From Candidatus Wolframiiraptor gerlachensis (lineage in GTDB: Archaea > Thermoproteota > Nitrososphaeria_A > Caldarchaeales > Wolframiiraptoraceae), in the NCBI GenBank assembly GCA_021323375.2, contig JAJPCT020000016.1:1-64000 (forward strand): a stretch of 64,000 nucleotides of DNA, given 5' to 3'. The notes beneath the pieces were generated by a model. It was not told the origin of the DNA, searched no databases, and saw nothing but the letters and a program-made list of their open reading frames with translations. The translations under genes and the position numbers were made by a program. Positions 1 to 64,000 of the stretch are shown here, one piece after another (position 1 is the first letter of the stretch; each line of letters begins with the position of its first letter).

Positions 1-843
1 TAATAGCATTGTAAAATAATCCCCACGCTCACTTCTAAATTCGGCATGAGTAAATGGTATGCTGAGCAACAGCTTTCTGAAGTCCTCCATAGCCTTTACT
101 CTGACCATTAACGGAAGTATAAAGAGCTGAGGGTTCATATGAGGAACCCAAAAGACCGTGAAGAAGTTTATTAGATTCCTAGCATGTTTATAATGCTTGC
201 TAATTGTTTGACGCGTTAAATTGAACTTTCGAGCTATAATGCTATACTTTAATGGAATTATTCCCTTTTGAAGCTCCTTCACTAAGACAAGATCAATCTC
301 ATCTATCTTGGGCTGTGGATCAGGATATTCCGGTATTTCTGGAACTTCTCGGGATTTCCTCATGCTAATCCAGTCTTGAATCCATACTCCTCTTGAGAAG
401 TCAAAGAATTCAACCATGAAAGGAAGAGGTCTCATATATGCAAGCTTACATACATCCGTTCCCTTAATTAGATCCATTGATTGAAGCAAGTTCATGAATT
501 CTAAAAAGTCCTTTTCATAACTTGGCGGTATAGTGAAAATTACGAAAAACTTTTTCTCGGTCATTAAGTAGGTATAGTAATCTAGGTACGCATATTCTCC
601 TAGTAGGTCTAATATCTTAGAGATGTAATGGGCGGGATAGTTGCTCTGGAATGTTACAAGATACCTTTGCAGGCCTAGTGCTCCATAGTTTATTGATGGC
701 CTGATGGAGAGTCCTAGTTTTGGTAGTCTTTTTAGTAGTATGTATCTTACTGTTGAGACTGGGATACCTGTAGCTCTTGATATGTCGGAGAATCTGGGGC
801 CGACTTTCATTAATGCTTCTACTACTTTTCTAGTTTCCTCCAA
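1..843 (-). CDS. HTH/Lrp-like transcriptional regulator, partial (runs off the left edge), probable TTG start
   Basis: Not in ORF track. Minus-strand frame is open from TTG (RC of 841-843) to base 1: (M)EETRKVVEALMKVGPRFSDISRATGIPVSTVRYILLKRLPKLGLSIRPSINYGALGLQRYLVTFQS...VKELQKGIIPLKYSIIARKFNLTRQTISKHYKHARNLINFFTV; two HTH-like segments. Confidence 0.65.
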   Translation of the reverse strand, partial: MEETRKVVEALMKVGPRFSDISRATGIPVSTVRYILLKRLPKLGLSIRPSINYGALGLQRYLVTFQSNYPAHYISKILDLLGEYAYLDYYTYLMTEKKFFVIFTIPPSYEKDFLEFMNLLQSMDLIKGTDVCKLAYMRPLPFMVEFFDFSRGVWIQDWISMRKSREVPEIPEYPDPQPKIDEIDLVLVKELQKGIIPLKYSIIARKFNLTRQTISKHYKHARNLINFFTVFWVPHMNPQLFILPLMVRVKAMEDFRKLLLSIPFTHAEFRSERGDYFTMLL

Positions 844-862
844 CCCCCATTCCCTTCCGTCT

Positions 863-1285
863 CTAAGCTTCCTTTAAAACTTGAGGTGTCTCGATTATCT
901 TGGGCTTCACGCTTCGAAAATTTGCAACTTTCTCCAGCGCTTGTATGAGCGTGTCTATGGCATCTTTCTCTCCGCGTATAAGTGATCTCGCGAGTGTGTC
1001 CGGGTCTATTGTTGTGATGTTTGATCTTAATAGGAGGCGTTTGAGGAGTAGCTTTAGGAAGATAAGGCTGCCCTCGTTTCCGAAGATTGGTGTTAGCGCG
1101 TTATAATATAGCTGGGGTTCTCTTAATAGCAGCTTATGGGGGCTTGTCTCGGGATAATTCTTGGAGAGCTGGTACTCGAGGACCTTTAACGCGCTGCTTC
1201 CGAGAAGCTCCTCGAGGATTGACCTGAGGATGGAGGCGTATCGATCTTCCTTGGACATGTTTTCAGTAAAATACTGTCGGGGCAT
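863..1285 (-). CDS. Small helical protein, paralogous to the 3898-4275 product (NitrOD5-like from memory)
   Basis: 140 aa ORF; shares the pattern LExxL...P..LL.(E/D)P.L..(N/D)xLxxxFG...L...LxKxL...SxI...P......L.xGdx with the 125 aa ORF at 3898-4275. Confidence 0.6.
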   Translation of the reverse strand: MPRQYFTENMSKEDRYASILRSILEELLGSSALKVLEYQLSKNYPETSPHKLLLREPQLYYNALTPIFGNEGSLIFLKLLLKRLLLRSNITTIDPDTLARSLIRGEKDAIDTLIQALEKVANFRSVKPKIIETPQVLKEA

Positions 1286-1442
1286 GGATATATATTTTTA
1301 CAAATTTTCTTCAATTCTTTTGCAAAAATGTAAAGAAAGTCGCCTTGAATGCTGGTACCGGTTTATATATTTTTCTCGAGATGGCCATAAGCTATGCGTA
1401 AAAACCTATCATGTTCGGGATCTATAGGATATTGGAGGGGTC

Positions 1443-2489
1443 GTGGGGAGGGTTTATCCGCCTAAGCCCATCTCGTGTGGTATTCTTCTCTCCTACAAGT
1501 GCACCTCGGTTTGTAGGCATTGTATGTATGCTTGTTCTCCATCTTGGAGTGACGACTGGATCTCGGAGGGTGATTTGAGTAGGATATTGGACCAGCTTTC
1601 AGGTAGTATTGCGCCTGCGCCTGGTGGTTCGTCGAGGATCGGCGTCAATTATGGTCTTCATTTTACTGGCGGTGAGCCGTTCCTTAATTATAGGCTTCTC
1701 TTGAGGGCTGTTGAGCTCGCGGAGGATTATGATATACCGTCGGTTTTTGTTGAGACGAATTGTTTCTGGTGTGTGAGCCGTGAGAGGGCTGAGGAGATGC
1801 TTCTTGAGCTGAGGCGAGCTGGCCTCGATGGCGTGCTCGTCAGCGTTAACCCGTTTCTCGTGGAGTATACGCCGTTTGAGAGGCTGGTGCTGGTGGCTGA
1901 GCTGGCTGAGAGGATATTTGATGGTGGCCTGATAATCTATCAGCGTGAGTTCTATGATCAGTTTAGGAGGATTGGGCTTCGGGGGACTATGAGCTTCGAG
2001 GAATATTTGGCGAGGCTTGGTGTTAATGGGTTGAGATGGGCTGAGCTTCTGCCGATGGGGAGGGCGTGCTATAAGCTTCGAGAATTGTTTAGGAGGTATC
2101 CCGCGAAGGTCTTCTTCGATGAGGATTGTAGGGGTAGCTTGCTGAGGAGCTGGCATGCTCATATTGATAATTATGGTAACCTCATCACTGGGTATTGCGC
2201 CGGCTTATCGCTCGGCGATGCTAGGAGGCTTGATGAGCTTGTTGAGGGGGGCTTGGATCTCGATGAGAGGCCCATCCTCGGCATGCTCATCCTCGAGGAT
2301 CTTGGGAGCCTATACAGGTTCGCGGTCAAGGAGTATAACTATGTGGAGAGGAGTGATGGCTATATCTCGAAATGCGACCTATGCCTCGATATTAGGAGGC
2401 ATATTGTTGAGCAGGCTGGTGCTGATGAGTATCCGGAGCTAGCGCCCCGGGAGTTCTACAAGCACTTGGAGGAGGAGCGAGGGGGCTAG
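1443..2489 (+). CDS. Radical SAM protein
   Basis: GTG start; N-terminal CTSVCRHC (C-x3-C-x2-C), HFTGGEPFLN motif, extra C-terminal cysteines (CDLC). Confidence 0.85.
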   Translation: MGRVYPPKPISCGILLSYKCTSVCRHCMYACSPSWSDDWISEGDLSRILDQLSGSIAPAPGGSSRIGVNYGLHFTGGEPFLNYRLLLRAVELAEDYDIPSVFVETNCFWCVSRERAEEMLLELRRAGLDGVLVSVNPFLVEYTPFERLVLVAELAERIFDGGLIIYQREFYDQFRRIGLRGTMSFEEYLARLGVNGLRWAELLPMGRACYKLRELFRRYPAKVFFDEDCRGSLLRSWHAHIDNYGNLITGYCAGLSLGDARRLDELVEGGLDLDERPILGMLILEDLGSLYRFAVKEYNYVERSDGYISKCDLCLDIRRHIVEQAGADEYPELAPREFYKHLEEERGG

Positions 2490-3901
2490 GTGATTGGGAT
2501 GAGCCTTGTCTCGTAGCATCCTCTCTCAGTTTCTACCTTTACGGCATGTAAGGGTATCATAGGCTTGATGCCATAGAGGAGGAGACACCCGTGTCTTCTT
2601 GTAAGTTTCAAGTGGATGGAAGCTATTGAGGATATTTTTCTGGTGAGCTTCGGATACGAGGATTTATCTGCTAGGAGGCTTAAAGCATTATTCCTCCTAG
2701 TCCAAGCCGCAATTCTCGAGACTATCTTCAGCACATCCTCGAGCTCGTAGTTGAATTCAAGCGAATCCATGCTTACCACGATTAAGGGTGGGCTCCCAAC
2801 CTCTTTCATTAGCTCATCAGCAGAGGATTCGATTTTCTCGATTAATGAGCCTATGCCAGCCTTTGGATCATATGTTATTATATTTGTTGTAGAGAGCTGG
2901 TTAACAGCCTCTACTGCTAGGAAGTGTCTTGCGAGCTTTCGTTCGTCTTCGGGAAGCGCGTAACTCTCATAGAATGCTTCTAGATCTTTCGGACTACTCC
3001 CTATTCCAGGGATCGTTATTATCGGCCTTTTGTTTCGGAGGAAGTTGGCCGAATGTGGCCAGATTAACATTCTATATTGATCCCTAGTTACCCTCGCGTC
3101 TATTTCTAGGAGTATTGTTGAGCCCTTTGGATACCCTCCTAAAGCCTCATCCAAATCCTTTAGCCCGCTGGAGTATCTACCGGGCGGGTCTGGAATTGGG
3201 TCAGGGGTTTTCGGGTTCTCGAGTACTGGTGGCTTGTATGGTGGGAAGGCTATGAATCCTGCTCCGAGCGTGTAACACGCTATTTTACTTCTTATTGGGA
3301 GTCCTCTCAGCTTCTCGATCTTCATTCTCCTGATGAACCTATTCTCTATTATGTCCTTCTCGAGTAGTATGACTGCTGAGGCTACGAATTCCTCGAAGCC
3401 GTATCCTATCCTCGTCTCGCCGACTGGGACCTCCTCGATTAGTATTGTCGTGCATCCTAGGCCTCTCATTATCCTTGAGAGGAGTGTGTGGAGGAAGACT
3501 CTGAGCTCTCTCGGCTCCCTCATCCCTTGGGCGAGGGCTGAGAGGGAGTCTATGACCAGCCTCTGGGCTCCGAATGACGATGCCTCCGCTATTATTGTCT
3601 CGAGGAGCTCAGCCATACCGGCCTCCATCACCGTTAGGGCGTCGAGGAAGCGGAAGAGCCCGCGATCCTCCAGCTCCTTGAAGTCGTAGCCGATTCGCTT
3701 CATGTTTCTGATGAATGTCTCATGATCCTCGGCGAGTGAGACATAGAGGCCCTTCTCGCCGTATTTCACCGCGCCCCAGTATAGGAATCCCGCCGAGAAT
3801 ATTGTCTTCCCTGTTCCCGGGCCTCCAGCTATTATCACGAGCTCTCCTTTTGGCAGGCCTCCTATCAGCTCGTCTAAGCCGGGTATCCCGCTTGGATTCA
3901 T
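2486..3901 (-). CDS. KaiC/RAD55-like RecA-superfamily ATPase with one intact and one degenerate domain
   Basis: N-terminal domain has GIPGLDELIGGLPKGELVIIAGGPGTGKT and LVIDSLSAL; second domain (SGLKDLDEALGGYPKGSTILLEIDARVTRDQY) lacks a Walker A motif. Confidence 0.85.
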   Translation of the reverse strand: MNPSGIPGLDELIGGLPKGELVIIAGGPGTGKTIFSAGFLYWGAVKYGEKGLYVSLAEDHETFIRNMKRIGYDFKELEDRGLFRFLDALTVMEAGMAELLETIIAEASSFGAQRLVIDSLSALAQGMREPRELRVFLHTLLSRIMRGLGCTTILIEEVPVGETRIGYGFEEFVASAVILLEKDIIENRFIRRMKIEKLRGLPIRSKIACYTLGAGFIAFPPYKPPVLENPKTPDPIPDPPGRYSSGLKDLDEALGGYPKGSTILLEIDARVTRDQYRMLIWPHSANFLRNKRPIITIPGIGSSPKDLEAFYESYALPEDERKLARHFLAVEAVNQLSTTNIITYDPKAGIGSLIEKIESSADELMKEVGSPPLIVVSMDSLEFNYELEDVLKIVSRIAAWTRRNNALSLLADKSSYPKLTRKISSIASIHLKLTRRHGCLLLYGIKPMIPLHAVKVETERGCYETRLIPIT

Positions 3902-4275
3902 CTGATGCCACCTCCCATTCTGCGTTGGGAGGAGCAGAGGATTGCGAAGAAGTGGGTCTTGAGCTCCTGATCGCCGCTCTCGAGGATCTCGATGATCTGG
4001 CTTGGTGTCAGGCCCTGTATCCCGCTCTCCCTTATCAGGGTCTTAGCTAGGACTATGAGGAGGCCTCTAGCCCCGGGGCCGAAGAATGCTCTCAAGCCAT
4101 CACAGAGAAGCCTTGGATCCTCGTAGAGGGCTTCATATGGATCCTTCCCGAGAAATCTCCTGAGATGGAGCTCGAGGATTCGGGAACCATTCTCGCCGAA
4201 GATCGATCTCATGGCATTCTTGAAGGCCTTCTTGACTATGCTTGGCTCAAGATACTCCTCGACCAATCCCCCCAT
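3898..4275 (-). CDS. Small helical protein, paralog of the 863-1285 product, overlapping the KaiC-like gene by 4 nt
   Basis: 125 aa ORF; ATGA-type overlap with the KaiC-like ORF. Confidence 0.6.
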   Translation of the reverse strand: MGGLVEEYLEPSIVKKAFKNAMRSIFGENGSRILELHLRRFLGKDPYEALYEDPRLLCDGLRAFFGPGARGLLIVLAKTLIRESGIQGLTPSQIIEILESGDQELKTHFFAILCSSQRRMGGGIR

Positions 4276-4446
4276 CCCAAGCTTTAATGCGAATGGCTTC
4301 TAAGATAAGGCTTACGCATAATTATCTCGCAGAGCTGCTATCGGACTCGTGGCCAAAATGTTTAAGGATCATCGTTTTCTCCACGGCCAGCATGGTCTCC
4401 AGCATAAAGCATATATAAGGGTAATTTTGAGAGTTTTCGCGAGAAG

Positions 4447-4878
4447 ATGGTTAGAAGGGTTTCGAGAAGGGGTCTATCGCCGCTACTCGCTATAATAATC
4501 GGCCTAGTCGTGACTATTGTCGCGGGAATACTGCTAGCACAGCTATACTTCAGCTACGCGGCAACGCTATCATCAAGACCAGCAGCAAACATAGAATATG
4601 TGGATCTAGTCGTCCCGACTGGAAGCACAACGGGAACATTAGTAATCTCTATAAAAAATACAGGCAATATCTACATAGAATCTGGAACGGTGAAAAGAGA
4701 CGGTACTACTCCTATTGAATGCAGTATTCCTAAAATATATCCCGGAGGCGTGAATAGCACCGTTTGCTCTGTTCCTGATGTTGTACCAGGCCAAGGCTAC
4801 ACGTTCACAGTATCGTTAAGCTTCGCGGACAAGAGCAATCAGACATTAGCGGTAGTTGCAAGGGCTAGGACAGCATAA
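4447..4878 (+). CDS. Type IV pilin/archaellin-like secreted protein
   Basis: Class III-like signal RRVSRRGLSPLLAIIIGLVVTIVAGILLAQLYF followed by a beta-rich domain. Confidence 0.75.
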   Translation: MVRRVSRRGLSPLLAIIIGLVVTIVAGILLAQLYFSYAATLSSRPAANIEYVDLVVPTGSTTGTLVISIKNTGNIYIESGTVKRDGTTPIECSIPKIYPGGVNSTVCSVPDVVPGQGYTFTVSLSFADKSNQTLAVVARARTA

Positions 4879-5330
4879 ATTCAAACAAACAATCATTTTT
4901 ATTTTGGCTGAGAATTGTAGAAATTAATTACTCCATTTTACAGATGATATCTTTCTTTAAGATTAATAAGTAGTTATAAGTAGTTTATGAACTTAAGCAG
5001 ATCCTCCCGTACGCTCTATTAATCTCGTAGAAGCCTCTCATGTTTTCAATCTCTCTCCCAGCTGGTTTAGCCGGATTCGGTAAGGACATGTTAGAATGGT
5101 TTCCAGAGTGTTTCTTTCTACGAGTCGTGGTAGTAGGTTTATATCGTCTACTATCGCGTCGGCTCCTTTCCGGATGAATATTTCCAGAGCATGCGGGTTT
5201 GTTAGGACTCCTGTGAAGAGGGCGTTAAGCCCTATTCCCTCTGACGGGGAGGTCACCACAATTACTGATACAATATTAAGTCCGAGATATAGGTTAGAAG
5301 ACCTTCTCCACGGTTGTCCCGAATTTTATG

Positions 5331-5642
5331 CGGGGGCGTGCGGCGGTAGCCCTCCTTCTGTGTTGAGGCGGGATTCGTCTAGTCGGCTCGGAGGAGCCTC
5401 GCCGGGAGGCGTGCTCATAGGCCCCTCACCCTTTCCCCGCGCGGGACGCCCGTTTCACCCAATCCCACGCCCTCGCTCATCGGCTTCACCGCGCCGAGTC
5501 ATCCTCATCCGGGCGTGGGAGGTCTCGTTTCTGCGGCGTTGCCCGGGGTCTCCCCCGGGTGCCTCACGGCACCGCGCGCCTCCCGGAGTGGGGGAGGAAC
5601 TTCCTCGGGAGCTCCCCGTGGCCCGCCCCGCCGCTCGCCCCC
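5331..5642 (-). ncRNA. rnpB: RNase P RNA (archaeal)
   Basis: Minus strand: GAGGAAGTTCCTCC (CR-I-like), CGCAGAAACGAGACC, and ACAGAAGGAGGGCTACC (CR-V-like). 5' GGGGGCG-A-GCGGCGG pairs with 3' CCGCCGC-A-CGCCCCC to form P1. GC-rich island; ORF-track proteins here are spurious. Confidence 0.9.
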
Positions 5643-5699
5643 AGCAAAACATATTACCAGTCTTTTATTTCAGGCTTGCCCTCCTCTAGGGGATGGGCT

Positions 5700-6485
5700 C
5701 TAGGTCAGGTCTCCACACTCGCATAAGGCATCGTTTATCAGGTTGTATAGGTCTTGCATGCCCTGCCCGGTCTTCGCCGAGGTTCTCACAATCCTCATGG
5801 CCTTCGAGTACTCCCTTACCAAGTTCATGAATTTTGCCGAGAGCTCTGCGGCGAGCCCATGCTCCTCCAACGCTATCCTCTCCACAAGCTCGGACTCATT
5901 GAGCAGCATCTTCTCGAGCTCAATGCCGCCGCTGAGCAGATCCACCTTGTTTACCACGGAGACTACTGGGATTCTGAGCCTAAGCCTCGTTATAATGGAC
6001 ATTGAGACTCCGACCGCGAGGCCGGAGAGGCTCGAGGCGAGAAACGGGTCGAGTATGTAGACGGCGACAGCCCTCGATCCCTCTGATAACCTCTCAACTA
6101 TCCTTGGCCCCATCTCCCTGAAGAGGAAGAGCTCCATTTGCCCCGGCGTATCGATGAGCCTGAAGCCAGCACCATCAATAGACCGTATTCTCGCGACAAC
6201 ATCATCTAGCCTCTCCTCAATTATCTCAGCCGCCCTAATCATCGCACCATTCGGTCCGAGACCAGCCTCCCTCATCAAGTCATCAACTCTCACAAGGGAC
6301 CTAACATCATAATCAGGCTCATATGGAAGCCTCAGGACGCCGGGATCCAAGTTAACATAGATGGGCCTCTCACCAAGCTCCTCCTCAAGCCACCTGCCAA
6401 ACGATGCGACCATCGAGGTCTTACCACACCCAGCAGGCCCAATCATCACAACACTTATCCAAGCATTCATCCAAGACAGATCCAC
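5700..6485 (-). CDS. GPN-loop GTPase (XAB1/GPN family)
   Basis: GPAGCGKTSMV P-loop, GLGPNGAM GPN motif, DTPGQMELF, NKVDLL. Confidence 0.93.
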   Translation of the reverse strand: MDLSWMNAWISVVMIGPAGCGKTSMVASFGRWLEEELGERPIYVNLDPGVLRLPYEPDYDVRSLVRVDDLMREAGLGPNGAMIRAAEIIEERLDDVVARIRSIDGAGFRLIDTPGQMELFLFREMGPRIVERLSEGSRAVAVYILDPFLASSLSGLAVGVSMSIITRLRLRIPVVSVVNKVDLLSGGIELEKMLLNESELVERIALEEHGLAAELSAKFMNLVREYSKAMRIVRTSAKTGQGMQDLYNLINDALCECGDLT

Positions 6486-6584
6486 GCAACCTTAAATTTA
6501 AGTTAGTGATCATGCCCCTCGAGTTAAATACGCCATCAACTCAGGAAAGAATAATATAATCGCCTTAAGATACAATATCCTCGG

Positions 6585-6639
6585 ATGATGTATGCGGCCG
6601 TATCTGATCGCCGTGGATGATGAGTGCGTGCTTAGCTGA
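6585..6639 (+). ncRNA. C/D box sRNA (2'-O-methylation guide), two 12-nt guides
   Basis: C ATGATGT (6585-6591) - guide ATGCGGCCGTAT - D' CTGA (6604-6607) - TCGCCGTGG - C' ATGATGA (6617-6623) - guide GTGCGTGCTTAG - D CTGA (6636-6639). AT-rich TATA-like AATATAAT about 30 nt upstream. Confidence 0.82.
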
Positions 6640-6657
6640 TTAATCTGCGAAAAGTCT

Positions 6658-7629
6658 TCACTTCATTATCCTTATTCTTCTCCGGTCTATCGTCAGGATC
6701 GCCATTGTTATGGCGATGGCTCCGAAGATTATCATCCTGACATTAAGGTCTATTGCGAGCATGCTCAGCCCTGAGTCCAGCCATCTGATGATCAGGACCC
6801 CGAGCAGGGTTCTGTGAACTCCGCCCACGCCTCCGGTTAACGCGGTTCCCCCGACCACGACGCTCGCGAACAGCGGTATCATGTCGAGAACCCCCACTTG
6901 CATATGTGCGCCCTGAATCTGCGATGCATAGAGTATTCCAGCTATGCTGGCGAGCAAAGAGCAGATCATGAAGACAAGCGTTCTCACCATCCTGACATTT
7001 ATGCCAGCCAGCCGCGCTCCAACGATATTGCTACCCACCGCGTAAACCATCCTGCCGAAAGGCGTCATAAAAGTCAGGAATACACATATTGCCCAGATTG
7101 CTATAGCCCAGTAAAATATTGATGGTAATCCAAGTATCATGGTCGTGGAGATGGCTCTGAAAGCCGGGTCTGTGATCATCCTCGTATATCCTCCGGAGAT
7201 TACCTGCGCCAGCCCCTCGGCCACCATCGATGTCGCGAGTGTCGCCATGAACGATGGTATATTAAATCTAGCTAGCAGGATGCCATTAATGAATCCGAAG
7301 AGAAGCCCAACCATGATCGCCACAATTATCGAGGAGAATCCTATTGATGGATAGAGCACGGCAAATATCATCGCCGAAAGTTTTAGTACGCTGGGCACTG
7401 AGAAGTCAAATGATCCCATAAGTATCACAAGCGTCAAGCCGCATGCGGCGATGAGGAACCAAGACATCCCATAAACTAGTGTTATAACACTGTCCCAGCT
7501 CGTCAGGAAGTAGGGGTTTGCCATCCTAAGAGCGATCACTAGCGCGATGAAGCCCATAGCGGGTATTATCGTGTTAATATTCCTCTGGAGCCATTCTCGG
7601 GAGAACCAAGCTTGAGCCATCTTCAACAC
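6658..7629 (-). CDS. Sugar ABC transporter permease (RbsC-like)
   Basis: Hydrophobic, GxxNGxLxAxxxIPSFMATL and GGTALTGGVGGVHRTLLG motifs. Confidence 0.88.
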   Translation of the reverse strand: MLKMAQAWFSREWLQRNINTIIPAMGFIALVIALRMANPYFLTSWDSVITLVYGMSWFLIAACGLTLVILMGSFDFSVPSVLKLSAMIFAVLYPSIGFSSIIVAIMVGLLFGFINGILLARFNIPSFMATLATSMVAEGLAQVISGGYTRMITDPAFRAISTTMILGLPSIFYWAIAIWAICVFLTFMTPFGRMVYAVGSNIVGARLAGINVRMVRTLVFMICSLLASIAGILYASQIQGAHMQVGVLDMIPLFASVVVGGTALTGGVGGVHRTLLGVLIIRWLDSGLSMLAIDLNVRMIIFGAIAITMAILTIDRRRIRIMK

Positions 7630-7633
7630 CTCC

Positions 7634-8626
7634 TTACGCTATCAAAGCCCCCTTGAGAGCTCTGGATGCCGCGACCACTGCTCCCAATAGCAACGTCCCA
7701 ACATATAGCTTGAGATGGTTTGGATCCACTCCTGGCAGGAGGAATAGCCCGTTGAATATGAGGACATAAACCAGCGCTCCGAGCAGTGTTCTATGCGGTC
7801 CTCCCATGCCACCTGCAAGAGGAGTTCCTCCGAGCACTATGGCTGCGAGTCCTCTTACAAGCTCACTGGGGTCGAAGTCTACCCTTGTCTGGCATCCAAG
7901 GTGAACAAAAATAGCTATTGAGCCAAGTCCTGTTAACAGTCCACTGAGCGTGAAGGCTAGTATCTTATATTTTTCCACATTTATCCCAGCAAGCTTCGCT
8001 CCCTCCTCATTCGACCCTATCGCACAAAAGTATGTGCCCAGCTTCGTGAAGAACATTATGAATAGAGCGAGCACTATTACAGGAAGAGCTAGCAGGAAGG
8101 GTGATGGAATATATGGTATGGGTGACTCCCGCAGGAAGTTATATGCGGGAACCGTTAGTGTGAGAACTCCTGAGACATTCCTTACATAGGTTGTTAGAAA
8201 GGCAAATACCGCGGTCACGGCGATCGTTAATATGAATGATGGTACCTTGGCCTTCACATGGATCACACCATTAAAGAGTCCTACCAGCAGGCCGAAGATC
8301 GGGTATATCATTATTGATGCTAGCCCCAGGTAAGGGTATAGTAGCCAGACGAGAGCTCCACCAAACATCCATATACCCATGTATGATACGTCAATAGAAC
8401 CGAGTAGTATCACGAAGGTCGGCCCCACAGCCAACATCGATGTAACGGCGAAGTTCTTCAGTATAGCCACCAAGTTACCCGTTGACAGGAATTTATCAGG
8501 TACTAGCGCTGAGAATATCGCGACCAGCGCAATTATCGCCCATACGGCTGGGTTCGCCTTTACCAGCCTCCATATGGAGGTCGCGACCACTGAACCTATT
8601 CTCAGTCCTTCTAACCCACTCTTCAT
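7634..8626 (-). CDS. Sugar ABC transporter permease (RbsC-like)
   Basis: LFNGVIHVKAKVPSFILTIA and GGTPLAGGMGGPHRTLLGALV; overlaps next gene by 4 nt. Confidence 0.88.
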   Translation of the reverse strand: MKSGLEGLRIGSVVATSIWRLVKANPAVWAIIALVAIFSALVPDKFLSTGNLVAILKNFAVTSMLAVGPTFVILLGSIDVSYMGIWMFGGALVWLLYPYLGLASIMIYPIFGLLVGLFNGVIHVKAKVPSFILTIAVTAVFAFLTTYVRNVSGVLTLTVPAYNFLRESPIPYIPSPFLLALPVIVLALFIMFFTKLGTYFCAIGSNEEGAKLAGINVEKYKILAFTLSGLLTGLGSIAIFVHLGCQTRVDFDPSELVRGLAAIVLGGTPLAGGMGGPHRTLLGALVYVLIFNGLFLLPGVDPNHLKLYVGTLLLGAVVAASRALKGALIA

Positions 8627-10194
8627 AGCTCCATCAGCCTCCTGAACTCCTCATTAGTGTATACTGCCCCTATAACTCCACTCCTTATAGAGATTACCTT
8701 GTCACATAGAATGGCATACTCCTTCGGATCGTCGCTCACGAGAACCATCGCTATGCCATTCTTCTTCATCTCGAGTAAGACCTCGTATATTTCCTCTCTC
8801 GCCCCGACATCTATGCCTATCGTCGGGTCCTCGAGTATGAGTATCTTCGGGCTCTTCTCAAGCCACTTGCCGACTGACACCTTCTGCTTATTTCCTCCAC
8901 TTAACGAGTAACATTCGGTTTCTACACTTGGCGCCCTTATCTTAAGCTTCTTCATTATCTTGTCCGCCAACAATCTCTCTGCATTAAAGCTTATCACCGA
9001 GATTATCTTCAGTGGCTTCTTCGTGACTTTCTCAAAGTTCACTATTGACACATTCTTTCTTATAGGCCAGAAGAGGAAAAGCTCTTTCCCGGTCTCGCCT
9101 GAGAAATATCCTATGCCCAGCTTAACCCTTGCATAGGGTTCACTTTTTAGCTTAACTTCTTTGCCATCTACGAGGATCTTGCCAGTGTCGGCGGCTATCT
9201 CCCCGTATAGCGCCTTGGCTATCTCACTCTTACCGCATCCAGCTGGGCCAAATAGGCCTATGCACTCCCCCTCATGAAGGTCGAAGGAGATGTTTTCGAA
9301 GTAGCCCTTCTTCGTCAGGTTTTGCACAGATAAGACTATGCGTCTCCCTTCCACTGCGCCCACGCCATATACATATCTTGCCCATAAGTCATAGTAGGAT
9401 TCCCTTCCAACTATCTCCCTGAAGATCTGATCCTCGGTAATCTTCTCCGATGAAAGATCATGATGTGCGACCACCTTTCCATCCCTCAGCACATAGATAC
9501 GATCACTGAACTTCATCACTTCTGGGATTATGTGGGAGACGAAGATAAATGAGTTTGATTTCTTTAAGTTAAGAAGGTAATTAAATAGTTCGTCTCTCTC
9601 CTCAAGTGAGAGAGGGGCTGTCGGCTCGTCAAGTATTATAACTGGCGTTATCTCCGACCCGCCATCCATCCCTACCACTAACCTGACACTCAATATCGCT
9701 CGAGCTATCTCAACCATCTTCTGAGTCGATAGCGGAAGCTCATACATGCTACTTGCGAGATCGCATTTTAACCCAAGCTCCTCAAAAACGGATTTTGCTA
9801 AGCCGATTATTTTCCCGAGCTGTAGCCTCCCAAGCCTCGTAAACTTCTCCTCAAGGCCTAGAAACAGAAACTGATAAACCTTCAAATGTGGTATGACCCC
9901 CCTTTCCTGATAGACTATTGAGATTCCCCTACTAAGAGCATCTAAGGGGTCCTTCGGGAATGGGACTCTTCTCCCCATGTGATACATCTCTCCGCTGTCC
10001 GGCTGATAGACCCCAACTAAGATCTTCATTAAAGTGGATTTTCCGGCCCCATTCTCGCCAACAACACTCACTATTTCGTTTCTCCGAACCATAATGCTAA
10101 CATTGTCAAGCGCCCTAACAACTCTATCGAAAGTCTTGGAAACATTCCTGACTTCAATAATAGGGTCTGAAGCATTCATTACAGTCACACTCAC
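8623..10194 (-). CDS. Sugar ABC transporter ATP-binding protein with two NBDs (RbsA-like)
   Basis: Two Walker A-type sites (GENGAGKST, GPAGCGKSE) and SGGNKQKVSVGKWL signature. Confidence 0.92.
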   Translation of the reverse strand: MSVTVMNASDPIIEVRNVSKTFDRVVRALDNVSIMVRRNEIVSVVGENGAGKSTLMKILVGVYQPDSGEMYHMGRRVPFPKDPLDALSRGISIVYQERGVIPHLKVYQFLFLGLEEKFTRLGRLQLGKIIGLAKSVFEELGLKCDLASSMYELPLSTQKMVEIARAILSVRLVVGMDGGSEITPVIILDEPTAPLSLEERDELFNYLLNLKKSNSFIFVSHIIPEVMKFSDRIYVLRDGKVVAHHDLSSEKITEDQIFREIVGRESYYDLWARYVYGVGAVEGRRIVLSVQNLTKKGYFENISFDLHEGECIGLFGPAGCGKSEIAKALYGEIAADTGKILVDGKEVKLKSEPYARVKLGIGYFSGETGKELFLFWPIRKNVSIVNFEKVTKKPLKIISVISFNAERLLADKIMKKLKIRAPSVETECYSLSGGNKQKVSVGKWLEKSPKILILEDPTIGIDVGAREEIYEVLLEMKKNGIAMVLVSDDPKEYAILCDKVISIRSGVIGAVYTNEEFRRLMEL

Positions 10195-10261
10195 CCGAAG
10201 AATAAAAAGAAAATGAGAGTTAAAAAATATTTGGTGTATTTACTGTGTTCTATGGATGTCG

Positions 10262-11926
10262 CTAATCCCCGACCTTACCCCAGAGTGGCTCTAGCTTTAA
10301 TCCCTCGGCCTCAGCTGCCTTAATCTTCGCCTCGTTGTCGCTCCAAGTGTCCCAGTTGAGGTCGAGGAAGTACTTCATCGTTAATCCGAACTGCTTTCTG
10401 AAGGATTCGAGGTTCTCTCCCTTCGTCCTGTCCTCGGTGACTTTCATCCTGCCCATTAATGGCACATAATAGAAGTCGTTTGCTGTTAAGTAGTTCTTCG
10501 CATGCCTGTCGTATGTTAGATTAAGCTCCTTACACTTGCCAACAGACAGCGTCCTGAAGTCATATGGGTACAGTGTGGACGGATAGACTTCGCTGATCTT
10601 CAGGAAGTCTAGAAGCTTTGCTGCATCAACAACGATGAAGTTCGGGTGCCACCATAGGCCCGAGTTCTTAATAAGCTCCTCATTCTCCTCCTTGACGCCT
10701 GATGTTGATAGGTTTAGAACCGTTGTAACCCATGGTGACTGGACCATCTCATCTCTCAGCGGATATGAAGCTCCAGTGACTGCATCATATGTATCAGCAA
10801 CACGCTTTCCACCGAAGTACTGGAACTCGGTCAGCGAAGTAACGAACCAAGCGCCCTTGATCACCTCCTCAACACAGGCGACAATAGCATCCCTAGCGGC
10901 TGCAAAGGGTCCTATGTCAATCCCTCGCTCCTTGAATACTGAGACTGTGCCCATGGCCTGGTCATCATTGTGGCCCCAGACAGCTTCATAATCGGTTCTA
11001 ACGGCCAGCGCATCCTCTCCAGCCTTTCTGCCTCCTGGATAAGCCCACTCACCCCAATAGTGCCCAAGTAGCAGTATGAATGGATACCTTCTCCAAGCAA
11101 TCGAGATACCTTGGTTAATCAATGCTGTGGAGTCTGGGGCGATTGTCTTTGAGGACTGTACATGCAGGACCTTGCTCTTGCCATACTTCCTCATCTTCTC
11201 GAAGAGTAGTGTCATGCAGTGGAAGCTCATCTCATCAGACATCGTGCTGAACTCTAGGAACCAGTATGGACCCCTATCGCCGGGCAGTAGAGCCGGATCC
11301 CTGCACCATGCAGTAGCAGCAAACACCTTGTTAGCCTCACAAAGCCTGACTATCTCCTCCATAGCAGCGAGGGCTGGAGCCCAGTAAACGACACCCTTAG
11401 CTCCAGCCGCGATCAGGGAGTCCGTGGCCTCCACGGCCTTTAGGGCCTCAGCGCCAATCTCAATTCCCTTGAAGTCCAGCTCAAGCTGCTTGCATGCCTG
11501 ATCCGCGCCCTGATAATCGTATTTCGGCGCCTCTTGGGCCAAGGTCCAAGTAACATATCCCACGAGGAACTTCTCGCCCGGCTTGCCAGTGGCATATCTC
11601 TGAGCTAGCTCCCTCCTCATCTCCGCGAGGCCAGGAGCTACAGGAGCAGCCGTCACCGTAGTGGTAACGGTCTCCCTCACGGTCGTAGTGACAGTCCGCT
11701 CTGCAGCCGCCACCGTGGTAGTAACAGTCTCCCTTATAGTTGTCGGTACGGTTACTGTTTCGGCAGGAGCTGCCGGTTTCGCGAAATAACCGACAATCCC
11801 TCCTACTACAAGACCTGCGACTGCAGCTCCGGCTACCTTGGCAGCGGTCCCAACAGCCTTCCTCCGAGTCATCCTAGCCTTTAGCATATCCAACCTCTCA
11901 AAATTCTCCTTCTCCGACATACTCAT
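10262..11926 (-). CDS. Sugar ABC transporter substrate-binding protein, Tat-like leader
   Basis: TRRKAVGTAAKVAGAAVAGLVVGGIVGYF leader, TVTTTV-rich linker, periplasmic-binding-like domain; adjacent to transporter genes. Confidence 0.85.
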   Translation of the reverse strand: MSMSEKENFERLDMLKARMTRRKAVGTAAKVAGAAVAGLVVGGIVGYFAKPAAPAETVTVPTTIRETVTTTVAAAERTVTTTVRETVTTTVTAAPVAPGLAEMRRELAQRYATGKPGEKFLVGYVTWTLAQEAPKYDYQGADQACKQLELDFKGIEIGAEALKAVEATDSLIAAGAKGVVYWAPALAAMEEIVRLCEANKVFAATAWCRDPALLPGDRGPYWFLEFSTMSDEMSFHCMTLLFEKMRKYGKSKVLHVQSSKTIAPDSTALINQGISIAWRRYPFILLLGHYWGEWAYPGGRKAGEDALAVRTDYEAVWGHNDDQAMGTVSVFKERGIDIGPFAAARDAIVACVEEVIKGAWFVTSLTEFQYFGGKRVADTYDAVTGASYPLRDEMVQSPWVTTVLNLSTSGVKEENEELIKNSGLWWHPNFIVVDAAKLLDFLKISEVYPSTLYPYDFRTLSVGKCKELNLTYDRHAKNYLTANDFYYVPLMGRMKVTEDRTKGENLESFRKQFGLTMKYFLDLNWDTWSDNEAKIKAAEAEGLKLEPLWGKVGD

Positions 11927-12147
11927 TTTCTCACATAGAATGCGAGATCAACCAAGAAATAAAGCTTTCTAACGCATAATGTTATGCCTGCGTTATCTAA
12001 TGACCATGCAGTAGATGCTTAACCAACCTAATTGAATTAATTCAATCAAGCAAGTATGGGTCTTATTAACGTTAAGCTCGGTTTTCATTTAATTTATGCG
12101 GGAGGAAGACATACATTTAGATTGGAGTAGTTTCTTATCTATGTTTT

Positions 12148-13788
12148 GTGGATGACCTGATGTCTGAAAGAAGTTATATAATTCGTAATCCCTTCTTGCT
12201 ACATCGTGAGGGTGTTCTTAGGTCTCGGGGTGAGAAGGCCAGGGAGGGGAATATTAGGGTGGCTAAGACTATGGCCGAGTTTCTGAGGAGTTCTCTGGGG
12301 CCTATGGGCATGGGCAAGCTTATGATAAACAAGTTCGGCGATACCGCTGTTACGAGAGATGGCGCAGTTATACTTGATATGATGGATGTATATCACCCGG
12401 TTGCCAAGTTTTTGAAAGAGGCCGCCAAGAGTATTGAAAGTAGCGTCGGAGATGGAACGAAGACGACAATAATATTGGTTGGAGAGCTTGTAAAGCGAGC
12501 TGAAAGGTTGCTCCAGAGCAGGATACAGCCAGGGGTCATAGTTAGTGGATACAAGAGGGCATGCGAGATAGCCTTAAGATGTATGAAAGGTCTTTCCAAG
12601 ACGTTTGATATAAGTGACCTAGAGATAATGAGGAAGATCGTAAGGAATATGATTGGCACAAGGGGAATTGAGGGCGCTGTTGATCACCTCACCAATCTCG
12701 TTACTGAGGCCATAAATATCGTAATTGAGTTCAGGGGTGGTAAGGCTATCATAGACAAGGACTTGGTTCATATAATCAAGAAGCCTGGGAAGGACATCTT
12801 GGAAAGTGAACTTATCAGGGGAGTCATTATTGATAAGAGGCTAGCGCATCCGATGATGCCTAAAAGAGTTGTCGGAGCAAGGGTTGCTGTCCTCGATATG
12901 GCCTTGAAGGTTGATCCGTTTAAGCATCTTCAGCCATATAAAAGAGAAATACATGTTTACAGGAATGGGCTGGTTAAGAGATTCCTCGAGGAGGAAGATG
13001 AGATCGAGAAGAATTTTGTTAGGCGAATAGTCTCCACTGGGGCAAATGTAGTCATTTGTAGAAAGCGCATCGGAAGAGTAGCGAAGCATGAGTTTGCGAA
13101 GGCTGGGGTTATGGCTGTTGAAAGGCTTCTCAAGGATGAGCGGATAGAGCCTATTATAAGAGCTACGGGCGCTGTGAGGGTTGCGAATCTTCAAGATCTC
13201 AGGGAAGAAGATTTAGGACATGCAGACTTAGTTGAGGAGCGAAAGATCGGAGGAGACCGTATGATAGTTATTGAAGGAGGTAAGGCCTCTAAGGTGGCCA
13301 CGATACTTTTGAGGGGTGACCCACATCAAGCAGATGAGGTGGAGCGCGCTATAAAGGATGCCGTGGTCATGGTCTCCAACCTCGTCAATGAGCCAGCATA
13401 TGTTCCCGGAGGGGGAGCAATCGAGGAGGCTCTCTCGATATTTGTTAGAAATGAGTCGCTCAAGTATTCGGGGAAGGAGCAAATCGCGATGCAAGCATTT
13501 GCCAATTCTCTAGAGGCTATACCTGTATTACTGGCCCGCAATTCTGGGCTCGATCCAACGAACATAGTAACAGAGCTAAGAACAAAACATGTTGAAGGTA
13601 TGCACGAGTATGGGATAGACGTTTACTCCAAAGGTATTGTAAATACCATTGAGGCCGGCTTAATAGAGCCCCTAGTAGTCAAAGAACAGGTCTTGAAAAC
13701 TTGCACGGAAGTTGCCTCGGCAATAATCAGAATAGATGATGTAATTGATAGGAGATACGCAAAAAGGCATCGAGGAGAGATTCCTTAA
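12148..13788 (+). CDS. Thermosome subunit (group II chaperonin), divergent
   Basis: LGPMGMGKLM, TRDGAVIL, GDGTKTTIILVGEL, VPGGGAIEEALS. Confidence 0.9.
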   Translation: MDDLMSERSYIIRNPFLLHREGVLRSRGEKAREGNIRVAKTMAEFLRSSLGPMGMGKLMINKFGDTAVTRDGAVILDMMDVYHPVAKFLKEAAKSIESSVGDGTKTTIILVGELVKRAERLLQSRIQPGVIVSGYKRACEIALRCMKGLSKTFDISDLEIMRKIVRNMIGTRGIEGAVDHLTNLVTEAINIVIEFRGGKAIIDKDLVHIIKKPGKDILESELIRGVIIDKRLAHPMMPKRVVGARVAVLDMALKVDPFKHLQPYKREIHVYRNGLVKRFLEEEDEIEKNFVRRIVSTGANVVICRKRIGRVAKHEFAKAGVMAVERLLKDERIEPIIRATGAVRVANLQDLREEDLGHADLVEERKIGGDRMIVIEGGKASKVATILLRGDPHQADEVERAIKDAVVMVSNLVNEPAYVPGGGAIEEALSIFVRNESLKYSGKEQIAMQAFANSLEAIPVLLARNSGLDPTNIVTELRTKHVEGMHEYGIDVYSKGIVNTIEAGLIEPLVVKEQVLKTCTEVASAIIRIDDVIDRRYAKRHRGEIP

Positions 13789-13866
13789 GCCCGCTAATAG
13801 CTTGGACTTCACGCATGCATAACGTTTATTTCCCATCACAACATCTAAGATTCTTGATGAGATGTC

Positions 13867-15417
13867 ATGTCACCCCAGTATTTCATTGGAGTTGATATAG
13901 GAACCGCTGGGACAAAGGCAACTATAATCGATGAGGAGGGAAGGCAGCTTGCTATAGCCTACGAAGAATCCAAGCTCTATTATCCAAGGGTGGGCTGGGT
14001 TGAGCAGAAGCCTGAAGACTTCTACTCCTCAGCCGTAAATACTGTAAGGGAGATATTGAAGAAGTCACAGGTGGATCCAAAAGATGTTGCCTCTATAGCC
14101 TTTAGCGGTCAGATGGCCGGGATACTAGGCATAGATAAAAACTGGGATCCCGTGATTCCCTATGACTCATGGCTTGATATAAGATGTAAGAAGTACATTG
14201 ATATGCTTGCGGAGAAATATGCTGACCTTTTGATAGAGGTTACCGGTGTTCCACCCACAGTTGATCATCTTCCTAAGATGATGTGGTGGAAGCATGAGAG
14301 GCCCGAGATATTCGAGAGGATCTATAAGTTCACTGTTCCAGCGGTGTATGTTGCGGGCAGATTTGCCGGGCTTAGGGGGGATGATGCCTTCTACGACTAC
14401 ACATATGTCACCTTCACGGGGCTGTTCGATATCAGGCGGATGGAGTGGTCTGAGGAACTCAGTAAAACCTTTGATCTCCCACTTGATAAGCTTCCAAGAG
14501 TGGTGAAGCCTTGGGATATCGTAGGAGAGCTAACATCGGAGGAGGCAGGGAGACTAGGCCTCGTTAAAGGAATACCTGTAGTTGCTGGAGCGGGCGATGG
14601 CATGGCATGCTCCCTCGGAGCAGGACTTACGGAGCCCGGAATATGCCTCGACATAGCTGGAACAGCCTCAGCGTTCTATGTGTCGGTCGACACGATAGTG
14701 CCTGACACAAAGTATAAGACACTGCTCCATCTTAAGTCTGTTGTTCCAGAGTTATGGAATATCGGCGCATATATCAACGGTGGAGGCCTATGTCTTAGAT
14801 GGTTTAGAGACGAGATCGCAAAAGATGTTAAGATTGAGGCCGAGAAGAGGGGCATAGACCCGTATAAGCTGTTAGATGAAATGGCCTCAAAGGTTCCCGA
14901 GGGATCGGAGGGCCTCTTCTTCATACCGCATCTTGGTGGAAGGGCCTACCCGTATAACCCTAGGCTACGCGGCCTATGGATAGGATACACTTGGAAGCAT
15001 ACCATGGCACATTTCTACAGGTCGATTCTCGAGGGAATAGCCTACGAATATCATCACTACCTAAGGATATTGAGAGAACTCTTGAGAAATGTGAAGATCA
15101 CAGAGGTTAGGGGTATAGGTGGTGGGAGCAAAAGTCTGATCTGGAGTCAGATTAAAGCCGATATACTTGGAGTGCCATATGTCTTGCTGAACCAAGAGGA
15201 GTTCGCCGCGTTAGCCCTTGCGGTTATTGGTGGATACGCGGTTAAGGCCTTTAAGGACTACAAGAGGACAATAAACGAGTGGGTGAAGCCCGTTAAGCGA
15301 ATAGAGCCGAGAATGGACATTCATGAGAAATATCTACGGTATGCGGAGTTCTATGAAAAGCTGATCGTGAAATCGGATCTCCTCTTCGAGGGGCATGAAC
15401 GACTAGTCGAAGAATAG
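13867..15417 (+). CDS. FGGY-family carbohydrate kinase (xylulokinase-like)
   Basis: GVDIGTAGTKATIID N-terminus, GAGDGMACSLGAGL, GIGGGSKSLIWSQIKADILG. Confidence 0.9.
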   Translation: MSPQYFIGVDIGTAGTKATIIDEEGRQLAIAYEESKLYYPRVGWVEQKPEDFYSSAVNTVREILKKSQVDPKDVASIAFSGQMAGILGIDKNWDPVIPYDSWLDIRCKKYIDMLAEKYADLLIEVTGVPPTVDHLPKMMWWKHERPEIFERIYKFTVPAVYVAGRFAGLRGDDAFYDYTYVTFTGLFDIRRMEWSEELSKTFDLPLDKLPRVVKPWDIVGELTSEEAGRLGLVKGIPVVAGAGDGMACSLGAGLTEPGICLDIAGTASAFYVSVDTIVPDTKYKTLLHLKSVVPELWNIGAYINGGGLCLRWFRDEIAKDVKIEAEKRGIDPYKLLDEMASKVPEGSEGLFFIPHLGGRAYPYNPRLRGLWIGYTWKHTMAHFYRSILEGIAYEYHHYLRILRELLRNVKITEVRGIGGGSKSLIWSQIKADILGVPYVLLNQEEFAALALAVIGGYAVKAFKDYKRTINEWVKPVKRIEPRMDIHEKYLRYAEFYEKLIVKSDLLFEGHERLVEE

Positions 15418-15576
15418 TCCTTTGTTCCTTCATTATGGACGAGGCTGGAGTCGCCATGGAGAAAATGTTTATCATTTTTCGCGGGATTCTAATAACATAT
15501 CTCTAAGTTTATGACCTAGGATATAGAGGGAATATTTATCACTAGGAGGTTAGCGGTCATCTCACGGTGAAAGATT

Positions 15577-17439
15577 ATGGTATCTACAGATGCTCAGAAG
15601 TGGAAGGGGGTCATGGGAAGACTTCTGAGGATAAATCTCTCGACCGGGAAGATTACAGTTGAGGATATCCACCTCCCCTGGATTCAGAAGTACTTGGGTG
15701 GTAGGGGGCTTGCAGCGAGATACTATTATGAGGAAGTTGAACCGAATGTTGACCCATTATCTCCGGAGAATAAGCTGATATTCATGAACGGGATAATGAC
15801 AGGCGTTCCGGCCTTCGGCTCGACAAAGTCGTATATTGTCTCGAAGTCTCCTCTTACTGGGCACTATTCAGTAACGAATGCTGGTGGATATTTTGGCGCC
15901 CATTTGAAGTGGGCTGGATATGATGGTATTATTATCGAGGGCAGGGCTAGCAGCCCCGTGTACATCTCGATAGTGGATGAGAATGTCGAGGTAAGAGATG
16001 CGAGTAGCGTTTGGGGGATGAAGACTACTGAGGCTCAGGATGCGATTAGGGAGGAGGTTGGCGATAAGCGGGCCTCTGTCGCCTGCATCGGCCCAGCAGG
16101 TGAGAAGCTATCGAGAATTGCGTCGGTCATGGTTGATCATTCAAGTCGTAGGGGAGGGGCCTTTGGGAGGGGCGGATTCGGCGCCATCATGGGTTCAAAA
16201 AACCTGAAAGGGATTGCCGTTCTCGGGACAAAAAGTGTGGAGCTCGCGGATCCAGATAGCTTACGAAGCTACCTGAAGGAGCATATTAAGGAGCTTAAGG
16301 AGACGACTGGAAACCACACAAAATATGGTACGCTCCAGTATACTGGGCCGCTCTATGAACTTGGAGCATACCCGCTTATGAACTTCACTAGGACGAGGGT
16401 TGATGACGAGTCTCTAATGAGGGATCTCTACGCTGAGGTTATGAGGAGCTGCTACCTCGCTAAGGATGTCGCGTGCGCGAACTGTCCAGTTGCTTGTGGA
16501 AAGTTTTTGGAGGTGAGGGAGGGGCCTTGGAGAGGTGCAAAGTGCAAGGTGGAGTATGAGACTCTTTGGTCACTCGGCCCCCATTGTGGAGTCTTCGATT
16601 ACAACGCCATAATAGCTGCTCACCAGCTAGTTGATGAGTATGGTTTTGACGGGATATCAGCTGGTTATACCGTCGGATTCGCCATGGAACTCTATGAACG
16701 CGGCATAATAGATAAGGAGTTCACTGGGGGCATTGATCTGAGGTTTGGGAATGGCGAGGCTGAGATCCAGCTGCTTGAGCTCATGGGTGAGAGGAGGGGT
16801 GTTGGGGAGATCTTCGCAGACGGCTCCGTCGCCGCTGCTGAGAGAATTGGAAAGGGCTCGATAAAGTATGTTATGCACGTTAAAAGGCAGGAGTTCGCCG
16901 CATACGAGCCGAGAGCATTCTATGGCATCGGGCTGGCTTATGCGACCTCCTCAAGGGGCGCCTGCCATAATGTCGGTGGCTGGACCATCAGGGATGAGCT
17001 CCTCAAGCCGAAAATTGATAGATTCGCCATCAAAGGCAAGGGCTCGCTTGTCAAGACCCTTCAAGATGTCAGAGCATACATAGACTCGATCGCGTTATGC
17101 ACGATACCAAGGCGGTCGCTAAACCTTACAGACGATCCAAGCCCCGAGGTCGTAAACTATGTCACGGGCGCTGGGCTTACTGGAAGAGATCTCATAATAG
17201 CGGGGGAGAGGGTTTACACACTTGAGAGAGTGATCCTGAATCGCGAGGGCATAACTAGGAAGGATGACATACTACCGCCTAGGATAATGTATGAGCCGGT
17301 GCCGGATGGGCCTGCTAAGGGTCATAGAATCTCACCCGCGATGCTCGACTTCATGCTCGATGAGTATTATGAGGCGAGAGGCTGGGACTCTAATGGTGTT
17401 GTGAGGGAAGAGACTAAGAGGAGGCTCGAGATAATCTAA
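15577..17439 (+). CDS. Tungsten-type aldehyde:ferredoxin oxidoreductase
   Basis: GGRGLAARYYYEEV, NAGGYFGAHLKWAGYDGIIIEGRA, CANCPVACGK. Confidence 0.95.
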   Translation: MVSTDAQKWKGVMGRLLRINLSTGKITVEDIHLPWIQKYLGGRGLAARYYYEEVEPNVDPLSPENKLIFMNGIMTGVPAFGSTKSYIVSKSPLTGHYSVTNAGGYFGAHLKWAGYDGIIIEGRASSPVYISIVDENVEVRDASSVWGMKTTEAQDAIREEVGDKRASVACIGPAGEKLSRIASVMVDHSSRRGGAFGRGGFGAIMGSKNLKGIAVLGTKSVELADPDSLRSYLKEHIKELKETTGNHTKYGTLQYTGPLYELGAYPLMNFTRTRVDDESLMRDLYAEVMRSCYLAKDVACANCPVACGKFLEVREGPWRGAKCKVEYETLWSLGPHCGVFDYNAIIAAHQLVDEYGFDGISAGYTVGFAMELYERGIIDKEFTGGIDLRFGNGEAEIQLLELMGERRGVGEIFADGSVAAAERIGKGSIKYVMHVKRQEFAAYEPRAFYGIGLAYATSSRGACHNVGGWTIRDELLKPKIDRFAIKGKGSLVKTLQDVRAYIDSIALCTIPRRSLNLTDDPSPEVVNYVTGAGLTGRDLIIAGERVYTLERVILNREGITRKDDILPPRIMYEPVPDGPAKGHRISPAMLDFMLDEYYEARGWDSNGVVREETKRRLEII

Positions 17440-17445
17440 TGCGAG

Positions 17446-18042
17446 GTGGATGAGATGGGCTCGGAATTCCCATCAAGGGCAATCACCATAGATCTGAAGA
17501 GTTTTGTGATGACCCCTGCTACCCGCAAGAGGGAGGTTAGGCTCAGCGAGCTGAAGGACTACTTTAGCGATCCTGAGGCCGCCGATAAAATCCTCTCATC
17601 CGGCAGGGATCCGATAGTCTACGAGTATTACGAGTATGTTGTCGAGGAGTCCACAGGCCATTTAAGCCTCGGGTTGACGATAATTTATCCGGGGAAGGTT
17701 GGGAAGGAGTATTTCATGACTAGAGGACACTTCCATCTAAAGCCTGCCGCAGAGTTCTATTACGGGATTCGTGGTAAGGGAATGCTCTTAATACAGAGCG
17801 AGGATGGCAGGGTGGAGTATGTTGAGCTTAGACCCGGGGTTATCGGCTATGTTCCGCCAGGCTGGGGTCATAGAACGATAAACACGGGCAGGGGTAAGTT
17901 CGTGTTCTTCTTCGCCTATCCATCGGACGCGGGCCACGATTATGGGATAGTGAAGGAGAAGGGATTTGCGAAGATAGTCATTGAGGAGAAGGGTAAGCCG
18001 AAGGTTGTAGACAACCCCAAATATGCCAGCTCAACAATCTAG
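17446..18042 (+). CDS. Cupin-type glucose-6-phosphate isomerase
   Basis: YFMTRGHFHLKPAAEFYYGIRGKGMLL...YVPPGWGHRTINTG. Confidence 0.88.
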   Translation: MDEMGSEFPSRAITIDLKSFVMTPATRKREVRLSELKDYFSDPEAADKILSSGRDPIVYEYYEYVVEESTGHLSLGLTIIYPGKVGKEYFMTRGHFHLKPAAEFYYGIRGKGMLLIQSEDGRVEYVELRPGVIGYVPPGWGHRTINTGRGKFVFFFAYPSDAGHDYGIVKEKGFAKIVIEEKGKPKVVDNPKYASSTI

Positions 18043-18086
18043 ATGTGTTCCCTATTTTCTTCTGAATCTAGCTTCGATTTTTATTT

Positions 18087-19118
18087 CTAAGGCTTTATCA
18101 GTACTCTAAGGCCTTCTCCTCTTAGCGTTGTCGAGAATGCTTCTAGGCCTTCTTTTAGCCCGAATATGTGGGTTATCAGGGGCTTAACATCGATAACTCC
18201 GGCCGCGACCAGTTCTAGAGTTTTCCTGAACTCATATGGTGTCTGCATCGATGTCCCGAGGACAACTATCTGCTTATAGTGTATGATGTTCGTATTTATC
18301 GGAACTTCCTCTTTTCCGGCTGGCAGGCCCGCGAAAAAGTTGACTCTCCCGCCCCTCGAAACTATTTTCAGCGCATCCTTCTGCGCGGCACCGACGCCAA
18401 CAGCAACTATAACCGCATCAGCTCCCTTGCCTCCCGTTATCTCCATCACCCTCTTCTCGATATCCTCCTTGGCCGAATTTATCACATAATCCGCCCCAAA
18501 CTTCGCCGCGATCTCGAGCCTCCTCTCATCAATCTCGCTCATGATAACCTTCGCCGCTCCAAATGCTTTTGCAAGCTTCAGGTGCATGAGCCCTATCGGA
18601 CCTGCGCCTATTATCGCGACCACGTCGCCCGGCCCTATCATGAGCTTCCTCTGGCCTCGGAAGCAGGCTGCAAGTGGCTCAACCAGCGAGGCCTCCTCAT
18701 AACTAAGATGACTAGGTATCTCGAGAACGCCTCCAACCTCGAATGCTTGGCCAGGAATGGCTACATACTCCGCAAATGACCCATCAACATCGATACCTAT
18801 TGCATATCTACTTGGACATAGAACATGCTCTCCCTCAAGGCAATATTCGCATCTGCCGCAGAAGATGTTTGGATTGACAACAACACGCTTACCAACATAT
18901 TCTCGATACTTCTCGCTCGCCTCAACAATCTCTCCAGCAAACTCGTGGCCTAGTGTTATGGGAATTTTGGTCCTAGCGCCAGTCGTATAGGCCTTTATAT
19001 CCGTCGCGCAGATTCCAGTGGCCTTAACCCTGAGTATAGCTCCATCACCCTCAAGCTTCGGCACATCAACATCCTCAAGCCTGAGATCCTCCTTACCATA
19101 AAGCCTCAACGCCAACAT
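18087..19118 (-). CDS. Zinc-dependent medium-chain alcohol/polyol/threonine dehydrogenase
   Basis: GHEFAGEIVE, NPNIFCGRCEYCLEGEHVLC, GAGPIGLMHLKLAKAFGA. Confidence 0.9.
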   Translation of the reverse strand: MLALRLYGKEDLRLEDVDVPKLEGDGAILRVKATGICATDIKAYTTGARTKIPITLGHEFAGEIVEASEKYREYVGKRVVVNPNIFCGRCEYCLEGEHVLCPSRYAIGIDVDGSFAEYVAIPGQAFEVGGVLEIPSHLSYEEASLVEPLAACFRGQRKLMIGPGDVVAIIGAGPIGLMHLKLAKAFGAAKVIMSEIDERRLEIAAKFGADYVINSAKEDIEKRVMEITGGKGADAVIVAVGVGAAQKDALKIVSRGGRVNFFAGLPAGKEEVPINTNIIHYKQIVVLGTSMQTPYEFRKTLELVAAGVIDVKPLITHIFGLKEGLEAFSTTLRGEGLRVLIKP

Positions 19119-19194
19119 ATCTAATCCGCACTTTCCACGGAGGACGCCTCTTAAAAGAATTTCGAAAGAATATAGAAAGCAGAAGCATCTTCAA

Positions 19195-19255
19195 GACCGC
19201 GCTCATAGGCCTCGAAAACACTTTCGCCTAGATAGTAAGCGCCCCTCGTGGACCC
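19195..19255 (-). other. 3' arm of pre-23S rRNA processing stem
   Basis: 19195-19215 GACCGCGCTCATAGGCCTCGA is the exact reverse complement of 23038-23058; 19231-19245 GATAGTAAGCGCCCC is the reverse complement of 23009-23023; outer and inner helices join these. Confidence 0.88.
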
Positions 19256-19589
19256 CTCGGGCGATTGGGAGTGGCGGGCTGAGGGCGTCCGGCACAAAGG
19301 CCTCCGCCCTTACACCCCCACCCCATCAACCCCCTCTTCTAGGGGAGCCCTCGTCGAGGGCCGAGGCCCGTCGCCGGGCCCCATGGCCCTCGATTGGCCG
19401 CCTGGTCTCGGGAGCGGCTTCGGGCTTAGATGCTTTCAGCCCTTATCCGCTGGGGCGCGGGTGCCCGGCGTCCCCCTGTAGGAGGACCGGTACCCCGTTG
19501 GCCCCGGCGCTCCGTTCCTCTCGTACTAGGAGCACCTTCCCCTCAGGCGGCCACCGCCCCCGGCAGGTAGAATCCGACCTGCCTCACGG

Positions 19590-19621
<32 letters not shown>

Positions 19622-20926
19622 CGCCGAACAGGCGCACCCTTGGCCGCTGCTGCACGGCCAGGGTGGGAAGAGCCGACATCGAGGTACCAAGCCGCGGGGT
19701 CGATGGGGACTCTCGCCCGCGACGAGCCTGTTATCCCTGGGGTAACTTTTCTGTCACCACCGCCCCCCATCGGTGGGAGGCGATGGATCGCTAGGCCCGG
19801 GTTTCCCCCCTGCGCCCCTTACGTTCAAGGGCGCAGTCAGGCCGGCTTTTGCCCTTGCACTCTACGGCGGGTTTCTGTCCCGCCTGAGCCGACCTTTGGG
19901 CCCCCTCGATACCTTTTCGAGGGGGTGCCGCCCCAGCCAAACTGCCCACCTGCCGTTGTCCCAGGGCACAGGCCCTGGTTAGCGGCGCAGCCGGAGGTGG
20001 CCGGTGTTACATCGGCGCCTCCCCCAGCCCCCGGAGAGGCTGGGATCGACGGCTCCCGGCTACGCTCTGCACCCCCAGCCGCACCGCAGCGACAGGCTGC
20101 AGTAAAGCTCCACAGGGACTTCTCTCCCCGCCGGGGGCCCCTGGACTGTGCATCCAGGTTACGTGGGTTCACGGGGTTCCGGGCGGGGACAGCGGGGCCC
20201 TCGTTGATCCATTCATGCACGTCGGAACTTACCCGACAAGGCATTTGGCTACCTTTCTCCCGGGGCCTTACCCACCTTGTGATAGGGCAGGTCCCCGTTA
20301 AGAGAGTCAGAGTTACTCCCGGCGTTTAGGGGCCCTTATCCCGGTTGGACCCGGGGTTCAGGGACCCCCACTGGCCAGGATTGAGGAGCCGTTCACAACC
20401 TTTCGGTCTCGCGGCTCCCTATGTTTTTATTAAACAGTCGGGACCCCCTTGTCACTGCGACCTGCGATCCCAGGCTCGTGGCCCAGGATCGCAGGCACCC
20501 CTTCTACCGAAGGTACGGGGCTAATTTGCCGAGTTCCCTCGCCCGGAGTACCCCCAGACGCCTTAGGCTCCTCACCTAGGGGCACCAGTGTCGGTTCTTG
20601 GTACGGTCACGGGGGCTCGTTCCCGCCTCCCTTTTCACCGGCCCCAGGGCTCAGCCGAAGCCCCCATACGGGGGCCCCATCCCGCTTTCACCCGGTTCTC
20701 GCCATTACGGCACTCCCCGGGCTTATACGGTTGGACCGGGCTACGGCCCGGCTCGGCCTACCCCGAGGCGTCAGGAGGCGGGCTTGCGTTGCCGCACCTA
20801 CCCCCGTGGCACCGGAATCTTAACCGGTTTCCCTTTCGGCCTACCCGGTTAAGGTCGGCCTTAGGACCGGCTTACCCCCGGCTGACGACCATTGCCGGGG
20901 AACCCTTGCCCCTACGGCGGAGGGGA

Positions 20927-21563
20927 TATGAGGAGGGGGCTGAGGACCAAACTTTCCCAAAAAGGAAAATAGATCTACAAGCAACACGTTATAAACCCTG
21001 ATTGATAAGGTTCCAAGGCTCTGAACATGAACCATTAACTCTCTATCCTATGAAGGGTTTACGGAATTGTGAAAGAGGTATTTTCAACAGAGCTGACCAT
21101 TTGTGCTCTAACTTCTTCACCTTAGACGTTGATTCGTTAAAGCGTAATCTTATTTGCAATATTGCCTGATTTCTTTTCTTGAGGCCCCAAGCATTTCAAG
21201 AAAGTTTACTACAGCTATTATCTTTTGCAGATCGCTATTAACAAATTCGAAATCTTGTTTTCATGTAGCTTAGTCTCTTTGTCCCTTCACCAGCATAGAG
21301 TCCCAGAGTGTGTCCGAATAATGTTGCTGGAATATGGCGACGGATTTTCAGCACGTTTTTTGCAACCGTTACCGTATCGGAAGCGAAGTAACACGTTCTC
21401 CTCGTCAGTTGTCTTCTCAAAGATTAAGGTATAAAAGATTAAGGTATAGATAATAGATAATATTTTTAGAATAAGCTCAGACATAACTACATTGCTCATA
21501 CTTACTCGTAGAGAGCAGTGCACTACCTAAGTACTATAAGTTCATTTGGTCCAAGCCCCCTCT
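20927..21563 (-). other. Archaeal BHB-type rRNA intron in the loop of 23S helix 45 (637 nt)
   Basis: Sense 5' AGGGG-TGAG-AAA-GAGGGGGCT...AGCCCCCTC-CTCA-TAT-CCCCT 3': exon helix AGGGG:CCCCT, 3-nt bulge TAT, 4-bp helix TGAG:CTCA, 3-nt bulge AAA, intron helix 9 bp plus 8 bp (GGACCAAA:TTTGGTCC). Cutting after the second bulge nucleotide joins AGGGGTGAGAA|TCCCCTCCGCCG, a normal H45 hairpin. Confidence 0.93.
20950..21420 (-). pseudogene. Degenerate LAGLIDADG-like homing endonuclease relic inside the 23S intron
   Basis: Consecutive minus-strand frames give TVTVAKNVLKIRRHIPATLFGHTLGLYAGEGTKRLSYMKTRFRIC / NSDLQKIIAVVNFLEMLGASRKEI / RLRFNESTSKVKKLEHKWSALLKIPLSQFRKPFIG / LGTLSIRVYNVLLVDLFSFLGKFG. Confidence 0.75.
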
Positions 21564-23008
21564 TTCTCACCCCTCTAGCGCTGTTACTACCGCCGGGATC
21601 TGCATTAGGGGCCGGTCCACCGGACCTCACGGCCCGGCTTCTGCCCAGCCCCTACGCCCCCCTACCGCCACCCGGCATCCGCCGGGTGACCCGGGGTTTC
21701 GGCGGCCCGCTTAGACCCGTCAATTTTCGGGGCCTCCCGCCTCGGCGGGTGCGCTGTTACGCGTTCCTTAGAGGATAGCTGCTTCTAAGCTTACCTCCCC
21801 GCTGTCTTCGGCGGGAGACGCCCTTCGGTTTGTTCACTTAGCGGGCACTTAGGGGCCTTAACCCCAGGTCTGGGTTGTTCCCCTCTCGGGGCAGGAGCTT
21901 ACCCCCCGCCCCCCACTCCCGGGGTCTACGGCGCCCAGGGATTCGGAGTTCGAAAGGGAGGCGGGCCCTTTCGAGCCCTTACCCCCCTATCGGTGCTCTA
22001 CCCCCTGGGCGGCCTCGCCCGGGGCTGTCCTGCGAGACACTTCGGGGGGAACTAGCTATCACCGGGCTTGATTGGTCTTTAGCCCCTACCCCCAGGTCAG
22101 GGGACCGAATTGCACGTCAGGACCCCTTACGGGCCTCCACCGGGGTTTCCCCCGGCTTCACCCTGCCCAGGGGTAGATCGCCCGGTTTCTAGCCGCACGG
22201 CCGTGACTTCAGGCCCTTATCAGACCCCGCCCCTCGGAGAGCATAATGCTCTCCTGCGGGCTAGTCGGTTTCCCTACGCCTACGGGCCTTGGTGAGCCCT
22301 TAGGCTCGCCACGACCGTGCACTCCCCGGCCCGTGTTTCAAGACGGAGCGGGCGACCCCGGTATCCCCCCTCGACCCCCATGGTGAGGGGTCTTCGGAGG
22401 GATTGCCCTTGAGGGCCGCCCACGTCTGTTACCGGCCGGTTTCAGGCGCTTTTCACCCCCCTCCCGGGGTACTTTTCACCTTTCGCTCACGCTACTGGTG
22501 CGCTATCGGTCTCGGGACGTATTTAGCCTTGGAGGCCGATGACCCCCAACTTCCCGCACCCTATCCGGGGTGCGGTACTCGGGGACCCGGGCATCACCCC
22601 TCCCGCCTTCCCCTACGGGGCTATCACCCTCTATGGCGGCCCATTCCAGGGCACTTCGGGTCAGCGGGCTGGGGTGGGCCCCGGGCCCATCACCCCACAT
22701 TCCCGCAGAGTTATCCCCTGCGGGTTCGGTTTGGGCTCCTCCCCTTTCCCTCGCCGGTACTCGGGGAATCCCATTTTGGTTTCTTTTCCTCCCCCTACTT
22801 GGATGTTTCCGTTCGGGGGGTTCCCGATCCCAGGGGCCTTAACCCCCGGGATCGAGGGCTGGGAGCAGAGCCCCCAGCCCTCAGGAGATCCCATTCGGAG
22901 ATCCCCGGATCAACGCCCGCCTGCGGCTACCCGGGGCTTTTCGCAGCTTGCCACGCCCTTCCTCGGCGCCCGAGCCGAGGCATCCACCGGCCGGCGTACT
23001 CGGGTCCA

Positions 23009-23058
23009 GGGGCGCTTACTATCCAGTAGGCGGTGTCTCGAGGCCTATGAGCGCGGTC
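23009..23058 (-). other. 5' arm of pre-23S rRNA processing stem (outer part)
   Basis: See 19195-19255; the 21-bp perfect outer repeat is at 23038-23058. Confidence 0.88.
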
Positions 23059-23144
23059 ATCGAAGTGAGCGCTCTCCCGCATCCGATTTCCAGCGCGGCT
23101 GCGCTGGAAACCTTCATCGTGCCAACCATTTCTCCTATGCGGCT

Positions 23145-23161
23145 GCATATAAGTATTTTCA
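23145..23161 (-). promoter_or_regulatory. Probable BRE/TATA promoter of the 23S transcription unit
   Basis: Minus strand GAAAATACTTATATGC upstream of the leader and processing stem. Confidence 0.5.
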
Positions 23162-23223
23162 AGGCAGGGGGCTGCACAACCCCTATAATCAGCCGGCTTT
23201 GGTCTTACGAGCGTGATGCCGGG

Positions 23224-23919
23224 ATGAGCAAGCTTGGCGTAAGCTCCAAGGTTCTTAATGAGGTCATGGAGGGCGTTTTGAGGGTTTCTCGAGAGCTGTT
23301 CGAGGAGGGCCTCGTGAAGAGCACCTTTGGCGTGGTGAGCGCGAGGATCCCAGATACCGATTATGTAGTCATTACCCCGAGCGGGTTCAGGAAGGAGAGG
23401 GTTGCTAAGAAGAATCTCGTTATCGTGAACCTAGAGGGGGAGGTTGTTAGGGGTAATTTCAGGCCTTCAAGCGAGACGCCCATGCACGTCTATATTCATA
23501 AGAGGATTCCCGAGGCTAGATGTGTTGTCCACACGCATTCGCCCATGGCCACGGTCTTCGCCATACTAGAGATGGATATACCGTGCTTGACTACCGAGCA
23601 GGCGCATGCCTTCGAGGGAAGAGTACCTGTTGTTAGAAACTACTCGTATCCTGGAACGACGAAGGTCGAGGAGCTGGAGAGCATAGTTGAGGCTCTTAGA
23701 AGGAGCAAGGTCGCCCTGCTGAGAAAGCATGGCGTAATAACTTATGGCACGAGCTATGAGGAGGCCTTGGATAACGCCGTGGTCGTTGAGGAGCTTGCGA
23801 AGTCGGCGATCTTCGCACTACTTCTCGGAAAGCCGGAAGAGCTTACAGAAGCTGATATAGAATACATGAGAGAGTTTAAGAAAAAAAGGTATGGTCAAAG
23901 GCCGGCTCAGCAGCCTTAG
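23224..23919 (+). CDS. Class II aldolase/adducin-family protein (fuculose-phosphate aldolase-like)
   Basis: [45 protein letters not shown]. The ORF track start (22948) lies in rRNA; ATG at 23224 preferred. Confidence 0.88.
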
Positions 23920-23950
23920 CCCACTCTCGCCAATTTTTTGCTTACTAGCT

Positions 23951-24586
23951 TTACGGAGTATTCGATGTCTGGGACCTGTAGTTCTCCGTAGTCTCCGAGC
24001 CTATCTCGGGCAGCTCTGGGAATTGCTTGCTCATCCGCTGGGCAGCGATCTCAGCCGCCTCCTCCAAGATCTTCCTAGCCTCCCTGTCGGCAACTGTTAC
24101 CGATGTCATTGCTCCTGTGAAGTTTCCAGCCTCAACCATCAAGCTCTCGAGCATCTCATCGATCACCTCAAGGTTGTGTGCAACCTCGGGGACTATTCCC
24201 GAGAGATCCGTCTGGATCTGCTTGATTATCCTCGTAGCGGGCGCTAGGACATTCATGACGTCCCCGAAGTCCTTTATCGTCTCTAGCCTCAGGATCACCT
24301 TCTCGAGGGATATCTGGCTCCTCAGAATAGTTCTGCTCATCCTTCGCAGCTGGGCTATCTCATTTGCGTATATCGTCGCTCTATCCCTATCCAGCTCCTG
24401 CTCAGCCGTTACACATGCCTCGAATAGCTCTCTATCTCTTGCCACCAGCCTCTGATAAGCCCTCTTCAGCTTCTCCGATTGAACTCTAAGCTGGATTATT
24501 ACATCGTTTATCCTAGGGCTCAGCGTTAGGCTTCTCTGCTGCTGGGGTTGAGGGCTCTCGCGCCTAAACAGCTCCCAAAACCTCAT
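23951..24586 (-). CDS. ESCRT-III/Snf7-like CdvB-family cell-division protein
   Basis: Basic N-terminal helices, long helical core ending LPELPEIGSETTE; no obvious C-terminal winged helix. Confidence 0.85.
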   Translation of the reverse strand: MRFWELFRRESPQPQQQRSLTLSPRINDVIIQLRVQSEKLKRAYQRLVARDRELFEACVTAEQELDRDRATIYANEIAQLRRMSRTILRSQISLEKVILRLETIKDFGDVMNVLAPATRIIKQIQTDLSGIVPEVAHNLEVIDEMLESLMVEAGNFTGAMTSVTVADREARKILEEAAEIAAQRMSKQFPELPEIGSETTENYRSQTSNTP

Positions 24587-24757
24587 CTATGACCACTCAA
24601 CCGCCCCTCATGCATCACTACCTATTTAGAGATTTGTAGAAACGCCTTCTAAGATAAGACGCGGAGAATTCCAGAAGAATTCCAAGGATACTATGATGGA
24701 ACAGCCAAAAATTGAGGAGGAATGTTGAGGCAAATATTTTCAAAGTAGATGAGCACC

Positions 24758-26311
24758 TTAAGGCTGCGTAGAGGACATTATTTCCGAGGCGAGCTCATAG
24801 CATTCCAACAAACTTTCATGTAGTTTCTTGTAAAGCTGATAATACTTGTCGTATATCTTGACATTCTCCGGGTTCGGCTTCACCACATTCTCGACGGAAA
24901 CCCACTCATATATCGTCTCATACTTCAGGTATCCCGTCCCCACGCCGGCCATCAGCGCGTCGCCGAGTGGGGCTCCTGGAGCCGGCTCGACATACCTCAA
25001 CTCCCGCCCGGTGACATCGGCCATTATCTGCCTCCAGATCGGGGACTTCGCGCCGCCATTAACTAAGATTATCCTCTTTATCGGTATTCCAGCCTCGTGG
25101 GCGACCTCTATGCTGTGCCTGAGCGCATATGCAACCGCCTCCAAGAAGGCTCTATAGATGTGCGCTTTGGTATGTGATAGCCTCAGGCCGAAGAGGCAGC
25201 TCCTCATGTTTGGGCTCCAGAAGGGCGCTCGCTCGCCGACCATCATGTGGGGCGTGAAGATGAGTCCATCAGCTCCCGGCGGGATCTTCTCAGCCATCTT
25301 GTCCAAGAGCATGTATGCTGATATGCCCGAGCTCTCCGCGACCAGCTTCTCATGCTGTGATAACATGTCCCTGAACCATCGGATTATTGCGCCGGCCGTC
25401 GCTATCCCGGAGTGCGAGTAGACCTTCTGCAGGTCATAAGCTACATGTGGCAGGGTCACGATCTTCTTCGATAGCCGAAGCTCATCCTGAATGACTCCGT
25501 TACACATTGATGTCCCGATCATCGATGTTAGGTCTCCATCGTTTAGCGCCGTGACGCTGAGCGCTGACATAGGGGCATCTATTCCACCAGCAACCACTTG
25601 AGTCCCCTTCCTGAGGCCCGTTGCCTTTGCCCCCTCATCCGTGATCTCGCCAACAACATCCTTCGAACAGTTTATCTCCTCAGGGAAGAAGTCCCTCGGA
25701 ATTCCCATCTCCTCCATCAAGTCCTCGGCCCAATCCCTCTTATGAATATCATATATTCCCCCGATGTTGCCAGCGCTTGAGTGGTCTATGCAATTGACGC
25801 CCGTGAGCTTGTAGATTATGTAGCCGTATATCGTCATGAGCTTGTATATCCTTTCCCAGTTCTTCGGCTCGTGTCTCTTTATCCAGAGTATCTTCGGGAA
25901 GCCATAATATGGGTCGATGACGTTCCCGGTCTTCTTGAAGACCTTATCCTCCCCTATCTCCCTCCTAATCCACTCGCATTCCTCGATAGCCCTCCTATCC
26001 ATCCAGATTATTGCGGGGCGTATTGGCTTAAACTCCTTATCAACAGGCACTCCGGCTCCCGAGAATAAGCCGCTTATCGAGATGCCTACTATATCTGCGG
26101 GATCAACCTTAGCCGCGTGGAGGACTCCACGTATGCTCTCGACATAGGCGTTCCACCAGACATCGGGCCACTGTTCCGCCCAGCCCGGATTGGGAATCAG
26201 TATATCCGACTCAACAAAGGATGTCGCCAAGATCCTCCCAGACGCATCCACTATGACGCTTTTTGTCCCGAAAGTCCCGACATCGGTCCCGAGGAAGAGG
26301 GGCCCGCCCAT
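24758..26311 (-). CDS. FGGY-family carbohydrate kinase
   Basis: GTDVGTFGTKSVIVDASGRI, GGIDAPMSALSVTALNDGD, NGGAKSPIWRQIMADVTG. Confidence 0.9.
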   Translation of the reverse strand: MGGPLFLGTDVGTFGTKSVIVDASGRILATSFVESDILIPNPGWAEQWPDVWWNAYVESIRGVLHAAKVDPADIVGISISGLFSGAGVPVDKEFKPIRPAIIWMDRRAIEECEWIRREIGEDKVFKKTGNVIDPYYGFPKILWIKRHEPKNWERIYKLMTIYGYIIYKLTGVNCIDHSSAGNIGGIYDIHKRDWAEDLMEEMGIPRDFFPEEINCSKDVVGEITDEGAKATGLRKGTQVVAGGIDAPMSALSVTALNDGDLTSMIGTSMCNGVIQDELRLSKKIVTLPHVAYDLQKVYSHSGIATAGAIIRWFRDMLSQHEKLVAESSGISAYMLLDKMAEKIPPGADGLIFTPHMMVGERAPFWSPNMRSCLFGLRLSHTKAHIYRAFLEAVAYALRHSIEVAHEAGIPIKRIILVNGGAKSPIWRQIMADVTGRELRYVEPAPGAPLGDALMAGVGTGYLKYETIYEWVSVENVVKPNPENVKIYDKYYQLYKKLHESLLECYELASEIMSSTQP

Positions 26312-26458
26312 AGGCCATCAAAGAGTAAATATCATCATGTGGCATAAATATAAGCAGTTCCGCCCACGGGCTTTAGGCGTCGCTCGAGCTTCCCCTAGGA
26401 GGCTGCGCAACGATTAATATTCCCCGCTATTGGATGATAGACTGTAAGTGGGGGTTTC

Positions 26459-27094
26459 ATGGATAGAGCTTCCGCCGTGATCTATATTGGAATTGATAGG
26501 TCGTGTAGGCGTGAGCTTGGGCTAGCGAAGATAGCGGGTAAGCCCATGATAGAGCATGTATTGGATGCTGTTCCGGATGATGTCGAGGAACTAGCAATAC
26601 TCGTGGGCGAGTGCGATGACCCGGAGGTTTATAATGAGGTCGCGGAGAAGTATCTCGCTGAGATTATAGAATTTAAGGAGCAGGCTGTTAATGATCGTAG
26701 GCTGATAGAGTTCGCGATCGATAATATTCAGGGTGACAGGATGCTCATACTCCCGGGGAACGCCCCGCTTATCACGAGGGATTTCGCCGCATTTCTTCTC
26801 GAGTGCTCCAAGAGGTTTAGGGCTGTTTTGCCAAGATCGCCCGCGAGGAACACGATATACTTGATGGCATCATATCAGACCAGGCCCATTAGAGAGTTCT
26901 TCGGCTCCCACCCCAGCGCCGGGATGGATGAGGCTGTTAAGAGCATCGGCGGCGCGATCTACCTCTCAAGCATGAGCCTCAGGATATTTGATGAGAAGCT
27001 TGGGATGTTCTTCAGGGTCTCGACTCCTCAAGACCTGAAGAGGGCGGAGAAAATATTGAAGACTAGGAAGACTCAGCGCCTGATTGAGCTATGA
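26459..27094 (+). CDS. MobA-like/NTP-transferase family protein
   Basis: KIAGKPMIEHVLDAV and LPGNAPLITRDF motifs. Confidence 0.7.
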   Translation: MDRASAVIYIGIDRSCRRELGLAKIAGKPMIEHVLDAVPDDVEELAILVGECDDPEVYNEVAEKYLAEIIEFKEQAVNDRRLIEFAIDNIQGDRMLILPGNAPLITRDFAAFLLECSKRFRAVLPRSPARNTIYLMASYQTRPIREFFGSHPSAGMDEAVKSIGGAIYLSSMSLRIFDEKLGMFFRVSTPQDLKRAEKILKTRKTQRLIEL

Positions 27095-28083
27095 AAAAGC
27101 TCGGGAAGATTGATCGAGAGCTTCTCGAGAGGTTTGTCTTCCGCAGGCTTGGCTATAGGAGAAGAGATGTAATAGTCCCGCCTAGATTTGGCGAGGATGC
27201 CGGGGTTGTTAGGGCCGGGGGCGGGCCCCTCGTATTGGCCACGGATCCCATAACAGGGGCCAGCGAGCTGGCGGGCTGGCTCTCCGTCCACGTGAATGCG
27301 AATGATGTCGCAGTCATGGGGGCTGAGCCGAAATGGTTCTCGGCAACGATACTTCTTCCAGAGGATGGTTTGGGGGGTCTCGACCGGATAACACATGATA
27401 TTCATCGAGCCTGTAGAAGCCTGCGCGTAGCGGTTGTAACAGGGCATACGGAGGTCTCCCCTGGGATCTCTAGGCCCATAATAGTTGGCCAGATGATTGG
27501 TGAGCTGGTCTCTAGGAGGCCTATCACGTCCTCTGGTGCGAGGCCCGGGGACCTCCTAGTGATGTCTAAGACCGCTGGGATAGAGGGGACCGCGATCCTA
27601 GCGTCGGATTTCAGGAGCATGCTTGCCGGGAGGGTGCCAAATGAGATTCTGGCCCAAGCGGAGAAGTTCTACGAGAGGATAAGTGTTGTCAAAGAGGCTT
27701 TGAGGCTGGCTAGGGAAGGGCTTGCCAACGCCATGCATGATCCCACGGAGGGCGGCCTGATCGGCGGAGCTTATGAGCTCGCGGAAGCCAGCAGCTGCTC
27801 CTTCATAATATATGAGGAGGCAATCCCCGTGGCTAGGGAGACCAGGATAATATGCGAAGCTCTTGAATGCGACCCCCTAAAGCTCATCTCCTCCGGCGTC
27901 CTGCTCGCTGCTGTTCCCAGAAGGCTTGCCAAGAGGCTGTCGAGAATACGAGGTTTCAGAGTAATCGGTGAGCTGAGGGGGAGGGGGGAGGGGAATATTG
28001 TCGTGAGGAAGGATGGTTCAGAGGAGAGGATTAAGGGGCCGGTTCTAGACGAGCTCTGGAGATTATTTATGGAACATGGGTAA
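27091..28083 (+). CDS. AIR synthase-related protein (HypE/ThiL-like)
   Basis: RFGEDAGVV, TDPITGA, NANDVAVMGAEPKWF, HDPTEGGLIGGAYELAEAS. Confidence 0.8.
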   Translation: MKKLGKIDRELLERFVFRRLGYRRRDVIVPPRFGEDAGVVRAGGGPLVLATDPITGASELAGWLSVHVNANDVAVMGAEPKWFSATILLPEDGLGGLDRITHDIHRACRSLRVAVVTGHTEVSPGISRPIIVGQMIGELVSRRPITSSGARPGDLLVMSKTAGIEGTAILASDFRSMLAGRVPNEILAQAEKFYERISVVKEALRLAREGLANAMHDPTEGGLIGGAYELAEASSCSFIIYEEAIPVARETRIICEALECDPLKLISSGVLLAAVPRRLAKRLSRIRGFRVIGELRGRGEGNIVVRKDGSEERIKGPVLDELWRLFMEHG

Positions 28084-28136
28084 GCCCCCGGCATCAATAA
28101 TAAATTTCAGCATGTCGTTTTCGCGGAGGGAAATCT

Positions 28137-29591
28137 GTGGCGGAGATTTTAGGGCGTATCGGCCTCTCCTTCGATGATGTTCTACTTGTTCCAAGAAGAT
28201 CTTCCATAAGGTCTAGAAAGGAGGTTGATACGCGGAGCAAGTTCACGAGGAGGATCTGGCTGAATATACCCATCGTCTCTGCCGCTATGGATACTGTGAC
28301 GGAGTCTAGGATGGCTATAACCATGGCTAGGGAGGGTGGGATAGGCGTCATACACAGGTTTATGCCGCCCCAGAAGCAGGCTGAGGAGGTCTCGAAGGTC
28401 AAGCGCGCTGAGAACATCGTGATAGAGAAGCCCGCGACGATAAGGCCTGAAGCCACGGTCAAGGATGCAAAGGATCTCATGAGCTTCCTCGGGATAAGCG
28501 GCCTCCTCGTGGTCGATGATCATGGCAAGCTGCTCGGGATCATAACTAGGAGGGATGTCCTCTTCGAGGATAATAGGAGGCTTGTCAAGGATTGCATGAC
28601 TCCGAGGAGTGATATGATAGTCGCGAGGGAGGGTGTTTCGCTCGAGGAGGCTAGGGAGATATTCAGGAGCCATAAGATAGAGAAGCTGCCGATAGTGGAT
28701 GATGAGGGGAGGCTTAAGGGTCTGATAACGAGCGTCGATCTTGTTAAGCGCGAGGCCTATCCGAATGCCTCTAGGGACTCAAAGGGGAGGCTTCTAGTCG
28801 CTGCTGCCGTGGGCGTCAAGGAGAGGGAGCTTGAGAGGGCTCAGCTCTTGGTGGAGGCGGGCGTGGACGCACTTGTCGTCGATGTGGCCCATGGCCATAG
28901 CGAGATGTGTATGGAGATGGTGAAGAGGCTTCGGATAATCTATGGTGACGATGAGGAGATTGTTGCGGGGAATGTTGCGACGCGGGAGGGCGTGGAGGAT
29001 CTAGCATCGGCTGGGGCGAGCGCTGTCAAAGTTGGTATAGGCCCTGGATCCGTCTGCACGACTAGGGTTGTTGCCGGCGTCGGCGTCCCCCAGCTCACGG
29101 CGATAATAGAGTGCGCAGAGGCTGCTGAGCAGATGGATGTGCCGATAATCGCTGATGGCGGGATAAGGGAGAGCGGTGACGTCGTGAAGGCCCTTGCCGC
29201 CGGGGCATCAACCGTGATGATAGGGAGGCTTCTGGCGGGCACGGATGAGAGCCCAGGAACGATCGTGATGAAGAATGGGAGGAGGTATAAGATATACAGG
29301 GGCATGGCCTCGATGTATGCCATGCTCGGGAGGGAGTTCATGATGAGAGATGATGCGGAGGCCCTGCTAGACGCCTCGGAATACTCATACTATGCTGAGG
29401 GCGTGGAGGCCTATGTTCCATATGTCGGCTCGGCCTCGGATGTTGTAAGGAGGCTCGTGGCAGGCCTGAGGTCTGGCATGAGCTATCTCGGTGCCAGAAA
29501 TCTTGATGAGTTGAGGAGGAACGCCATCTTCATCAGGATCAGCCCGGCCAGTGTTAGAGAGAGTTATCCCCATGATGTGGAAGTGATCTAG
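28137..29591 (+). CDS. guaB: Inosine-5'-monophosphate dehydrogenase
   Basis: [12 protein letters not shown], two CBS domains, [19 protein letters not shown]. Confidence 0.97.
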
Positions 29592-29593
29592 GG

Positions 29594-30841
29594 ATGCCGG
29601 GGATAGTGATAGTCGGGCTCCAGTGGGGAGATGAGGGCAAGGGCAAGATATCATATCTGTTATGCAGGGATGCCGATTGTGTTGTCAGGTTTCAGGGAGG
29701 CGCGAACGCCGGCCACACCGTCGTTATTGAGGGGAGAAAGCTCAAGTTCAATATCCTTCCAGCAGGCTCGGCGGCTGGGGCGAGGCCATGTATAGCATCA
29801 GGAACGGTCGTTGATCTCGATGAGGTCTTCGAAGAGCTTGAGATGCTGAGGTCTATAGGCCTCGAGGCGAGGCTCATGATAAGTAGATCCGCCAGCGTTG
29901 TCCTCCCGATACATAAGAAGCTCGACTCGAGGATCGAGGAGGCTAGGGGTGGGAGCGCTGTTGGGACGACTAGGAGGGGTATAGGGCCGACATACTCGGA
30001 TAAGGCGCTGAGGACGGGGCTTAGGATTGAGGACCTACTCAACCCCGATGATCTTAGGGATAAGCTCGAGATCCTGAAGAGGCTCCATGGAGAAGAGCCG
30101 GACGACTTCGAGAACCTCAGGAGGATCGGTGAGAAGATAGCGCCCTACGTTGGGGATGTTGAGCTATATGTCAATGATGTCTTGGATGAGGGTGGGAAGG
30201 TTGTCTTTGAGGGAGCTCAGGGGACGCTGCTAGACATAGATCATGGCACCTATCCATATGTTACCTCCTCGAATACGATAGCTGGCGCGGCGTGCACGGG
30301 CTGCGGCGTCGGGCCCACGAGGATAAACGAGGTAGTCGGCGTCGCGAAGGCTTATACAACTAGGGTTGGCGCTGGCGTCTTCCCAACCGAGGTTGGGGGT
30401 GAACTGGGCGAGAGGCTCCGAGAGGTCGGCCAAGAGTATGGCACAACAACCGGCAGACCTAGAAGGGTTGGATGGCTCGACATCCCACTTCTCAGATACG
30501 CGATAAGAGTAAGCAATGTGGACTGGATAGCCTTGACAAAGCTCGATGTTCTAAGCGGCTTAGATAAGATCAAGATATGCGTCGAGTATGAATATAATGG
30601 TAAGGCTTTGGGGATCGCCCCGCCTGCTGTGAGGCTTCTCAGCAAGGTTAAGCCCGTCTATGAGGAGGTTAAGGGCTGGGGGAAGATCTCCAAGGATGAG
30701 TGGAGGAGGATCTCTAAGAGAGGGTGGGAGGCCCTTCCTGATGAGGCCAAAGCGTATGTGGAGCTCCTTGAGGATCTACTGGGCAAGCCTATCAAGCTGA
30801 TATCTATCGGGGCTGATACTGGAATGGAGGTTGAGAAGTAG
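29594..30841 (+). CDS. purA: Adenylosuccinate synthetase
   Basis: GLQWGDEGKGKI, GGANAGHTV, GTTTGRPRRVGWLD. Confidence 0.97.
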   Translation: MPGIVIVGLQWGDEGKGKISYLLCRDADCVVRFQGGANAGHTVVIEGRKLKFNILPAGSAAGARPCIASGTVVDLDEVFEELEMLRSIGLEARLMISRSASVVLPIHKKLDSRIEEARGGSAVGTTRRGIGPTYSDKALRTGLRIEDLLNPDDLRDKLEILKRLHGEEPDDFENLRRIGEKIAPYVGDVELYVNDVLDEGGKVVFEGAQGTLLDIDHGTYPYVTSSNTIAGAACTGCGVGPTRINEVVGVAKAYTTRVGAGVFPTEVGGELGERLREVGQEYGTTTGRPRRVGWLDIPLLRYAIRVSNVDWIALTKLDVLSGLDKIKICVEYEYNGKALGIAPPAVRLLSKVKPVYEEVKGWGKISKDEWRRISKRGWEALPDEAKAYVELLEDLLGKPIKLISIGADTGMEVEK

Positions 30842-32236
30842 ATGGACCCCCTAGAGGCAATAACACCGATAGATGGTAGGTATAGGGAAAAGCTTGAGCA
30901 CCTATCAAGATACTTCTCAGAATACGCGCTGATAAGGGAGAGGGCTAGGGTCGAGCTGGAATACTTGGCGAAGCTCGTCGAGGAGGTTGAGTCCGGGAAG
31001 ATAGTCGGCCTGCCGCTGAAATGGAAGGAGGTTCTAAGGGTCATAGGAGAGGAGGTCTCTATCGAGGATGCTAGGAGGGTTAAGGAGCTTGAGAAGACGC
31101 TTGGCCACGATGTCGCAGCCCTTATCAGCTTTCTTAGGGAGAAGCTTCATGATTACGGTCTCGGGATCCTCGCGCCATACATCCATATTGGATTAACCTC
31201 CGAGGACGTGAATAATCTCGCGCTCTCTAGGCTGCTTCACAGGTTTAATCAGGAGGCCTTAGTCCCGGCGCTTGTAAGCCTTATAGAGACCTTATCATCG
31301 CTCGCCCTAGAGCATGTTGACACGGTGATGCTCGGAAGGACACATGGCGTCCCAGCGGTTCCAACAACCTTCGGCAAGTTCCTAGCGAACTATGCTTATA
31401 GGGTGGCGAGGATTGCGGAGGAGCTATACTCCTTCAAGTTCCCCGGAAAGCTGGGTGGGGCTGTTGGAGACTTCTCAGCCCTAAAAGTCGCCTACCCGAA
31501 TATGGACTGGATCGAGTTCGCGAGATCATTTATCGAGTCGATGGGCTTGGAGTATTTCCCAGCAGCTACACAGATCCTGCCGCATGACCGGATCTCAGAT
31601 TACCTGCTGAAGGTCTCTATCCTAGACTCCATACTCTCGAACCTCTGCAGGGATCTATGGATGCTCTCATCGCTCGGCCTCCTAGTATTCGGGATAAGGG
31701 AGAAGGAGATACACTCTTCAACAATGCCTCATAAGTCCAACCCGATACTCCTCGAGAATGCTGAGGGAGCCTTCGACCTCGCATCTGAGAGCCTAGCATA
31801 CATAGCGAGGAGGCTTATCTCGAGCAGGCTCCAGAGGGATCTATCCGACTCGATAATCAAGAGGTTCTATGGAATGCCGCTCTCATTGACAATACTCGGC
31901 ATAAGGAACTTGGAGGGAGCTTTAGAGAGGATGATCGTTAGGAAGGATGATATGCTTCTAGAGGTTGAGGGGCATCCAGAGGTCTTGGCAGAGGCCTATC
32001 AGGTCTACTTGAGGAAGCTCGGAGTGGAGGATGCTTATGAGCTTATCCAGCGGGCGGTTAGGAATGGATGGGACAATGTTGTCGAGGTACTGAGAAGCCA
32101 CCTGCCGGAGAGCGAGTATAGCAGGCTGGCGGATCTAAAGCCGTCAAGCTACATCGGCGAGGCGGAGAGGATTGCGATCCAGCTCCTCGATGAGGTCAAC
32201 AGGATCTACAAGAAGATCACGGCTGCTCAATCCTAA
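30842..32236 (+). CDS. purB: Adenylosuccinate lyase
   Basis: TPIDGRYREKL, GLTSEDVNNLA, SSTMPHKSNPILLENAEG. Confidence 0.97.
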   Translation: MDPLEAITPIDGRYREKLEHLSRYFSEYALIRERARVELEYLAKLVEEVESGKIVGLPLKWKEVLRVIGEEVSIEDARRVKELEKTLGHDVAALISFLREKLHDYGLGILAPYIHIGLTSEDVNNLALSRLLHRFNQEALVPALVSLIETLSSLALEHVDTVMLGRTHGVPAVPTTFGKFLANYAYRVARIAEELYSFKFPGKLGGAVGDFSALKVAYPNMDWIEFARSFIESMGLEYFPAATQILPHDRISDYLLKVSILDSILSNLCRDLWMLSSLGLLVFGIREKEIHSSTMPHKSNPILLENAEGAFDLASESLAYIARRLISSRLQRDLSDSIIKRFYGMPLSLTILGIRNLEGALERMIVRKDDMLLEVEGHPEVLAEAYQVYLRKLGVEDAYELIQRAVRNGWDNVVEVLRSHLPESEYSRLADLKPSSYIGEAERIAIQLLDEVNRIYKKITAAQS

Positions 32237-33119
32237 CCCCATCAACCCCAAGCCTGACCCTAAACACCTCAAACCTCCTCGAGACCACCGGGATTATTTT
32301 ATCCAGCTTATCCGGGTCCGCCACAGCTATCACGCAGCCGCCTCCACCAGCCCCGGTCAGCTTGGCACCATAAGCTCCCCCCTCCAAGCATAGGGCGATA
32401 GCCTCCTCTATCTCCGGCGACGACACCCCAACCATCCTCAGGAACTCCTGGTTCCTATTCATTAGCCTCCCGAGCTTTTCTAAGTCTCTGCTCCTCAGAT
32501 AATCCAGCCCCTCCATAATCATCCTCCCAACCTCATCAAGAAGCTGCTTGAATAGCTCAGGCTTCTTCTCGCTGAACTCCCTCACCCTCAGCACCAAGTC
32601 CCCGGTCCTCCTCTGCCTGCCGGTGTTCACGACTAGGATCTCCTCGAGCCCAATGTCGAGCCTCCTATATCCATCCGACCGCGTGTAGAGCCCGGATCCA
32701 CCGAATGTGGCGATCGAGGTGTCCATCCCGGATGGCATGTAGTGAACTATTTTCTCGCCCTCATACGATGCTTCGAGTATCAGGCTGTGGTCGACCCTTC
32801 CCGTCAGCAGATGGAGTGCTGCTGCCGAGGATGATGCGGCGACCGCGGCCGATGAGCCGAGCCCAACACTCTGAGGTATCTTGGACCTGATCTCTATCAC
32901 GAGGCCCGCACTCGCGCCTAGCCTGCTTAGAATGTACTCGGCAGCCCTCACCGCCGGACTGCCGCGGGATCCATCTCTCAGCCTAACACCACCCGATCTC
33001 GCAAGCTCAACGATCGCGGTTGCCCTGAGATCTATTGAGGCCACGATCGCGGGAGACCCATGAACGACGAAGTGCTCGCCGAATAATATTACCTTCCCCG
33101 GGGCCGATGCAGTCCTCAT
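32217..33119 (-). CDS. mvk: Mevalonate kinase
   Basis: APGKVILFGEHFVVHG, QSVGLGSSAAVAASSSAAAL, KLTGAGGGGCVIA. Confidence 0.95.
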   Translation of the reverse strand: MRTASAPGKVILFGEHFVVHGSPAIVASIDLRATAIVELARSGGVRLRDGSRGSPAVRAAEYILSRLGASAGLVIEIRSKIPQSVGLGSSAAVAASSSAAALHLLTGRVDHSLILEASYEGEKIVHYMPSGMDTSIATFGGSGLYTRSDGYRRLDIGLEEILVVNTGRQRRTGDLVLRVREFSEKKPELFKQLLDEVGRMIMEGLDYLRSRDLEKLGRLMNRNQEFLRMVGVSSPEIEEAIALCLEGGAYGAKLTGAGGGGCVIAVADPDKLDKIIPVVSRRFEVFRVRLGVDGVRIEQP

Positions 33120-33826
33120 TCCTCCTCATGCTCCCTCCTACTCCTGACTATCATCGGGATGACGATCTCATCTATGTACTCTATGAACTCCGACTCCGGC
33201 ATCCTTGTGAATGACGTGATGACACAGTTCCTCGTCAGCCCCATAACCCTATTGGTCCCGGCCACCGTGAATACTATATACCATATCTTTCCATGTTTCA
33301 GGTACTCTTCGTAGAGCGCCGTGTTCTTCAGCGAGTCGCCGTAGAGGGCGAGCTTATCGACATCAACGAAGTCGAGGTCGTCGAAGTATATCACCTTTGT
33401 TCCTTCCGGGTTTCTTTCATGAAACTCTCTCATGACCGATGGTGCGATCCTAGCCTCTGTGATCGCCTTATAGGATAGGAAGAGGTGGTGGGAGAGTAGT
33501 GAGGCAACAGCATTCGCGAAATGCTTCTCCTGAACCACCGTGAGAAGCGTGAGACCCTCGGCTCTCCTGAAGATTATCCTCGCCTCAACGGTCTTGAGGA
33601 CTGGCACAAGCCTCCCCCTCTGATTAACTGTTATCAACTTATCCCTGCTGAACACGCCCTCAAGCCTATCACTTTTTAGATCCAGATCCCTTACCTCTGT
33701 TATGAGCTCAAATTGCTGGCCATCCGCCTCTCTCTCCTCGATAAGCCTATAGCCCATCAGCTTGTCAGCTATCTCCTCGAGTGTTGTCTCAGCCCTTATC
33801 TCGAAGATCTTTGCGGCTAGCGGCAT
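33116..33826 (-). CDS. Conserved hypothetical protein
   Basis: 236 aa; 4-nt overlap with mvk. Confidence 0.6.
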   Translation of the reverse strand: MPLAAKIFEIRAETTLEEIADKLMGYRLIEEREADGQQFELITEVRDLDLKSDRLEGVFSRDKLITVNQRGRLVPVLKTVEARIIFRRAEGLTLLTVVQEKHFANAVASLLSHHLFLSYKAITEARIAPSVMREFHERNPEGTKVIYFDDLDFVDVDKLALYGDSLKNTALYEEYLKHGKIWYIVFTVAGTNRVMGLTRNCVITSFTRMPESEFIEYIDEIVIPMIVRSRREHEEE

Positions 33827-33850
33827 CTAGTGGTGGGGATGCCACCGAGC

Positions 33851-34765
33851 TCATAAAGATAGCTTGCGGCCGCGTCGGGGTAGGGCCCGCTCATAGACCA
33901 GTATCGTGAGGATTGTCGCGGCGGCTGAGGCGGCGATTAGTTGGAGCGTTTCATTCAGGCTTGTGAGCGCCCATGGTCTTAGGAGCATTGAGATGGCGAG
34001 CGCGATCATCAGGTAGCCCGAGAAGAGCTTTATCCTCCTCGACCATGCTTCCGAGATCCTCATTCTGCCCAAGGTGTATGCGAAGACGAGGACTATCCCG
34101 AGCATCGGCATGACATATATCATGTTGTAGAGCGCGAGGTAGATGTAATACTCCACATGGCCTATGCCGAGTGATGAGAGGAGGCTCGTATAGTATAGTG
34201 GGAAGCCCGGGGTGCAGGCGAGCTCGTATATGTTGACTGTGAACGCGAGCGCGGCCGAGCCAGCCGCTAGAGCCCCTAGAGAGCTTACGCGTAGAAGCCT
34301 TCTAGCGGATCTACCAACTTGGGCGAGGCTTTTCTCGGATGCGCCTAGGGATGGGCCGAGTCCATGGGCGAAATAGTCCTTCACGTTCAAGGCTCCAGCA
34401 GCCGCCACCATTATCATCACTATGAGGAAGAATGGGCCAAAGCCGCTCAGTATCCTGAAGACGTTGAGTACCGCGGCCATAAAGAAGAAGTAGGCGAGAC
34501 CTGAGATGAGGACGAATATCCCGCCGACTAAGAGGATGCGGGCGCGATCCCTCGCGTATATCAGGATACTGAGGAGGAATGTCAGGATGTAGAAGGCGCA
34601 GGGATTAACGCTATCCATCCCTGCGATCACGAGCGTGAGCCAGAGGAGGTTCTCGCCTGCGTTGCCGTCATCAAGCTGAGCCCCCATAGGGCCTAGCATA
34701 AATGCTAAGGATAACATGATAAGAACCGCTGCGAAGAATCCCCAAGCGATCCGCGAAGCCTTCAA
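33851..34765 (-). CDS. CcdA/DsbD-TM-like membrane protein
   Basis: Multiple TM segments with VNPCAFYILTFLLS and ELACTPGFPLYY. Confidence 0.75.
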   Translation of the reverse strand: MKASRIAWGFFAAVLIMLSLAFMLGPMGAQLDDGNAGENLLWLTLVIAGMDSVNPCAFYILTFLLSILIYARDRARILLVGGIFVLISGLAYFFFMAAVLNVFRILSGFGPFFLIVMIMVAAAGALNVKDYFAHGLGPSLGASEKSLAQVGRSARRLLRVSSLGALAAGSAALAFTVNIYELACTPGFPLYYTSLLSSLGIGHVEYYIYLALYNMIYVMPMLGIVLVFAYTLGRMRISEAWSRRIKLFSGYLMIALAISMLLRPWALTSLNETLQLIAASAAATILTILVYERALPRRGRKLSL

Positions 34766-34814
34766 CCTCGATGACTTTTCTCAGCCATGGGATCTAGAAA
34801 ATTTTTCCATTCAG

Positions 34815-35297
34815 TTAGAGGTCTTTCTCGGCGCGATAAGCATCCCTGCCACGGCCATAATAATCCTTCAGCCTAGATGCGAAGGTGTATCCGAGTGACT
34901 TATAGAGCCTTATCGCGGGCTCGTTATCAACCGCCACCTCTAGGATCGCCCTCTCGCATCCGAGCTTCCTGAACTCGTTCTCGAGGCTTTTCAGGAGGGC
35001 TGCGCCGACGCCCCTTCTCCGGAAATCCGGCCTAACATCAAGCGTGTAGACATGGCCCACGACTCGGCCGCCGATCTTCTCAACTCTTCCTATCGCTGAG
35101 CCCACTATTTCGCCCTCCCCCGTAACAGCCTTCAAGGGGATGGAGCTTGGATCTATCAGGAGAAGTCTTAGAAACTGTTTCGAGTAGGCATCCCTGCCGA
35201 AGCAGGTTCTCTCCAGTTCATACATCCTCTCGAGATCCTCTAGGCTCGCCTGCTCGATCCTAATGCTCCTCGCTGGGCTCACGTAATTCATCAGCAT
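34815..35297 (-). CDS. GNAT acetyltransferase (RimI-like)
   Basis: LDVRPDFRRRGVGAALLKSLENEFRKLGCERAILEVAVDNEPAIRLYKSLGY. Confidence 0.93.
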   Translation of the reverse strand: MLMNYVSPARSIRIEQASLEDLERMYELERTCFGRDAYSKQFLRLLLIDPSSIPLKAVTGEGEIVGSAIGRVEKIGGRVVGHVYTLDVRPDFRRRGVGAALLKSLENEFRKLGCERAILEVAVDNEPAIRLYKSLGYTFASRLKDYYGRGRDAYRAEKDL

Positions 35298-35764
35298 GCC
35301 TTATATGATTCTATACTTCTCATCAAATACTTTAAGCCTTTCCTCTGACACGTCCCCCTCTTGTGATGCTTCTCTAGCCACCTCTCCCGTAGTGATCCCT
35401 GCGGCTATCGAAGAGTGTATCCCTTATGATATTTCCTTTTTTCTGTGATCCAGAAAATATGTCTTCTCATCACATATATCCTATCTCCCCGCTTATCAAG
35501 CCCATCCCCAGAACTGTTTTCTACACCCCTTGCATATCACTTGAACCATCCCCATTTTCGGGATGGTCCTTAATGAATAAGTGGGGACCCGTGTCGGGGA
35601 TATGTGGGGATGTTATTGCCCGGGGTTCTAGCCGGGATTTTTGTCCTCTAGAATCTTGGCGGGATTGAGGGTTTCGCCAGGGCTTATGCCCAGCATTTTA
35701 GGGGAATCCATGATGAGGGCGCTATGTGGCGAGCTCAGGAGCCTGCTTGAGGGAGGTGATATGG

Positions 35765-36635
35765 ATGGCTAGGATCTATTACGTTGATGTCACGATTCCC
35801 AGTGATAGGAAGAAGATACATGCGGGTCTTTGATGGTGGCAGGGTTTTCAGGGTTGGGAGGCTGAGCGAGCTGGAGGATGCCAGCGAGGTGTTCATTGAC
35901 GCGCTGTTTCCGGAGCCATATGAGGAGGTTCTTGAGCTGTTGAGGAGGGGTTAAGGCGTATCTGCTGAAAGATATTACCAAGTTGAGGAAGCTGAGGATG
36001 GAGAACAACTTGAAGAAGAGTGATGAGAATGATGCCATGCTACTTATACGAATTTCAAAAGAGAATTTTAGACCACTAGCGATTGAAGAACTGAGGCTCA
36101 GGATGCGAATGGAGCCGCTGATAAACAAATATGAGCGGATTATGCGATGGAAGAAGACCTTAAAGAGGCTGGTAAAGCGGGTCTTGATTGCAATTTCAGG
36201 GAGGTAGTAAGGCTTATGAACGCGGATAGACAGAAGATATCTGAGGAGGTTATTCGACAGGTGACCTCTCTTCCCATCCATGGTGAGGTTTATAGGAGGG
36301 CCTGCGAAATCCTCGGCGTTAAGAGGAGCGCCGAGCTAGCCATACTGGCGGTAAGGCTACCACTTCATCTACCGATGGTAAGATTGAAAGGACTATTGGG
36401 ATTGATTCCGGGCGGAAATGGAGGGCGATATAACCATGAACTGAGAGCACATATTGCAAGCTTTGCAGCAACTCTCTACATGAATGCTAAAAGACATGTG
36501 AATGCTTCGGATAAAGTTGCTGAGGTCGTTAATTGTCTACCAAAGAAGATGGCATTATGCAAGTTACAGCTAATGACTGTAAAGGCGTTACGGATAGCAT
36601 ATATTATGACTGTGAAGCCGCTGGTCGGCGAGTAG
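35765..36635 (+). pseudogene. Frameshifted IS110-like (DEDD/RuvC-fold) transposase
   Basis: Three plus frames in sequence: ARIYYVDVTIPSDRKK / MRVFDGGRVFRVGRLSELEDASEVFIDALFPEPYEEVLELLRRG / VKAYLLKDITKLRKLRMENNLKKSDENDAMLLI... / GLDCNFREVVRLMNADRQ...LGVKRSAELAILAVRLPLHLPMVRLKGLLGLIPGGNGGRYNHELRAHIASFAATLYMNAKR... Confidence 0.65.
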
Positions 36636-36758
36636 TAAAAGCCATAAAGACTGGTGAGGTTACACCCGGATTCCCACCATGGAGGATTTCATGAATCCAT
36701 GGATGATTTTATATGGTTCCCCTGCCGGTCTTTATGGCTACGAGGACTCGTCGGCCAG
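36621..36758 (+). other. Long structured inverted repeat overlapping the 3' end of the IS110-like gene (bridge-RNA-like candidate)
   Basis: 36621-36633 CTGGTCGGCGAGT pairs with 36746-36758 (two G-U wobbles); 6x6 internal loop (AGTAAA/ACGAGG); 36640-36651 AGCCATAAAGAC pairs perfectly with 36728-36739; apical region about 70 nt. Confidence 0.6.
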
Positions 36759-36896
36759 TCCCACCCCCTAATCCCCTTTTTTATTAATTAAGTCTAGACT
36801 GGGAAGGGGAATGAAAACGAACCTAGATCTTAGTCTACTACTGAATTTTTATCTGGAAGAATTACTCAAGTTTGTTACTCGTGGGGTGCTGGAATT

Positions 36897-37685
36897 TTGG
36901 GGCCGCCGCTAATAATAGTGAAGCTCGGGGGATCTTTGATAACGGATAAGAGCCGGAGGTTCTCGCTAAACGCTGATGTGGTTAAGAGACTTGGAAGGGA
37001 GCTCGCCGAGGCTGTCAAGGAGTCGGGCGTGGATCTGATAGTCGTTCATGGAGGCGGATCATATGCTCATCCAATTGCTAAGGAGTACTTGGTCTCAGAG
37101 GGCTTAAGGAGCAAGGGGGGCTTGAGGGGCTTCGTCGAGACATCGAGGGTAGTTCGGATGCTCTGCCTCGATGTTCTCTCAAACCTTGTCGAAGGCGGCT
37201 TGATGGCAATATCAATACCAGCATCATCAATATTCACGACGAGATCAGGTAGGATAAGCACCTGTAATCTCGAGCCAGTATTTTCGGCATTGAGGCTTGG
37301 CCTCGTCCCAGTAACATCTGGCGATGTGGTTTTTGACCGGGATTTGGGGTTCACCGTCCTATCCGGAGATGAGATAAGCTCTTACCTGGCTGTCAGGCTC
37401 CGGGCGAAGAGGCTCATTTACACCATGAATGTGGATGGGATTTATGTTAGGGACTGGACGACCGGGGGAGTCAAGGTTGCCGAGGAATTCTCCCGGGGCA
37501 TGAGCATAGTGCCAGTCGGAGGCGAAGTCGAGGATGTCACGGGCGGGATAGCGAGGAAGATAGAGGAGGGCTTCATGGCAGCCGAAGCCGGAGTCGAGGT
37601 GCTATTCATCAATGGATTAGCCGAGAATAGGTTGAAGAATGCTATTTTGGGGCTGCCTGTTCCCGGGACGAGGCTTAAGCCTTAG
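36897..37685 (+). CDS. ipk: Isopentenyl phosphate kinase
   Basis: TTG start; IIVKLGGSLITDKS, VVHGGGSYAHPIAKEY, GGIARKIEEGF. Confidence 0.93.
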   Translation: MGPPLIIVKLGGSLITDKSRRFSLNADVVKRLGRELAEAVKESGVDLIVVHGGGSYAHPIAKEYLVSEGLRSKGGLRGFVETSRVVRMLCLDVLSNLVEGGLMAISIPASSIFTTRSGRISTCNLEPVFSALRLGLVPVTSGDVVFDRDLGFTVLSGDEISSYLAVRLRAKRLIYTMNVDGIYVRDWTTGGVKVAEEFSRGMSIVPVGGEVEDVTGGIARKIEEGFMAAEAGVEVLFINGLAENRLKNAILGLPVPGTRLKP

Positions 37686-38328
37686 CCTGCTGGACCCTTA
37701 TCTGGAGGAATTCCTCGGGCTTAAGCTTCTCAGAGAGCTCGGGCGTCAGCTCACCCCTCTCCATCAAGACCCTCCTAGCCAGATACCAGAAGGCGTATGG
37801 TAGGGCCAGCCTCCCCCTATTATTTACCGGGATCACGAGATCGACGTTCGAGATCATGTTATCCGTGCTACACATGGCTATAACGGGGATCCGGGCTATC
37901 TTCGCCTCCATCACCGCCTGGTTATCATATCTCGGGTCGGAGACGAGAACAAGCCCCGGCTCTAAATATGTCTTAAGGCTCGGGTTGGTGAATGTGCCGG
38001 GCTCAAATTTCTCCACTATTGGTATGCAGCCCGTGTACTCACAGAACTTCCGGACTGGGACAACGCCATAGACGTGGGTTGAGACGACGACCACCTCCTC
38101 GGGCCTATAATATGAGATGAACCTAGCCGCGATATTCAGCCTCTCGATAATCTTGTTCAGGTCTATAAGATAGACACCATCAGGCCTAAGCTTGAAGATG
38201 AACTTCTCCATGTGCTTGACCTTTATCTTTGAGCCTATGTAGAGGCCATTCTTGATGAAGAGTTCCTGAATATTCTCCATCGAGTCTATGGATCCCTCAC
38301 TCATGCCCGCTTCCAGCCCGATAATCAA
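37675..38328 (-). CDS. rps2: 30S ribosomal protein S2
   Basis: GLYIGSKIKVKHMEKFIFKLRPDGVYLIDLNK, VSDPRYDNQAVMEA. Confidence 0.93.
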   Translation of the reverse strand: MIIGLEAGMSEGSIDSMENIQELFIKNGLYIGSKIKVKHMEKFIFKLRPDGVYLIDLNKIIERLNIAARFISYYRPEEVVVVSTHVYGVVPVRKFCEYTGCIPIVEKFEPGTFTNPSLKTYLEPGLVLVSDPRYDNQAVMEAKIARIPVIAMCSTDNMISNVDLVIPVNNRGRLALPYAFWYLARRVLMERGELTPELSEKLKPEEFLQIRVQQAKA

Positions 38329-38432
38329 ATCCTTTAAAAAACATTACTGTAAGATGGTCTGGAGATCTTCTAGGCTCGTGAAGGCGTCTCCTCTGGGGGA
38401 TCTTTGCGTGGGAGGGAAGAGTGTTTCGGCTT

Positions 38433-39683
38433 CTAGATCCTTAGCTCCGCCATCTTGTCCATGCCTATGTTCTCGCCTATTCGCAGTAGCTCGTTAGCTT
38501 TCGCGATGCGCTCTCCGCCGACTACCCCGGCCTTCAGGAATTTCCCGCCCCAAGCTACGGCGAGCTGGGCTAGATACCCCTCCGGCGGCTCTCCAGACCT
38601 GTGGGAGACGACGGGCACAATTCCATTCTCGTGGGCTATCTTGACAGACTTCATAGCGGTTGTGAGAAGGCCCACCTGATTCGGCTTAATTATCACGGCT
38701 CTAACAGCCTTTAGCTCAGCCGCTCGGCTCAAGATACTCGGATTGGTCACGATCAAGTCGTCGCCGCAGATTAGGGTCTTCCCGCCCACCTGCCTGCAAA
38801 GATCGGCGAACCCCTCCATATCGTCCTCCTCAAGGGGGTCCTCGACATAGAAGAGCTCATATTTGTCAACCCATTCAGCGACCCTACTCATCTGCGCCTC
38901 CCGATCAAGCTCTATGCCCTCGGTTGGATAGACATATTTCCGCTTCTTCGGGTCCCATAGGCTGGATGCCGCGACATCCACGCCCACCCTAATATTAAAG
39001 CCGAGCTCATCGGATATTTCGTCCGCCGCCTGTTTAAGGAGCCGGAGGCCATCCTCGGTCTTTATCGGCGGGGCATATGCACCCTCATCACCCCTACCGA
39101 GCGTGAAGCCCCCCAAGTGCTTGTCGAGGAGCTTCCCAGCCCTCGCATGAACCAGTATATTAGCCCTAACAGCATCCCCCACATTCCTCGCCCCAATCGG
39201 GCTCACGAGCATCTCCTGCCAGTCCGGGGCCCCCCTGCCAGCGTGAGCACCTCCACCAATCACGTTTCCAAGCGGATATGGTAGCCTGAATGAGTCGACG
39301 ATCCGGAGATGCTCGTAGAGGGGCTTTCCAGCAGCATTCGCTGCGGCTATGGCCACCGCGAGCGAGACTGCGAAGGCTGTATTGCCTCCCAGCCTCCGGA
39401 AATCCTCGGTCCCATCGAACTTCTTTAAGGTCTCATCAAGCGCCTCGTGATTGGAGACGTCTAGGCCCCTGAGCTTGGCCGCGAGCTCGCCGTTGACGAT
39501 TCTAACAGCCTCATCAACGCCATCCTCGGGATAATACATCACCTCCTTCCCGCCCTTGCTTTTCCCGGCTGGCGCCGCAGCCCTCCCAAAGGCGCCATCA
39601 ACCCAAGCATCCACCTCAATCGTCTCCTCTCCACGACTATTGTAAACTTTCCTAGCCCTCAGCCTCTCAAGCTTCAGGCCCAT
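38433..39683 (-). CDS. eno: Enolase
   Basis: [25 protein letters not shown] start preferred; [25 protein letters not shown]. Confidence 0.96.
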
Positions 39684-39927
39684 TCTCCTCCACCTCCTCC
39701 TTCCCAGCCCGGGGATAGGGCTTGGAGCCATAGAGCGTATGAAGCTTAACTATCTCGTCAAAATACTCGTAGTGGCTTAGGAACATCCTCCTACAGCAGT
39801 ACCTCTTTATGCCCAGATCATCCAAGACCTTGCCCGGATGCTCACCCTCCTCAACCCTCCTAGCATACTCCTCCCACTTATCAGCGATCAACGCGCCACA
39901 GCTAAAACACCTAATCGGGAACATCAT
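39667..39927 (-). CDS. rpoN: DNA-directed RNA polymerase subunit N
   Basis: [17 protein letters not shown]...[17 protein letters not shown]. Confidence 0.96.
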
Positions 39928-40010
39928 TTCCCAAAACCCCGGATCAAGAAGCTCTCTATCATTATTTTAACATACTGTTAGGATCTAAACATTTAAGATA
40001 GAGCCTCTTT

Positions 40011-40730
40011 GTGGCAAAAATGATGCGCGTAGACGTGGCACTAGGCCCGCCCAAAGAACATCCTGAAAACCTTGTCGTCGTTGATATATTCAGGTCAAGC
40101 ACATCCATTGTTACGGCCTTAGAAAATGGAGCAGGCGAGATAATCCCCTGTCACTCGATTGGTAGAGCTAGACTACTCAAGAAGAGGCTGGGCGAGGGAA
40201 CGCTGCTCGTCGGCGAGCGGAGGGGGATAACCCCGAAGAACTTCGACCTCAACATTTCTCCAAGTCTACTCGTCCGAGAGCGCGTGGAGGGTAAGAGGAT
40301 AATATACTGTTCAACTAATCTGATACGCGTTGTCTCCAAGTATATGAATGATGCCAAGCATCTTATCATCGGCGGGCTGGTGAATGCCAGTGCCGTCGCG
40401 AAATATCTGAAAAAGCTCGGCCTCGACAACGTCACCATAGTCGCGTGCGGATATATCCCCGACAATCATGTGTCTTTGGAGGATGTGATAGGGGCTGGCG
40501 CAATAATCTCGAGGCTCGATGATGAGGATCTCTCGGACACTGCGTTCCTCGCCAAGCTGGCCTATGAGAACAAGGATTGGAGGAGGCTTGTATTACAAAG
40601 CCGCACCGCGAAATATCTCCAAAGTATTGGATGGGGGATTGATCTAGAGTTATGTCTAAGAGAGGATATATCAAATATCGTCCCAATTCTATCAGGCGGT
40701 ATCATCAAGGGAGTTAGAGTTGATGAGTAG
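40011..40730 (+). CDS. 2-phosphosulfolactate phosphatase-like (ComB family)
   Basis: VVVDIFRSSTSIVTALENGA, LLVGERRGITPKNFDLNISPS, YCSTN. Confidence 0.85.
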   Translation: MAKMMRVDVALGPPKEHPENLVVVDIFRSSTSIVTALENGAGEIIPCHSIGRARLLKKRLGEGTLLVGERRGITPKNFDLNISPSLLVRERVEGKRIIYCSTNLIRVVSKYMNDAKHLIIGGLVNASAVAKYLKKLGLDNVTIVACGYIPDNHVSLEDVIGAGAIISRLDDEDLSDTAFLAKLAYENKDWRRLVLQSRTAKYLQSIGWGIDLELCLREDISNIVPILSGGIIKGVRVDE

Positions 40731-41129
40731 CTACCTGTATGACTTCTGCTTGAATCTTCTAGCAGATCTCCTGTTCGGCTTCTTGGGCTCAGCCTGCCTC
40801 GGATCGCCGGCTAATAGCACCCTGTTATAGCTCCTTATCTCCTCGCGGACCTTCTCATCATGATCCGCTATCGCTCTTGCTAGGGCGAACGCAGCCGCGT
40901 CGGCAATGGCCATGATGCCGCCGCCCTCAACCTTGATATCAAAGTCATGGCTCTTCCAGAACTTTTCATCGAAGTAGAGGGGCGTTAATATCTTCATTCG
41001 GGCGATCTCGTTCCCGAAGTACTCGAGGGGCTGATTGTTTATCAGTATCCTGCCAGTGCCGGGCCTAATTACGAGCCTCGCGACAGCCGTCTTTCTCTTC
41101 CCAACAAATACCCCAAGAGCCTTAGACAT
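40731..41129 (-). CDS. rps9: 30S ribosomal protein S9
   Basis: GKRKTAVARLVIRPGTGRILINN, C-terminal RRSARRFKQKSYR. Confidence 0.96.
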   Translation of the reverse strand: MSKALGVFVGKRKTAVARLVIRPGTGRILINNQPLEYFGNEIARMKILTPLYFDEKFWKSHDFDIKVEGGGIMAIADAAAFALARAIADHDEKVREEIRSYNRVLLAGDPRQAEPKKPNRRSARRFKQKSYR

Positions 41130-41622
41130 AGGTTAGCCTCCCCCCTGTAAGCTCCTTACTCAGCTCTCCGAGGGTCATATACCTGATCACCCTGCCAGAC
41201 CTACTCATGGGCTCCCGGAGAATTGCGTCCTCTATCACTATCTTCTCAGCGCCTTCAAACTCCTTTGGAACGCCGACATAAATCTTCAGCCTCTTTAAGG
41301 CCTCCTTCCAGCGCTTATTATGCCTTGGAAGCATCCTGTATACCGTGTACCAGAAGATCCTCTCAGGTCTCCTCGGATACCATACCGTGCCGCGCTTCGG
41401 GGAGACGAGGGCCCTCCTAGAGATTAGGAACTTGTATCTCTCGAGTATCGCCTCCTTCTTGCCCGTGATTATCGCCTTCTCCACGTTGACGACCGTCACG
41501 TTCACGCCCTTCAGCAGCATTTTCGCTATCCTAGAGGCCGCCCTACCCAGCCTATGCATCGTCAGATCTACAACCACCTCCCTCGCGCCCTCCTCCAGCA
41601 TCCTCAGCCTCTGAGCCGCCAT
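41122..41622 (-). CDS. rpl13: 50S ribosomal protein L13
   Basis: GRAASRIAKMLLKG, VVNVEKAIITGKK. Confidence 0.93.
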   Translation of the reverse strand: MAAQRLRMLEEGAREVVVDLTMHRLGRAASRIAKMLLKGVNVTVVNVEKAIITGKKEAILERYKFLISRRALVSPKRGTVWYPRRPERIFWYTVYRMLPRHNKRWKEALKRLKIYVGVPKEFEGAEKIVIEDAILREPMSRSGRVIRYMTLGELSKELTGGRLTYV

Positions 41623-41683
41623 GATCTCGAGTCCCAGATCAGCTTGAAGAGACTTAAATATATAGATGCACGCCCCTTGGGGA

Positions 41684-42895
41684 TTAAGCCTCCTTCCCGC
41701 TACTCGGGGACTTCAGCGTGGCTGTCGAGACTATTAGCCCGATCACAGCTAGGATCGCCGTCGTCAGAAATGCCGGGGAGTATGATCCAGTGGTTGCCTG
41801 GATATAGCTCGCTAATGTTGGGCCTATGAGAGCGCCAGCCCCATATCCTGTGAAGACTATTCCATAGTTTGTCCCGAGATACTTTAGGCCGAAGAATGTG
41901 GAGGTGCCAGCGGGCGCGATCGCGAGCCATCCGCCGAAGACGAGCCATAGAAGGGCGAATGAAATTATGTATAGTGGCAGCGTGTAGGCCTGCGTGGCCA
42001 GTAGAGCCGCAGCGAAGATCACGATAAACGATATGAGCGCCGTCTTTCTTACCCCAAGGCGGTCGCAAAGATATCCGAAGAATGGCCTCCCCGCCCCATT
42101 AAAGATCGCGAAGACGCCTGTTGCGGCTGCGGAGAGCTCGGGCGTGAGCCCCACAACCTCTTGACCGTATTTCGCGGCAAGCGATATCGCCGTGAAGCCG
42201 CCGAGTGTCCCGAGAGCATAGGAGAGCCATAGTCCATAGAAGGTCGGCGTTCTAATCATCTGCTTGGGCTCGAGCTCTGCTAGAGCGTGGTTTTTCGCCG
42301 CTTGGGGCGTTGTGCTGAGCGGCGTACAGCCCTCGGGTGGGAAGCTAAGGGGGATCGAGAGGATTATCAGCAACGCTCCGAAGGCTATTCCAAGATATGC
42401 GAACGTGTTCATAAGACCGACCACGTGTATCAAGTAGTTTGCTAGGGGCGCGGTTATCAGCGGGGAGAGGCCGAATCCTAATATCGTTAGCCCAACCGCA
42501 AGGCCCCTCCTCTCGGGAATCCACTTGCTCGAGACGGATATCGGGACACCATATGCTATCCCAACGCCGGCTCCCGCGATAACGCCATAGAAGATCAGCG
42601 TGAATATTAGTGGCTCCGGCAGGCTGGCCACGAGGCTTGTTAGGAGCCATCCAAGACCCACTAACACCCCACCTATCAGCGATGTCCTTCTTGGCCCCAA
42701 GGCCTCCATTAACTTTCCACCGACAGGCATTAGAAGCGCAAATACGAGCAGGAATACCGTGAAGGGTAGACCTGACTCCACTGCGCTCCATCCGAAGAAG
42801 CTCTCCAGCGGCTTCCTAAAAACGCTCCAGCTATAGATCGTCCCAAGCATCAGGTTTATCACGAGGCCTATGGGCGGATATATCCACCGCTTCAC
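41684..42895 (-). CDS. MFS transporter (OxlT-like)
   Basis: YPPIGLVINLMLGTIYSWSVFRKPLESFFGWS, 12-TM-like hydrophobicity. Confidence 0.88.
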   Translation of the reverse strand: MKRWIYPPIGLVINLMLGTIYSWSVFRKPLESFFGWSAVESGLPFTVFLLVFALLMPVGGKLMEALGPRRTSLIGGVLVGLGWLLTSLVASLPEPLIFTLIFYGVIAGAGVGIAYGVPISVSSKWIPERRGLAVGLTILGFGLSPLITAPLANYLIHVVGLMNTFAYLGIAFGALLIILSIPLSFPPEGCTPLSTTPQAAKNHALAELEPKQMIRTPTFYGLWLSYALGTLGGFTAISLAAKYGQEVVGLTPELSAAATGVFAIFNGAGRPFFGYLCDRLGVRKTALISFIVIFAAALLATQAYTLPLYIISFALLWLVFGGWLAIAPAGTSTFFGLKYLGTNYGIVFTGYGAGALIGPTLASYIQATTGSYSPAFLTTAILAVIGLIVSTATLKSPSSGKEA

Positions 42896-42997
42896 AAGAC
42901 CCCACCAGACGCGTAGAAACCGATAATGCTGCTATTTTGACCCTCCCTTTTTGAGAGTTAACAGAAGTTATAAGGCTGGAAGAATGTGTGGGGAATT

Positions 42998-43360
42998 CTA
43001 GCCTATTATCTTCACACCGCTCCCGGTTGGGTATTTCTCGGCAAACTCCCTCGTCGTGAGGACTATGCAGCCGGATTTCAGGAGCTTTTCATAGGCCTTT
43101 TTCGAGAAGCCGAAAGCCGAGATCGTTATCGGGTGGTCGATGCTACCCGTCCCCAAGACCTTGCCAGGAACATAGACCACGTCGCCACTGCTCGTCAGCC
43201 TATTCAGCTTGTAGAGGTTTACAGCCCTCCTCTGCCTCCTCGACCTCTCAGCCTCCTCGAGTATCCTCCTCCAGAACCTCGTCTTCCTCGCCTCCCTCGG
43301 TATAGCCCTGATTATGCTCATCCTGAGACCCGGCTTAACAACCTTCCTCCGGCTAACCAT
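42998..43360 (-). CDS. rpl18e: 50S ribosomal protein L18e
   Basis: VNLYKLNRLTSSGDVVYVPGKVLGTGSIDHPITISAFGFSKKAYEKL. Confidence 0.95.
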   Translation of the reverse strand: MVSRRKVVKPGLRMSIIRAIPREARKTRFWRRILEEAERSRRQRRAVNLYKLNRLTSSGDVVYVPGKVLGTGSIDHPITISAFGFSKKAYEKLLKSGCIVLTTREFAEKYPTGSGVKIIG

Positions 43361-43394
43361 CGCGGATCAACTCATCATAAAGGTCTCTAAAAAA

Positions 43395-44105
43395 TCATTT
43401 GGTGGACCCCTGCTGGAGGGCTTCTTGGAAGAGCGCCTCGAGTTCCGCCGCCTTCTTTTCTAATGCCTTAGCAGCCTCCACCAGAATCCTCCTAGGCGGC
43501 AGAAATCCTATAGACTCGATGTAGAGTATTCTCTCATCTCCTCCGCCAGCTTCGGGCTCATATAGGGTTGCTATGGCGGCCTGCCACTTGGCGTGCTGCC
43601 TCCCCCTCCCAACCCTGACATAGAGCTCGAGCTCGATCTTCTGGCCCGGGCTGAGCTTTACTATCGGAATCCGGGGGCTTACAGGCTTCACGGTGGTCTC
43701 CTCCTCAGGCACTATGTCGCCGCTGTAAACCGTTATCGGCTCATCTTTGGCCTCAGCCCTAAGGACAAATCTCGCTGCACAACGCTCGCATCCAAGCCTC
43801 TTACCACAGCCACACTCCTCCGGGGGCACATAACGATCTATATCCGAGATAAATGGTATCAGCGAGATCCTATGCACCAGCACATCATTTGGCATACTGG
43901 AGCTATTCTCTATTATCAAAACCTCCTCAATCGCCATGGTTGGAACCTCATTAATCGCCATACGCCTAATAGCATTCGCAACCGCTAGGGGAACCCCCGA
44001 CAACAATATTCTAATGCTCTTATTATCCTCCTCCAAAAGCTTGACCGATATCATGAGCCGAGCATCCGGCCTTGAAGGCAGGCTAAAAGCATTTCGCACA
44101 AACAC
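43395..44105 (-). CDS. rpoD: DNA-directed RNA polymerase subunit D
   Basis: GVPLAVANAIRRMAINEVPTMAIEEV; CGCGKRLGCERC cluster. Confidence 0.95.
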   Translation of the reverse strand: MFVRNAFSLPSRPDARLMISVKLLEEDNKSIRILLSGVPLAVANAIRRMAINEVPTMAIEEVLIIENSSSMPNDVLVHRISLIPFISDIDRYVPPEECGCGKRLGCERCAARFVLRAEAKDEPITVYSGDIVPEEETTVKPVSPRIPIVKLSPGQKIELELYVRVGRGRQHAKWQAAIATLYEPEAGGGDERILYIESIGFLPPRRILVEAAKALEKKAAELEALFQEALQQGSTK

Positions 44106-44112
44106 GTAGGAG

Positions 44113-45096
44113 CTATGTTACGTAAAAGCAGGCCACATAATGATCATTTTCAGCCTCCCTTAACTCGGGCTCTTCTCTTCGACAAATCTCCCCTGCGATC
44201 GGGCACCTCGGATGAAATCGACAACCAAGAGGGGGATTAATTGGGTTGGGAACCTCACCCTTTAACTCCACCCTCTTAGGCTCCTTCAATGGTCTTGGAA
44301 CGGGTATCGATGTCAGCAGCGCTTTGGTATAAGGATGGAGCGGGTTTTCAAAGACTAGTTCAGACGGGCCATGCTCAACGATCTTCCCAAGGTACATGAC
44401 CGCTATTCTATCCGCAATATACCTCGCCACTGCAAGGTCATGAGTTATGAATATGTATGTTAAGTTAAACTCCTGCTTAAGCATTAACATGAGGTCTAGA
44501 ATCGAGGCCCGGAGCGAGACATCAATCATCGAGACCGGCTCATCCGCGACGACAAGTTCCGGCTTCAAGACTATTGCACGCGCTATTGCAACCCTCTGCC
44601 TCTGACCCCCGCTAAGCGCTCGTGGATAAACATTATAGAACTTCTCCGGAGGCGTTAAGCCAACCTGCTCCAAAGTCTTCATCACAATGTCCCTAAGCTC
44701 GCTTCCCTGTGCCAATCCATGAATCTTTAATGGATGAGCAACCTGCTCGCCTATAGGCATCCGGGGATTAAGCGAGGCATATGGGTCTTGGAATATTATC
44801 TGCATCTTTCTCCTAAGTCTTCTGAGCTCCTCGCCTCGCAGATCTGTTATATCCATGCCGTTAAAGATAATCCTTCCGGAAGTTGGATCAATAAGCCTGA
44901 CTATTAGGCGGCCGAGGGTGGTTTTTCCACAACCACTCTCCCCAACAAGAGCTAAGGTCTCGCCACGCCAAACAGTTAAGCTTACTCCGTCAACCGCCTT
45001 GACAAACAGCTTCTCCTTAGCTAAAAGCCTCTCTAAGAAGCTCTTCTGAACTGGGAACCACTTACGGATATTTATCAGCCTTAAGATTTCATCCAC
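44113..45096 (-). CDS. Oligopeptide ABC transporter ATP-binding protein (OppF-like)
   Basis: [26 protein letters not shown]-terminal [14 protein letters not shown]. Confidence 0.94.
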
Positions 45097-46063
45097 CGCT
45101 CTCTAACCCCCCATTATATAAATGGCATCTAACCATTCTACCATCTAACTCCAGTGGTCTCGGAGGAATGCTTTTGCACATATTCATTACCTTGGGACAT
45201 CTAGGCCAGAATCTGCAACCAGCTGGCGGGTTCATCATGTCTGGCGGGCTTCCGGGAATATAAATCAGCTTGGTTCTAGGCTTTTCAACATTAGGTATAG
45301 ACTCTAATAGAAGTTGAGTGTAAGGATGTAGCGGCTCTTGAGACACCTTCTCTGAGGAGCCCACTTCACATAGCTCACCTGCATACATGACAGCTACCCT
45401 ATCACTTCTCTCGATCACCAGCGCTAGGTCATGGGTTATTAGGAGTATCGCCATTTTCATACTCCTTTTCAGATCAGATAATAAGTCCATTATCCTTGAC
45501 TGAACTATTACATCAAGGGCCGTTGTCGGCTCATCAGCAATTAGTAAATCCGGATTAAGCATAGTCGCCATAGCGATCATCACCCTCTGCCTCATCCCGC
45601 CGCTAAGCTGATGTGGATAATCATCAAATCTATCAGGAGCTATGCCAACACGCTCTAAAGCTCTCAACGCGATCTCCTTAGCCTCTTCCTTATTAACGCG
45701 TGTATGCACTATTATAGTCTCAATAAGTTGATCACCTATTTTACGTAAAGGATCCAAGGAAGTTAGAGGGTCTTGGAAAATCATTCCAATGTGTTTTCCA
45801 CGTATGTTCCTGAGCTCTTTTTCAGGAAGTTTTAGCAAGTCCATTTTTCGAAAAATGATTTCACCATCAACTATCCTACCTGGTGGTGGAATGAGACGCA
45901 CTATTGATAAGCCTAAGCTGGATTTACCGGAGCCAGATTCCCCGACTAATCCGAGGAGCTCGCCCCTACTGATTGAGAGAGATACATTATCAACAGCTCT
46001 AATGACACCCTCCCTAGTGAAGTAGTATGCTTTCAGGTTTCTCATCTTAAGGATCTCTTCCAC
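45089..46063 (-). CDS. Oligopeptide ABC transporter ATP-binding protein (OppD-like)
   Basis: GESGSGKSSLG, SGGMRQRVMIAMA; GTG start at 46063 preferred (TAGTG overlap with the upstream permease). Confidence 0.93.
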   Translation of the reverse strand: MEEILKMRNLKAYYFTREGVIRAVDNVSLSISRGELLGLVGESGSGKSSLGLSIVRLIPPPGRIVDGEIIFRKMDLLKLPEKELRNIRGKHIGMIFQDPLTSLDPLRKIGDQLIETIIVHTRVNKEEAKEIALRALERVGIAPDRFDDYPHQLSGGMRQRVMIAMATMLNPDLLIADEPTTALDVIVQSRIMDLLSDLKRSMKMAILLITHDLALVIERSDRVAVMYAGELCEVGSSEKVSQEPLHPYTQLLLESIPNVEKPRTKLIYIPGSPPDMMNPPAGCRFWPRCPKVMNMCKSIPPRPLELDGRMVRCHLYNGGLESGG

Positions 46064-46917
46064 TAAGTCCTCACCTCCATTGCTTGGAAATATTCCGCTA
46101 CACTTTCGCCAATGAAGGTAAATCCTACAGCCAATATCATTATCATTAAGCCCGGGAACGTTATTAGCCACCAATATCCTGATAGCAAGTATGGGTGACC
46201 GGCTTTTAAGTCAAATCCCCAGTCTGGTGTTGGTGCTGGAACGCTTAGTCCGAAGAAGCTTAAAGCTGCCTCGGTTAGAACAACGTCTGCCACGCTAAGG
46301 GTGAAGACTACAGTGATTATTGAAATCACATTTGGGAAAATATATCTCACGAGAATCGTCATATGATTGGCTCCTATAGCCCTAGCTGCCTCAACATATA
46401 GCTGCTCCTTTATGCTTAACGTTTGTCCTCTCACCATCCTAAAATATGTAGGAACATAAACGATTGCAATTGCTATTGCCGTGTTGATGATCCCGGGCCC
46501 TAACGCCGCCGCCATAGCTATCGCTAGAATCAAGCTAGGGAACGCATAGATGGCATCCATAATCATGCTTAGGATCCTATCTAGTAAGCCGCCGACATAC
46601 CCTGAGATTAAGCCGAGTGGAACTCCTATTAGCATCGAGATTGCTGTTGAAAGCAAGACTACTATAATGATCGTTCTAGCACCATATACTATCCTGCTCC
46701 ACATATCCTGTCCTATCTTGTTTGTCCCAAGAGGATGTTCCCAGCATGGCGGCTGGAAGCCCGGACCCACGGTTCTCGTGGGGTCGTAGGGTGTTAAGAG
46801 TGGAGCAAATATTGCGAGAAATACTACGAACGTTACCATGCCCACGCCAACCCATCCTAAGGTACTCAACTTGACTTTGGGGACAAGCTTCATGAGAATT
46901 GGCCGAAAGGTGTACAT
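46063..46917 (-). CDS. Oligopeptide ABC transporter permease (OppC-like)
   Basis: LGTNKIGQDMWSRIVYGARTII, EAARAIGANHMTILVRYIFPNV. Confidence 0.93.
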   Translation of the reverse strand: MYTFRPILMKLVPKVKLSTLGWVGVGMVTFVVFLAIFAPLLTPYDPTRTVGPGFQPPCWEHPLGTNKIGQDMWSRIVYGARTIIIVVLLSTAISMLIGVPLGLISGYVGGLLDRILSMIMDAIYAFPSLILAIAMAAALGPGIINTAIAIAIVYVPTYFRMVRGQTLSIKEQLYVEAARAIGANHMTILVRYIFPNVISIITVVFTLSVADVVLTEAALSFFGLSVPAPTPDWGFDLKAGHPYLLSGYWWLITFPGLMIMILAVGFTFIGESVAEYFQAMEVRT

Positions 46918-46929
46918 AGCATCACCTCC

Positions 46930-47988
46930 CTAGTATCTTATCCTCGGATCTATGTACGCGTAGAGTATGTCAACTACTAGGTTGATTAGTGAGATTATTA
47001 TTGCGAAGAATACCACCGTGCCTTGGACTGTCGTATAGTCTCTATATTCTATTCTCTCGAAGAGGAATGTCCCCATACCCGGCCAGCTGAATGTGGTTTC
47101 CGTGAGAATCGCCCCCGTCATTAGGAGGGCGAGCTGAAGCCCCATCATGGTCATTATCGGGATGAATGCGTTCCTGAGGACGTGAATCACGAGCCTATGC
47201 TCTGGTATCCCGCGGGCCCTAGCAGCGATAACAAAATCCTGCCTCATTACCTCCTCAACACTGGTCCTGGCAACTCTGCTAAAGATCCCAGAAATGACAA
47301 GCCCTAGGGTTAGAGATGGAAGGATTATATGCCTCAGGGCACTCACAAAGCTATCCCACCTCCCGGTAAGAATGCTGTCTAAGAGGTAGAGCCCTGTGAT
47401 CATGGGAGGCTCAAGCCCCGGATCTATTCTTCCTCCAACCGGGAGAACTTTAAGCCAAACTGCGAATAGTAGCTGGAACATCATGCCTATCCAAGGTATA
47501 AAGAGCGCATATGTGATCGCGCTATAGATCTTGACTGCGGAGTTTGTCTTTCCACCCTTCCAGCCCCCTAGAGTACCCAATGCCACCCCGAGGATTATGC
47601 TGACCAAAAAGCCCGCTATCGCGAGCTCTATTGTTGCTGGAAGATGTTCCATTATTTCGACCAAGACAGGTCTTTTACCCCAGATCAAAGATCTACCGAA
47701 ATCGCCTCTAAAGAGATTTGCAAGATAGTTGAGGTACTGTATTGGGAGGGGTATCGGATTTCCAGACTCATCAACAAGACCCAAAGCTTTTCTAAGCTCC
47801 AGTACTCTCTCCGGAGGAGCCTTCATCCCGACAATCGCAATGACGGGATCACCGGGCATGACGCGCATGATGAAGAAGACTAAAGAGACCAATAGCAGTA
47901 TCGTCGGTATCACCAGCAAAAGCCTAGCAATTACAAAGACCTTGAGCGACGTCACTTCAGCATCACACCACCTTATGCCCTTATGCAA
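46930..47988 (-). CDS. Oligopeptide ABC transporter permease (OppB-like)
   Basis: FIMRVMPGDPV, ARGIPEHRLVIHVLRNAFIPIMTMMG. Confidence 0.93.
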   Translation of the reverse strand: MHKGIRWCDAEVTSLKVFVIARLLLVIPTILLLVSLVFFIMRVMPGDPVIAIVGMKAPPERVLELRKALGLVDESGNPIPLPIQYLNYLANLFRGDFGRSLIWGKRPVLVEIMEHLPATIELAIAGFLVSIILGVALGTLGGWKGGKTNSAVKIYSAITYALFIPWIGMMFQLLFAVWLKVLPVGGRIDPGLEPPMITGLYLLDSILTGRWDSFVSALRHIILPSLTLGLVISGIFSRVARTSVEEVMRQDFVIAARARGIPEHRLVIHVLRNAFIPIMTMMGLQLALLMTGAILTETTFSWPGMGTFLFERIEYRDYTTVQGTVVFFAIIISLINLVVDILYAYIDPRIRY

Positions 47989-48026
47989 AGAATGAATTTC
48001 GAATGGAAAAATAAAAGTTTGGGGTG

Positions 48027-49748
48027 TTAAACAAGGGAATAGCTGGCGGCTAAACCGAATTCAAGCTCGGTGGTTCCTGGAATATATCTCATCATACCGG
48101 TCATAATGTTGTTCAAGATCTCCCACGTGAAGAAGTCGTAAGCATTTGCTGGATCCAAATCTGTTACCTTATCGGTAACGCCTATTATAATACGGTCCGC
48201 GATCCTGCCGCCCTCTTCCTTGTAGATTAGCCAGTATCTAAGTAATAGTGTTGGATCTAAAACCACTCCCTTAATACCCTTTCTATAAGCAATTTCCAGC
48301 TTACCTTGAGCAAACGGCACTATTACGGCATCCTCAGCCCAAATGTCTTGGATTCTCTCGTATAATGTGGTCCTCTCCTCAATTGAAGTCTTTGTTCTGG
48401 CCTCGACTAACAGTTTGCCCAGCTCCTCGCTCACATAAGCATTGCCCAGCCATCTACCAGCCTCATTAACAAATGGCGAGGTATAGTCGTCTGGATCAAT
48501 ATAGTCCGGATACCAGCCGTATAAGGAGGCTCCTAGCATTCTATTCCTCGTGTAATCTAGATACGTGGTCCACTCCGCGCTCTTAAGCTCGACTTCAACC
48601 ATTCCGATTTCCTCCCATTGCTGCTTTATCATCGTTGCCACATCAACTTCAGTGTCTCCATAATGTGTCGGCGTATACCATAGCTCTATCTTAAGCTTGT
48701 TAGACGAGCTGTAGCCGGCCTCTTCCAGAAGCTTTCTAGCTAGCTCGAGGTTCCGGTCACCATACTTTTCCTTGAAAGAATCCTTATGACTCCACATGCC
48801 CATAGGCACCATGCTGTAGAGTGGCTCATAGGTTCCGAGATAGACCTTCTCACAGATCGCTTTTCTATCAAGCGCAGCTGCAAGAGCTTTTCTAACTCTT
48901 GGATCGTCAAATGGTGGTATGTGCATATTAAATACTATGTATCTTATGGCTCCTCCCGGTGCTTCGAGAACTTCTATTCCCTCCTTCTTTTTCAAGTCCT
49001 GTATATCGGTTGGTCTAAGAGTTCTCCAAGCAATATCGACTTCACCCGCCTCTAAGGCCATTCTGAGGGCCGTGGCGTCCTTGTAAAACTTCACAATTAC
49101 CTGCTTAGTCTTTGGCATCCCGGCGAACCAGTATGGATTCGATTCTAAAACAAGCTCAACATCTCTTGTCCATTTTATAATCTTATGAGGTCCTGCACCG
49201 CCTGCTGTTTGATCGCTATCAATTTCATCTGGCTTATAAGCAGGATGAACTGGGAAGTATGTCGGAACAGCTAATAGTGCGGGGAAGAATGCAACCGGCT
49301 CCTTTAACGTGAACTTAACGGTATTGTCGTCTAAGGCTTTCCAATCGTCCAAGAAGTCTAGGACGAACCATGCTGGATCACCTTCTATCTTCGCTACCCT
49401 GTCAATAGATCTGACCACATCATGTGCTGTTAATGGTGTTCCATCAGCAAAATAGAGACCTGGCCTAAGCTTTACAATACATTCTTTCCCAACAACAGGT
49501 GGAGGAGCAGTAACGGTTGGTGATACCGTGACTGTTTTCGTTGATATTATTGTTGTTGCGATTGTTTCACGTCTTGTTTCGGTTACTGTGGTTGTTGGAG
49601 CGGTTGCGCTTCCCGCAAAGTAGCCTGCAACGCCTCCAGCAATTCCTGCAACGATGACCCCTGCAGCAACTTTCCCAGCGGTTGATAATGCTTCTCGCCT
49701 AGTTAATTTCCTCCTCTCATTCGCGCCCATGATGCTCTCCTCAACCAT
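48027..49748 (-). CDS. Oligopeptide ABC transporter substrate-binding protein (SBP_bac_5), Tat-like leader
   Basis: TRREALSTAGKVAAGVIVAGIAGGVAGYF leader, Thr-rich linker, DGTPLTAHDVVRSIDR, DDPRVRKALAAALDRKAI. Confidence 0.93.
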   Translation of the reverse strand: MVEESIMGANERRKLTRREALSTAGKVAAGVIVAGIAGGVAGYFAGSATAPTTTVTETRRETIATTIISTKTVTVSPTVTAPPPVVGKECIVKLRPGLYFADGTPLTAHDVVRSIDRVAKIEGDPAWFVLDFLDDWKALDDNTVKFTLKEPVAFFPALLAVPTYFPVHPAYKPDEIDSDQTAGGAGPHKIIKWTRDVELVLESNPYWFAGMPKTKQVIVKFYKDATALRMALEAGEVDIAWRTLRPTDIQDLKKKEGIEVLEAPGGAIRYIVFNMHIPPFDDPRVRKALAAALDRKAICEKVYLGTYEPLYSMVPMGMWSHKDSFKEKYGDRNLELARKLLEEAGYSSSNKLKIELWYTPTHYGDTEVDVATMIKQQWEEIGMVEVELKSAEWTTYLDYTRNRMLGASLYGWYPDYIDPDDYTSPFVNEAGRWLGNAYVSEELGKLLVEARTKTSIEERTTLYERIQDIWAEDAVIVPFAQGKLEIAYRKGIKGVVLDPTLLLRYWLIYKEEGGRIADRIIIGVTDKVTDLDPANAYDFFTWEILNNIMTGMMRYIPGTTELEFGLAASYSLV

Positions 49749-49881
49749 GTTTTTATCAAGTTATTTTTTGGGCTTCTACTGTCTGATAAACTTTATCCTA
49801 CTCTCCCCACGCGCCCCTTATACACTAAAATCGAATGAACTCTTCAAAGGCTATATTCTCCTACGAAGATATAACTATCTG

Positions 49882-50421
49882 ATGCTTAGGGTTGGTGGCT
49901 CAGTTATTGAGCTTGTTAAGGGTGATATCACGGAACTTGAGGTTGATGCCATTGTTAATGCTGCTAACTCGAGCCTTAAGATGGGTGGCGGTGTTGCTGG
50001 AGCCATCCTAAGGAAAGGTGGATGGAGCATTCAGGAGGAATGTGATAGGATTGGATACTGCCCGGTTGGTGGGGCCGTGATCACGGGCGCTGGAAGGCTT
50101 AAGGTGAGATACGTGATCCATGCGGTTGGCCCGAGGATGGGCGAGGGCGATGAGGATAATAAGCTCCGCAACGCAACCCTAAACTCCCTAAAGCTCGCGG
50201 AGCAGCATAATGTCAGGAGCATAGCATTCCCCGCGATCTCAACCGGGATATTTGGCTTCCCGAAAGATAGATGCGCGAAGATAATGCTGAGGACGGCGGT
50301 GGAGTATCTCCAGAAGGGCAGCAGGATCGAAAGGGTCATCTTCTGCCTCTATGACGATGAAACCTATAGGATATTCGAAGAGGAGCTTGAGAGGATAAAG
50401 AGGGAGCTCGGACAGGCTTAG
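49882..50421 (+). CDS. Macro-domain protein (ADP-ribose-binding/hydrolase type)
   Basis: VKGDITELEVDAIVNAANSSLKMGGGVAGAI...AFPAISTGIFGFPKDRCA; ATG at 49882 preferred. Confidence 0.94.
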   Translation: MLRVGGSVIELVKGDITELEVDAIVNAANSSLKMGGGVAGAILRKGGWSIQEECDRIGYCPVGGAVITGAGRLKVRYVIHAVGPRMGEGDEDNKLRNATLNSLKLAEQHNVRSIAFPAISTGIFGFPKDRCAKIMLRTAVEYLQKGSRIERVIFCLYDDETYRIFEEELERIKRELGQA

Positions 50422-50439
50422 TGGTGCTGTATCATCTCT

Positions 50440-51291
50440 TCAGGTGATGTATAGTGGACCTCCATGTTGCTCATCATACATCCTTTCGATCTCCTCGACT
50501 ATTCTCCTCAGATCCGCGTTCTCCTCCATGGCCTTGCTCATTGCCTGCTTGAGCGAGTCGGCCATCATCTTAAGCTCGCTAAGATCTACAATTATCCTCA
50601 TCAACTCGGTGAGTTTCATGGCTAGATGATAGGCGGCTATCGCGTTCGGATGCTGCATATAGGCTGGTGTATGAGCCCAGAGGCCCACGGCCTCGACCCC
50701 TACCTCCCTCGCCCTCAACATGAGATAACTATGGATGCTTGCCGGCCCACTGTACTCCGTTAGATCCAGCCCGGATAGCTTCATCTCGGCCCTCAAATGC
50801 TCCATGTTCACGACCGCGGAGATCTTCGTCCTGCGGGTATGTGGAACCTGATCCAAGACACCGCCCACGAGATACATCCTCTTAGCGGATAACATGCTGC
50901 AGAGATTTAGTATTAGGTTGGAGAACTCCCTCCAGCGGAGGCCTGGCTCCACGCCACTAAATATCACGAGAGACGCATCCTGTTCCTCATCCATCCAATA
51001 GTATATCGCGGCTCCAGGCATCTGAAGCCTCTCGATCAGCGCACCCCTTATCTCAACAAATGGTCTGCTTGTCGTCAAGTCATGAATCTCGGAGTAATCG
51101 ATCTCCATGATCTTCTCAGCGTCGAGCGCCCTAGCGAAGTACTCGACAGTGAGTGAGGCGACCCTGCCGGCATCGGGCCAGCCGCTAAAGCCGAGCAGCA
51201 TGTAACGCTTCTCAGCAGATCTTCCACTCTTCACCTTATTCTCGACCTCTCGGGGGATTTCTAGGAACATTAGGACACCTGACGCGAACAT
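50440..51291 (-). CDS. PAC2-family (proteasome assembly chaperone-like) protein
   Basis: LLGFSGWPDAGRVASLTVEYF, YLVGGVLDQVPHTRR, VGLWAHTPAYMQHPNAIA. Confidence 0.85.
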   Translation of the reverse strand: MFASGVLMFLEIPREVENKVKSGRSAEKRYMLLGFSGWPDAGRVASLTVEYFARALDAEKIMEIDYSEIHDLTTSRPFVEIRGALIERLQMPGAAIYYWMDEEQDASLVIFSGVEPGLRWREFSNLILNLCSMLSAKRMYLVGGVLDQVPHTRRTKISAVVNMEHLRAEMKLSGLDLTEYSGPASIHSYLMLRAREVGVEAVGLWAHTPAYMQHPNAIAAYHLAMKLTELMRIIVDLSELKMMADSLKQAMSKAMEENADLRRIVEEIERMYDEQHGGPLYIT

Positions 51292-51345
51292 GGGCTTCGG
51301 GGGATTTGAGGGTATCGGTCGCTGAGCACCCGCTTAAATCCTCCG

Positions 51346-51882
51346 ATGATAATCGGCTATAGGGTGCTTGATAGTATGGAGATCCGATTACAGCCTATAG
51401 GATATGTGGAGACTGACTATAGCGATGAGGAGATTTCAGAGGCATGGCCCCATGGTGTCGAGGGCAGAATCATAATCTATCCGAGGTTCTCTAATGGGCT
51501 CATGGACTTGGAGGGCTTCTCCCATATAATAGTCATTGCTTGGCTTCATAAGATCCCGGAGGAGGCTAGGATGACCCTCAAGGTCAGGTTCAAGAGGCTG
51601 ATCAGGCTGGGGCTAAGCATAGAGGAGGTTCCGGAGGTTGGGGTCTTCTGCTCCGACTCGCCGCATAGACCCAACCCGATGGCATCAACAATATTAAGGC
51701 TCAAGAAGGTTTATGGAAATGTGCTCCAAGTCTCGGGGCTCGACTTCCATAATGGGACACCGATACTGGATCTAGGAGCCTATACCCCATCATATTCTAT
51801 AGAGGGCTATATATTGCCGGACTGGTATACTGGATTGCTAGAGAAGCTTAGAGGAATTGGAATAAGTTGGGATAAGCTTTGA
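51346..51882 (+). CDS. TrmO/TsaA-family tRNA methyltransferase-like protein
   Basis: LQPIGYVET, DLEGFSHIIVIAWLHK, GVFCSDSPHRPNPMASTI. Confidence 0.9.
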   Translation: MIIGYRVLDSMEIRLQPIGYVETDYSDEEISEAWPHGVEGRIIIYPRFSNGLMDLEGFSHIIVIAWLHKIPEEARMTLKVRFKRLIRLGLSIEEVPEVGVFCSDSPHRPNPMASTILRLKKVYGNVLQVSGLDFHNGTPILDLGAYTPSYSIEGYILPDWYTGLLEKLRGIGISWDKL

Positions 51883-51969
51883 GAAGGGGGCTCCACAGCC
51901 ACCGCGTTCACTTGAAACATACCTTGAGCATTAATGTGGTTTTCTTCATAAAGGTGTCATAATTAGGAT

Positions 51970-52998
51970 GTGGGTTTAAGGTTAATAGGAGGCGTGCCGC
52001 GACTCCCGAATGGTATGGCCGAGGTTTCCCGAGCTTCTTCACAGGGGGTTAGAATCTCGCTGCTGAAGCTTAGGCTCTCAATGATAGGCGTATGGGCGCT
52101 TATAACAGGCCTAGCAACGCTCATCATTACGGCCATCTTGCTTTATCTTGGGTTCCCGATAATCGGCATTTACGGGATACTTGGGTTCGTCGTCGCGTTA
52201 CATTTCTTCCAGTGGCTTATAGGCCCTTATATCGTCAACGCGATTTACCGGGTGAGGGAGCTTAGGCCCGGCGAGTATCCATGGCTGCGTGAGGCGGTTG
52301 AGAGAATCTCGGCGAGAAGCGGCTTAAAGCCTCCGAAGATCATGATAGCCGAGATAGATATACCGAATGCATTCGCCTATGGGAGCCCATTGACGGGGAA
52401 TATGGTCGCCGTTACTAGGGGCTTGTTAAGAACCCTAGAGCCGGAGGAGGTTGAGGCCGTGATAGGCCATGAGCTGGGCCACCTAAAGCACCGGGACATG
52501 GTGGTCATGATGATGATCAGCCTCATACCCGCCCTTATCTATTACATCGGATACACATTATACGTTTCCGGCTGGCTTGGTGGAGGCCGGAGCAGGGAAG
52601 GTGGTGGAAGCGGCTTCGCTATCCTGATAGGGATGTTGCTGATAGCCCTTAGCTTCATCTTCAACCTCTTCGTCTATTACATGAGTAGGCTTAGGGAGTA
52701 TTATGCGGACTCGCATGCCGCCCTCAACGTGGAGAATGGCGCCAAGAGACTCCAGAGAGGGCTCGTCAAGATAATGGCCGTATCCGGCAGAATCCCGAGA
52801 TCCATCAGGAGCAGACATGACCAGCTCAAGATGTTCTTCATCTCAGATCCAGACGTTACCATAAAGGCTTATGGCGACATCGACACGTTGATAGAGGAGA
52901 TTAAGAGGGAGAAGCCGAGTATGATCCTAGAGCTATTCAGCACCCATCCACATCCCGCGAAGAGGCTGAGGTTCTTGGATCAATTCATAACCGCGTGA
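51970..52998 (+). CDS. htpX: HtpX-like membrane zinc metalloprotease
   Basis: EVEAVIGHELGHLKHRDMVVMMM, NAFAYGSPLTGNMVAVTRGLL. Confidence 0.93.
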   Translation: MGLRLIGGVPRLPNGMAEVSRASSQGVRISLLKLRLSMIGVWALITGLATLIITAILLYLGFPIIGIYGILGFVVALHFFQWLIGPYIVNAIYRVRELRPGEYPWLREAVERISARSGLKPPKIMIAEIDIPNAFAYGSPLTGNMVAVTRGLLRTLEPEEVEAVIGHELGHLKHRDMVVMMMISLIPALIYYIGYTLYVSGWLGGGRSREGGGSGFAILIGMLLIALSFIFNLFVYYMSRLREYYADSHAALNVENGAKRLQRGLVKIMAVSGRIPRSIRSRHDQLKMFFISDPDVTIKAYGDIDTLIEEIKREKPSMILELFSTHPHPAKRLRFLDQFITA

Positions 52999-54401
52999 AA
53001 TCTTGGCGAAAAGTTTATCCCTCAACACATATTTTTCAGGCAATTGAAGAGGGGCTGGAGGCGGTTGCTGGAGGCTGGATCTGCGTGAGCGCTATAGAGG
53101 TTCTTGAGAGGCAGCCTCTCAGGAAGTTTCACTACGTCCTTCTAGCGATCACGAGCCTGATTTATGGCCTGACGGCGATGAATGTCATGCTTATCTCTGT
53201 CGCCCTCCCGCGAATCAGTGCTGAGTGGTCTCTCAGTACGCCAGCTGCCGGACTTCTCGCGAGCTTCGGCTATATCGGGATGTTCTTGGGCGCCCTCTCA
53301 AGCGGCTTCATAGCGGATAGAATTGGGAGAAAGCCCACGATGATAATCATGATCCTGATAGGGTCGGTGTTTACGGGGCTCTGCGGTCTCGCCCCGGGCT
53401 ACGAGATAATGGCGGCTTTTAGGCTGATAGCGGGCTTTGGGCTCGGAGGAACACTACCACTCCCGGGAGTCTACATGAGCGAGTATCCGCCGGCCAAATA
53501 TAGGGGCAGATTCGTCGGCATCGTTGAAACCGCATGGGTCTATGGAGCGATATTATCCGTCGTCTTCGGCTACATCCTGATACCGGAATATGGCTGGAGA
53601 GCCGCATTCAACGCCGCCTACATACCATTGATTCTCATACCGTTCATAGCCCTCCAAGTCCCTGAGTCGATAAGGTTCCTTGAGAGGAGAGGCCGGATAG
53701 AGGAGATCAAGAGCATATTCAAGAGATATGGGCTCGTCGAGGATGTTGAGGGGCTTTATTTAAGACCTCAGCCAATTCAGAAAATCGGAGTCAAGAGGCT
53801 GATCTCTGGCGAGTATCTGAGGAGGACGTTGATACTCTGGATGCTCTGGGCCGCCCTCGTATACACATATCACGGGATATTCATCTGGCTACCATCAATC
53901 TATGCTGAGAGGCTTGGCTTCTCCATCGTGAAGTCCCTCGAATGGGTTCTGATCGTCACCTTGGTGCAGGTTCCCGGCTACTATAGCGCCGCGCTGCTCC
54001 TAGATAAGGTTGGCAGAAAGCCCATCCTAGCCTTCTATCTAGCTGTTGCCGGCGTCGCATCCCTCTTCCTCTCAACAACCCGCGACATCAACATGATCCT
54101 TATCTATAGCTGTGTGATAAGCTTCTTTAACCTCGGCGCTTGGGCCGGGCTCTATGCCTACACGCCAGAGCTCTATCCAACAGAGCTTAGGGGGACTGGA
54201 TCCGGGGCTGCCGCGAGCATCGGGAGAGTCGCGGGCATACTGGCCCCATATCTCACTGGATACCTGATGTATATCAGTGGTGGAGAGCTTTTCTACGCCT
54301 TCCTAGTGTTCGCGCTGGTTCATCTCGTGGCCGCTGCCATAACAGGCGCCTTCGGCGAGGAGACTAAGGGCAGGAGACTTGAGGAGATCTCGAGGATCTA
54401 G
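52995..54401 (+). CDS. MFS transporter (sugar/acid symporter type)
   Basis: GFIADRIGRKPTMIIMIL, PELYPTELRGTGSGAAASIGRVAGI. Confidence 0.92.
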   Translation: MKSWRKVYPSTHIFQAIEEGLEAVAGGWICVSAIEVLERQPLRKFHYVLLAITSLIYGLTAMNVMLISVALPRISAEWSLSTPAAGLLASFGYIGMFLGALSSGFIADRIGRKPTMIIMILIGSVFTGLCGLAPGYEIMAAFRLIAGFGLGGTLPLPGVYMSEYPPAKYRGRFVGIVETAWVYGAILSVVFGYILIPEYGWRAAFNAAYIPLILIPFIALQVPESIRFLERRGRIEEIKSIFKRYGLVEDVEGLYLRPQPIQKIGVKRLISGEYLRRTLILWMLWAALVYTYHGIFIWLPSIYAERLGFSIVKSLEWVLIVTLVQVPGYYSAALLLDKVGRKPILAFYLAVAGVASLFLSTTRDINMILIYSCVISFFNLGAWAGLYAYTPELYPTELRGTGSGAAASIGRVAGILAPYLTGYLMYISGGELFYAFLVFALVHLVAAAITGAFGEETKGRRLEEISRI

Positions 54402-55822
54402 TATGATCTCGCGACATAGACCACTGACCTGGCCTCGCCTCCGCATACCGCGCATGGGCCGAATGGCTTCTCGACTATATCATATCTCTCTCCCCTAACC
54501 TCTCCACCGACCTCGTCCTTCAGCTTCTCGGCGCACTCGATGCTCCCGCACCAGTTTATCCTCGCAATCCTCCTCTCCTTCAAGATCTTCTTTATCTCCT
54601 CCATGTTGTTGGCGTCGGAGATCACGCTGAGCATCATCCGCCTGCTCCTCTCAAGCAGGTTCGACTCTATTGCCCTCATCAGCTCATCCACTTTTCCGAC
54701 GAGCTCATCCAGCGACGCCTTAACCCTCTCCAGTGTATCTCTTCTCGCGAGGGTCACAGAGGACTCAACAACCTCCTTCGGCCCTATTTCCACCCTGACT
54801 GGGACGCCCATGAGCTCCCAATGATAGAACTTCTCACCCGGAGTAATGTCATCGCGATCATCAAGAACAGTCCTCCACCTGCCTGCCAGCATATCCCTCA
54901 CCTTGGACGCGTAGTCAAGTATCTGCTTCTCCTGCCCCTTGAATAGTATCGGGATTATCACGACCTGTGTTGGGGCAACCACGGGCGGTAGTACCAAGCC
55001 CCTATCATCCCCATGCTGGGCTATGATCGCTGCTATAACCCTGCTGAAGCCGAAGCCGTAGCATGTCTGATATGGCGTGCCCCTACTTCCATCCCTTTTC
55101 TCGAACTCTATCTCATATGCCTTTGCGAAGTTTCTCCCGAGGTTATGGATTGTGGCGACCTGATTTACCTTCCCATCGGGGTTCCATGCGTCGAATGCTA
55201 TCGAGTAAACTGCTCCAGCGAACTTGTCGAAATCCGGCCTCTTGAGTATGATGTAGCCTATGCAGAGCTTCTTCAGGACTGTCTCGTAGATCTGCATGGC
55301 CTCCCTAACCTGCTTCTCCGCCTCGGCCGCGTTCTCATGCACTGTGTGAGCCTCATTCCAGGGTATCTCCCTAACCCTATAGAGGGCTCTCGTGGCCATA
55401 GTCTCCCTACGATAGACATTCACGCTCTGATGAACCTTGAGTGGGAGATCGGCGTGGCTCCTTATCCAGAGCTTGAACATCGGATACATTATCGTCTCGG
55501 ATGTGGGCCTGATTATCAGCTTCTGCTCCCCGGAGCCCTGATCTATCACAAAGACCTCCTTCGAGAATCCCTTGATATGCTCCGCCTCCTTCCTGAATAG
55601 CTCCTCGCTGGTGACGAGGGGGAAGTACATCTTCTTGTGCCCAGTTTTCTCGAGCTCATCCTCGAGGAGCTTCTTGATCACGTCGAGCATGAAGGCCCCA
55701 TTCTCCAAGTAAACCGAGAAGCCCTTCACCGGGAACCTGTTATCAACTATCCTAGCCCTGAAGATGACGTCGTCAAACCACTCGGAGAAGTTTTCAAACT
55801 TCTTCGAAGCGGAGACGCTCAT
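54398..55822 (-). CDS. proS: Prolyl-tRNA synthetase
   Basis: IIRPTSETIMYPMFKLWIRSHADLPLKVHQSVNVYRRE, archaeal/eukaryal-type C-terminus with CAVCGGEA. Confidence 0.96.
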   Translation of the reverse strand: MSVSASKKFENFSEWFDDVIFRARIVDNRFPVKGFSVYLENGAFMLDVIKKLLEDELEKTGHKKMYFPLVTSEELFRKEAEHIKGFSKEVFVIDQGSGEQKLIIRPTSETIMYPMFKLWIRSHADLPLKVHQSVNVYRRETMATRALYRVREIPWNEAHTVHENAAEAEKQVREAMQIYETVLKKLCIGYIILKRPDFDKFAGAVYSIAFDAWNPDGKVNQVATIHNLGRNFAKAYEIEFEKRDGSRGTPYQTCYGFGFSRVIAAIIAQHGDDRGLVLPPVVAPTQVVIIPILFKGQEKQILDYASKVRDMLAGRWRTVLDDRDDITPGEKFYHWELMGVPVRVEIGPKEVVESSVTLARRDTLERVKASLDELVGKVDELMRAIESNLLERSRRMMLSVISDANNMEEIKKILKERRIARINWCGSIECAEKLKDEVGGEVRGERYDIVEKPFGPCAVCGGEARSVVYVARSY

Positions 55823-55889
55823 CCCGCTAAGCCGCGCCTCCCCCCGATATATAGCCTATCCACCATAAATCCCGGCCCATGGGGGCTTT

Positions 55890-56594
55890 CTAGCCCCTCC
55901 TCTCCCAGCTCTTAAGCGCCGCTTCCACCATTTCAGCTAGCAACTTTTTCGGGTCCTTTGCCTTGACATATGCGCTGGCTAGGAGGACTCCCTCGGTCCC
56001 GAGCTCTATCGCCTTGGCCACGTCATCGCCCGTCGAGATGCCCGCGCCGCAGAGTATGTGGACTGATGGATTTACCCTCTTAATCGCCTCAACGGCCCCC
56101 GTGACGACCTCAGGCTTCGCTTTCGAGACAGGTATCCCCGTCCCTATTAGCTCCGGGGGCTCAATCGCCAGCATATCCGGCCCTAGCGCCGCCCCAGCCC
56201 TAGTGGTCTCAACAGTATCTGTGCATAGCAGGGAGATCAACCCAACCTCTCTCAACCTCTCGAGAACCGCGCCAATATCCGCTAGGAGGAGCCTCTTCTC
56301 AGAATGGTTGACTATCGAGCCCACTGCTCCAGCAGCCTTAACATTCTCCGCGATTATTGAGCCTGTGTGGCTTCCGGGGCGATATGGGTCAACATGCTGG
56401 GCGAAGATCGGTATGCTGACATGCTCCACAACAGCCCTGAGATCGAGTAGCGGCGGGGCGACGATAATCGAGATACCATATTCCCTCGAGACCTCTTCAG
56501 CAATCCTAGCAAGCCTTATAGCATTCTCACCTATGGACTCGAGGTAAACCTTGAAGTTCAGTGCAATTACTGGATACTTTATCTCAACACTCAT
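55890..56594 (-). CDS. tpiA: Triosephosphate isomerase
   Basis: YPVIALNFKVY, IVNHSEKRLLLADI, LCGAGISTGDDV. Confidence 0.95.
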   Translation of the reverse strand: MSVEIKYPVIALNFKVYLESIGENAIRLARIAEEVSREYGISIIVAPPLLDLRAVVEHVSIPIFAQHVDPYRPGSHTGSIIAENVKAAGAVGSIVNHSEKRLLLADIGAVLERLREVGLISLLCTDTVETTRAGAALGPDMLAIEPPELIGTGIPVSKAKPEVVTGAVEAIKRVNPSVHILCGAGISTGDDVAKAIELGTEGVLLASAYVKAKDPKKLLAEMVEAALKSWERRG

Positions 56595-56627
56595 ATCTTT
56601 CTTGGAGTATGAGCCTGTTGATAAGAA

Positions 56628-57533
56628 TTATCTCGTGGGCTTTGGTCGAGTTTTCTCACGCTTCCTCTCAATCACTTCTCCCCACATGAGCTTTATCTCC
56701 CCTATCAGCTCATCCACCTTGAGGGCACCCTTCTCGGTAATATAGGTGGTTATCAGCCTCGGCCGCAGGATCTCAAAATAAGGGTTCAGGCATCGGAGCT
56801 TGGCTTCCCCGACATATACCTCCTCCTCTGGATGCCTCTCTAGACCGAACCCGTAGATCGCCGCTTTCCAGAGATCCGTCACGATATTCACCGGAACCCC
56901 AGCATCCATCGCTGAGAGGGCGATCATCTTTGAGCCTATCTTGTTCGCGATCGAGCCATCATCGAGTATCGCATCACACCCCAGCACCACCGCATCAACA
57001 AGCCCCTGGTCCATAACATGTGATGCCGCCGCATCGACTATTAGTGTCACATCATGTCCCCTAGCCGCCAGCCTCTCAGCAAGCCTCCTCCCCTCATAGC
57101 CTGGCCGCGACTCAGTAATATACACGCTAATATCCCTGCAGTTTTCGAGGGCGCTGGCAACAGTTGAGCTATAACTATGGGTTAGAATGCTCCTATATCT
57201 CCTGATCATCTCGGAGGCGTTTTGCACAACGCTTCTCAGAGAGCTCTGGTACTCGTTTATGCACCTCCTCACAGCGTTCTCTATCGCTTCTCCCACGGAT
57301 TTTCCAGCCGAGACCTCCTTCTCGATTATCGAGCCAATCATGTGCGCTATGTTTGCTATCGAGGGCATGCTCGGCCTAGCTTCTGAGAGAGCCTTCACAA
57401 GCCTCCTCACGTCTTTGAGGCTCACGGGCTTCTCGAGAAGCTTCATGAAGGATACTGCGGCCCTGATCGTGAGCTGTGACGCGCCGCTCACCGAATCCTC
57501 CTTTATCTCCCTCACCAGATCCGCGATGTTCAT
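56628..57533 (-). CDS. eIF2B-alpha/beta/delta-like (ribose-1,5-bisphosphate isomerase family)
   Basis: YVTESRPGYEGRRLAERL-like segment, LGCDAILDDGSIANKIGSKMIALSAM. Confidence 0.88.
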   Translation of the reverse strand: MNIADLVREIKEDSVSGASQLTIRAAVSFMKLLEKPVSLKDVRRLVKALSEARPSMPSIANIAHMIGSIIEKEVSAGKSVGEAIENAVRRCINEYQSSLRSVVQNASEMIRRYRSILTHSYSSTVASALENCRDISVYITESRPGYEGRRLAERLAARGHDVTLIVDAAASHVMDQGLVDAVVLGCDAILDDGSIANKIGSKMIALSAMDAGVPVNIVTDLWKAAIYGFGLERHPEEEVYVGEAKLRCLNPYFEILRPRLITTYITEKGALKVDELIGEIKLMWGEVIERKREKTRPKPTR

Positions 57534-57564
57534 CTTCCGCGAGGGCTACTGGATCACGTTATTA

Positions 57565-59007
57565 TTAAGGTGTTTGCGCCGATTCCTCGCCCAGCCGCCG
57601 CTCTTCAACCCCAGAGCCCAAGTGGATTATCTTGACCAAGTGGACGAGCTCTTCCCTCATGCCATATGTGAGGACCGCAGTTGGTTCTCTCACCCTTATC
57701 TCGCCCCTCATGATCTTCTTCTCCAGCTCGTTTAAGCCCTCCTCATAGCTCGTTGAGAACGCCTCAACGGTCTCCACGCCTCTCAGGAGCATCAGTCTTC
57801 TCAGGGTTCTCTTGCTGGGTGAGACCGCTATCACGCTCACGGACGGCCTGAAGCCCGCTATCCTCTGAGCTGTTCTACCGGAGATTGTATAGATGAGTAT
57901 CGCGGCGTTAAGGGACTCGGCCAGCGAGGCGACACCATATGCGAATCTTGTTCTAATATCCTCCCTAGGATCCACGCTCCTCCTCGGGGGAGTTATCCCG
58001 GGCTCATATCTCTCGATTATCTTGTGGAGCCACTTGACCGCCTCGACCGGATATTTGCCGACCGCCGTCTCATTCGTTAGCATCAGGACATCTACGCCCT
58101 CGGATACCGCCGCGACCACGTCCACGACCTCGCTTCTCGTCGGGACAGGGTTCTCTATCATCGAGCCGAGGAGCTGTGTAGCGATTATCACGGGCTTGCC
58201 CCTCTCAATGGACTTTCTAATGATCACGCTCTGTAGCCTTGGAACCTCCTCGAGCGGGAAATGCATGCCTAGATCCCCTCTCGCGACAAGGATCGCGTCA
58301 GCCGCATCCACTATCTCCTCTAGGTTCTTCACAGCGGCTGGAATCTCTATCTTCGCTATTATCGATGTCTGCTCCGCTCCGAGTGATAGTAGCATACCCC
58401 TCAGCATCGCCACATCATGCTCTCCCCTGACATAGCTTAACCCGATATAGTCGAACTCCTCGGTAGCTGCGAACTTCACGATCTCAACCTCCCTGCTGCT
58501 TATTGTTGGCAGGTCTAGATCCCTACCCCTTACAACCATGCTCTTCCTACTGCTTATCCTCGCATTGGTCAAGGCCTTCAAGACGACCTCTGAGGCTGAT
58601 GCTGACTCAACCTCGAATGCCGCGAGGCCATCATCCATTAATATCACATGCCCGCGTCTCAGCACCTTGAGAACAGTCTCGTTGGGAAGCGGGATAACTT
58701 TCTCATCTCCCCCACGAGCCCTATCTAGGGGGACAAGTTTCACAAATTCTCCAGACCTCACCTCTATCGGCTCATCAAGTATCCCCACGCGGACTGATGG
58801 GCCTGGCAGATCACCTATAAGAGCTAGATGTGTTGCGAGCTCGGCCTCAACCTCCCTAACGATCCTAACGGTCTCCCTCCACTCCTCGATGGACCCATGG
58901 CTAAAGTTTATCCTGAAGATCCTCGCCCCGGCTAGCGCCATCCCCCTGACGATCTCACGGCTCCTACTAGCCACGCCAACGGTTACAGCAATCTTTGTCC
59001 TGGTCAT
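57565..59007 (-). CDS. pyk: Pyruvate kinase
   Basis: FRINFSHGSIEEWRETV, AKIEIPAAVKNLEEIVDAADAILVARGDLGMHFPLEEV, LTNETAVGKYPVEAV. Confidence 0.96.
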   Translation of the reverse strand: MTRTKIAVTVGVASRSREIVRGMALAGARIFRINFSHGSIEEWRETVRIVREVEAELATHLALIGDLPGPSVRVGILDEPIEVRSGEFVKLVPLDRARGGDEKVIPLPNETVLKVLRRGHVILMDDGLAAFEVESASASEVVLKALTNARISSRKSMVVRGRDLDLPTISSREVEIVKFAATEEFDYIGLSYVRGEHDVAMLRGMLLSLGAEQTSIIAKIEIPAAVKNLEEIVDAADAILVARGDLGMHFPLEEVPRLQSVIIRKSIERGKPVIIATQLLGSMIENPVPTRSEVVDVVAAVSEGVDVLMLTNETAVGKYPVEAVKWLHKIIERYEPGITPPRRSVDPREDIRTRFAYGVASLAESLNAAILIYTISGRTAQRIAGFRPSVSVIAVSPSKRTLRRLMLLRGVETVEAFSTSYEEGLNELEKKIMRGEIRVREPTAVLTYGMREELVHLVKIIHLGSGVEERRLGEESAQTP

Positions 59008-59057
59008 CCCATATCACTAGACAGGAGCTATGAGATAAGTTGTCCTCTCTAGGGGGC

Positions 59058-60122
59058 TTATAAGTATCCCTCAGCCTCGGCGAGCTCGGCATTTAGCACC
59101 GCGTTCCCAGCAGCCCCCCTGATCGTATTATGGCCCAAGACAAGGAACTTTACCCCATTTCTTAGAACCGGGTCTCTCCTAATCCTGCCGACGACCACCG
59201 ACATACCGTTACCAGCATACCTGTCCAGCCTCGGCTGAGGCCTATCCGGCTCATCCCTCACGATTATCGGCCTCTCCGGCGCGGTCGGCAGCCTGAGCTC
59301 CTGCGGCCTCCCCTTAAACCTCCTCATAGTCTCCGCGACATCCTCAGGCTCAGCCGGCTTATCCAGCTCGACGAAGATCGCCTCGAGATGCCCTTCGAGA
59401 ACATTAACTCTATGGCAGCTCGCCGAGATCTTGAAATCCGCGGGAGTGATCCTCGAGTTCTCCAGCCTGCCTAGGATCTTCAGCGCCTCCCGCTCAACCT
59501 TCTCCTCCTCATTTCTTATGTATGGTATGATGTTGTCCGTTATCGCCATAGAAGGCACCCCAGTCCAGCCCGCGCCCGAGAGAGCCTGCATCGTTGAGAC
59601 TATCACGCTCCTTATGCCATACTCATCCATGAGCGGTTTCAAGGCTATTATCATGGCATTCGACGTGCAGTTCGGGCTCGTGACTATGAAAGATCTCCAG
59701 CCCCTCTTCCTCTGCTCCCTGACAAGACCTAGGTGATCGGGATTAACCTCGCCTATCAGGATCGGGACATCCGGCTCCATCCTATAGGCACTCGTATCGC
59801 TTATCACAGGGATCCCCTCCCTCGCGAACTCAGCCTCAACCTCTCTAGCCACCTCCGATGGAAGCGCTGAGAATACTAGATCTACATCTCCCTCATGCTT
59901 AACATCCTCAAGCCGCGCCTCAACAACACGCATCCCCGCTGCCCGCTCCGGAATCTCGCCCTCAATACACCAGTGAACAACCTCAGCATACTTCTTCCCC
60001 GCAGATCTCGAGGAAGCAGCTAAGACCTCGAGCTCAAACCTCGGATGATCAGAGAGCAACTTGACAAATCTCTGACCGACCATCCCCGTAGCGCCCAGCA
60101 CAGCAACCCTCAACTTATCCAT
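59058..60122 (-). CDS. asd: Aspartate-semialdehyde dehydrogenase
   Basis: LRVAVLGATGMVGQRFVKLL, TSPNCTSNAMI; internal start MDKLRV preferred. Confidence 0.94.
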   Translation of the reverse strand: MDKLRVAVLGATGMVGQRFVKLLSDHPRFELEVLAASSRSAGKKYAEVVHWCIEGEIPERAAGMRVVEARLEDVKHEGDVDLVFSALPSEVAREVEAEFAREGIPVISDTSAYRMEPDVPILIGEVNPDHLGLVREQRKRGWRSFIVTSPNCTSNAMIIALKPLMDEYGIRSVIVSTMQALSGAGWTGVPSMAITDNIIPYIRNEEEKVEREALKILGRLENSRITPADFKISASCHRVNVLEGHLEAIFVELDKPAEPEDVAETMRRFKGRPQELRLPTAPERPIIVRDEPDRPQPRLDRYAGNGMSVVVGRIRRDPVLRNGVKFLVLGHNTIRGAAGNAVLNAELAEAEGYL

Positions 60123-60284
60123 ATGCACTCCACCCCAACCCCATGCACCAAAACAGCCATGAATTAAAACTTTTGACATGCTCTAAGAACAATCTCCTAG
60201 ACACTTGACTCATGCCCCTTAAACTCCACATTCCATGATTACGGATAGCCCTCCAAATACTTATAAGAAGGGTTTAGGCTGGTT

Positions 60285-60731
60285 GTGCGAGGTGCAGTCT
60301 TAGTTTTGGGTATGATTCCTCGTGATAAGCTTATCGGAATGCAGGTATACAACCCGAATGGAACATTTGTTGGGATTGTTCAGGATATTGCTCTGCCGCT
60401 TGGAGAAGGTGAGATGGGCATAGTAGTGACGACAAGGGCGCAGGCTATGGAGACGATTCCATGGAGCAAGATCTCAGCCGTTGGAGATATCATAATCCTC
60501 AAGGAGAATATTGAGATTAAGGTCCCGCCCGTGGAGATGGCCGCGCCGCAGGCCTTCCCATCACCTCAGGCACCATCAACAGAGAGCAAGGCTGGAGGAG
60601 CCTTGAAATCCATCGCCGGGGTCTTTAAGAGGGGTGGGGAGAAGCCCGCCTGCCCAACATGCGGCAAGTCATTAACATATATCGAGCAGTATAAGAGATG
60701 GTACTGCTATAACTGCGGCAAATACGTCTAG
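60285..60731 (+). CDS. PRC-barrel domain protein with C-terminal zinc ribbon
   Basis: IPRDKLIGMQVYNPNGTFVGIVQDIAL; CPTCGKSLTYIEQYKRWYCYNCGKYV. Confidence 0.75.
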   Translation: MRGAVLVLGMIPRDKLIGMQVYNPNGTFVGIVQDIALPLGEGEMGIVVTTRAQAMETIPWSKISAVGDIIILKENIEIKVPPVEMAAPQAFPSPQAPSTESKAGGALKSIAGVFKRGGEKPACPTCGKSLTYIEQYKRWYCYNCGKYV

Positions 60732-60792
60732 CATTCACTCAATTAATCATTTTTGGCCGTTTTAGCTGAGCTGGCAAAATTTTGTATTTTGA

Positions 60793-62187
60793 TCAGTGTG
60801 CTATATTTAAGCCGAATGCTCTGTGTACCGCTCTTAGCGCCTTGACACCATCCTCTTCTTTGACTGCGAAGGAGATGTTGAGCTCTGATGATCCCTGTGC
60901 TATCATCTTTATGTTTATGCCCTCTGCGGCGACCGCGTTGAAGATTTTCGCGGCTACCCCGGGCTTGCCCCTCATCCCGGATCCTATGACTGCTATTACG
61001 CATATCCCCTCCTCATAGTCTATCTTTATCTCGTCCTCGGCGAACTCGCTCTTTATCGCCTTTAGCGCCTTTTTCAGGTCCTCTCTCGGCAGGGCTATCG
61101 AGATGTTTGCCTGCGATGATGCCTGTGAGACCATTATCACTTGGGCGCCTATCCTCGCGAGGAGGTCTAGGAGCTTGACATTAGTGTTCATAGCTTCTGA
61201 TGAGCCGATTCCGCTTGCGAGGATTATCGCCGCATCCCTTATCATCGTCAAAGCCTTGACGGTGTCGGACTCAGCCACTCTACTTATCAGCGTTCCCTCA
61301 GCGGATGGATTATAGAAGTTCTTCACCCTTATCGGGATATTCTCCTTGGAGGCTGGCTCGAGCGCCCCCGGGTGGATGACCTTCGCGCCGAAATATGCTA
61401 GCTCAAGAACCTCATCATAGGACATTCGCGATATCGGCCTTGCCTCTGGCACGAGCTTGGGATCCGCGGTCATCACGCCATCAACATCCTTCCAGAGGAT
61501 TATCTCGTCAACTTTGAGCGCCGCGCCTATTATTGTCGCGGTATAGTCGGATCCGCCCCTTCCCAAGGTCGTGATTACACCATCAGGAGTCGAGGCTATG
61601 AACCCTGTCACCACCGGGACTATCCCCTTCTCCAATAGGGGGCCAAGCCTCCTCCTAACCTCATGATATGTTATCCCCAGCGGCTTAGCGGATCCAAACT
61701 CGTCATTCGTGATTATGCCCGCATCCCATCCAGTGAGATACTCCGCCTTGACGCCGTGATCAACAAGCGAGCCCCAGAAGATCCTTGTCGAGAGCCTCTC
61801 GCCGAATGATAGGGCATAGTCCTTGATCCTCGGCGTGACCTCCTTTAGGTATGCGGTTATTGAGAGGAGCTTTCCGAGCTCCTCGATCTCCTGCTCAAGC
61901 TTCTCCCAAACATTTCTTCTTAGATCCTCCTTTCCTATCGCCTCCATGCAGGCATTTTTATGCCTCGCTCTAAGGCTCTCGATGAAGCTACGCACCTCGT
62001 CCTCGCGCCCCTTCTCAGCACTCCCAAGCGCCCCGAGTATCCCATCAGTTACACCGCTGAGCGCGGATACAACTGCGACAACGCGGCACCCGCGCTCGAC
62101 ATAATCCCTGACTATCTCGGCGGACCTCCTCAGAGTAGACCCGTCCTTGACACAGCTTCCGCCGAACTTCATCACGTAGCTGGCCAT
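60793..62187 (-). CDS. Aspartate kinase
   Basis: YVMKFGGSCVKDGSTLRR, LGRGGSDYTATIIGAAL, ACT-like C-terminus. Confidence 0.95.
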   Translation of the reverse strand: MASYVMKFGGSCVKDGSTLRRSAEIVRDYVERGCRVVAVVSALSGVTDGILGALGSAEKGREDEVRSFIESLRARHKNACMEAIGKEDLRRNVWEKLEQEIEELGKLLSITAYLKEVTPRIKDYALSFGERLSTRIFWGSLVDHGVKAEYLTGWDAGIITNDEFGSAKPLGITYHEVRRRLGPLLEKGIVPVVTGFIASTPDGVITTLGRGGSDYTATIIGAALKVDEIILWKDVDGVMTADPKLVPEARPISRMSYDEVLELAYFGAKVIHPGALEPASKENIPIRVKNFYNPSAEGTLISRVAESDTVKALTMIRDAAIILASGIGSSEAMNTNVKLLDLLARIGAQVIMVSQASSQANISIALPREDLKKALKAIKSEFAEDEIKIDYEEGICVIAVIGSGMRGKPGVAAKIFNAVAAEGINIKMIAQGSSELNISFAVKEEDGVKALRAVHRAFGLNIAH

Positions 62188-62331
62188 GGCCTCCCGCCCT
62201 CCAAGGATGTCTCGCCGCTGAATTCTCTCACCAAAGGAAATTTTCCGGCTTATAGCCTTAAGCCGAGCCTGTCTCTGCAGCGCTAGCCTAATTAACGGGT
62301 TGGAGGGTAGGGGGCACGGGAGGCTGCTTGA

Positions 62332-62799
62332 ATGAGGGTTAAGCTTACTCTAGCTCTTAGTGATAGGCCCGGCGTCCTCTTGAAGGCCTTGGAACAGATC
62401 GCCTTGAATGGCGGTAATATTGTCTCGATAATTCATCGGAGGGATAGCATTACATCGGGCTATGTGCCCGTGAGCATTAACGTGGAGTTTCCTGATTCGG
62501 CGAGCCTTGAGAGGGCTAAGAAGGGAATAGAGGCCTCGGGGATACCGGTGATCGAGGCTGAGACCCTTGAGAAAGCCATTTGCACGATACTATTGATAGG
62601 TGCCGTGAAGATCGAGGATCTACTTAGAAGAGTTCATGAGCTCGGGTCTAGAGTTGCTGAGGTCTCCATGACCGGCGGCTTAACATCCCCATGCATCAAG
62701 GCGGTTATCGAGGCCCCATCCGAGAAGCTTAGCACACTTCTCGCATCCTTAGAGAGCTTTGCCGAGGAGCAGGGAGCGCTCCTGATAACCGAGTGGTGA
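62332..62799 (+). CDS. ACT-domain regulatory protein
   Basis: LALSDRPGVLLKALEQIALNGGNIVSIIH. Confidence 0.8.
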   Translation: MRVKLTLALSDRPGVLLKALEQIALNGGNIVSIIHRRDSITSGYVPVSINVEFPDSASLERAKKGIEASGIPVIEAETLEKAICTILLIGAVKIEDLLRRVHELGSRVAEVSMTGGLTSPCIKAVIEAPSEKLSTLLASLESFAEEQGALLITEW

Positions 62800-63791
62800 A
62801 GAGAATCATGTTGAGATGCATCATAGTTGGATACGGCTTCCTCGGGAAGAGGCTCGCCAAGCTAATAGCCTCTGGAGCTGTTAGGGGCATCAAGCTCGTT
62901 GGGATAGCATCCTCCAAGGGATACATCTACAAGGAGGATGGATTTCTGCCAGGCGATCTCCCGGATGACCTACGATCATCCAGCATGCTGAGGCTCGCGC
63001 CCGCATCAGAGCTCATCGATAAGAGGATTGCTGATCTTCTGGTCGAGCTTACTCCAACAAATATTAGGGATGGCGAGCCGGGGCTGAGCCATATCAGGCT
63101 CGCACTCGAACAGGGCATGGATGTTGTAACGGCGAATAAGGGGCCTATAGCCCTCGCGTATAAGGAGCTGATGGGGCTCGCCGAGGAAAAGGGCGCGATG
63201 CTCCTGCACGAGGCCACCGTCGGCGGCGGGATACCGCTCATCTCCCTCAAGAACCGCTGCCTAGTAGCCGACGAGCTCCTATCAATCAAGGGGATACTGA
63301 ATGGGACTACCAACTATATTCTTAGCAGGATGCACTTCGAGGGGATGAGCCTCGATCTCGCGCTAAGGGAGGCTCAGATGCTCGGAATAGCCGAGAGGGA
63401 CCCCACGCTCGACTTGGAGGGCGTGGACACAGCGCTGAAGCTCGTCATACTCGCGAACAGCCTGATGAACATGAGTAAGAGACTGAGCGACGTGAAGATC
63501 AAAGGGATAACCGGGATAACGAGCGAGGCCATCGCGGCGGCGAAGGAATCCGGGATGACGATAAAGCTCATCGGGATCGCTGATGAGGATGGCCTCAGGG
63601 TAGCGCCCAAACTCGTAAGGCTGAATGACCCAATATGCGTTCATGGAACCCTGAATGCTGTCAGCTTCAATTTCAGGATCCTCGGGAGGCTCACGATAAT
63701 CGGGGAGGGTGCTGGCGAATCAACAGTCTCAGCCCTCATAAATGATATCCATGAGGTTGTGAAGACTAGGATGCGGTCAAATAGGATTTAA
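62793..63791 (+). CDS. hom: Homoserine dehydrogenase
   Basis: VIVGYGFLGKRLAKLI, VTANKGPIALAYKELM, GGGIPLISL, GILNGTTNYILSRM. Confidence 0.95.
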   Translation: MVKRIMLRCIIVGYGFLGKRLAKLIASGAVRGIKLVGIASSKGYIYKEDGFLPGDLPDDLRSSSMLRLAPASELIDKRIADLLVELTPTNIRDGEPGLSHIRLALEQGMDVVTANKGPIALAYKELMGLAEEKGAMLLHEATVGGGIPLISLKNRCLVADELLSIKGILNGTTNYILSRMHFEGMSLDLALREAQMLGIAERDPTLDLEGVDTALKLVILANSLMNMSKRLSDVKIKGITGITSEAIAAAKESGMTIKLIGIADEDGLRVAPKLVRLNDPICVHGTLNAVSFNFRILGRLTIIGEGAGESTVSALINDIHEVVKTRMRSNRI

Positions 63792-63827
63792 GCGGGCTCG
63801 TGATCGGCTCTGTCCCCGGGAGCAGGC

Positions 63828-64000
63828 ATGCCTAAGATAGCTGTGGTCGGCCATCTAACAATAGACGAGATAGAGGTTGAGTGTGGAAGCTATACGAGTA
63901 TGGGTGGGGTCGCCTGCTACGCCTCCCTCGCCGCGAGGGTACTCGGCGCTGACGTGAAGATATTCACAAGGATTGGAGGAGACTTCCCGAGAAACTATCT
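63828..64000 (+). CDS. PfkB/ribokinase-family kinase, partial (runs off the right edge)
   Basis: ATG at 63828: MPKIAVVGHLTIDEIEVECGSYTSMGGVACYASLAARVLGADVKIFTRIGGDFPRNY. Confidence 0.8.
   Translation, partial: MPKIAVVGHLTIDEIEVECGSYTSMGGVACYASLAARVLGADVKIFTRIGGDFPRNY

What the first reader, a model, noticed from the sequence alone, without database searches (positions are those of the whole stretch)
36621..36758. Structured inverted repeat overlapping the end of an IS110-like gene: candidate archaeal bridge RNA or its relic
The transposase stop codon lies at the first stem. The fold is a 13-bp stem with two G-U wobbles, a symmetric 6x6 internal loop, a 15-bp stem and a 70-nt apical region containing near-repeats CCATGGAGGATTTCAT / CCATGGATGATTTTAT. 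G-U wobbles suggest an RNA-level structure. IS110/IS1111 elements encode a bridge RNA with target- and donor-recognition internal loops in a non-coding end, so position and architecture are suggestive.
Basis: partly seen in the sequence, partly recalled or inferred. Interest (0 to 1): 0.6.

Follow-up and report, generated by a model that had tools for sequence, protein, structure and literature searches.

The report
Archaeal transposon's self-encoded target-guide RNA
The hairpin is a fossil copy of a guide RNA that a little-known family of archaeal jumping genes carries at its tail; in three other insertions of the same family that can be reconstructed from sister species, the RNA spells out the DNA sequence into which the element inserted.

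Summary
The inverted repeat is real (fold z = -7.2) and belongs to a structured RNA. In this 1.28-Mb archaeal genome the RNA occurs in 26 same-strand copies, at the 3' end of a divergent transposase family and sometimes alone. Fifteen of 23 base pairs show two-sided compensation, and G-U wobbles mark the transposase strand. The transposase scores near zero against Pfam IS110 models, but its predicted fold (pLDDT 90) matches IS621, ISCro4 and TIGR-TasR. The DEDD residues are conserved; the IS110 serine motif is missing, with a tyrosine (18 of 19) nearby.

Decisive evidence: sister species hold the empty sites of three insertions (C1a, C4, C10a). At each, one strand of the RNA's inner loop is identical to the left target and the other complementary to the right target, overlapping at AG. 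Own guides rank first among 32. Guide order and RNA position are as in IS1111 seekRNAs. Two reconstructed insertions (C5, C22b) do not match, and no donor guide was found.

The window copy is a relic. Its left guide matches the left insertion boundary; its composite target resembles one sister's empty site (15 of 19 bases) but ranks only second.

The parts
35309..36884 (+). whole insertion (relic element), rounded to the break of homology with sister-species loci
   Evidence: G001, G003 and G005 have the two flanking genes adjacent with only 22-33 bp between; homology with G001 resumes at window 36885
35300..35310 (+). left-target match TTATATGATTC (guide reads TTATATGGTTC), at the left insertion boundary
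35552..35600 (+). conserved left-region block CATTTTCGGGATGGTCCTTAATGAATAAG, shared by many copies
35765..36632 (+). decayed transposase gene (IS110-superfamily, divergent); stop codon 36633-36635
   Evidence: tblastn to the intact 294-aa paralogue; frameshifts and stops
36620..36759 (+). guide RNA (bridge/seek-type), relic
36620..36633 (+). stem I, 5' arm (overlaps end of transposase gene); 3' arm is 36746-36759
36634..36639 (+). outer internal loop, 5' side AGTAAA (invariant GTAA); 3' side is 36740-36745
36640..36655 (+). stem II, 5' arm; 3' arm is 36724-36739
36656..36674 (+). [quoted passage not shown]
   Evidence: assigned by register with C1a, C4, C10a
36675..36705 (+). apical hairpin
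36706..36723 (+). inner (target) loop, 3' strand: left-target guide, identical to the left target
36777..36782 (+). T-run after a C-rich tract, shared by most copies; possible transcript end
   Evidence: function inferred

Best explanation
The feature is a decayed copy of a self-encoded target-guide RNA (bridge RNA / seekRNA type) of a divergent archaeal IS110-superfamily transposon. The RNA is one long hairpin: stem I overlapping the end of the transposase gene, a nearly invariant outer internal loop, stem II, a hypervariable inner internal loop and an apical hairpin. The 3' strand of the inner loop is identical to the left target (so it can pair with the bottom strand) and the 5' strand is complementary to the right target's top strand; the two matches overlap at an AG core (CT on the other strand). 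The transposase, with a RuvC-DEDD plus Nop-like fold, presumably binds this RNA and inserts the element at the matched site. Shown: structure, covariation, strand, association with the transposase, predicted fold of the transposase, guide-target matches at three reconstructed empty sites. Inferred: transcription, RNA-protein binding, catalysis, circular intermediate, and the role of the invariant outer loop (protein anchor or donor recognition).
For: Empty sites in sister species with own guides matching both sides and ranking 1 of 32 at all eight sites (one a tie) for C1a, C4, C10a. Right-target matches of score >= 10 in 7 of 32 copies against 2.0% for guides of other copies. Covariation: 15 of 23 pairs with two-sided change, 93.7% of cells paired, 0 of 500 shuffles as high. 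G-U 73 against A-C 26; + strand covariance-model scores far above - strand. Fold matches to 8wt6/8wt9 (IS621), 9t56 (ISCro4), 9mty (TasR) at E 3e-7 to 1e-3. dN/dS 0.17-0.37 between copies. Guide region 61% identical where the transposase 3' end is 94% identical.
Against: Most of the 32 copies give no clear target match, and two insertions with reconstructed empty sites (C5, C22b) do not match. No donor-binding guide was found; element ends are not conserved between copies, unlike known IS110 elements. The window copy's own match ranks 2 of 32 at two sister sites and 19 of 32 at a third, so for this copy the target reading is suggestive only. There is no transcript evidence.
Confidence: 0.87

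Rival explanations
1. The hairpin is a transcription terminator or a DNA-level palindrome (end repeat) of the transposon, with no guide role.
For: It sits at the gene's end and is followed by C-rich sequence and a T-run; many copies show no target match.
Against: Strand asymmetry of wobbles (73 to 26), invariant loop sequences, a hypervariable inner loop, and two-sided guide matches at three empty sites with specificity against 31 other guides are unexplained by a terminator or palindrome.
Confidence: 0.06
2. Guide-target similarity arises the other way round: the loop was copied from, or converted by, the flanking host sequence after insertion, rather than directing it.
For: Copies 94% identical in the transposase 3' end differ almost completely in the guide region, so guides change quickly; each copy in the genome has a different guide.
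Against: At the reconstructed sites the match spans both flanks as they were before insertion, split between two loop strands in opposite senses, which fits target reading and no known copying process; natural reprogramming between related IS is reported by Siddiquee et al. (PMC11187229).
Confidence: 0.08
3. The RNA is a TIGR-Tas-like nuclease guide rather than a transposition guide.
For: The best single fold match of the protein is TIGR-TasR (9mty), an RNA-guided nuclease.
Against: No TIGR array; a single RNA per gene; the copies are insertions with clean empty sites in relatives, and the K-S/T-D-x-x-D motif is the IS110 one.
Confidence: 0.05

Closest known systems
IS1111-group elements with seekRNA / bridge RNA (ISEc11, ISPa11, ISKpn4)
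   Same: RNA downstream of the transposase gene; top-strand complement lies 5' of the bottom-strand match; matches overlap in the target (PMC11187229).
   Different: Transposase unrecognised by Pfam/NCBIfam cut-offs, no conserved serine motif, RNA overlaps the coding end, no sub-terminal inverted repeats seen, ends not conserved, matches of about 10-12 nt per side.
IS621 / ISCro4 (IS110 group) bridge RNA
   Same: Predicted protein fold; target loop with two guide strands overlapping at a CT/AG core (PMC11208160).
   Different: RNA at the other end of the element; reversed guide order relative to the gene; one long hairpin; donor-binding loop not demonstrated.
TIGR-TasR
   Same: RuvC plus Nop-domain fold (top Foldseek hit); RNA-guided.
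   Different: No array; the gene is part of a mobile element; DEDD motif of IS110 type.

Membership tests
IS110/IS1111 family | N-terminal RuvC-like DEDD domain | tested here: met
   D8, E46, D92, D95 conserved (14/14, 18/18, 18/20, 20/20); fold matches IS621. Pfam PF01548 gives only 12 bits, below its 29-bit cut-off.
IS110/IS1111 family | C-terminal Transposase_20 domain (PF02371) with highly conserved serine | tested here: not met
   No PF02371 match in the genome while canonical members ring in other genomes of the phylum and in controls; no serine at the motif, Tyr227 in 18/19 nearby. Criterion from PMC11208160.
IS110/IS1111 family | End-encoded RNA with target-matching internal loop | tested here: met
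   Three insertions with empty sites; wider test; two further insertions did not match
IS110/IS1111 family | Donor-binding guides matching the element's own ends | tested here: not met
   No consistent match of the RNA to element ends; ends themselves are known for only three copies, so this test is weak
IS1111 group | RNA downstream of transposase; top-strand complement 5' of bottom-strand match | tested here: met
   against PMC11187229
IS1111 group | Sub-terminal inverted repeats of 7-17 bp | tested here: inconclusive
   None evident by eye at the ends of C1a, C4, C10a; not searched systematically
IS110/IS1111 family | Circular intermediate, scarless excision | not testable with these tools
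   needs reads or an assay
TIGR-Tas | Tandem guide-RNA array beside the gene | tested here: not met
   Single hairpin per gene; no array seen

The most novel reading that the evidence does not exclude
A distinct lineage of RNA-guided transposons in Thermoproteota that uses the RuvC-Nop fold without the IS110 serine, possibly with a tyrosine nucleophile, has no fixed donor ends, and reads its target with a single two-stranded loop whose guide cassette is exchanged quickly between otherwise near-identical copies.
Probability: 0.3. Interest if true: 0.9.

Novelty: new variant of a known kind. Interest (0 to 1): 0.76.

Why it matters
Surveys of bridge-RNA systems filtered on Pfam domains (PF01548 and PF02371; PMC11208160) would miss this family, so RNA-guided recombinases are probably broader than catalogued. 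The family offers many natural copies with different guides in one genome, long target matches, and a testable question about the catalytic residue, which bears on how IS110, TIGR-Tas and box C/D proteins are related.

Tried and rejected
Rfam search of the region gave only chance matches. PDB sequence search with the protein and its profile gave nothing; only the fold search worked. Treating the outer loop (AGTAAAA / CTACGA) as a donor guide: the predicted end sequence was found upstream in only two copies, each with one mismatch, C4 the only plausible one. Treating stem II as a donor match: short, inconsistent matches. A 6-9 bp target duplication was first suspected; I now read most of it as the overlap of the two guide matches, though 5-8 bp are shared by both junctions and I cannot exclude a real duplication. 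The C5 guides resemble a tRNA gene at the same locus but not at its junction; left open. IMG/VR gave no relative; genome contigs gave one, in a record titled 'Nitrososphaerales archaeon'. No paper describing this archaeal family was found in the held library; the Vaysset et al. 2025 paper on IS110 origins is not held, so prior description there is unchecked.

Full report
Observation. The repeat is at 36621-36654 / 36725-36758. Folded as RNA the + strand reaches -65.1 kcal/mol against a shuffled mean of -39.0 (z = -7.2); the - strand is less stable. The transposase stop codon lies at the end of the 5' arm of stem I. The frame is broken by frameshifts and stops, so the copy is a relic.

A family. 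The own genome (1.28 Mb, 27 contigs) has 18 DNA matches to the region and 31 matching stretches of the transposase, six of them near full length without stops. A covariance model from 30 copies finds 26 same-strand copies at E < 1e-10 in this genome. In a 250-genome sample of the phylum only six genomes match: this one, G001, G003, G014, G016 and G020. Transposase relatives reach further into the order, where some (G038, G005) carry a different conserved-looking 3' hairpin (by eye).

RNA anatomy. The alignment shows stem I (CTGGCCGGCGRGY / RCTCGYCGGCCAG), an outer internal loop with invariant GTAA and near-invariant CTAC, stem II, a hypervariable inner loop and an apical hairpin. Fifteen of 23 consensus pairs have two-sided changes; 93.7% of cells pair, sliding the register drops this to 16-48%, and no shuffle of 500 reaches the observed covariation score. 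G-U pairs outnumber A-C mispairs 73 to 26, as expected if RNA of the transposase strand is what is selected; relatedness of the sequences makes this supportive, not a probability.

The protein. The intact paralogue L022:1606-2487 scores 12 bits for PF01548 and 14.7 bits for NCBIfam IS110, both far below cut-off, and no PF02371 match exists in the genome, though canonical IS110 elements occur in other members of the phylum. AlphaFold gives pLDDT 90.3. Foldseek's 12 matches at E <= 1e-3 are all TIGR-TasR, ISCro4 or IS621. D8, E46, D92 and D95 are conserved; no serine is conserved where canonical members have xSG...ITKxG; Tyr227 is present in 18 of 19. The profile alignment behind this comparison is weak, so the nucleophile is open. 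dN/dS between copies is 0.17-0.37, so the protein has been under selection.

Guides and targets. Flanks of several copies were sought in sister species. For C1a (contig 1) the empty site in G005 reads CTTAGCTGAGCTTCTTTCTAATTCG; the RNA's inner loop reads CTTAGCCGAG on its 3' strand and GTTAGAAAGAAGC on its 5' strand, whose complement is GCTTCTTTCTAAC. For C4 (contig 4) the loop reads GGGAAATAGGTT and the complement of GTTTAAGCCT; this genome's left flank reads GGGGAAATAGGTTT and its right flank GTTTAAGCCT. For C10a (contig 10) the loop reads TTTGAAAGTAG and the complement of AGCCATAGTT; the empty site in G001 reads TTTGAAAGTAGCAATAGTT. Ranking all 32 guide pairs at each sister site puts the own guides first at all eight sites of these three insertions, once tied. 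C5 and C22b fail this test. Without empty sites, right-target scores of at least 10 occur in 7 of 32 copies against 2.0% of mismatched guide-flank pairs. C1a and C4 were the cases in which I first saw matches, so they served as discovery cases. C10a was flagged by the flank test and its empty site was fetched afterwards, which makes it the cleanest confirmation.

The window copy. Sister species hold the two flanking genes almost adjacent, so the insertion is about 35309-36884. Its left guide TTATATGGTTC meets TTATATGATTC at the left boundary. The composite of both guides, TTATATGGAATCCGGGTGT, agrees with 15 of 19 bases of the G003 site TTATATTGAGTCCGGGCGG (hand alignment). The ranking test puts it 2nd of 32 at G001 and G003 and 19th at G005. 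TTATAT is native to the site in these sisters, so this copy alone would not prove the case.

Guide turnover. G016 copies C5 and C52 share 94% of the last 400 nt before the RNA and 91-97% of the scaffold, but their centres are 61% identical against 48% for shuffled sequence. Guides evidently change faster than the rest. An RNA-only copy (G000:C4:18794-18918) has a 12-nt left-guide match 62 nt upstream of the RNA and no transposase between, suggesting a minimal non-autonomous element; its right match was not found.

What is not explained. The element ends differ between copies, left regions vary in length and contain host or other mobile gene fragments, and no donor guide was recognised. The invariant outer loop may anchor the protein. 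No transcript, binding or transposition data exist here.

Relation to known systems. RNA downstream of the gene and top-strand complement before bottom-strand match are the IS1111 arrangement (PMC11187229); the AG overlap is the CT core of IS621 seen from the other strand (PMC11208160). The conserved-serine criterion fails, so I describe it as working like a bridge/seek-RNA element and as a distant variant of the IS110 superfamily, not as a member of either named group.

Noticed in passing
window 35312-35423 (- strand): A 112-bp fragment, 69-82% identical to single places in relatives, reads (by eye) like the C-terminal end of a geranylgeranyl-reductase-like gene; in this genome it was found only here, inside the insertion.
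   Followed up: partly
window 35492-35553; L143-L149: A repeated short gene (about 95-108 aa, two CxxC motifs) lies in reverse orientation beside or inside several copies; the window holds a 60-bp fragment.
   Followed up: partly
L019:1715-2014, and upstream of the transposase in other copies: A small accessory ORF ending in ...IGESxMRxLCxELKxLLE overlaps or abuts the transposase start in many copies.
   Followed up: no
L245 (G000:C4:18794-18918): RNA-only copy with a 12-nt left-guide match 62 nt upstream: a possible minimal non-autonomous element.
   Followed up: partly
L092, L096, L091, L112, L227: Several copies lie next to tRNA-like sequences (seen by eye); the C5 guides resemble an antisense tRNA sequence at the same locus, though not at the junction.
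   Followed up: no
L114, L115, L117: More distant transposase relatives carry a different, conserved-looking structured 3' region.
   Followed up: no
L103 and L105 (G016): Copies near-identical towards the transposase 3' end have almost completely different guide regions, suggesting cassette exchange or very fast guide turnover.
   Followed up: partly
L151 (G000:C6:21752): The conserved left-region block is followed by a different gene beginning MKKYRSLEERLRFYEQVMKLRGLGLSYKRIAKIIEERYG, perhaps another mobile-element protein.
   Followed up: no
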